Shown in pieces: positions 1 through 52,993 of a DNA stretch of 52,993 nt. Each line of letters begins with the position of its first letter. Within the stretch, counting starts at the first letter, position 1. This stretch comes from Parvularia atlantis (lineage: Eukaryota; Opisthokonta; Rotosphaerida): the NCBI GenBank assembly GCA_943704415.1, contig CALSCO010000804.1:1-52993 (forward strand), in the 5' to 3' direction. Both the position numbers and the translations under genes were made by a program. Below the pieces are notes generated by a model. The model was not told where the DNA came from, did no database searches, and worked only from the letters and a program-made list of their open reading frames with translations.

Positions 1-2554
<2,554 letters not shown>

Positions 2555-2602
2555 GCGCGCCAAGCTGCTCCACGTACAACAGCACATGCAACCGGCTCTC
2601 TC

Positions 2603-4184
2603 TCAGTCGACGCCGGCCATGTCCTCCTTGGCCACGGTGACGCGCACGAGCACCGACTTCTCGTAGAAGAACGAGTGCGTGTTGTCGAACGTGAGTTCGA
2701 ACGCCGTCGAGGGCCCGGACACCTTGACGCTGGCCTTGCCGCCGTCGCTGAGCGCGTGCGCCTGCGTGTCTATTGCAGACGCGCGTGTCAACGGCCGCGC
2801 GCAGCAGCGACCCGTGTGGCGCGCACTGTCGACCGTGCTGTCGTGCACGAGCTCGGCCTTGACCGCGACGTCGTATGCGACCGTGGCCCACTCGTATGTG
2901 ACCGTGTCGCCACGCGTCACGGGCACGCGCAGCGTGTGCGTCTTCCACGCCGGCACGGTCACGCGCTGCACGTCGGCCGCGGCGGCCGCGGCGCCCTCGG
3001 CCTCGGCCTCGGTCGCAGCGGCGAACCCGCCGTACCTGGCGCGCGCAGGGGTGAGCACGGCGCCGGAGCGGGCAAGAGCGCGGTCAGCACACTTGGGCGG
3101 CAGCTGCTTGACGTCGATGTAGTCGAGCAGGACGGCGCGGGTGCGCGCCATGCTCGCGAGGATGAACTTGTCGCGCGTGCGCTGCGACACGAACGCCGAC
3201 ATGATGCCGAAGATGTACTCGGCCAGCGTGGGCACACCCACGAAGAACTTGCGCTCGAGCAGCTCCGGGTAGTGGTCTGCCCTGCGTGTCAGCCGAGGGC
3301 GATCGGCGCGGCGCAACCGGCAAGCCGCACCCTGGAAGATCTGGATGATCTTCTTCGACGTAGCCTTGAGGCGCGGATCCATAAACATGGACGCGCCCGT
3401 GTAGTCGTGCACCTTTGCGCGCCGCGTGCGCGGTCAGTGCGTGCTTGTGCGCGCCGACGCCCACCCGTGCCTGCGTGATCGTCTCGAGGCCGTTCTCAAA
3501 GTCGAGCAGGTCGATCGCGCGCTCCATCAGCTGCACGCGCCAGCGCAGGAACACGTCCGGGTTGGCCAAGATGTCCTCCTGCATGATGCTGCCGTAAAAG
3601 TTGTACGTCACGGGCTTGCCTGCGAGGGCGTGCGTGAGCCACGCGGCGGCGGCCCCACGTGGAGCGGGCGGCGAACGCACCGCCCTTGTCGCGGCCGTAG
3701 ATTTGGCCAAGCGCGCTCAGCTGCGCCGAGAACGTCTCGCCCTTGAGAGCGCGCACATCGAACGCCTTGCGCCACTGCGGCGGGCGCTGCGGTCAACTGC
3801 GCCGGCCGGGCCACGTCTGCTGCGCCCCACGTACCTTGAGCGTGCCCACGAGCATGTCGAGCGCCGGCTGCACCTGCAGCTCGCGCGCGCGCAGGAACTT
3901 GAGCAGCACGACCTCCTGCGCCTGCGCGGTGCAGCACGCGTCGGCCACCGTCCGGGCGCCCCCGCCCTCGCACCTTTGTCAGCGCGCCCTCGCCCGAGAC
4001 GCCGGCCAGCGGGACGTTCCACAGGGTCAGGTCGGCCGGGTCGCTCAGCTCGGCCTTGGCGAGCGCTGAACGGCACGGGCGCGGCGGGGGCGCGTCAGTG
4101 CGAGCACTCGACAGCGGCCCGCACGCGCGCACCGTCAGGCAGCGCCGCGCGCAGGGCGCCGAGTGTACCGATCGCGTCAGTCAT
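2603..4184 (-). CDS. SEC14-like lipid-transfer protein: CRAL-TRIO-N, CRAL-TRIO, GOLD
   Basis: SEC14-family proteins carry phosphatidylinositol or other lipids between membranes; the GOLD domain is a beta-sandwich for protein or membrane contacts. The minus-strand gene starts MTDAIGTLGALRAALP. A CRAL-TRIO-N helix bundle is visible as VVLLKFLRARELQVQPALDM (around 3850-3910). The lipid-binding domain contains KPVTYNFYGSIMQEDIL, IDLLDFENGLETITQ, ASMFMDPRLKATSKKIIQIF, DHYPELLERKFFVGVPTL and IDVKQLPPK followed by YGGF; the last is the SEC14L/patellin-type exit motif. The GOLD domain (around 2603-2960) has VTVPAWKTHTLRVPV, VTYEWATVAYDV and FELTFDNTHSFFYEKSVLVR. The domain order resembles vertebrate SEC14L and plant patellins. 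An Ala/Glu linker joins the last two domains. The stop lies 48 bp from the METTL14 stop (convergent), and the start faces the myosin gene. Confidence 0.87.
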
Positions 4185-4613
4185 CGTTCCTGGCCTACAA
4201 CAAATCGGCGCGAGTATGTGAATCGTTTTCTACGCGTGTGGGGTACTCGAAAAACGAAGGACGCCGCGGCGCTGCTCCCTCACTCCACGCCGCTGGCGCA
4301 TCTGCCCGTGCCGCCGGCGCACCCGCTGCGCGCGTCGCTCGCGCGTGCCGCCGTGGCCGTGGAGGGTTGCGCGCCTGGCGTGTGCGCGGCCGCGGTCGCG
4401 TTGTGCCGATCGAGATTTTCCTCTCACTCGTGTCGGTCCTCGCAACGTGCACGCGGCCCGCTCAGGCTCGCTGTCTGTCTGCGCCGCCCGGGCTGCGCGC
4501 GCGCGCGCCGATAGAGACACTCACGCGCACGGTGCGGTCGCGCGCGGCAGGCTGCAGTCCCCCCCACGCACACGCGCGCGCACACCACCGCGCCAGCCGG
4601 GCAACAAGTGACC
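4185..4613. other. Divergent intergenic region between SEC14-GOLD and myosin II
   Basis: These 429 bp separate two start codons pointing away from each other. The part next to the SEC14-like gene (about 4190-4260) is less GC-rich than the rest and is the likeliest core promoter area. The remainder is CG-rich and ends in ACCATGG, the myosin start context. I see no convincing ORF, RNA gene or repeat. A 5' UTR exon of myosin is possible. Confidence 0.5.
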
Positions 4614-15396
<10,783 letters not shown>

Positions 15397-15543
15397 GCGG
15401 GCGCGCATGCCCGAGCAGCGACAAGTTGCGACAATTGGTGGCGTGCGTTCGTGTGTGAGCTCTCTCGTTGTGCGTGGCATGTTGTGCACGTGTCTTTGCA
15501 GTGGTCAAAAATCATCAAGACAGACAACGGGAAGAAGAAAGGA

Positions 15544-17839
15544 TCAGGCGAACGGGTTGGTCTTGGCCGGCACCGTCGGCGCCGCAAAAGGGTTGTTTGC
15601 GGCGGGCGCGCCAAACGCGCCGCTACCCGAGGCAGACGCGAAGGGGTTGGTCGGCGCGCCGTACATCTGCGCGGCCGGTGCCGAGGCGCCCCAGCCGGGG
15701 GCCGGCTGCATCGCGTACGGCGCACCGAAAGGCTGTGCGCGCGCGGCGCAAGATTGGCACGCGAACACGCTGCGGCGCGCGATGCGCACCGTCTGCTGTG
15801 GTGCGGCGGCGTACTGTGGCCCGGCCGGGAAGCCAAACGCACCCATCTGCTGCGGTTGGCCAAACTGCGGCTGCTGGCCGAACGGCTGGCCAAACGCGCC
15901 CTGCTGCGGCTGGCCAAATGCGCCCTGCTGCTGGCCAAAGGGCTGGCGTGCACGTGTTGAGCACGCTCGCGTTGTGCCGCAAGCCGCACGACGGCACGTA
16001 CCGGCGCACCAAAGCCGCCGCCACCGCCGCCAAACGGCTGCGACGCGACCGCGAGAATGGCCTGCTTCTTTGTCTCGACGACGGGCGGCGGTTCGTCAAA
16101 GCTGAGCAGGTCCATCTCGGCCGCCTTCTTGGCGGGCGCGGGTGCCGGTGCCGGCTGCATACGCGGCTGTTGTTGTTGTTGCTGCTGCTGCTGCTGCGGT
16201 GCCGCCGTGACGCGGGTGCTGCCAAACGCGCCAAAGTCGTCAAAGCCGGCGGCGGCCTTCTGCTTGGCCGGCGCGGGTGCGCGCGCGGTCGAGAAGGCGT
16301 CAAAGTCGTCGAAATCACCACGGCTGGCCGCAGGCTTGGCGGCAGCCGCGACGGACGCGGAGGTCTTGCTGCCTGCCCGGGGCGTCAGCTGTTTGTGCAG
16401 CGACGCCGCCCGCGTACCGCTCGGCGAAAAGGCGTCGTCAAAGTCGCTGCCGCTGCCGGGCGCGTCGTTCAAGTGCAGGCGTTGGATGGGCGGCAAATCG
16501 TCGTTGGATGGCGCGGCGATGTTGCCGTCGATGTACGCCTGGAGCGAGTCGACGAGGGTGGCCGGAGGCTGTGACGCGGCGATGAGCTGCGCGAGCGTGG
16601 CGGGGTTGCGAGGTGGCGGGCGCGCGCGCACCGCCTTGAGCACGGGGATGTTGAGCTCGCGCGTGCCATCGTGGTTGCGGCCGACGTCGAGGAATTCGAT
16701 CACCTGCGCCGTGTACTTGACAAACGCCTTGTAGGCAGCGAGCGCGTTCTTGGCGACGTCCTTGGGCAGCTTGAAGTAGAACTCTGGGCACGCCGCGCGG
16801 CATGAGGCGCGAGTGGGGGCGCGCGACCGGCGGGACTCACCGAGCAGGTTGATGATGCCCTCGTTGAGCGAGTGGTACAGGCGCAGCAGGTCACGCACGA
16901 GCAGCTTGTACACCTCGAGCACGATCACGTTGTCGAGGTCGGTGCGCACATACTTGCACTCGAGCAGCGCGGCCATCTGCGGCGCGTAGCGCACGTTGGT
17001 CGCGCACTCACCACGACGATCGCACGGCACACGTCACCTGGCGCATGATCAAGTTGAGCAGGCGGATGAGTGCGTCCGGATCGGACCGGGCCGTGAGCTT
17101 GTTGGCCCTCTCGAGGCTGCCGCGCGGCGCGTGAGCGGCCGCGCACAGCGATCCGTTGGCGATGCCCGCACCTCTCGCGCACAAAGTCCATCTGCGCCTC
17201 CTTGAATGTCGCGGCCTTCTCTTCAAGGTACTGCGCGTACTTGCTGATGCCGGAGGCGTACGAGATGCCTGCGCGCCGCGCCCGTAAGCCTTCCCCTCGG
17301 CAAAGCGCGCGGGCGCGGCACCGTCGAGGCTGCAGCGCTCGCGGAACGAGCTCATGTTGAGGATCTGCGGCGAGAGCGCGACAAACTTCATGGCGCGCGA
17401 GTCGCTGCGGCCCGTGTGAGGCCAGGCGCACGAGAAGAGGGGGGTCCGCCGCCGCCCGCCGCCCGCACCGGTCGCGCATGATCTCGTGCGTGACAATGAG
17501 CGCCTTGTACGCGACCATCCAGCTCTTGGTGCTGTAGCGCTCGCTCAGAAAGTCAAACAGCTCGGCGAGCAGCTGCTTGCGGTCGGCGGCGGCGTCCTTG
17601 ATGGCTGCGGCGCGGCGCCGGGGGTCGGCGGCCCACGAAGCGCAACAGGAGAAACGTTGCCGCACTCTGCAGGTGCTTCGGCTTGGGCGGCGCGACGTCG
17701 TGGTTCGTCGCCTTGACCACGGCCGTGTCCAGCTCGGAGCCGGACGCGCGCAGCACGCGCAGCGTGTCCTGGGCGCGGCACGACGTCAGGGCGGGCGCGG
17801 CAAACGGCGAGACGCGGCCGCGCGGACCTTGCCCGACAT
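15544..17839 (-). CDS. AP180/CALM (PICALM)-type clathrin assembly protein with ANTH domain
   Basis: AP180/CALM proteins bind PI(4,5)P2 through an N-terminal ANTH domain and recruit clathrin and cargo at the plasma membrane. The minus-strand gene begins with the tiny exon MSGK. The ANTH domain follows: GSELDTAVVKATNHDVAPPK (family form KATxHxxxxPKxKHL), KSWMVAYKALIVTHEIMR, RDLLRLYHSLNEGIINLLG, FYFKLPKDVAKNALAAYKAF and VIEFLDVGRNHD. The C-terminal half is disordered, with repeated D[FD]D[AD]F-like acidic-Phe motifs (FDDAF, FDDFDAF, FDDFGAF) that would bind AP-2 or clathrin. It also has LLSFDEPPPVVE (a clathrin-box-like site), a 10-Gln tract, QPFG repeats, and NPF motifs at the very end (TNPFASASG, NNPFAAP, TNPFA-stop) that would bind EH domains. 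At least eight introns are visible. The stop is 147 bp beyond the myosin stop (convergent). Confidence 0.92.
16168..16197. repeat. Trinucleotide repeat encoding poly-Gln in AP180
   Basis: Four TTG/TGT-phase and six CTG-phase triplets on the plus strand encode ten Gln on the minus strand, in the disordered tail of the AP180-like protein. It is coding and in frame. Confidence 0.85.
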
Positions 17840-17994
17840 CCACCGGTCGAGCGTCGAGTCAAAAATCGACTCGACACGCTTTGATGGTCGTGCCAGAAAC
17901 TGGCACATGCACTTTCTTTCGCGAACGTGAGCAGCGGGCGCTGACAGGTGCGGTGCGGAAATCACCGCAGTACACAAAAAGCGGCCGCTGCGCA

Positions 17995-20211
17995 ATGAGT
18001 CGCGACGGTGTTACCGTTCGCCTGAAGTCCGACGACTCCTCGGATCAGGCCCGCGATGCGGCCCAGCGAGCGCAAGACAAGCCCACGGCAGCCGCGGCCG
18101 AGGGCGCTCAAGTTTCGCCCTCTGCCGACGTCGTCGACCAGGTGGAGAAGGAGTTCAGCATTCTCACTCTCAGTCCCGATCCCCGTCAGTGGTCCGTTGC
18201 CGACGTCTGCTCGACATGGCTCCCATCAGTCGGCCTCGGCGAGCACGCGGTCCTTTTCAGGCAGAAGGGTGTACATGGCAGCGATTTGCTTCGCCTCAAT
18301 GCTGACGTCAAGTTGCGCGACGAGCTCGGCATTACTGACGCAGGCAAGCGTATGCCGATTCGCGTGGCGCTCGGAGACGTGGCAACACTAGTCGTCGGCC
18401 TCTCTTTGGGCACCACCGTTACCGCCAGGACCGTGCCGCCTCCTGCACCGCATGCGGACTCGTACAGCGACAAGGCGCGCCACACTGCTTACCTGGACAG
18501 CAACAGGCTGAACGGAGATGAGATTCTTGGCAACAACGGCTTTGACGAGGCGTGCATCGTGGCGACCTCCAAGCTCGACCGTGCTTTGCAGTACCTTGAC
18601 AAAGAGTCGCCGCTGCTGTACATCCGCGCCCCGCCAGGGTCGGGCAAAACTGTCTTTGGTGTGAAGCTGGTGAAGAGGCTCATTGCCGACGGCAAGACTG
18701 TGTACTACTACAGCCTCAACGGCCTCGACACGCGGAAGGACGCAACGACCATGGACGGTTTTGACAAAGTCCTGCAGGACAAGCATAGAAATCTCCCGGG
18801 TGCGTCGTGGAGCGACATCTTGTACCGGTGTGCGTCTGAGTTTGAGGACATCTACGTCGTCATGGACAAAGCACAGACGCTGTTCCAGCAGGCCGACACA
18901 TCTGACGCACGGCGCGCGGACTTTGCGTTCTTCTGGGCCACTTTCAAGACGAAGAGCCCTGCGCTGCACGTCCTTTTCCTGGCGTCATACGGCTACGCTG
19001 ACGAATCGACGAATCAGAGGGCGGGCTCGCCGGCGGAGCTTCGCAACGCCAGACTTCTCGGCTTTGACTTTTTGCAGCTGACCGAGGACGAGTTCCGCGA
19101 GGCGACGGAGACGAGGGCCAGTCGACGTGACAAAAAGCCAGTCACTATCCACCCCTCGGTCATGCACGAGATCTACGTGGGCGCGGCCGGGCACGCTCGC
19201 ACTCTGCGGGCCGCTACGGATGCCATCCACAACAACGGCGGGCCTCAGCGTCTCGACAGCGAGGAGCGTCAGTTGAAGTTTGTCCGCGACGAACAGGGAG
19301 TCTTCTTCAGCACCGTGGTGGCTGCGCGCCCGTTGACAGATTTCCGTCTCATGTTCGATTCGGACGAGCTAAATTTCGAGGACAGGTGCACCTTGCTGCG
19401 GTACGCGGCGGGCACCGACAGCCACATCATTGTCCCGTCTACGTTGGGCCAGAAGCTCGTCGCGATGGGCCTGTTTCACACGTCGGGGAGAGACTTTGAG
19501 ATGCTCAGCATCCTCAGCCCCTACGCCCGCGAGGCGCTGCGGCAGTACTGCCGGTCGTACAAGATCACCGACAAGCGTCTCGAAAAGTATGCCGCCGATC
19601 AAATAGCTTACCGGACTCTGTCGGAGAGCGAGCGCGCGTTCATTCCCGTGGTCGATGTGCCGTATGAGCAGCTGTTTGCCGAGCTCACCATCATGGGTAT
19701 CGCCCGCATGAGCCGGGTTGCCCTGCAAAGGACGGTCGTAAGAGACGTCGAGCTGACCAACAACCCCGTCGAGGCCATCTTTCAGCACCAATTTGGCGCC
19801 AGCATAAACACTCTGATGCCAGTCGGGAAAGGCGCCGTCCAACACTTCAGCGCGGAAGCTGGGCGCGAAATCAAAGCAGCATGCAAAGTTGACTTTCATC
19901 TCAACAGCCGCTTCAACTTCCTGTGGGAGCTCGTGCGCGGCAACGACAGCATTCCGGAACACCTGTCGCGCTTCCATCCCGTCTCGGCTACGAAGAAGTA
20001 CCCACGCGAGAGCGAATACCGAGCGTACTGGCGGCACGATCGACCGCCGCCGACGTGGGCTGTGATCGACTTCCGGTCAAACAAGCCATTGGCGAGTGCC
20101 ATGCATGACAATGTCTGGTACGTCGTGTACGCGGCCGACTTTGCGTCCTTCAGCATCATGCGCACTGTGCAAAACGACATCTGGACGACCACCCTTCCCT
20201 TCGCCCCGTGA
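17995..20211 (+). CDS. Intronless SAM domain + P-loop NTPase + REase-fold protein of the Crinkler/RHS class
   Basis: One uninterrupted 738-codon frame; all directly neighbouring genes are split. Residues ~64-130 form a SAM domain (WSVADVCSTWL, GSDLLRLNADVKLRDELGI). Residues ~183-420 are a P-loop NTPase, with Walker A APPGSGKT at 212-219 and Walker B IYVVMDKAQ at 286-294, followed by an all-helical part. Residues ~590-720 match the Crinkler-type restriction-endonuclease-like domain: VEAIFQHQF (E593), EAGREI, KVDFHL (D633), WELVRGND (E645), PEHLSRF and AVIDFR. This NTPase-nuclease architecture is known from oomycete/chytrid CRN effectors and trypanosome RHS proteins. There is no signal peptide and no LFLAK-type header; the SAM domain takes the N-terminal place. 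It looks whole. An in-frame ATG at 17884 would add 37 residues, but 17995 is better separated from AP180. Role inferred: nuclear effector or intragenomic-conflict protein; nuclease activity is unproven. Confidence 0.8.
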   Translation: MSRDGVTVRLKSDDSSDQARDAAQRAQDKPTAAAAEGAQVSPSADVVDQVEKEFSILTLSPDPRQWSVADVCSTWLPSVGLGEHAVLFRQKGVHGSDLLRLNADVKLRDELGITDAGKRMPIRVALGDVATLVVGLSLGTTVTARTVPPPAPHADSYSDKARHTAYLDSNRLNGDEILGNNGFDEACIVATSKLDRALQYLDKESPLLYIRAPPGSGKTVFGVKLVKRLIADGKTVYYYSLNGLDTRKDATTMDGFDKVLQDKHRNLPGASWSDILYRCASEFEDIYVVMDKAQTLFQQADTSDARRADFAFFWATFKTKSPALHVLFLASYGYADESTNQRAGSPAELRNARLLGFDFLQLTEDEFREATETRASRRDKKPVTIHPSVMHEIYVGAAGHARTLRAATDAIHNNGGPQRLDSEERQLKFVRDEQGVFFSTVVAARPLTDFRLMFDSDELNFEDRCTLLRYAAGTDSHIIVPSTLGQKLVAMGLFHTSGRDFEMLSILSPYAREALRQYCRSYKITDKRLEKYAADQIAYRTLSESERAFIPVVDVPYEQLFAELTIMGIARMSRVALQRTVVRDVELTNNPVEAIFQHQFGASINTLMPVGKGAVQHFSAEAGREIKAACKVDFHLNSRFNFLWELVRGNDSIPEHLSRFHPVSATKKYPRESEYRAYWRHDRPPPTWAVIDFRSNKPLASAMHDNVWYVVYAADFASFSIMRTVQNDIWTTTLPFAP

Positions 20212-20435
20212 GTGTCGCTCTTTCTCCTGTGTACTTTGATTACGTACTAAGAGTCACAAGCTGCCACTCAGGCTGGTGGGCCCCGGCCGCGAGGCTTGAA
20301 CAGTTGAAGTTTACCTGTCGTGCACGCCCTCGCCCCCCACCGTATTCAGTGTGGCGGACAGTCACTGATTCGTGGCACGTGTTTCGTCTCACCATCCCCG
20401 GTGGCAGGCTCTCGCACGCGCTTCGACCGCACACG

Positions 20436-22396
20436 ATGGATACGGAGACCTTCAGGCGCGAGGGCCACGCGCTGGTCGACTTCATCGCCGACTACTACAC
20501 GCGCCTTGCGCGCGACGAGTACCCCGTGCTGTCCACGGTGCAGCCCGGGTACCTCGCGAAGCTGCTGCCGGCCGAGTGCCCGCAGGGTGCGCATGCGATG
20601 CCGTGCCACGCGATGCGGCCACGCCTCACGCGGGTGCGCACAACCAGAGCCCGAGCCGTTCGCCGCGGTGCAGCGCGACCTCGTCGACAAGATCATGCCC
20701 GGCGTCACGCACTGGCAGAGCCCCAGCTTCTTCGCCTACTTCCCGGCCAACGCGTCCTTCCCGGCCATGCTGGGCGACATGGTTTCGGGCATGATCAACT
20801 GCATCGGCTTCAACTGGGTATGCTGCGCATCGGGCGTGTGACCGGCTGCGCCGCGAGCTCAGGCGCGTCGCAGGTGTGCAGCCCGGCCTGCACCGAGCTC
20901 GAGACGGTCACGCTCGACTGGATGGCGCGCCTGCTCGAGCTCCCGGCCAAGTTTATGTCCAGCGGCACGGGCGGCGGCGTAATCCAGGTGCGGGCGCGCT
21001 GTCGTGCAGGCTGCGGTGCTGAGGGCTGCGGGCCGCAGGGCACGGCGAGCGAGGCCGTGATTGTGTGCATGCTCGCCGCCCGCAAGCGCACCAGCAAGCG
21101 CCACGCCGACGTCGAGGCCGGCGTGCTCAACGCGCGGCTGGTGGCGTACGCCTCGGCGCAGGCGCACTCGAGCGTGAAGAAGGCCGCGATGGTGGCTAAC
21201 GTGCTCATGCGTGACGTGCCCGCACGCGACGACTTCTCGATCGACACGGAGCGGCTCGCGGCGATGATCGAGGTGCGGGCGTGCGCCACGTGCACGCGTG
21301 CGCGTGCCGCTGAGACCACGGGCGCCGGCCGCAGGAGGACATCGCCAAGGGCCTGTTGCCGTTTTTCGTCTGCGGCACGATCGGCACCACGAGCTCGGGC
21401 GCGGTCGACCACATCGGCGTGATCGGCAAGATCGGTGCGCGCGCCGTGCAGTGCGCCTTGCAGTGTGCTCACGCTGCCGCGGCGCGGTGCAGCCGAGGCG
21501 CACGACCTGTGGTTTCACGTCGACGCGGCCTGGGCGGGCTCGGCCGCCGTGTGCCCGGAGCACCGCCACCTGCTGCGCGGGCTGGACCTGGCCACGTCGT
21601 ACAACTTCAATATGCACAAGGTACGCCGCACGGGGATGCGGTGCCGCGCGCACGTGATCCGCTGACGGCGCCGCCGCAGTGGCTCCTGACCAACTTTGAC
21701 TGCTCGCTGCTCTGGGTCGAGCGGCGCAGCGACCTGCTTGACGCGTTCTCGATCACGCCCGAGTACCTGCGCAACAAGGCGTCCGAGTCGGGTGCGCGCC
21801 GTGGGTGCGCGCACGCCGTTGACGCCGCGCGCCCGCGCAGGCCTCGTGACCGACTACCGCGACTGGCAGCTGCCGCTCGGGCGGCGCTTCCGCTCGCTCA
21901 AGATGTGGTTTGTGATGCGCTGCTACGGCGTGTCGGGCCTGCAGGCGCACATCCGCAAGGTCGGCGTGCGCGCTGCCTTGTGGCGCGCGGCGGCGGCTGA
22001 CGCGTTCGAGCCGCGCGCAGCACATCACGCAGGCCGAGCTGTTCGAGTCGCTCGTGCGCGGCGACGAGCGCTTCGAGCTGGTCGCGCCGCGGTCGCTGTC
22101 GCTGGTGTGCTTCCGCCTTGTGCCGCCAGCGAGCGCGAACGCCTCGGCCGATCAGGTGGACGAGCTCAACCGCAAGTTTGAGGACACCGTCAGTGCGTGG
22201 CGTCGCGCGGGCTGCGATGCGCTGCTCACTCTTGTGTGCGCGCACGGCAGATACGCGCGGCGTGTTCATCATCCACACGTCGCTCGCCGGCAAGTACGTC
22301 CTGCGCTTCGTCCCGGGCTCGCCCTGGACCGAGGAGCGGCACGTCCGCGCGGCCTTTGCGACGTTCCAGCAGGTCGCCAGCGAGCTCCTTGTTTAG
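20436..22396 (+). CDS. Aromatic-L-amino-acid decarboxylase (PLP group II decarboxylase)
   Basis: Group II PLP decarboxylases convert aromatic amino acids (DOPA, 5-HTP, Trp, Tyr or His) to amines in the cytosol. The start [20 protein letters not shown] matches the family N-terminus. Hallmarks in order are [48 protein letters not shown] joined to [20 protein letters not shown] (the His stacks on PLP), [24 protein letters not shown] (Asp salt-bridges the PLP nitrogen), and NFNMHK joined by splicing to [13 protein letters not shown]; the Lys is the Schiff-base residue. Then come [20 protein letters not shown] and FVLRF-like YVLRFVPGS near the end. About 10 exons. The sequence resembles animal DDC throughout, including the [15 protein letters not shown] mobile-loop region, but I cannot tell substrate preference (DDC, HDC or TDC). 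It lies 224 bp downstream of the Crinkler-class gene on the same strand. Confidence 0.93.
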
Positions 22397-22804
22397 GCTA
22401 CGGAGCGTCTTGTCGTTTGACCGGGGCAAGCGAAGAGCCTGACGCGATGCGCGCATGCGTACAAATGACAGTTGACCTCCACTCACGCAAGCGAGGCAAC
22501 AGACAGCAGTTGCCTGTACGTACTGCCACTTCACGTTCTTAGGGCAAACGCTGCGCACATAACCGCAAGCGGGTCCTCTGTTGTCGCGCCCGCGCACGTC
22601 GTCGGGTGGCTGGGCGCGCGGTGCGGGTGGGCGCGTGAGCGAGGGGCTGCGTGCTGCGGCGCTCCGGGCTGTGGCGCGCGCGCAGCGCGGCGTGCTGCGT
22701 GCGAGCGGGGGGGGGAGGCCCGTTCTGACGCCGCGCGGCCCAAAACGCACAGCTCAGCGCGCCGGCGGCCGCTCCACCGGCGGCGACACCGCGTCTTCCA
22801 TCAC

Positions 22805-22837
<33 letters not shown>

Positions 22838-23021
22838 GCGTCATCGGCGCGCGCGCCCCGTCCCAGTGCCCGCCCCACCGCCTTCCCCTCCCCCCGCGCG
22901 TCGCTCGCCCGCCCCACCCGCCGCCCCTCGCGAGGCGGGTCATGGACGTGCTAGTGGCCAAGGTGCGCCGCTGTGTGCACCCCAGCCGCAAAGGGACGCT
23001 TACCGCAGCAACGCCCCGCAG
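22397..23021. other. Intergenic/5' region with a CGT triplet repeat
   Basis: The first ~165 bp after the decarboxylase stop are less GC-rich and look like spacer or promoter. The rest is very GC-rich with a G-run near 22709 and ten CGT units at 22806-22835. One plus-strand frame stays open across the second half and joins the downstream gene but has no ATG, so I read it as 5' UTR. No RNA gene or mobile element seen. Confidence 0.5.
22806..22835. repeat. (CGT)10 microsatellite
   Basis: Ten perfect CGT units lie upstream of the proposed start of the F-box/LRR gene. They fall in an open frame reading poly-Arg without an ATG, so they are probably untranslated. Confidence 0.85.
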
Positions 23022-26000
23022 ATGGACGTCGCTGGCTGGCAGTCCCCGCCGCGCTCGAACGCCGACGCGCCCGCCGCCGACGGGTCGCCGGGGCTCAAGC
23101 GGCGCAACAGCTCGTCGTCCTGTGAGCCGCCCGCCGCGCGCGTCGGCCGTGCTGCCGCTCACGCGCACGACGACGCAGCCACCGCCAGCAGCGCCGACGG
23201 CAGTGCCGGCAGCCCCGAGGACGGCGCGCAGCTGCACTCGGCGCGCGTCAGCCTGTCGGCGCTGTCGGCCGCCGCGCCGGCCGAGATCGCGCACGCCTCG
23301 GCAATGCACATGGTGCGGCAACAGCCTCGCCGCTCCTCGCGTGCTGCTGACGCGGCGGCAGATCCACGACGCCGACGAGCACCGCATGGTCGTCGAGACC
23401 GTGCCCGTCTTCACCAGCTCGCGCGTGCTCAAGGACGCCCTGCGCGCCCCGACGCGCTTCACCGACTACGTCTCGGCCAGCATCCCGTCGCCGCTGCACG
23501 TACGTGGCCGGGGCGGCGTGCGCGGGGCCCTCGGGGCTCACGCGCGCGACACTGCATAGACGCACGCTGTCGCCACGTCTCCCGTCGCCGACGCGCCCGT
23601 CGGTTCGCCCTCCGTTTCGCGCGACGCACATGGCACTTATTCCCGGCTCGCGCGCGCAGCTCACCATCACACCAAGCAGCTGTCGAGCGACTCGGCCGGC
23701 GGGGCGCCGTCGCCCATGTCGAGCACGGCGATGAACGGGCCGTCAAACGTGTCGTCCTCGTCGTCGTCCGAGAACGCCTCGCCGGCTCAATCGCCGTCCG
23801 CCTCGCCGTCGTCGTCGCCGTCGATGGGCCGGCACCCGACGCGGCCGTGGCTGCCGAGGTGCGCTCGTTCGCCAGCCCGCAAGTGACCGCAGCGCGCTCT
23901 CTCTCTCACACGCACACACACGCGCGCGCGGGCAGCTCGGCCGTCGTGCGCTCGCCGCTGCCCAACTTTTCCAAGCCGATTGAGAAGCCCGCCCCCACCG
24001 GCGCGGCCCCGCCCAAGCCCGACGAGCCGCCGGCCATCGTCGTCGAGCCACCGACGCCGCCCTCGGCCGTGCCGCCCTCGCCCTCGTCGATGATGGCCGT
24101 GAATGCGCCGCCAGCGCTGGTCGTGATGGACGAGTCGAGCGAATCGAGCGGCCCGAGTGGGTCCTCGCCCAGCGGCAGCACGGAGAGCCTCAGCAGCCAC
24201 GAGGTGGAGCACGAGCGCGACCACGAGCAGCGGCGCCAGGAGCACGGCAGCCAGCGCGACCAGAAACCGAGCGAGAACGGCGACGGTGTGCGGTCGCGCC
24301 AGCTGCCGCGCACGTCGCCGCTGACGGCCGTCCGCAGAAGAATCCGGTGACAAGACAGCGGTGGGCTCGCTGCGCGCGACAGCACGGCGGAAGCGGCGCG
24401 CAAGTATCGCCGTGTGGTCGGACCCGCGGCTGATCGAGCTCGCGCAGGGCAACGCGCCGTGCGTGCTGCTTTGCGCTTGCCGACGTGCGAGGCTTGACCG
24501 CTGTGTGCGCGTGCGCAGCGCGTTGCTGTCGAACCTGAGTGCGAGCATGCCGATGGACGAGGACGCCGTCGCGAGCGCCCGCGCAGACCGCTCGGGCCTC
24601 GACGCGCTGCCCGTGTCGATCATGGTCACGATTTTGTCGTACCTGAGCACTCAGTGCGTCTGTGCCGCCTTTCTGCGCGCCCCGGGGCTGACACGCGGCG
24701 CAGGGAGCGGCTCGTCAACAGGAGAGTGTGCCGGCGATGGCTGGAGCTGCTTCAGAGCCCACCGCTGGCGCAGGCCGTTGACCTCACGCCGCTGCACAAG
24801 GCCGTCAACGACGCCGTACTGAAAACGATCGGCCACATCTACCGGCCGGTACGGAGGCTACGGGCACTCGCCGGGTGCGCCGACTGAGCCGCGCGCGAAC
24901 GCAGCACCTGCGGCAACTCGTCCTGCGCAACTGCTGGCACGTGAGTGACGCGGGCGTGCGGGGCGCGGTCGCGCCGTCGCCCAACGTCGAGGTGCTCGAC
25001 CTGAACTCGTGCTGGGAGCTGACCGACGCCGGCATGGGCGCGCTCGCCGAGGCGTGCCCGTCGCTCAAGTGCATCGACTTGTCGAACTGCAAGAAGGTGC
25101 GCGGCCTGCGCTGGCACGCCGCGTGCGCACACCCCCTGACCGGCTCGCGCGCCAGATGACCGACGCAACGATTAGCAAGCTGCTCGCGTCGGCGTCGGGA
25201 CTCGAGGAGCTCAAGCTGTCGTACTGCAAGTCGTTGACCAACGCGACCATGGACAGCATCATCAGGCTCGGGCGGTGCGTCGTGTGAGCGTGTGCGATCG
25301 GCATGCGCCTGACCGAGCGCCCATGCCGTGCAGCAACCTGCGCGTGGTCAACTTGCAGCGGTGCACGGGCGTGACGGACGACGGCTTTGCGCCGTTCCGC
25401 GACCCGGCCGTGCCGCGGAGCAAGCTCGCCGTGCTCGTGCTGTCCGACTGCAGCTTCCTGACCGACGGTGTGTGTCGCATGCAGAGTGGTGGCGGCGTGC
25501 TGACTTCTGCGTTTGCTGCAGCTGCGCTCGAGTCGATCGCGATGGGCTGCCCCGAGATGCGCGTGCTCAACCTCTCGTTTTGCTGCGCCCTGTCGCCCGC
25601 CGGGCTCGAGTTTCTTCCGCTGCACTGCCCGCGGCTGGAGACGCTCGACCTGGTGCGCTGCGGCAGCGCGAGGCCGTGCACCGGACGTGCCGCTGACGCG
25701 CGGTCGCAGTCGTTCTGCGGTCTCGCCGTGTCGGACGAGTCGGTGCAGAAGCTCACGGCAGGGCTGCCCCGGCTGAAGAAGCTGAGCGTGCGGTGCGTGC
25801 GGCGCGGGTGGCGACGCGCCACAGCGGACAACGCTCACGCGCGGCCGGCCGACAGGGGCTGCGTGCAGGTCACCAACGCAGGGCTGTCGGCCTCGCTGGA
25901 CCAGGCATCGTCGCTGCGCATGCTGAACGTGTCGTCGTGCCGGTCGCTGGACCTCGCCGCGGTCGCCGTGCCGCCGTCTGTGACGCTCCTGCCGGGTGCG

Positions 26001-26161
26001 TGCTGGTGCGGGCGCGAGGCGTGCCGTGCTCACGCACTGGGCTCGCAGGCAACGTGCCGCTCGAGAACTTTGACACGCTCGGGCACTTTGTCTCGCTGCC
26101 GTGGACGTCCAAGCCGCGCCGGTTTAGCTACATGCTGCCCGCGGCCCCTGCACCGCGGTAG
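23022..26161 (+). CDS. F-box/LRR (FBXL-type) protein with long Ser/Pro-rich N-terminus (possibly two genes)
   Basis: FBXL proteins bring substrates to SCF ubiquitin ligases: the F-box binds Skp1 and the LRR binds substrate. The F-box is LDALPVSIMVTILSYLSTQ spliced to ERLVNRRVCRRWLELLQSP (around 24600-24770). It is followed by at least six cysteine-containing LRRs: LRQLVLRNCWHVSDAGV, VEVLDLNSCWELTDAGM, LEELKLSYCKSLTNATM, LRVVNLQRCTGVTDDG, MRVLNLSFCCALSPAG and LRMLNVSSCRSLDL. The protein ends FSYMLPAAPAPR. Upstream, exons from 23022 (MDVAGWQSPPRSN) encode a disordered Ser/Pro/Ala region with one compact stretch, HRMVVETVPVFTSSRVLKDA, which I do not recognise. A frame through RRASIAVWSDPRLIELAQ stays open and can be spliced in phase to the F-box exon, and there is no lower-GC spacer, so I treat it as one gene. 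The alternative is a second gene starting at ATG 24547 or 24553. F-box/LRR part: 0.9; joined model: about 0.55. Confidence 0.65.
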
Positions 26162-26217
26162 CGCTTCCTGCCGTGTTTCTGCACGCAGATTCAGATCTTG
26201 TACAGCACGCTGTCCTC

Positions 26218-27340
26218 ATGCGAAGCACCGTGCGCGACGCGGCATCGGGCGCGTTGGCCGTGGCGCGCCGCTTCACGGTCGACGCGGCGTCGGCGGCTGC
26301 GGGCCTGACGCTGCTCGAGTACGTCGCGCGCGAGGTGCCGCGGCTGCAGCGTGCGCAGATCGAGCGCCTGCTGGCGAACCCGGCTGCGCTTGTGCCGCTC
26401 GAGCCCGCGGCGCCGCTCGTCCCGGCCACGCGTGTGTGGGCCGGCCTGACGTTCGAGCTGCGCAAGACGTACGCGGGCGACCGCGAGGAGCCCGGGCCGC
26501 TGCCGGTGCTGCACGCGGACGAGGCGGTGCTCGTGGTCAACAAGGCGCGCGTCCCCGGCGCATTTGTCCCGCGCGCGCACGGCTGACGGGCGTGTGCGTG
26601 CGCGCGCGCAGCCGGCGGGCCTGACGTGCCACCCGTCCAGGGGCTACTTTGTCTCGACCGTCGTGGGCGCGCTCGCGACGCACCACCGCCTGCCGAACGG
26701 GTTTGTGCCGGGCCTGGCGCACCGGCTTGACCGCGAGACGAGCGGCGTGCTCGTGCTAGGCCTGAGCACGGAGCACACGCGCTCGCTCACGCGCGCCTTT
26801 GAGACGCGCCGCGTGGCCAAGGAGTACCTCGCGCTGTGCGAGGGCGCGGCGCCGGCCGGGCTCGAGATTGACCTGCCGCTGCGCATCGCCGGCGGCACGT
26901 CGCCCGTGCGCGTGCGCGCCGTCGTCGACCGCGAGCACGGCAAGCCCGCGCGGACGTCAGTGGCGCTCGTGCGGCGCTTCCAGGACGCGGCGGGCCGGCC
27001 GCTCTCGCTCGTGCGCTGCGTGCCGCACACGGGCCGCCAGCACCAGATCCGCGCGCACCTGCACGCGGCGGGCCTGCCCATCGTCGGCGACAAGTTGTAC
27101 GGGCTGGACGAAGGCATCTTCCTGCGCCTGACGACGTCACCGGGGCGGCCGGCGGCGCCGGGGCAGTACGACGACGCGCTCACGCCGGAGGACCGTGAGC
27201 GGTTGCGCGTGTGGCGGCAAGCACTGCACGCGTCGCGGCTGACGCTCGAGCACCCGCTCACGCATGAGCCCGTCACGTTCGAGGCGCCGCTGCCGCCCGA
27301 GCTGCGTGCGCTGGTCGACGGCCTGCTCGAGCTGAGCTGA
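26218..27340 (+). CDS. RluA-family RNA pseudouridine synthase
   Basis: These enzymes isomerise specific uridines in rRNA, tRNA or mRNA to pseudouridine. Two exons. The first encodes an S4-like N-terminal region ([20 protein letters not shown], typical of RluA proteins) ending in VLVVNK. The second begins [11 protein letters not shown], rebuilding the motif VVNKPAGLxxHPS. The catalytic signature is [16 protein letters not shown] (Asp is the nucleophile; around 26730). It is followed by [26 protein letters not shown] and [11 protein letters not shown]. The C-terminus ends [12 protein letters not shown]. The intron appears to start with GC directly after AAC AAG; a GT six bases further in is also in frame and would add Ala-Arg. 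There is no clear mitochondrial presequence. It is convergent with NudC, 52 bp away. Confidence 0.92.
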
Positions 27341-27392
27341 GTGCGCTTGCCAATGGCCTGCATGAGCTGTAAAATGTAAGAAACACGGGTGC

Positions 27393-28184
27393 TCACTGCA
27401 GCTTGGCATTGGAGAACTGCCGTCGCGCGCATCGTCAGCCGCGCCCAACACCGCCCGAGTTTGACGCACGTCCATCTCCGGGTGGGCCGCCTTGAACTTC
27501 TCAAACAGGCGCGCCTTCTCCTGCTCCTCGCTCGTCGGGAGACCCGCGGCCTTCTGGCGCTGATCGTACTGGCGCGGTACGCGCGACGGCGTGAGGCCGA
27601 CCTGCCCGCGCGGGGCACGGCGCGCCGCACCATCATCTTCTCGACCATCGTGCGCGTGCTCGGGTCCAGGTCGTCCAGCTTCGAGTTCTCGGGCTCAATC
27701 TTGGTCGTGTCGATCTCGGGCTCGCCCACGAGCACGCTCTTCCACCACTCCATCGTCGCGACCTTCTGCAGCTCGATCAGGACCTCCTTGCCGGTGTCTG
27801 CACGGCCCCGTCAGCATTCGCGTTTGCGCGCGCGCGCGCGTGCGCAGTCGGCCGCACCGAGGCTCCACGTGCTCTCGGCGACCTTGACGGGTTTGTGCAG
27901 CTCACCCTGTGTGTATGCGCGCGTGGACGTAAGCGGGCCGGCAGCCTGGTGCAGCGGCGACGGCGACGCACGTCGAGGATCGGCGGCCGCCCCTTGAGCC
28001 CGACGCGCAGGTGCGCCTTGGTGATGGCCACGTCCAGGTCGCGCCCCTTGGTGCCAGGCGGGACGGGCACGGTCAGCGTCACGTCCTGCAGCGTCTGCAC
28101 CCACTTGTACGGCAGCCCTGGCCGCGCGCGCGCGCCGCGTCACGTTCGCTTCTCGCGGCTTCGGCACGCACCTTCCTGGCCCAT
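27393..28184 (-). CDS. NUDC: NudC nuclear-movement protein (CS/p23 domain)
   Basis: NudC is an Hsp90 co-chaperone that stabilises LIS1/dynein-pathway and other beta-propeller proteins. On the minus strand the protein opens MGQE, then directly [19 protein letters not shown], the first strands of the CS domain. It continues with [20 protein letters not shown], a short exon with [12 protein letters not shown], then [39 protein letters not shown] and [20 protein letters not shown]. The last exon junction rebuilds HPEMDFSNAKLQ-stop, matching the vertebrate end HPEMDFSKAKFN. About six exons. The N-terminal NudC_N helix and coiled coil of animal NudC are absent: the CS domain starts by about residue 5. 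Either an upstream exon is missed or this is a short form. It is divergent from the rhodanese gene with 184 bp between. Confidence 0.92.
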
Positions 28185-28368
28185 CACAGTAGACTTTGGC
28201 TGCCAAATGCTTTCCCGGAGTGCACGCCTCTTACAAAGGTGCCTAATTAACCTCAAGTGCACAATTGTTGCGCGGCGTCAGTGAGGTTAGTATGTTACAG
28301 ACAGGCTGACTTTCGCATCCATTGTGCATCAGAGGTTAAAAGCGCGAAAAGGTCTCCAGCGTGCGATC

Positions 28369-28812
28369 ATGATGCTCGCGCTGACGACATCCTCGCTGCG
28401 CCGGCTGCACACGACCGCGCCGCTGCGGCGCGCGTTCCTGCGCCTGGTCGAGGAGGCGCGCGCGCGCGTGCCCGAGGTCACGCCGCAGGCCGCGCAGCAG
28501 CTGGCCGAGAGCGACCCGCGCACGGTCCTGGTCGACACCCGCGAGCAGAGCGAGTGGCACGCCAAGCGCATCCAGCACCCGCGCGTCGTGCATCTATCCA
28601 AGGGCGTGATCGAACGCGACGTCGAGAAGGTTGTGCGCGACACGACCACGCCGATCGTGACCTACTGCGCCGGCGGCCTGCGCTCGCTGCTCGCGGCCGA
28701 GTCGCTCCAACGCATGGGCTTCTCGAACGTGCGCTCGATGGCTGGCGGCATCGACCTGTGGGAGCGCGCGGGGCTGCCGGTCGACGCGACGCCGCTCGCG
28801 CCGAAGAAGTGA
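28369..28812 (+). CDS. Single-domain rhodanese (sulfurtransferase), probably mitochondrial
   Basis: Rhodaneses carry sulfur on an active-site Cys, moving it from thiosulfate or persulfides to thiol acceptors. This intronless 147-residue protein has one rhodanese domain: VTPQAAQQL, VLVDTREQSEWHAKRI, HLSKGVIE, and the active loop IVTYCAGGLRSLLAAESL with Cys at about residue 100. It ends in GFSNVRSMAGGIDLWERAGL. The first ~26 residues (MMLALTTSSLRRLHTTAPLR) are rich in Arg, Ser and Thr with no acidic residues, like a mitochondrial targeting sequence. The start is the first of two tandem ATGs. The six-residue active loop after Cys is the size typical of GlpE-like/thiosulfate-type rhodaneses, not the longer Cdc25 loop. 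The gene is convergent with the MFS gene, 69 bp apart. Confidence 0.9.
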   Translation: MMLALTTSSLRRLHTTAPLRRAFLRLVEEARARVPEVTPQAAQQLAESDPRTVLVDTREQSEWHAKRIQHPRVVHLSKGVIERDVEKVVRDTTTPIVTYCAGGLRSLLAAESLQRMGFSNVRSMAGGIDLWERAGLPVDATPLAPKK

Positions 28813-28881
28813 GCGCTGTACTGCAGTGTCCGTACTGTTTACTTGCGTCACGGCGTGCAGGTACACTGGGCGGTGGGCGGC

Positions 28882-30568
28882 TCACGACTCGGACGCCGAG
28901 CGCAGGAGCGCCGTGGCCTCGTGCTCGCGCTGCTTGCCCTCGTGCAGCAGCCGGTTGAACGTGGCCTCGTCCTGCGAGGGCGGGAGGACGTCCGGGTCGT
29001 CGTCGCGCGAGTCGTCGCTGTAGCGTGCGCCCTCACCGTCCTCCTCCGGCGCGCCCTTGCCCGCCGCGGGCTGCCCGCGCTGCGCGAAAAAGTACACGGC
29101 GAGCGCGCTCAGCAACAGGAGCGCGTTGAAGACGGCGAAGAGCAGGAACGGCCCTGTGCGCGAGACCGTGTCGTACATGATGCCACCAACCTTGTTGCAA
29201 ACGAGGATGCCGACCGAGCCGCACAGGCCCACGAGCCCGCCCACCGACCCGCGCAGCTTGGCCGGGGCGCGGCGCGAGGCGAGCGACTGGGCGATGACGA
29301 TCACGCCGATCTCGCCCGCGCCGATCACGCACGCGCACAGGATGCCCGCCGTGCCCGTCGGGTTCTCGACAAAGCAGATGGCGCCGTAGCCGACGGTGGC
29401 GATGGCCGCGACGAGGATCACGGGCTCGACGCCGCGGTAGCGCGAGCCGATGAAGCCTGCGACGAGCGAGAACACGAGCGCGACGGTCTGGGCGATACCC
29501 GTGATCATGCCCGCCGTCGCCGCGGCCTCGGTCTCGGTCGCGCCGTTGTCGAGCTCGTAGTCCTGCACCCACAGCGACAGGAACGTGATCAGCACGACCG
29601 AGTCGCCGCGCGCCACGAAGCCCGCCAGGAACGCCAGGCCGAGCTGCGGGTCGCGCCAGGCCGCCGTCAGCCCATCGCGCAGCATCACGAGCGGGTTGGC
29701 GTGCTCGTTGGCCTCCTGCAGGCTCGTGCGGCCCTGCAGCAGTACAAACACGACCACGCCGGCCAAGAGCACGAGGCTCGCGGTGGTCAGGTACGCGCCG
29801 TGTATCGCGTCTGCCTGGGCCAGGCCGGCCTCCTCGAGCCACTCGGGGATGCGCAGGAGGATGAGCGCGGCCAGGAGCGCGCCGCCGCCCGAAAACAGGC
29901 CCATGAAGCCCGACGCGCGGCCCTTGTCGGCGAAGGTGACGTAGTCGGCCAGCACCGCGCTGAGCATCGCCGCCGCCGCCGACGCGCCCACGGCGTACAC
30001 GAGCCGGTAAACGACCAAGACGCCGTACGAGGTCGCGTACGAGGTCAGGTAGAAGCCGAGCGCGATGAACACGAACGCGGCGGCGTAGACCACGCGCCGG
30101 CCGACCTTGTCCGACGCCACGCCCCACACCGACACGAGCGCGATGATCATTAGCTCGTTGTAGAAGCCCAGGTCGCCCGTCGCCCGCCCGATCTCGTCGT
30201 CCGGCACGCCCACGAGCACCGACAGCACGAGCTTCTGCGCCGAGTTGACGAACGTGTACGCGGCGATCTGCGCCCGCCCACGCCGCAGTCAGCGCACGGC
30301 ACAGCGCGCACGGCACGGCGCGCACCGTCATGAACACCGCGTAGTAAAACGTCGCGAGGTGCAGCACCGACACGCCCGGCGCCGTTCGCACCCACAGCAG
30401 CTGCGGTGCGCGCCGCGGCGCGTCGACCCCGGGCGCGCCCGCCGTCGCGTACTGCGTCGACAGCTCTGCGTTGCGTGCGCCGCCGTGAGCAGGCCCGCGC
30501 GCGGACGTCCCGCTGGCATGGCGCGCACCGGCCGGTGGCAGCAGGGGACGCTCACTGGATGAGTTCAT
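28882..30568 (-). CDS. Major facilitator superfamily transporter
   Basis: A polytopic membrane protein of about 540 residues with roughly 12 hydrophobic spans, encoded in two exons on the minus strand. The cytosolic N-terminus contains SSSERPLLPP, an acidic dileucine-type sorting signal that could direct it to lysosome or vacuole. The first span is VLHLATFYYAVFMT, then an intron of ~60 nt. The MFS loop 2-3 signature is VWGVASDKVGRRVVYAA. Later spans include FIALGFYLTSYATSYGVLVV, GYGAICFVENPTG and [20 protein letters not shown]-like segments. The C-terminus is a hydrophilic tail rich in Asp, Ser and Glu. A motif MGLFSGGGALLAALIL sits mid-domain. I cannot assign substrate or subfamily. It is in tandem with the Met-sulfoxide reductase gene, 99 bp downstream of its stop. 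Confidence 0.88.
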
Positions 30569-30667
30569 CCTCACGGTCCGACGGGCGACGGTCACGTGAT
30601 CGAAACTCGACCGCCAGCCCTCTCACTGGCAGGCAAGCCTGTGCACGCTCGCTCGGGCCGGCGCACG

Positions 30668-31442
30668 TCACCAGTCGTGCGGCCAGTCGACGAGCTGCAT
30701 CAGGCGCTGCGTGATCGCCTCGAGCCCGGCGCGGTCCTCCTCGTCAAAGCCGCGCAGGTTGGTCGCGTCGAGGTCAAACACGCCGACGACGTTCTGTCGC
30801 GGGGGCGCGGGGGCGGGCGCAGGGAGCACACGGGGCGTTGTTCAGCCGGCAGCGGTGGCGACTGCAGGTGCACACACGGCCCCACGCACCCCCTTGGCGT
30901 TAAACATCGGCACGACGATCTCCGAGTTAGTCTTGTCGGAGCACGCGATGTGCCCCGGGAACTCGTGCACGTCCGGCACGATCACCGTCTCCTTGCGCGC
31001 GGCCGCCGCGCCGCACACGCCGCGGCCCGGGTTGATCACGACGCACGCGACCTCGCCCTGGAACGGCCCGAGCAGCAGGCGGCCCTCGGCGTTCGTGCGG
31101 GTGTAGAAGCCGACCCAGTTGACGTGCGCCTCGCCGCGCGGGCGCAGGCCGTGGAAGACGAGCGCCGACACATTGGCCATGCCTGAGATCTGCACGTGCG
31201 TACGCGCGCGCGCGCGCCTCACCCGGTCAGCCGAGCGCGCCGAGCCGCGTGCGTCCGTCACGCACCCAGTTGCGCTCGCCCTCGAGCACGGCCTCGACCT
31301 CCTTCAGCAACGACGCGTAAAACTCGCGTTTGCTCTGCCGCACCGCCGCCGCCGCCGTCACCTCGGCGCGCCGCGGCGCGCCGAGCAGCAGCGCCGCCGC
31401 GCCCGCGAGCGCGACAGCCGCGAGGCCCGCGCTGGTCGTCAT
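30668..31442 (-). CDS. Free methionine-(R)-sulfoxide reductase (GAF-domain fRMsr)
   Basis: fRMsr reduces free Met-R-sulfoxide with thioredoxin-type electrons; it is found in bacteria, fungi and protists but not in animals. The GAF domain is read on the minus strand as FYASLLKEVEAVLEGERNW, then ANVSALVFHGL, VNWVGFYT, LLLGPFQGEVACVVI, GRGVCGAAAARKETVIVPDV, FPGHIACSDKTNSEIVVPMF, VVGVFDLDATNL and FDEEDRAGLEAITQRLM. The three family cysteines (ACVVI, GVCG, HIAC) are all present. It ends LVDWPHDW. About four exons. An N-terminal hydrophobic segment (LAAVALAGAAALLLG, residues ~7-21) precedes the domain, which is unusual for a normally cytosolic enzyme; it may be a signal anchor or targeting peptide. 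The start codon is only 23 bp from the divergent DUF2804 start. Confidence 0.92.
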
Positions 31443-31465
31443 CTTTCCAAGGCCACGTGGATCTA

Positions 31466-31955
31466 ATGGCCAAGCCGTTGCCGCGGCGCGGCCCGTCGAC
31501 GCCGGTGCTGTGGTGCCTGCGCGCGACGGCGGTGGTGCTGGCGCTGCTGTGCCTGTGGCTGGCCGTGGCCGTGCTGTGGAACTCGAGCACGGCCGCGTCG
31601 ACGCGCCATGCCGCCGTTGTCCCGTTCGACGCGACCGTGCGCGACGGGCCGGCCGAGCACCTCTACGTCGAGCCGGCGGAGGGCGCGCACGCGCACACGC
31701 ACACGCCCGGTGCCGAGGGCCTGGGCGCGCACCTCGCCTCGCTGCCGTACAACTTCGGCCGCTGGCGCCACCCCGTGCGCGACATCACCTTCGCCGACGA
31801 GGAGTCGCGCGCATTCAGCGACGCGCTCTTCCGCTTCGCGACGCACAAGCGGTGGAACTACTACGGCATCAGCACCGAGCGCTTCTTCGTGAGCATAGCC
31901 ATGGTCCAGTTCAACTACATCTCGGACATTGCCGTGACGCTGATTGACAAGGTGT

Positions 31956-32009
<54 letters not shown>

Positions 32010-33018
32010 CGCCCGCGCCCGCGCCCAAACGTGCCTCAAAACTCCGCCGCGTCAACAACGCAGAACATTGACGCCTCGCGCAAGTGGGAGTACCACGGCC
32101 GCTTCCCGTTTGGCCTGGGCATGACCATCGCGACCGCGTCGATCAACGGCTGCACCGAGTGGTCCGACTCGCTCTTCCACCTCGACCACAAGGACGTGTC
32201 GATCTGCTACGAACCGGTCGAGCGCGTGTGGCGCGGCAAGTTCGCGGTTATGGTCGAGAACAACGGCGAGACGCGCCCGCTCAGCGCGACCTTCGTCATG
32301 GCCCAGACCGACACGCTCACGCTGCTCTTCCCGCTCGACGGCTCGCGCGGCCGCCCAGCCTACGTCGACAAGATCGCTGGCGCGCCCGTCGTGGGCGAGC
32401 TGTACTGGGCCGACCACCGGCACGCGCTTGACGGCCTTGGCGCGATCGACTGGACCAAGTCACAGGCACTGCGCGAGACGCGGTGGAAGTGGGTCTCGTT
32501 CAGCGTGCCCGGCACGGTCACGATCGAGCGCGTGCAGGCCGGTGACGCGGGCGAGACCGTGGCCGAGACGATCGTGCGCGACGCTGCGGCGCAGATCGGA
32601 GTCAACCTCTCGGCCGACGTGTACGACCACCGCGGGCACTCGCAGGAGAACGCGGTCTGGGTGGACGGTGCGCGCGCGCGCTGCGCCGTGTGCCGTACTG
32701 AGCGCGTGTGCGCACTCAGGCACCATGTTCCCGCTCAACGGCGTGCGCTTTCGCGTGCCCAAGGACAATAAGGCGCGCGAGCCGTGGTCAGTGCAGTCGC
32801 TCAGCAACAGCGCGGTGCAGACGGTCGACTTTGCGTTCCGGCCGACGGGCTCGCGCGAGGACCACACGCAGGTGCCAGGCCTGCTCGTGTCGGACTACGT
32901 CATGGCCTTTGGCTACGCCAACGCGACGATCGAGTTCCGGCCGCAGCCGGACCTGCGCTACCGCGTGGCCCTGCACAACGTCTTTGGCGTGATGGAGGAC
33001 CATGTGGCCGTGTGGTGA
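31466..33018 (+). CDS. DUF2804 family membrane protein
   Basis: The function of DUF2804 is unknown; the fold resembles lipocalin/carotenoid-hydratase-like beta-barrels. The protein starts MAKPLPRRG, then a single N-terminal membrane span (LRATAVVLALLCLWLAVAVL), giving a likely type II topology with the domain in the lumen or outside. The family core follows: FGRWRHPVRDITFADEE, HKRWNYYGISTERFFVSIAM, FNYISDIAVTLID; then after a long CT-rich intron WEYHGRFPFGLGMTIATASI, RGKFAVMVENNGETRPLSAT, GAPVVGELYWADHRHALDGL, DWTKSQALRETRWKWVSFS. The end is GYANATIEF, RVALHNVFGVMEDHVAVW. The ALDWT/RGxxxxxTxWxW-type block is the DUF2804 hallmark. Three exons are visible. It shares a very short divergent promoter with the fRMsr gene. 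Confidence 0.82.
31961..32007. repeat. (CT)n microsatellite in the first DUF2804 intron
   Basis: About 23 CT units lie in the intron between TLIDK and NIDASRKWEY, just downstream of the GTGTGC donor. The pyrimidine run reads in the sense strand; the intron is about 111 nt, longer than most here because of it. Confidence 0.9.
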
Positions 33019-33374
33019 ACTCTTTGTCGTTGTCGTAACCGCGGTGCACGAGCTCACAGCTCCTTGATCTTGTGCGCGTCCGGCACAGCCGGCGCCGGCG
33101 TGCGCTTCGCCGTGCTGTACAGCGCCGCGTTCGACACAAGCGCGATGGCTGCCGCGGACGTGGTGTACGAGGCGCAGCTGGCGCGCGCTGGCGAGGTACG
33201 CGCGCAGCTTTCACGCCAACACCGTGCGCACTCACGACCGCGGCCAGACCACGACCGGCAGCCTCGCCGTCACCCGTCCGGGCGTCTACCGGCTGCGCAC
33301 CGGCGCGCGTGCGCTTCCAGCTCCTGCCGTAGCCCTAGCACTTGTACACACCCACCGCAAAAGCACACGCACGC
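33019..33374. other. Gap between convergent DUF2804 and DCAF13 genes; possible small or remnant GOLD-like reading frame
   Basis: The 356 bp between two stop codons is unusually long for a convergent pair in this window. A plus-strand frame reads VRFAVLYSAAFDTSAMAAAD (33092-33151), and after a candidate intron (gtacgc...ggccag, about 33197-33247) GSLAVTRPGVYRLRT. The GSx(7)GVYxLR pattern resembles the end of a GOLD domain. The only ATG is at 33145 and no good stop follows in that frame, so I do not call a gene. The minus strand has an open C-terminal-like stretch but no ATG. Confidence 0.25.
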
Positions 33375-35222
33375 TCACTCCTCAACCTCGACGATGTGCC
33401 GCCGGCGCTCGCGCAGGCTCGAGATGGACCCTGGCCTGGAGTGCTTGCGCTCGTTCTCCTGCTTGCGCGCGATCGACGCGAGCATCGTCTTTTTGGTGTT
33501 GGTGGCGGAGTAGATCGCCTTCGGGATACGGCGGTGCCTGTGCGCGGCGCATCAGGCATGTGCCACCCAGCCGTCACCAGGCGCGCACCGGGTGATGCGT
33601 CGGACCTCGGGCACGCTCTTGAACTTCTCCTTGAGCGCGTCGTTGTACTCGGCCGCGGCGCGCTGGCGCGGAGCGAGCTGCCGGCGCCGGCCGGCTCAGA
33701 GGGCGACGCGCGCAGGCGGGCGCGGGTGCACACCGTGCCAAGCTGCTCCCAGGCGCGCGTCTTCCACACGCGCAGGTTCGTGTCGTCCGAGCCCGATACG
33801 ACGTAACGGTTGTCGAGCGTGAAGCGCACGCAAAACACCCTGGCGGACCGGCGTGAGCGAGCCGGGCTGGCGCTGCTCCAGTGCGGCACGCACCTCTGCA
33901 TGCGCTTCGTGTGGTAGATGTCGCGCGAGTGCCCGTCGCTCGCGCGGAAGATGCGGATCGAGCGGTCGTACGCGCCCGTGACAATCTCCTGCCCCGTCGG
34001 CGAGTAGTCCACATCCATTCTGCGTCGCGCGTTCAGCCGCAGCCCCCTCGCTGTCTCCGACAGCGCCACGCACACGGCCGAGACGTGGTCCTTGAGGATG
34101 TTGAGCGCGCGGTCCATCTTCCGCATGTCGAACGTGTAGCAGTTGTGGTCCTCGTTGGCCTGCGCGCCTCCCGGCTGAGCACACGCCGGACGCGCAGGCC
34201 GGGCACAACGCGGCGCACCACCGTGAAGTTGAACGCCTCCATCGGGTTCCAGGCGATCGCGTTTGAGCGCATCTGGCACCAACACCAGTCGCATCAGTGG
34301 CGCACACGCGCGAGCAGCAGGGCCGCGCCGCGGCGCACCTCGAGGATCAGCTTGGTCAGCGGCGAGCTGCTGCGAATGTCGTACAGGACGATGTTGCGGT
34401 CGCTGCCCGTGCTCGCGAGCACGTTGACCTCGGTCTTGTTGAAGCGCACAGAGTTGATCGTGTCGGCGCCCCACGCAAACGTGTGCAGCGGCAGCGACCT
34501 GGCACGGCCGCGCTGAGTGCGCCGCTGCCCGCGTTGCGGCCGCGCGCACCGGTTCACGTCCCACACGTCCACGCTCGCGCTCGAGGTGCAGAACCACTCG
34601 TTCTTCTGGTGGTGGTCTACGCCCGTGTACGCGCTCTTGCCCATGAACACGGCGTCGGGCTGCGCGCGTGCGGGCGCGTGAGCGCAGCGCGCGACAAGAC
34701 GCGGCCGCGTGCCTCGTCGTCGACCGGGTCCGTCCAGTTGCGATTATCGTAGTCCATCGACCACATGCGGATGCATTTGTCGTCGCCGACAGAAAGGATG
34801 CCGTCGCCCGCGCTGGTCACGCTCACGCCGCGCACGAACCCGCGGTGCGCCGCGGCCTTCCACACGCAGTTCCTGCTGCCGTTGGTGAGCGCGGCCAGGG
34901 GGGTGCGTGCGCGCAGGGCCACGCACTGCGAGCCGATGTCCCACACGCGGACCTGCCCGTCGGCGCTGCCCGAGACGACGCACGTGAGCTGGCGCGGGTG
35001 CCGCGCGAGCGCGTAGACGCCGTCGGCGTGGCCGTCGAGCGCGGCGACGAACGGGCGGGCGAAGAGGCGCTCGAGCTTGGCGGCGTTGACGGCGCGTGTG
35101 TACTCGCGCGCCTGCTCAAAGGCGTGCATGGCCGGACTGAGGTTGCGGTGCACCTTGTACAGGTCCTCCGACCGCGAGCGCGTGTAGTCGGCGCCCGAGC
35201 GCGAGAGCACCTTGACGCGCAT
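33375..35222 (-). CDS. DCAF13: DCAF13/SOF1 WD40 protein (U3 snoRNP, 18S rRNA processing)
   Basis: DCAF13/Sof1 is a nucleolar WD40 protein of the SSU processome. The minus-strand start MRVKVLSRSGADYTRSRSED and LYKVHRNLSPAMHAFEQARE match the distinctive Sof1 N-terminus, followed by NAAKLERLFARPFVAALDGH. WD repeats include VSGSADGQVRVWDIGS, SVGDDKCIRMWSMDY, TSSASVDVWDVNR, VLASTGSDRNIVLYDIRSSS, FDMRKMDRALNILKDH, DVDYSPTGQEIVTGAYDRSI and VVSGSDDTNLRVWKTRAWEQ. The Sof1 C-terminal domain is also present: YNDALKEKFKSVPEVRRI, PKAIYSATN, KQENERKHSRPGSISSL, RRRHIVEVEE-stop. At least nine introns. The start codon is 60 bp from the divergent NUDT12-like start. Confidence 0.95.
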
Positions 35223-35282
35223 GACGGACCACGTGGCCGGCAAAGCATGACACGCCGCCACGCTGTGTTTCGGCTGACCGCG

Positions 35283-36685
35283 ATGGACGCGCTGTTTGAG
35301 CGCGTCGTGGCGGACGGCGACGCGGCGGCCCTCGCGACGGCGCTGCGCAGCGTCAACGCGACCAACAAACGGTACGCCGCGCCGCGCTGCGCATCGTTGC
35401 GAGTGGCCGCCGTGACGCGGCGGTCGGGGTGCGCCGCAGCAAGTGGACGCTGCTGCACTACGCCGCACGCTACGGCAAGGCCGACCTCGTGCGCACGCTG
35501 CTGGACAACGGCGCCGACCGCGCCCTGTGCAACGACGACGGCAAGACGCCGCACGACCTCGCGCTGCAGTGGGGCTTCGCAAAGGTCGCCGAGCTGCTCG
35601 CGCCCGCGCCCGCGCCCGCCGCACCGTCCGCGCCATCGGCTGCATCGCCCACCGCGCCCGCGCCGCCCAACTTTTTCGCGGGCGGCCTGCTCAACAGGGT
35701 GTCGAGCCTGCGCAAGGACGCGCAGTGGGTCGCCGACGCGCTCGCCGCCGCCGCCGCCGAGGCGATCGTCCTCTCGGGCTCAGCGGTGCTGCTGCGCGCG
35801 GGCGCGACGTCGAGCGACGCCGCCGTTGCAGTGGTGCGCGTGCGGCAGACGGCGCTGGCGCAGCTCGTGGCGGAGCCAGGTGCGACGTGGGTCTTGCTTG
35901 GAGTGGACGACGACGGCACGCAGGCGCCGCTGTTTGCAGTCGACGTGGGCGAGGCGCAGGCGGCGGCGCTGGCCCTGGCGGCGGACGGCGCCAGTGGAGG
36001 GGCCGCTGCGTTCCAGCCGCTGCGCCCAGGCGCGTTCCAGATCGCGCACCTGCCCGACGCGGCGCTGGTGGCGCAGGCGCGTGCCGTGCTCGATTGGAAC
36101 GCGCGCAACCAGTTTTGCGCCATCTGCGGCACGCGCACGACCTCGGACGAGGCCGGGTACAAGCGCGTGTGCGGCAACAGCGAGTGCAAGACGCACGGCT
36201 CGGTGCAGAACGTGTCGTACCCGCGGCTGGACGCGGTCGTTATCGGCCTCGTGCTCTCGCCCGACCGCTCGCGCACGCTGCTTGGCCGCGGGCACCAGTT
36301 CCCCGACGGCTTCTTCTCGTGCCTGGCCGGGTTCATGGAGCCCGGTGAGTCGATCGAGGAGGCGCTGCGGCGCGAGGTGTTTGAGGAGTCGGGCGTGCGC
36401 GTGGGCGCGGTGCGGTACCACTCGTCCCAGCCGTGGCCGTTCCCGTCGCAGATCATGATCGGGTGCATTGCCCAGGCCGTGACGGACGAGATCCGCATCG
36501 ACCGCGACGAGCTGGCCGACTGCCGCTGGTTCAGCCGCGCCGACGTGGCCGAGGCAGTCGCGGCGTCGTCGGGCGGGGGCGGCGCGCGGTCGGGCGCGCT
36601 CAAGGTGCCGCCCAAGTACGCCATCGCGCACGCCCTCATGCGCGCGTGGGTCGCGGGCGAGGGCGAGGGCGCGGCCAAGCTGTGA
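35283..36685 (+). CDS. NUDT12: NUDT12-like peroxisomal NADH pyrophosphatase (ankyrin + Nudix)
   Basis: NUDT12/NudC Nudix enzymes hydrolyse NADH/NADPH and decap NAD-capped RNA. Two exons; the splice rebuilds NKRKWTLLHYAARYG. N-terminal ankyrin repeats (LLHYAARYGKADLVRTLLDN, KTPHDLALQWGFAKVAELL) are followed by a Pro/Ala linker, the NUDIX-like N-domain, a zinc ribbon (FCAICGT and VCGNSECKTHG, four Cys) and the Nudix domain. The Nudix box is GFMEPGESIEEALRREVFEE followed by SGV, and the NADH-specific motif is SQPWPFPSQIM. The protein ends GEGEGAAKL; the last three residues AKL form a canonical PTS1 peroxisomal signal. Human NUDT12 has the same ankyrin-zinc-Nudix order and a peroxisomal C-terminus. 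About 445 residues. The stop is 57 bp from the convergent PEX22-like gene. Confidence 0.95.
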
Positions 36686-36742
36686 ACGCTGTGCTGTGAC
36701 GATTGGCTAACCTGGCCAGCGGCCACTGGGCGTGCGTATGTG

Positions 36743-37529
36743 TCACGGTGTCGAGCCAAAGAGCGTGGTGCTGTGTGCGAGTGCGGGCACGACCTCGACG
36801 TGCTTGCCAGCCGCGTCGCCGCCGGTGGGCGCGGCGACGAGCACGAGGCGCGACACGTGCTGCTCGAGGGCACGGATCACGTTGGCGTCGCCTGCGAGTG
36901 GCGGACGCGCGTGAGCACAGCACCGCGCAGCCACCGCGCACAGAACGGGCCCCACACACCGTCCACGTGCACCTGTGGCTCGATGTGGCGCACGATGTGC
37001 ACCCTGCCGGCGTCGGTCTCGTGGAACAGGAGCTTCTGCGGTCGCGCGGGGTCCGTCACGCCCCCGCACACAGGCGCCATGCGCGTGGCCGGGCCGCACC
37101 TGCGCATCCACCCCAGGCACGCTCGCGAGCGCGCGCGTCACTGCCGCCTCTTGCACGTCCGTGTCCACGCGCGTGATCACAAACAGGTTGACCTGCCGCG
37201 CCAGGCGTTCGAGCTGCTGCCGCGCCGCGGCCGAGAGCGTCCAGTCGCCGGCGCGGAAGAGCGTCTGAAGGGGCAGCAAGGGGGCCGTGAGCCGCCATCG
37301 GCCGCGCGCACGCCACCCGCCGCACCCCGTTTGCTGACAGCGTCACGGTCGTGTGCGCGCCCAGGTGCCCGCGCCCCGTGCTCGGCGCGGGCTGGGCGCT
37401 CGGTGTGCGCTCGCCGCGCGCACGCAGCTGCGGCGTCGCCCCGCGCCGGCGCGTGCCGAGCCAGGCGAGCGCGCCGAGCACGGCGACGACGACGACCGCG
37501 GCGGCGATGCGTCCGGCCGGCAGGGCCAT
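36743..37529 (-). CDS. PEX22: PEX22-like peroxisomal membrane protein
   Basis: Pex22 anchors and activates the ubiquitin-conjugating enzyme Pex4 on peroxisomes for recycling of the Pex5 receptor. The minus-strand start MALPAGRIAAAVVVVAVLGA gives one N-terminal membrane span, then a basic stop-transfer (GTRRRG) and a disordered linker with HTTVTLSANG. After an intron: LFRAGDWTLSAAARQQLERL, ARQVNLFVITRVDTDVQEAA, VTRALASVPG. Later: PQKLLFHETDAGRVHIVRHI, EPQVHVDG, then VIRALEQHVSRLVLVAAP. The blocks [D/N]LFVITxVxSDxxE, VLFxxTxxGRxxIVRQLEPxLHVD and the final VxxLxxFVxxLVLV pattern are those of plant and fungal Pex22. About four exons. No equivalent is known in animals. The gene neighbours the PTS1-bearing NUDT12-like gene. 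Confidence 0.72.
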
Positions 37530-37576
37530 GTGAATGGATGCAAGCGCGCGCAAAAGTGAAGACACACAGCATGCGT

Positions 37577-38380
37577 CTACGCGAACGACGAGCTCACAAA
37601 GCTCGGCCACTGCGCGATCGGCACGCCCTGCGCCAGGGCCTGGTCGTACACCGCGTCCGCGTCGACGTTCTTCGGCGTGGGGCTCCCGCGGCCGGTCGTG
37701 TACAGCTGGTGCATCTTGACGTTGAGCACCTGCGCGCCATTCAGCGCCTGACGCCACGCAGCCGGCGCACGCGTGCCGCCGCCACACCAGCGACTGGAAG
37801 TACAGCTTGTTGGACAGCGCGAGCTGGTCCCGCGTCTCGGCCAGCTGCGCGTTCGCCTGCCGCGACATCGCGCGCTTCAGCCGCGCTGCCCACGCCCACG
37901 CCCGTTCCGCACCGCCTTCAGCTTGGTCTCCATCCCCTCTAGTGCCAGATTCTTCAGGTCCATGATCTCGAGCAGGCGCTCGATGCGGCTCTTGTCGTCT
38001 GCGTGCGTGCGCGCGCGTCAGCACACGCACTCGCGCCGTCACGCGGCCGCGCCCGCACCGCCCAACGCCTCGACCTCCCGCTGCGCCTCCGGGTTGCGCG
38101 CGCGCGCCTCGGCCAGGGCCGTGATGATCTCGTCAAACTGCCGGTCCCACTTTTGCTGCAGCGCCTCGCGCTGGGCCGGGCCGCCGGATCCGGGTGATTC
38201 TGCCCGCGCGGGCGCGCCAAACGCGTCGGAGCTGCTGCCGGCGCGTCTGTGTCCCGCCGGGGCGCCGCCGGCGACGGCGCCGGCGACGGCTCGCGACGCG
38301 CGCAGCTCGCTCATGTCGCGCGGAAGGAAGCTCGCAAAAGGTGTCGCCGGGGTCAGAGCAAAAAAAGAACGCGCGGCCAT
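37577..38380 (-). CDS. Unrecognised coiled-coil protein
   Basis: I do not recognise this family. Minus-strand exons read MAARSFFALTPATPFASFLP (start at 38380, with a good A-3/G+4 context) or, from a second in-frame ATG at 38314, MSELRASRAVAGAVAGG. Then come a Gly/Ser/Pro-rich stretch, helical QKWDRQFDEIITALAEARAR, after an intron KSRIERLLEIMDLKNLALEG and METKLK, after another NAQLAETRDQLALSNKLYFQ, and a last exon VLNVKMHQLYTTGRGSPTPK followed by VPIAQWPSFVSSSFA-stop. The middle is a short predicted coiled coil; the C-terminal ~45 residues look ordered and may be the diagnostic part. One intron starts either GC (after CTGAAG) or GT three bases later; both keep frame. Divergent from the golgin gene by 45 bp. 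Confidence 0.6.
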
Positions 38381-38425
38381 GCTGGTGAGAACGTGTCGCA
38401 GGGAGGCACTTTTTCGACACTCGCC

Positions 38426-41400
38426 ATGTCACTCTTCAAGCGGCTGGGCGACGCAGTCGCGTCGGCGGGCGCGGCGGCGGCGAGCGCGGCGGCGGTGGCG
38501 GCGGCACCGGGCGACGAGGGCGAGGGCGGCGGTGATGGTGCGCGTGTGCGTGTGTACGGTGGGTCGGCGCGACGCTGAGTGCGCGGCAGCCGACGACGAT
38601 GACCCGTCGCTCGACGTTGAGCGGCGCCTCGCGCTTAAGACCGCGCGCCTCAGCCGACTCGAGCGCAAGTTCAAGGGTGCGCGGCGCGTGCGCGTGGGTC
38701 GGGCTGCTGATGGCAGCGCACACGCAGAGCTCGTGACCGCGTACAAGAACATCGTCAAGGAGCGCAAGAACTTCCAGGTGCCGCGGCGCTGTCGACGTGG
38801 CCGTCTCAGCGTGCCGCACGCTGATCTGCGGGCCGCGCACCAGAAAATCGTCCAGGCAACGTCGTCCTTCACAGACCTGGCCGATCCGGACGGGTTGCTC
38901 GTGTTTTACACGAACCTCGTCAAGACACAGGAGGTGCGATGCGCACTGTCCAGCTCGCGCGTGCTGAGTGCGCGGCCGCCACCAGATCGCGCGGCAGGAG
39001 ATCGCGCGACTGACGCAGGCGGGCAGCGGTGCGGCCGCATCGACGCATACACCTACACGCGACACTAACCCGCTGCGCCTCGCAGACGCCGCCGCCGAGC
39101 TCGCGAGTCTGCGCAGCGCCGTGGACGACAAGGACGCGGTGCGTTCATGGGCGCGTGCGCGCGCTGTGGAACGCCAACGACCGTACGCCCGCGCACGCGT
39201 GCTGCAGCAAATCCAGAAGATGAAGCAGGACTTTGCGCTGCTGGGGCGCCAGGTGTGCGCATGCAGCGCTGCATTCACGGACTGGCATCTCACCGCGCCG
39301 CGCACAGCTCAATACGAAGCGGGCGGAGGAGCCGGCGTCGCAGGCGCTGTCGGTCGAGATGGCCGAGCTCGGTGCGGTGGACAAATGCACGCTGCGCCGA
39401 TGCTGACGGTGCTGCCGCGCCGCATCAGACGCGCTGCGCACGCGCGTGCAAACATATGAGGAGACCAACACCGTGCTCGAGGACAAGGTCAAGCAGATGG
39501 CCGTGATGATCAAGAAGCTGACCGACAACCGGGCGAGCACCAAGGAGCGCGTCGTGCTCCTGCTTGCGCAGAACCAGGCGCTGCAGCGCAAGCTCGAGGC
39601 CGGTGCGTGACCGTGCGCCGCCTGCGCTCGTGCTCGTCTGCTGAGTGGCTGCCGTCCGCAGCGACCGGCGAGAGCGCGGCGGCTGCCGATGGCTCGGTAC
39701 CGCCAGCGGACACGGACGACTTTGAGGCGCTTAACACGTCGGCCGCGTCCGTGTCGCAGAGCGATGCGTCTGCGCGCGAGCTGGAGGCGTCCAAGGTGGA
39801 CGCCGCTCGCTCTGTCACTCGTTGCGGCTGACGTGCTCTGACTGCAGAGCGCCCTTGCTGCCGCCGAGCGCGAGCTGGCGTCGGAGCGTGCGGCGGCCGA
39901 CCAGCGCGCGCGCCAGCTTGAGGAGGTGTGGCGATTGGCGTGGCGTACAGCATCGCGCGTGCTGACCGCTCGCGCAGTGCCAGACCCAACTGCAGGCGGC
40001 GAGCGAGCGCGTACAGGAGCTGACGGACCTCACCGCGTCGCTCAAGCAGCAGCACGAGCTCGCCCTTGCCGATGCCGACACTCGTGTCAAGCAGGCTGCG
40101 GCTGAGGCCGAGGCTCAAGCGCGCGCCGAGGCCAACACCCGCGTCAAGCAGGCATATGCAGAGGCCGATGCCCGTGTCAAGCAGCACGAACAGGCCGAGC
40201 AGGAGCTGTCGCAGAGGCTGGTGTCGCTGCAGACGCAGCTGAGCCACGCACAAGCAGGGCACGAGCGCGTCGCCGAGCTAGAGCGGCAGGCGAGTGGCTA
40301 TAGTGTGCACCCGCTGCTGCACGCGCACGCTGACCTGCTGCACGCGCGCATAGCTACAGCTCGAGATCGAGCACGCCAAGCACGCCAAGCACGTCGCCAC
40401 ACAGCTAAGCCAGGCAGAGGAGCGGCTGCAGCAGCTCGAGGCGGCGAACCTGGCCACCGAGCAGCAGCTGCGCGCCGACCTCTCGGCCGCCAAGGCGCAC
40501 GGCGACGCGACAGCACGCGAGCTGGCAACGGCCAAGCAGCACGCGCACGAGGCCGAGGCTGCACGGCAGGCGTTGCAAGACCGCGTGACGGGGCTCGATG
40601 CTGAGGTATGCTGGGAGCCGGCAACCGCTCGTTGCTGACCGGCGTGCCAACAGCTCAACGTGGTCCAGTTGCTCGGTCGCGAGCAGAAGGCGCAGCTGAC
40701 CGATCAGCAGCAGCTGCTGCGCGTGGCGGCCGAGGCGCGTGCTGTGCTCGAGAGCCGGCTGAAGGAGTCGCAGATGAGCGACGCCGAGGTGCGTGCGCGT
40801 GCAGAAGAAGGGCGTGCTTACACCGCACCGCGCAGGCGGTGCAGTCGCTGTCGGCCGAGCGTGACGCGCTGCTGCAGGAGCTGCAGAGGACACGCACGGA
40901 GTTGAACGGGGCCATGCAGGTGCTGCGCGTCGAGCACGAGCAGGTGAGCTTTGGCCGTGCACCGATCGAGCTGATGCGCCATCACACAGGTGCTGGAGCG
41001 TGAGCGCAAGCTGGCAGATGAGTTCCAGCGTACCAGCGAGCGCCTGCAAGCAGCGGAGGCCGTGGCTGCGCAGGCGGACGCGGCCGCGGTCGAGCTTCGT
41101 CAGGGCGAGGCCGCGTCTGCAGCGGCCGTTGCTGCCCAGCTGGAGCGCATCACAACCCTCGAGGCAGACCTGACCAAGCGCGACGAGCGCGTCTCAACCG
41201 TGGAGGTAGACCTAGCCAAGCGTGGCGAGCGCGTCGCCTTGCTCGAGACCGATCTGACCAAGCGCAACGAGCGTGTCGCAACCCTCGAGGATGACCTGCA
41301 AGCGGTGAGTGCTCGCGCCTCACAGCTCGAGCAGCAGCTTCAGCAGGCGCGACGGAAGGACGACGAGCAGCTGAGTAGCTTGCAGGCTGAGCGGCAGCAA

Positions 41401-43860
41401 GCACTGCAACGCGTGCAGGAGCTCGAGGTCGAGCTGCAACAAGCACGAGCGGCAGTCGATAACCAGACGCGCGCGGCCGAGCAGCGTGTCAAGCAGATTG
41501 AGGCCGAGCTGCAGCAAGCACGCTCTGCAGCAGACGAGCGCGTGAAGCAGCTTGAGGTCGAGACGGAGACGCACCGCCTGCGACTTTCGCAGCTCATGAC
41601 GCACGACGAGGCACTGGCCAGCAACCTGCGTGAGGTGTCGGCCCAGCTGGCCAAATCGACAGCCGAGCTCGATGTGGCACGCAACGCGGCAGCGGCCAGC
41701 GAGGCAAGTCTGCGGTTGCAGATCAACGGGCTGACGCAGCAGCTCGAGGCGGCAGCCGGCCAGCAGGGCGCGACCGCTGCCGCGCTGGAGGAGCAGCTGG
41801 TGCAGATGCGCGGGGAGCGGGACCAGCTGTGCGCCGAGACGGACCAGCTGCGCGCCACGGGCGACCAGTTGCGCGCGAGCATGGGCGTGCAGACCGCTGC
41901 CCTGGCTGCCGAGCGCGACCAGCTGCGCACGCGCCTCGATGGCGAGATCAGCGCCCTGTCTGCCGAGCTGCGGCAAGCCCGGTTGCGCGCCGAGCAGTCG
42001 ACCCAACAGGCGGGCACGGCGCTTGACGCGCTCGGCTCGGTTCAGGTGCGCCGCTCGCTTGCCCCGCGCCGACCCTGCCGACTGACCCGGCTGCCAGGCG
42101 CAGCTGTCGAAGGTCAAGAGCGAGCTGGATGCGAGCGACGGGCGATGCGAGGCGCTGCAGGCCGAGGTGACGGTCAAGCAGCGCGAGCTGGACGAGTACG
42201 CGCAGTTTTGCAAGGAGCTCGAGCGGCACAACCAGGCGCTTGTGCTGGTGCGCGCGCCCTACGGCACAGCGGTTGGCGACTGATGCGCGCTCGCAGGAGA
42301 GCGAGGCGAAGGAGGCCGAGCTGGGCCGGACGCGGACGGCGGTGCAGCAGCTGCAGGACAACGTGACCTACCACCGACAGGAGAGCGAGCGCAAGTCGCA
42401 GCAGATGGAGGACAACATGCGCGTGCTCGCGACGCTTGAGGCCGCGCTGGTGCGTGCGCGCGTGATGCTGCCCTGCGAGCTCAACGCGCACGTCGCCCAG
42501 GACGAATGGAGGGCCAAGCACGACCTGCAAGCGAGCCAGCTGACCGAGAGCGTGGCGCAGCTGTCGCGGCAGCAGCAGCACTTTGAGGGTGTGCGCTGCG
42601 TGCTGTGTGCGGTGCGCCATTGACGCGTGCGTTGCACGGCGCAGAGCTCGAGGTGCAGCTCGGCCAGCGCGAGGACGAGGTGCATCGGCTCGCCGCGGAT
42701 CTGAGCAAGACCGAGCAGTCGCTGCGCGACAAGGTGCGGCGGAACAGCGTCGTGCGTGCAGCGAGCAGTGGTCTGAACACGGGACGCTTGCAGGCGGCAC
42801 AGGCGCAGACGCTGCAGCAGGAGACGGATGAGATGCGGCAGTCAGCGCGCACGCTGGAGGAGGACAAGCTGACGCTGACGGCGCTGAGTGAACGCCTCGG
42901 GTGCGCTGCAGGTGGCTTCGTCTGCCGCGGGCGACTGACTCGGCACGCCCAGTGAGCGCGTGCGCCATCTGGAGCACACGTGCGGCGAGCAGGAGACGCT
43001 CCTGGCGGCGCTGCCGGCCCGGTCGGCCGCGCTCGAGAGCGTGCAGAGCAAGTGCGAGCGGCTCGAGCGCGACCTGCAGCTCTGCCGCGACACGCTCGTG
43101 CAGACCGACGCGCAGCTGCGCAACACCGAGGACAGCCTGAGCATGGCGCAGGCGAGCGGGCGCGACCTCACGGCGGTCGTGGAGCAGCTGCGGCAGCAGC
43201 TGGTGCGCGCCACTCGCCTGACCGCTCGGCGGCTGACGTGCTCTCGGCAGGATCGGTACGCGCAGGTCGAGGAGCAGCTACGGGCGGCGTCGGCGCAGCT
43301 CGAGACGGTGCAGCAGGAGCTGAGCGCCAAGGAGGAGGACTGGCGCATCAAAGAGTCGCAAGTGCGCGGGGGGCCCGCGCGGTCGCGTGTCTGTAAGGCC
43401 GCCCTCACGCCCACGACAGCTCAAGGCGCTCAACAAGACGCTCAAGGAGGAGGTGCGCAAGCTCGGGCGGTCACGCGAGGGCGCGGGCGCGGGCGGGCCG
43501 GTCATCGGCGCGAGCTCCAGTGCCGTCATTGGCGGCCTGCCCATCGGCACGGGCGCGGGCGACGGCGTGAACCTCGAGTGCGTGCGCGTGCAAAGGCGAC
43601 GCGGCGCGCGGCTGACAGGACGCCCGCGCGCGCGCAGGTACCTGAAGCACTGCGTGCTCAAGTACATGGAGTACGACGACCAGCGGACGGTATGCGTCAG
43701 GCCAACGGGGCGCGCAACGCTGACGCCGCACGCGCGCGCGCAGGTGCCACTCATCAAGGTGATCGGGCTCATCCTCCGCTTCACGCCCGACGAGCTCAGC
43801 CGCGTGCAGGCGCGGGTGCAGGCGCGGCTCAACCCGCTGTCGGCACTCCTGCCGTCGTGA
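38426..43860 (+). CDS. GRIP-domain golgin (trans-Golgi coiled-coil tether)
   Basis: GRIP golgins bind Arl1-GTP on the trans-Golgi through a C-terminal GRIP domain and capture vesicles with their coiled coil. The start MSLFKRLGDAVASAGA is amphipathic. Heptad-rich exons follow for nearly the whole gene: RLSRLERKFK, ELVTAYKNIVKERKNFQ, DKVKQMAVMIKKLTDNRAST, and one unusually large exon (about 40990-42045) with near-identical units such as TLEADLTKRDERVSTVEVDL / VALLETDLTKRNERVATLED. The GRIP domain is rebuilt across splices as VNLEYLKHCVLKYMEYDDQR, TVPLIKVIGLILRFTPDELS, RVQARVQ; the Tyr in LEYLKH is the Arl1-contacting residue. About 25 or more introns; total roughly 1,300 residues. Which golgin (golgin-97, -245 or GCC) is not decidable by eye. 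Confidence 0.88.
41154..41300 (+). repeat. Tandem ~20-residue coiled-coil unit within the golgin
   Basis: Three successive units of about 63 bp encode TTLEADLTKRDERVSTVEVD, LAKRGERVALLETDLTKRNE and RVATLEDDLQ, differing by few residues. This looks like recent in-frame duplication of a heptad block in the large exon. Confidence 0.6.
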
Positions 43861-43927
43861 GGCAAAGCAAATGTTCACCTAGACGCGCGCAGTAGACAGA
43901 CAGAGTGGCATGTATGGGGCGGGCCCG

Positions 43928-44048
43928 TCAGAAGCGCTCGTACTGAGGCTTGCGCCCAAACCAGGACGAGATCGCGTCGTACCAAAGCTCGAAGTTGCTC
44001 TGCTTCAACCCCCAGATGAGGAACGTGAAGAGCCCGCACGAGCACACT

Positions 44049-44097
<49 letters not shown>

Positions 44098-45174
44098 CGT
44101 GAGCGGCGCGAGGGCGGAACCAGGGCGGCGCGCGCACTCGCAAATGTGTGGAAGATCCACCCGCCAAAGCTGTTGCCCGCGACCGTGACTGAGATGCGGT
44201 TGGCGAAGAAGGTGAAGAAGATGAGCTCGAACACGGTCACGAACGCAAACTGGCGCATGAGGATCCGCCGCCGCTCAACCGGCTGCGCCAACAGCTTGGC
44301 CTGAGCCTCGGGGTCCTGCGCGGCCATGGGGTTGTCGGGCCCGGCCGCGACCTGGAGCGATCTGCTCATGGTGAGGATGATGGCGCCTGCACGTGTGCGT
44401 CTGTTGGCGGCAGCAGCAGCAGCGTGCACGACGCGCACCCCACATGACCGCGCCGAGCACGCACGCGACGCCCATCGGCCCGTAGAAGTTGAGGTAGATG
44501 TAGAGCGTCTCGTCCGACTCGATGAAGCACCACACGCCGTCGAAGCCGATCTTGTCGGCGGCCTGCGTGATCGTGTGAGGCGGGTGCGCGCACGCGGGCA
44601 GGGGCGGACGGATGAGCGGTCGCACCACGGGCGGGATCGTGAGCACGACGGGCACGACAAGGCCGGCGAGGACGAGCCAGCGCGTCTTGATCTCGACGTG
44701 CGGGCGGCATATGCGCAGGTACAGGTGCACGGTGAGGATGAAGAAGAAGACGATCATCGACGTGCTGCGCGCGCGCCGTATGAGCCGTGTGAGCCGTGCG
44801 AGCCGTGCGTCGTGCGCGGCGCGCGCACCCGAAGAGCATGAGCAGCGCGCCCTGCACCTCGCACAGCACGCTGCTCTCGGCCGCGAGCGCGTCGGGCCCG
44901 GCCGCGCCGCCGATGAGCAGCAGCAGGTCGACGAGGGTGGCGCTGTGCGTGTGGGGCGCACGTGAGGGGTGCGGGCGCGGGGGAGTGCGCACCTGAGCAC
45001 GAAGAGGAGCGTGTTGGCCCAGGACGCGACCAGGCGCTTCTCCTCGAAGAGCGTGAAGGTGAGGAGCACGAACGTGGCCGAGATGACCGAGACGGGCGAG
45101 AGCACGAGCAGCATCGTGCGCAGGAATGCCGTCTGGTCGTCCGTGAGCCCGCCGTCCCCCGCCGACGTCGACAT
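43928..45174 (-). CDS. Seven-transmembrane receptor of the cAMP-receptor-like (CRL, class E) GPCR family
   Basis: Class E GPCRs include Dictyostelium cAMP receptors and related receptors in other protists and early fungi. The minus-strand start MSTSAGDGGLTDDQTAFLRT leads into span 1 (MLLVLSPVSVISATFVLLTF). Further spans: LVDLLLLIGGAAG (2), VLCEVQGALLMLFG (3, with the conserved Cys), MIVFFFILTVHLYLRI (3/4), WLVLAGLVVPVVLTIPPVV (4), the loop DGVWCFIESDETLYIYLNFY (the Trp-Cys of extracellular loop 2), GPMGVACVLGAVMWG (5), then a cytoplasmic loop with QPVERRRILMRQFAFVTVFE, LIFFTFFANRISVTV (6), FGGWIFHTF, and GLFTFLIWGLKQSNFELW (7), ending RKPQYERF. About seven exons. The WCFI-x-FYGP arrangement is characteristic of the Dicty_CAR family; ligand unknown. 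Divergent from the DHHC gene by 71 bp. Confidence 0.7.
44061..44093. repeat. (GA)n microsatellite in a GPCR intron
   Basis: About 16 GA units lie on the plus strand (CT in gene sense), between the exon ending WIFHTF and the last exon GLFTFLIWG. It is placed like the CT run in the DUF2804 intron. Confidence 0.9.
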
Positions 45175-45245
45175 CGTGCTGAGCGAGCGAGCGGCGCGTG
45201 GCGTGCGGAGCGACCGGCAACACACGCCCGCACAAACAGTGACGG

Positions 45246-47005
45246 ATGCGCCACAACGGACTCGCACCAGACGCCGACGACGCGGACGACGACGGCCACG
45301 AGCTGCGCGCCCTCGCCGCGCGCGGCCTCGGCGACCTCGTCGCGCAGCGCGTGCTGTTCGGCGCCGACGCCGACGCAGCGCGCCCGCGCGACGGCCGCAC
45401 CGCCGCGCACGTCGCCGCCGCGCTCGGCCACGCCGACGTCCTGCGCGAGCTCGCGCGGCTCGGCGCGCACCTCGCCCGCCGCACGCGCGACCACGCGCGC
45501 CGCACGCCGCTGCACCTCGCTGCGGCAGGCGGGTACGCCGCCTGTGTGCGCGTGCTGCTCGACGGTGCCGCCGCCGCCGCCGATGTCGGCCTCGCACTGC
45601 ACGACAACGACACGGGCGCGACCGCGCTGCACCTGGCCGCGGGCGCGCACAGCGAGCCGTGCGTGCGGTTGCTGGCCGCGCGGAACCCGGCGCTGCTGCA
45701 CGCCGTGGACTACCGCGGCCGCACGCCGCTGCACCTTGCCGCCGCCTCCCGCGACGCCGCCGCCGTCGTCGCAACACTCGTCGCCGCAGGCGCCCCGCTC
45801 GACGTCGCCGACTGCGCCGGCCGCACGCCGGTCGACTGCGTACCCCTGCCGCGCTCGCGCCTGCTGCTGCTCGTGTGCCCGCGCCCGCGCCGGCTGGACA
45901 CGCTGGTGCGCGCGCCCGCTCTCTCGCGTGTGACATACCCTGACCGCACGTCCAGACCAATCCGCGCTGGGCCGCGTCGGGCCACCAGCTGCTGTTCGCG
46001 TTCCACCTGGGCGCGTACGTCGCGCTGCACGTGCTGGCCTTTGTCTACGCGCACGGCCAGCTGGGTTCGGGCCGCGTGCGCACCGCCTGCGGCGACATTT
46101 GCTGATCGCGACCGCGCAAACAGAGCTGAGCACGCTGATGCAGCGCTGGCTGGTGCTGGACGCGCTGCTGTTTGCCACGGTCACAGCCCTGCTCGTGTGC
46201 GTGCGCCTCACACCGCCGGGGCACCTCGCGCAGCCCGCGTGGCAGCCGGTGCGCACGACCGCGGTGGCTCTCTTGCTGCTACTGACTGGCCGCACAGCTG
46301 TCAAAGCTGCCGCGCGAGCGCGTGCTGAACGGCGCGTTCTGCGTCACCTGCCAGGTGCGTGCGCGTGTGCACAGAAGACAGTACGCACGCGCCACCGACG
46401 CGCGGCCCCCAGATCGTCCGGCCCGCGCGCGCCAAGCACTGCCAGTACTGCAACCGCTGCGTCGAGCTGTTTGACCACCACTGCTTCTACATGGGCACGT
46501 GCATCGGGCGCGGCAACCGGCGCCTGTTTGTCACCTTCCTGTACAGCAGCGCGGTCGAGCTGCTCGTGGCGAGCCTGTGGCTCTGCGCCGGTGCGTGCGC
46601 TGCGCACGTCTGCAGACGCGCGAGCCAACACCATTGGCGACGCAGCGCTCTACGCGTCCTGGCGCGGCGTCCTTCTGCTGCTGCTGCTGCCCGCGCTCGG
46701 CGCGCTCGCGTTCCTCGTGTACATGGCGCAGTACCAGACGATCATCGTCCTCGCGAACCTCACGACAAACGAGCACATCAACTTTGGTGCGCGTCTCGCC
46801 CCGCACCGCGGCACGTGCGCTCACCGCACTTGCCCGCGCAGCACGGTACAAATACCTGCACCCGCCCGGCGCGAGTGAGCCGCAGTACCGCACGCCGCTG
46901 CACCGCGCATTGCAGTGGCCCCGGCACACGCTCGACCGCGGGCCGCTCGCCAACTGGCGCAGCTTCTGGCGCGACCGCGCGCCGGTCCGCGAGGCCATTG
47001 TGTAA
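45246..47005 (+). CDS. Ankyrin-repeat DHHC palmitoyltransferase (zDHHC17/13-like)
   Basis: DHHC enzymes S-palmitoylate membrane and vesicle proteins, usually at the Golgi. The N-terminus holds about five ankyrin repeats ([88 protein letters not shown]). Spans follow ([40 protein letters not shown]). The Cys-rich domain reads [26 protein letters not shown], then [20 protein letters not shown]. The catalytic DHHC is intact; it is followed by Phe-Tyr where Pro-Trp is commonest. Two more spans ([20 protein letters not shown] and the [11 protein letters not shown] segment) and the TTxE-type motif LTTNEHINF complete the family pattern. The C-terminus ends [13 protein letters not shown]. About seven exons. 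The order matches zDHHC17 (HIP14) and yeast Akr1. Confidence 0.92.
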
Positions 47006-47102
47006 CAACTTGAGCGCAGCAACGCAGACAAAAGCAACAAAGCCCGCCGCAGCGCGGGCGGAGGAAGAAAGAAAAGTACACACAGCAGCCTGGGCAAACC
47101 AA

Positions 47103-49747
47103 TCACTTTCCCTTTGGCGACGACGACAGCGACGATCCCGCGCCGGCCTTCGTCCCGCTGCCACTGCCGCCGCCGCTGCCGTTGGACGCGCCCTTGAGCA
47201 CGGACGTCGGCGTGATCGTCCCGCGCCACGATCTGCACCCGCGGACGCCGTCAGCAGCAGCTGTCAGCGTGAATGGCGGCGCACCGTCCGATCGTCGACG
47301 GCGTGATGAATGACGACCCGGACGACGACTTGAGGTCGGGCGTCTCGCTGTGCGAGGGCTCCGCGGCGCGCGAGGCCTGGGTGCGCGCGGGGTCAGCGGG
47401 CGCCGCTCAAGCAGGCACCGCCGTCGCACCTCGTACAGCGCCTCCTCGCTCACGACCTGCGTGTCCAGCTCGAGGTAGTGGCGAATCAGGCCGTTCTCGA
47501 TGAATGGGAAGTTGGCCGTGGCCTGATACCGCTGCAGGTCGTTGATGACGCCCGCAATCATCCTGCAAGCGCGCGCCCACGCGTCAGCCATCCGCGCGCG
47601 CGGCGCTCGGCCGCTGCGCACCGCAGCTTGGCCACGTTGATCAGGCCGCCGGCCAGCCTCGTCAGGTACTTTTCCTGGATGAACGTGAGGTCCGACAGGT
47701 ACACACCTGCTCGCGCGCACGTCAGCGTTGTTGCCGACGGTTGCCGTCACACCGCACGCACCGACGTAGGGCAGGACGGGCGGCTCGAGCGTCTTGACGT
47801 ACGTGCGGTAGGCGATGTAGTTTTGCCGCGGCGACGTCACAATCTGCAGCTCCTTCCACATCGTGATGTACTTGGCCGGGAGGCTCTGCGAGCGCGTTGG
47901 GTATGGTCATTATGCGCGACGGCGAGCGTCAGGCCGCGCGCACCTTCCACGTGCGCTTGAGGCGCTGCACGCAGGTCATGGTGAGGCCGCCGACGACCTC
48001 GAGGCTGCCGAGACGTGAGCGGCCGCGACGTCTTTGTCGCCCGCGTACGTACCATGTGTTGAAGTTGCGCCACTCGAGGCACATGTACGCGACGTAGATG
48101 AAGCGCTTGAGCACGACCACGCGCTGCTTGAGGTTGCCCGTGAAGCACACCTCCTTGGCGACCCAGAACGAGACCTGCGCCGTGGCACCGTCAGCGAGTG
48201 CGGGCACGGCGCGGTTAGCCCACCTTGTTGAAGTGGTCGATCAGCTTCAGCAGCGTCGGGCAGTTCTGGTGCTTGCGCTCGATCGTCTTGTAGTACAGGT
48301 CGCGCGTCGTCACGGCCTTGAACAGGCTGACCTCCATCAGCGTGAGCTGGCGAAAGACGTCTGGCGGGCGCTTGTCAGCCGCGGCTGAAACGCGTCGGCG
48401 CCTCGGCGCACCGACGGGGTTGATGCCCGTAAAGTCCGTGAACGGGCGGACGGCCACGCGCTGCGAGTGCGTGGGCGTGTGCTGCGCGAGCGACAAGCTG
48501 CGCCGGAGCATCGCCGAGCCGCCGCCGATGCTGCCGGCGCTGGTCGCCTGGCACGGGCGCGCGAAGTCAGCCGGTCTGACGGGCGCCCGGGCGCGTGTAC
48601 AAAAACACACCGCGTCGGCGACGAGGCGCTGCAGCGGCTCCACCCAGCGCGAGACCGACTCGTCACACTCGGCCACGTCGTCGCTAAGAAAGCGCCGGAT
48701 GCGCTCGAGCGCGGCGCCGTCGCCATCGAGGTCGACGGCAAAGTCCTTGAGCCAGCGCTTGAGCACGTTGATGACGCTGGCACACACGCGCGCGCGCGAG
48801 GGCCGGTGTGAGGTGCGGGCGCGCGAGCACGGCGCACCGCGGGCGCACCGCAGCTGCACCACGTCGCTGCGCGCGTCCTGCACGCGAAAGCGCGCAACGA
48901 GGCGGTCGACAAAGTCCTTTGCAGGGCAGAAGAAGCGCAGCGTGAGCAGCATCTCCTGCAGGTACTCCTGGTCCGCCGAGGCGACCGGCGTGAGCGACGC
49001 GACGAGACCCTCGAGCGTGGCCGCGCGGACGAGCAGCTTGCCCTCGGGCTGTTTTTCGTCGTCGTGCGATGAGCGGGACAAGTGCGGTGCGAGCGCGCGC
49101 GGGGTGCACCGTCGGCACGGGCTCGTGCAGGATCTGCACCTCGCGGTAGACCTTGCGCAGCAGCGCGAGGAAGCCCCTGTTGTGCGCGCGCCGTCAGCAC
49201 CAAATAACGGTCGCGCCGAGGTGATCCCCGCGGCGCACCGCACGGCCAGGGCGAGCGTGCGCAGGTGGAAGATGTGGCGCTTGGCTGGGGGCGCGCCGGC
49301 GCCGGCGAGCGAGGTCGTGCTGCCGCCGCCCTCCTCGGCGTGGTGCGACGCGCTGTCGCTGCTGGACGAGTCCTCGCCGGTGCCGAGGCTGAGCGCGCTC
49401 GCGCCGAGCCCGCCGAGGTCGTCGTCGGTGGCGGAGAGCGAGGCGTCGTCGGGCGTGCGGAGGGGCGAGGGCGAGTCGGCGCCGGACCGGCGCGCGGCGC
49501 GGGTGTGGGCGAGGCGCGCGCGGAGGGCGTCGAGATTGACCCGCACGACAGCAAACCCCTCGGAGCGTCGGCGCGCGGGGTCGGCGTTGGCGTCGTCGAG
49601 CGCGAGCAGCGGCGAGGGCCGGCTGGGCGGTGACTCGGTCGCGCCGTCGAGCGCGTCCAGCGCGTCGCCGCCCGTCGTCCACGTCGGCCGCACCAGCAGC
49701 GACAGCGCGCGCCGGCGCCCTGCCAGGGCGCGTTGTTCCGTGGCCAT
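47103..49747 (-). CDS. Ras guanine-nucleotide exchange factor (REM + CDC25 domains)
   Basis: RasGEFs load GTP on Ras-type GTPases at membranes. The minus-strand gene starts [20 protein letters not shown], then a long disordered Ser/Asp/Pro-rich region. The REM (RasGEF_N) domain has [60 protein letters not shown] and [17 protein letters not shown] (around 48680-49060). The catalytic CDC25 domain has [113 protein letters not shown] and [20 protein letters not shown]. The [14 protein letters not shown] and NFNT segments are the RasGEF signatures. The tail ([20 protein letters not shown]) is low-complexity. At least twelve exons. The start lies 36 bp from the divergent exostosin start. Confidence 0.93.
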
Positions 49748-49783
49748 GCTGTTTCTGCCGAGTTTCGGAAGTTCAGCGTGCGC

Positions 49784-51295
49784 ATGAGGATGCGGCGCAC
49801 GTCCGTTGTGAGCCAGGTCGTGCTGCTCGTCGCGGCGCTCGTGGTGCTCGTGCTCGTCCCGACGCTGCTCCGCACGCGCCCCGGCGGCGGCCGCGACGTG
49901 GCCACGGTGCGCGAGATCGTCTTTGAGGGGTGCCTCGCGGGCCGCAAACCAAAAACGCAGACAAGACGGGCCGTTTCAGCACGCGCCGACGGCGCCGGGC
50001 CCGGCTCGGACGCGCCCTGGCCCACCGACGCCGAGCTGCTGGCCGAGTACGGGCGCGCCGCGGCGCAGCTGCGCGTGTTCGTCTACAACCTGCCCGCGCC
50101 CGACAGCGTGCCCGGGATACCGCCGACGTGGGGCGAGCGCTGCCGCGAGCACTTCCTGGCAGAGCGCGCCGTGCGCGACTTTTTCCGCGCCAGCCCGATG
50201 TACACGACCAACCCGGCCGAGGCCGACCTGTTCATCGTGCCGAGCGACATGTCATGCCTGCACTTCCGCCTGCACCGGAGCGTGAGCCAGAGCGCCGAGA
50301 CTTACTTTGTGCCGCTGCTCGAGCGCGTGCGTGAGCAACCGTGGTACACGCGCCGGGGCGGGCGCGACCACGTGCTCGTGTACACGATGGACTGGGGGCC
50401 GCTCTGCGACGAGCAGCTGCCGTATGAGCGCCTACGCGAGCTCATCCGGCCGATGATCGTCGTCGGCAACCACGGCATCCGCAAGCCCGCGTGCTTCCGG
50501 CCCGACTGGGACATCGCCCTGCCGCAGTGGCACAACTTCCGGCCCACCGCGCCCGCCGCCCTCGACGACGCCGTGTGCGCCCCGCGCATCGGGCCCGCAC
50601 TCTTCTTCCGCGGCCAGACCGTCGACGGGCGCGACTGTTCGCCATTCATCCGGCGCTACCTCGAGGTCGCTGGCAACGTCACAGGCAAGGCGCGCCCGGA
50701 CGAGTTCGTCTATGGCGCGGCCAGCAGGATGAGCCACTCGTACTTTGGCCTCGCCCCGGCCGGCCATGCGTGCTGGTCGCTGCGGCTGTACGACGCCATC
50801 TTCTCGCTCACCGTGCCCGTGATCCTCGCCGACCCCGTGATCGAGCCCTTCGAGCGCTTTCTCGACTGGCGCCGCTTCACGGTCAAGGTGCAGACGGCCG
50901 ACCTCATGCCGCGCCTCGACGTCTCGAGCGCGCTCGACGACAGGACGTGGACGCCTGGGCCGCACACCGTCAACGTCCCGCCCGAGACATACGACATGGG
51001 CACGTTCGAGACGCTCCTACTGCAGCCGACGACGGCGCGCGTGCGCGAGTTCAAGGCGGCCGCCTGCCCCGCCGCCGCCAACGGCACCGAGCCGAGCTAC
51101 CTCGAGGCCAAGCGGCGCGCGATGGCGGACGTGCAGCTGTGGCTGCAGTGGGACGCGGCCAGCTACGGGCGCAGCGCGTTCCACCTGCTCGTGCTCGAGC
51201 TGTGGTGCCGCACCGAGCGCGGGCAGCAGTCGCCCACGGCGCAGGCCCTGTGCGCGCGGCCCTCGGTCTCGGTCGCGGGCGAGTCGTACTGGTGA
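49784..51295 (+). CDS. Exostosin-family (GT47) glycosyltransferase
   Basis: GT47 exostosins are Golgi type II enzymes that add sugars to cell-surface or wall polysaccharides. An intronless frame of 503 residues. The start MRMRRTSVVSQVVLLVAALV gives a basic cytosolic tip and one signal-anchor span (VVLLVAALVVLVLVPTLL). The family pattern begins QLRVFVYNLPAPD and continues EADLFIVPSDMSCLHFR, RDHVLVYTMDWGP, IVVGNHGIRKPACFRPDWDI, PALFFRGQTVDGRDCS, the acceptor/donor-site block MSHSYFGLAPAGHACWSLRL, VPVILADPVIEPFERFLDWR and RFTVKV. The SxFGLxPxGxxxxSxRxxDA signature is typical of GT47. One N-glycosylation-type site, NGT, lies near the C-terminus. Sugar specificity cannot be told. The frame is open further 5' but without an ATG. 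Confidence 0.9.
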   Translation: MRMRRTSVVSQVVLLVAALVVLVLVPTLLRTRPGGGRDVATVREIVFEGCLAGRKPKTQTRRAVSARADGAGPGSDAPWPTDAELLAEYGRAAAQLRVFVYNLPAPDSVPGIPPTWGERCREHFLAERAVRDFFRASPMYTTNPAEADLFIVPSDMSCLHFRLHRSVSQSAETYFVPLLERVREQPWYTRRGGRDHVLVYTMDWGPLCDEQLPYERLRELIRPMIVVGNHGIRKPACFRPDWDIALPQWHNFRPTAPAALDDAVCAPRIGPALFFRGQTVDGRDCSPFIRRYLEVAGNVTGKARPDEFVYGAASRMSHSYFGLAPAGHACWSLRLYDAIFSLTVPVILADPVIEPFERFLDWRRFTVKVQTADLMPRLDVSSALDDRTWTPGPHTVNVPPETYDMGTFETLLLQPTTARVREFKAAACPAAANGTEPSYLEAKRRAMADVQLWLQWDAASYGRSAFHLLVLELWCRTERGQQSPTAQALCARPSVSVAGESYW

Positions 51296-51359
51296 GTAAT
51301 TATAAGTATGCAATACGTTTAGTGTCTGCAAGCCTACGTACACGTGACATAAAAGCTGC

Positions 51360-52791
51360 ATGGCACACGCGTACACAGGCGGCGATGTCGAGGCGTCACT
51401 GGTGCTCGAGTGGCTTGTTCACGCCGGCCACGGTGCGGCGGCTTGTCATGGCTGCGTGCGGGCGACCGGTGGCTGACGCGCCGGCCCGCGCCCGCCAGGC
51501 AGCACCGCGCTCGCCCTCGCCCAGGCCGTCGTCGAGCGGCGGCGGCGGACAGTGCGTGCGGCGCACGACCTGGCCGAGCTCGCGCGCCAGCCGCGCAAGG
51601 TCCGCATGCCGCGCGACCGCGCCGACGTCGCCGAGCTCGTCGCCGGTGAGCCGCTGAGCGAGATGGACGGCGCGCTGGCCGGGCGCGGGCGAGGCGGTGC
51701 AGCGGACGCGGACGATGAGCCCGAGGCGCCGATGACGGGAGACGGCGCCGGCGCCGGCGCCGCGATGGACGTCGATCGGCCTGGGACGCAACGGGCGCGG
51801 GACGACAACGCGCCGCCCGTGACGGACGACGAGGCGCTGGCCGAGCTCCGGCAGCAGCCCGACTTCCGCAGCCTCGTGCACCGGCGGCGGATCGTCGGGC
51901 ACGTCGAGCACGGGCGGATCGAACAGGCCGTGCAGGAGTGCACGGGTCTCTTCCCGGGCATCTTTGATGGGCAAAGCGCGACAGCGCGCGCCCGCGACGT
52001 GCTCTTCCGGCTGCGCTGCCAGCAGTTTGTCGAGCTGGTGCGCGCGGGCCAGGCCAAGGACGCGCTGCGCTTCGCCCAGACCGAGCTCGCCACGTTTGGC
52101 TACGAGAGCCCGCAACACCTGCAGACGCTCCAGGTGCGCCGAGGCATGCACGCGCATAGCCGCAGCCCGCCTAATCACGCGCGACCGCGCAGGACACCGT
52201 CTCGCTGCTCGCGTACAACGACCCGTTCACATCGCCCACGAGCAGCCTGCTGTCGCTGGCGGCGCGGGACGAGCTGGCCGAGGCCCTCAACTGCGCCATC
52301 CTCGGTGCGCCGGCGCCACGCCGACACGCTTGCGCAGCTCACGCCCCGGGCCGCTCGCAGCGCACCAGGGCTGCCGGGCGCAGGCTGCGCTTGTTCGCAT
52401 CGTGCGCCAGCTGACCGTCGTGTGCGACTACCTCAGCTCGAACTCGTCGTTTGCGCGAGACCGGGCTCGGGTGCGCGTGCGCGTACGTGCAGGCCCAGGT
52501 CGGCCCGCTGACGCCGCCGCGACCCAGATACCGCGCTGGCACCTCGCCGATTACCTCAACGCCGACAGCGCCGCAGCGCACCTGGCGACGTTCATGCCCG
52601 CGCCCGCGCGCACTGCCGAGAGTGGCGGTGGCGGCGGGGCGAGCCAGGCTGAGGGCGGCTCGACGGCGGCGGCGCGCGGGAGCAGCGCGCGCCTGTCCCA
52701 CTTCGAGCTGGACGTGCTGCTGCCGGGGCTCGCGCGCTTCGAAGACTTTGACGCGGGCGGGTGGACGGTTGTGGGCGACCCGCGCTTTTGA
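51360..52791 (+). CDS. LisH-CTLH-CRA protein, RanBPM/Gid1-like without SPRY
   Basis: RanBPM (RanBP9/10, Gid1) is a scaffold of the CTLH/GID ubiquitin ligase. ATG at 51360 opens MAHAYTGGDVEASLVLEWLV, and after the first intron HAGHGSTALALAQAVVERRR, which rebuilds a LisH dimerisation motif. A disordered Asp/Gly/Ala linker follows. The CTLH domain is HRRRIVGHVEHGRIEQAVQE, CTGLFPGIFDG, DVLFRLRCQQFVELVRAGQA; the CRA domain has ALRFAQTELATFGYESPQHL, spliced to DTVSLLAYNDPFTSPTSSLL and ELAEALNCAIL, then ALVRIVRQLTVVCDYL. The SLLAYNDPxxSP and ALNxAIL blocks are closer to RanBPM than to GID8. The SPRY domain normally found N-terminal in RanBPM is absent. The C-terminus extends with LSHFELDVLLPGLARFEDFD and ends VGDPRF. 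About five exons, in tandem 64 bp after the exostosin stop. Confidence 0.85.
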
Positions 52792-52993
52792 AAGAGAGGG
52801 CGTGCCAGTGGCGTTGCGGGCAGGTCATGGCCAAAGCGGCACACACACAGAGTAGCGGGAGCATTTGGCGGGGGAAGCAGCGGCAGCGCGGGAGACGCAT
52901 TGTGTGAGGAGGTTCCCGGAGGTTGGGGGGGGAGTTTGGTGCGGATGCACGGGTGTGTGCGTTGCCGATCGTCGATTGCCAGCGGCACCTGAC
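52792..52993. other. Downstream intergenic sequence to the right edge
   Basis: Purine-rich spacer with G-runs after the RanBPM-like stop. I see no supported coding exon; open frames here lack family similarity. Confidence 0.5.

Follow-up and report, generated by a model that had tools for sequence, protein, structure and literature searches.

A likely Crinkler-like protein of Parvularia atlantis with a SAM domain as its header

Crinkler/RHS-type (CR) proteins were defined by Zhang et al. in 2016, whose content is taken here from the accessible part of a review (PMC5289972). The main CR tails described there are an NTPase joined to a restriction endonuclease-like (REase) domain (over a quarter) and a REase joined to a kinase (about a sixth). 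The headers vary, including ubiquitin-like, helical and, in eudicots, Myb-HTH types, and intracellular targets have been suggested for the Myb-HTH-headed proteins of eudicots (PMC5289972). The same part of the review states that true signal peptides were excluded for the CR headers by Zhang et al., and that the hypotheses on translocation by the headers are still to be tested (PMC5289972). SAM is not among the header types given in this part. No SAM-headed Crinkler was found in the literature searched; the tables of Zhang et al. 2016 may include SAM headers. The mentions of SAM in the accessible part of PMC7159879 refer to radical-SAM, not to the sterile alpha motif.

The window analysed here is a stretch of 52,993 nt of P. 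atlantis DNA (contig CALSCO010000804.1). The gene under study, the locus of which is labelled C191 and the protein of which is called P0001, joins a SAM header to an NTPase and a REase-like tail. The features of the gene and its neighbours are as follows.

17995..20211, + strand: SAM–NTPase–REase-like tail gene, a single frame of 738 aa with a GC3 of 0.764
18187..18360, + strand: SAM domain (header), residues 65-122, assigned by Pfam
18535..19269, + strand: P-loop NTPase region, residues 181-425, STAND/AAA-like, assigned by HMM and motifs
18625..18651, + strand: Walker A, RAPPGSGKT, residues 211-219, the same in the paralogue C115
18850..18876, + strand: Walker B, IYVVMDKAQ, residues 286-294, assigned by motif
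19423..19551, + strand: winged-helix-like linker, residues 477-519, assigned by eye without HMM support
19762..20142, + strand: REase-like tail (putative), residues 590-716, assigned by motifs and conservation in remnants
16482..17908, − strand: multi-exon ANTH-domain gene (PF07651), 6 exon pieces, 3' end unmapped
20436..21959, + strand: multi-exon pyridoxal-dependent decarboxylase (Pyridoxal_deC) gene (PF00282), 3' end unmapped

The uninterrupted 738-residue frame described by an earlier, sequence-only reading of this DNA extends from 17995 to 20208 plus the stop codon, with no internal stops. The open stretch around it reaches 869 codons, none of the 300 base-composition shuffles of 17501-20700 exceeding 335 codons, and the codon positions of the gene are biased (GC1-3 of 0.607, 0.44, and 0.764). 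The gene is also GC-poorer than its surroundings, as that reading had judged by eye. Its GC content is 0.604; for 93 windows of 2214 bp from the rest of the 52,993-nt window, the mean is 0.698 (sd 0.019) and the lowest value is 0.643. The GC3 of the gene is also lower than that of the neighbour exons (0.931 over 1860 nt). The gene apparently has no introns, judging from the open frame alone, and is apparently intact. Both immediate neighbours are multi-exon, as had been noticed. The decarboxylase gene consists of 8 exon pieces separated by gaps of 51-64 nt, and PF00282 was matched in three of the four pieces tested. The first mapped ATG of the ANTH gene, of which 6 pieces were mapped, is 86 bp from the ATG of the gene under study.

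The repeats near the gene, counted without a shuffle control, fall into 17 families of direct repeats of 14-31 nt and 17 inverted pairs of 14-28 nt, and the pairs flanking the gene are 14-31 nt long with 74-93% identity. Insertion as a mobile element was rejected, since no repeat around the gene is recognisable as element ends. All tandem arrays within 15000-23000 are outside the gene. A CGT triplet array of 13.7 copies is found downstream of the decarboxylase gene (22806-22846).

The SAM domain, which had been placed at residues 64-130, is matched above the cut-off by two Pfam families, PF07647 (residues 65-119, E 8.3e-7) and PF00536 (residues 65-122, E 8.7e-7). In a search of a two-row profile against the PDB, the top rows are the SAM domains of SHANK2, liprin-beta-1, SHANK3, SARM1, and DGK-delta. 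The SAM domains of SHANK, DGK-delta, and SARM1 polymerise or oligomerise. The DGK-delta SAM domain was also matched by Foldseek on the full weak model (target TM 0.80). Judging from resemblance to these three SAMs only, the header may form a head-to-tail polymer. No N-terminal hydrophobic segment was found, the means of 19-residue Kyte-Doolittle windows starting at residues 1-25 being −0.53 or lower, and the claimed lack of a signal peptide is borne out in this form. A hydrophobic stretch is located 3' of the SAM domain at residues 124-142 (Kyte-Doolittle 1.69) and could be a membrane segment. The proposal that the protein would be a non-secreted, self-associating version agrees with both the missing N-terminal hydrophobic segment and the likeness of the SAM profile.

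The Walker A and Walker B motifs lie within one residue of the positions claimed for them (212-219 and 286-294). When the region of residues 181-425 was submitted alone, PF24883 NPHP3_N (25.5 bits, cut-off 24.8) and PF05707 Zot (21.2 bits, cut-off 20.3) were matched above the cut-offs, and nSTAND3 (21.6 bits, cut-off 27.2) below it. With the whole of P0001, all P-loop families are below the cut-offs (NPHP3_N, 22.8 bits). The NTPase is thus supported by the motifs and by borderline HMM matches, and these matches are compatible with more than one class of P-loop NTPase, since NPHP3_N and Zot both pass and nSTAND3 does not. PADLOC and NCBIfam gave only weak P-loop matches for P0001 and C115, the best being 18.6 bits compared with a cut-off of 156. 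A P-loop NTPase in the tail is a trait of CR proteins, and here it is found in the HMM matches and in Walker A and B motifs common to the window protein and C115 except for Lys292. The residue at this position should be noted. Walker B of the window copy is Asp291-Lys292, whereas it is Asp-Glu in C115 and in the remnant C165. The Asp-Lys pair may result in weak or absent ATP hydrolysis.

The motifs of the tail are E593, KVDF (D633), FLWELVR (E645 and R648), EHLSRF, and WAVIDFRS (688-695). E593, D633, E645, and the VIDFR motif are located where the sequence-only reading put them, within one residue. The stretch from D633 through E645 to RF is kept in the remnants C165 and C434, and no other part of C165 is as well conserved as the D/E block. 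Pfam gave no match for residues 426-738, and none for the C-terminal block even at E 10. A PDB profile search with this block returned 7 chains at E ≤ 10, none of which supports a REase fold, and the best PDB-profile match of the tail is a designed alphaRep (E 0.0034) with no stretch passing alone. The structure prediction that had been proposed as a check gave no usable model for the tail (AF2 mean pLDDT of 38.6, and 32.5 for the whole protein), leaving the REase fold without HMM, PDB, or model support. Foldseek on the full weak model listed C. elegans TIR-1 first and then mostly AAA+ proteins (Cdc48, RFC, DnaA, and ORC), together with NRC4 (resistosome) and Dark, with query TM < 0.2 in the rows shown. 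This list is only a hint, since both AF2 models are poor. A C-terminal REase-like nuclease fold is thus putative, proposed from the motifs and their conservation in the remnants, and cleavage of nucleic acid by the tail is a prediction.

The genome scanned consists of 16.25 Mb in 616 contigs. It gave no LHC match, whereas a Synechococcus control was positive, and the host is thus probably not an alga. The window copy is the only full-length SAM–NTPase–REase-like gene found in this genome, and the copy-number check proposed with the sequence-only reading revealed that it is not alone, being accompanied by a paralogue (C115) and two remnants (C165 and C434). C115 has SAM and NTPase in the same order with 31% identity to P0001, matches PF00004 AAA above the cut-off, and is cut by a contig end. 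C165 is rearranged, with an NTPase piece on one strand and tail pieces on the other. Identity to the window gene is 51% and 66% for its tail pieces, and 43% and 44% for its two other pieces. C434 is a tail remnant of the window-gene type with 33 residues.

The best match to C115 outside the window gene is the SAM domain of C281. This locus is a single frame of 673 aa, in which SAM_2 (23.4 bits, cut-off 20.5) is followed by an HSDR_N-like block and DUF5898 (95 bits, cut-off 28.9), a family belonging to the PKinase clan of Pfam according to the accessible part of PMC9758233. The block submitted alone matches HSDR_N with 20.0 bits, below the cut-off of 25.1, and no NTPase was matched in C281. In C532, the SAM domain is followed by a kinase-like tail in another frame, due to an intron or a frameshift (Pkinase 27.5 bits, below the cut-off of 31.7). 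In C322, a probable intron separates the SAM domain from the Walker A motif GNPGIGKT (nSTAND3 14.8 bits, below the cut-off of 27.2), and the locus is cut by a contig end. SAM is thus found on NTPase plus REase-like and on REase-like plus kinase tails, that is, tails like both main CR classes stand behind a SAM header in this genome. The joining of a header to varied tails, another CR trait, is seen here as SAM on the tails of C191, C115, C322, C281, and C532. These five are among at least 19 SAM matches in the genome. As for the other 14 loci, the frame of C263 was read, no long frames below a GC of 0.67 were found at C164, C252, and C299, and ten were examined for SAM only. The Crinkler/RHS class assigned by the sequence-only reading is partly supported, by the SAM domain, the NTPase, and the other SAM-headed tails, while its REase fold is drawn from motifs and conservation.

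DUF5898 occurs at four places, C281, C96, C443, and C123. The frame of C443 (944 aa; L042:2464-4899, minus strand) contains two tandem repeated units, which are ubiquitin-like by eye without HMM support. These units are followed by a REase-like block and a DUF5898 domain. By eye, the former seems to have lost its catalytic residues and the latter has an altered catalytic motif; C443 is perhaps a pseudo-enzyme CR protein. C140 (L053:1049-1884, minus strand) has frames with a REase-like motif near a contig end, related to the C532 tail with 40% identity over residues 95-209.

Searches outside this genome gave few relatives. No homologue was found at E ≤ 1e-3 for P0001 among 7995 candidates scored from a database of 5.8 billion proteins, nor for the tail among 520 candidates scored from the same database. 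The comparison with other proteins proposed by the sequence-only reading gave no full-protein homologue among the scored candidates. C281 has a relative in a metagenome protein of 397 aa on a 1377-base contig, which has DUF5898 and the same REase-like block, is 33% identical over 72%, and has no SAM domain in the recovered part. The profiles of the Crinkler ubiquitin-like LXLFLAK header (PF20147) and RHSP (PF07999) did not match P0001 at E ≤ 1; across the genome they gave no match either, the positive controls being silent too. No prokaryotic relatives were found in GTDB contigs at the sensitivity of tblastn. A viral origin was rejected, since tblastn found no relative of P0001, C115, C281, or P0002 in IMG/VR contigs. 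In C532, the match to one IMG/VR contig was limited to the kinase-like frame, at residues 407-444.

Compared with the window gene, the tail pieces of C165 have changes at 32 of 105 first, 25 of 105 second, and 56 of 105 third codon positions, and the NG86 estimates are a dN of 0.32 and a dS of 2.2, near saturation, with a dN/dS of approximately 0.15. Constraint therefore acted on the tail before the decay of C165. At the end of their SAM domains, C322 and C115 have 49 of 52 nt in common (94%; L045:2007-2058 and L007:808-859). Their SAMs are nevertheless only 38% identical in protein and their tails are different, and the block ends 2 nt before the probable 5' splice site of C322. With the amino acids fixed, the P values for 45 identical nucleotides of 48 are 0.0001 and 0.015 under the codon usage of the family and of the neighbour genes, respectively. 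These observations point to a possible, fairly recent exchange of headers between C322 and C115, resting on one short block. In a tree of SAM domains (10 rows, 4 labelled CR-like with C322 counted with the rest, 3 changes, long branches), C115 and C281 are grouped with a support of 82/78. A single clade of CR-like SAM headers is not supported by this tree, with one group found in 0% of 200 bootstrap trees. The SAM domains of C532 and C322 are 47% identical.

The positions of the loci in their contigs should also be noted. In a post hoc count with locus limits set by ourselves, 8 of 11 CR-like loci (C115, C123, C96, C322, C140, C165, C434, and C532) are at most 2 kb away from a contig end, compared with 2.0 expected (P 4.5e-5). 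The other SAM loci, 10 of which were examined for the SAM domain only, are so in 3 of 14 cases, compared with 2.0 expected. The 11 loci are 13 candidates minus C132 (29 residues, E 0.0039) and C403 (E 0.0013), the latter being matched by query residues 310-395 with the acidic run included. The clustering suggests repeated or variable surroundings.

The sequence-only reading had proposed a recent arrival of the gene by transfer or as a retro-type copy. This is not supported, since all other members measured are likewise low in GC3 (0.71-0.84 in C115, C281, C443, and C96; 0.74 in C532), two other long single frames are present (C281 and C443), and a diverged paralogue (31% identity) and two decayed remnants lie in the same genome. 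Recent transfer of the window gene alone was rejected on the same grounds, and a diverse resident family with turnover fits better.

A Crinkler-like reading of the window gene is likely. The full explanation, a CR family member with a SAM header for assembly or recruitment, an NTPase switch, and a nuclease tail, is given an even chance. The SAM domain would self-associate or be recruited to a scaffold, the STAND/AAA-like NTPase would switch upon nucleotide binding, and the C-terminal REase-like domain would then act as an intracellular nuclease. The family seems to change through duplication, decay, and the swapping of headers and tails, as is the case for toxin-like conflict genes. An intracellular role is favoured by the lack of an N-terminal secretion-like segment. 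The targets may be invaders, rival organisms, or the own cell, and the mobile-element defence suggested by the sequence-only reading is one of several readings. A secreted effector against other organisms, like the oomycete Crinklers, with SAM in the delivery role of the ubiquitin-like header, is quite improbable. CR proteins of pathogens act in this way according to the accessible part of PMC5289972, but an N-terminal signal-like segment is missing here (though CR headers too are without true signal peptides in the same source), and the host is not known as a parasite.

An NLR-like SAM-STAND immune receptor, in which a ligand opens the NTPase, the SAM domain polymerises, and the C-terminus is a sensor or adaptor and not a nuclease, is unlikely, though it has some real chance. 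It is consistent with the NTPase region alone passing the NPHP3_N cut-off narrowly and with nSTAND3 matched below its own, with NRC4 resistosome and Dark in the Foldseek list of the weak model (query TM < 0.2), and with the N-termini of fungal NLRs, which include Crinkler-Ubl and SAM_Ste50p in the accessible part of PMC9815663. However, neither the whole of P0001 nor residues 426-738 matched a C-terminal repeat family, conservation in the C165 remnant is highest in the D/E block, and SAM also heads the REase-kinase protein C281, where no NTPase was matched. A selfish killer element spreading by harm to offspring without it would resemble Medea1, which consists of CR-NTPase8 and CR-REase7 (accessible part of PMC11342252); the remnants indicate copy turnover, and the contig-end positions suggest repeated or variable surroundings. 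We consider this about as improbable as the secreted effector, given that no mobile-element ends are recognised around the gene and that the clustering was noticed post hoc. A decaying relic, whose frame is open by chance and whose NTPase is damaged, would explain the Asp-Lys of Walker B in a genome with two decayed relatives, but the 869-codon open stretch (at most 335 in the 300 shuffles), the codon-position bias, and the conserved tail motifs make it very improbable.

The favoured reading, a SAM-headed CR protein, can be compared with the known systems. CR proteins with NTPase, HTH, and REase share with the window protein a header, a P-loop NTPase, an apparent winged helix (by eye), a REase-like block, and several diverged copies and remnants, judging from the accessible part of PMC5289972. 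The window protein differs in its SAM header and in matching no Crinkler or RHSP profile. Medea1 of Tribolium combines an NTPase and a REase, as proposed for the window protein, in the genome of a free-living eukaryote; SAM is not mentioned in the accessible part of PMC11342252, and the selfish behaviour is that of Medea1 and only a rival reading here. The REase-kinase CR class (CRN8 class) is resembled by C281, with its REase-like block and DUF5898, which is SAM-headed and has the architecture of a relative, not of the window gene. Where the classical oomycete Crinkler has its ubiquitin-like LXLFLAK header, the window protein has SAM, without a PF20147 match, and it differs from the kinetoplastid RHS proteins in not matching their profile PF07999. 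What is new here is that a single genome combines one header type, SAM, with tails resembling each of the two main CR classes; the CR tails themselves are known. The role of the CR header, delivery signal or intracellular adaptor, becomes testable with SAM, a small soluble domain whose role in assembly is well understood.

SARM1 is an octamer with a TIR NADase as its output. It is alike in that a SAM domain assembles an enzyme, and the SAM profile of the window protein matches the SARM1 SAMs, whereas the output of the latter is a TIR NADase and that of the window protein would be a putative NTPase-nuclease. Fungal NLRs have an N-terminal effector and a C-terminal repeat sensor; they differ from the window protein, which has no repeat family match. 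Both Ubl and SAM header types are found on NLR proteins according to the accessible part of PMC9815663. SAM on several CR-like tails would link Crinkler-type proteins to the assembly logic of SARM1 and NLRs. As a long shot, SAM and Ubl might be interchangeable headers of CR nucleases for assembly or scaffold recruitment, not for secretion, and the recombining SAM-headed set might be an intracellular nuclease defence gated by polymerisation. Such a defence would follow the same logic as SARM1 and the fungal NLRs, but with DNA cutting as its output.
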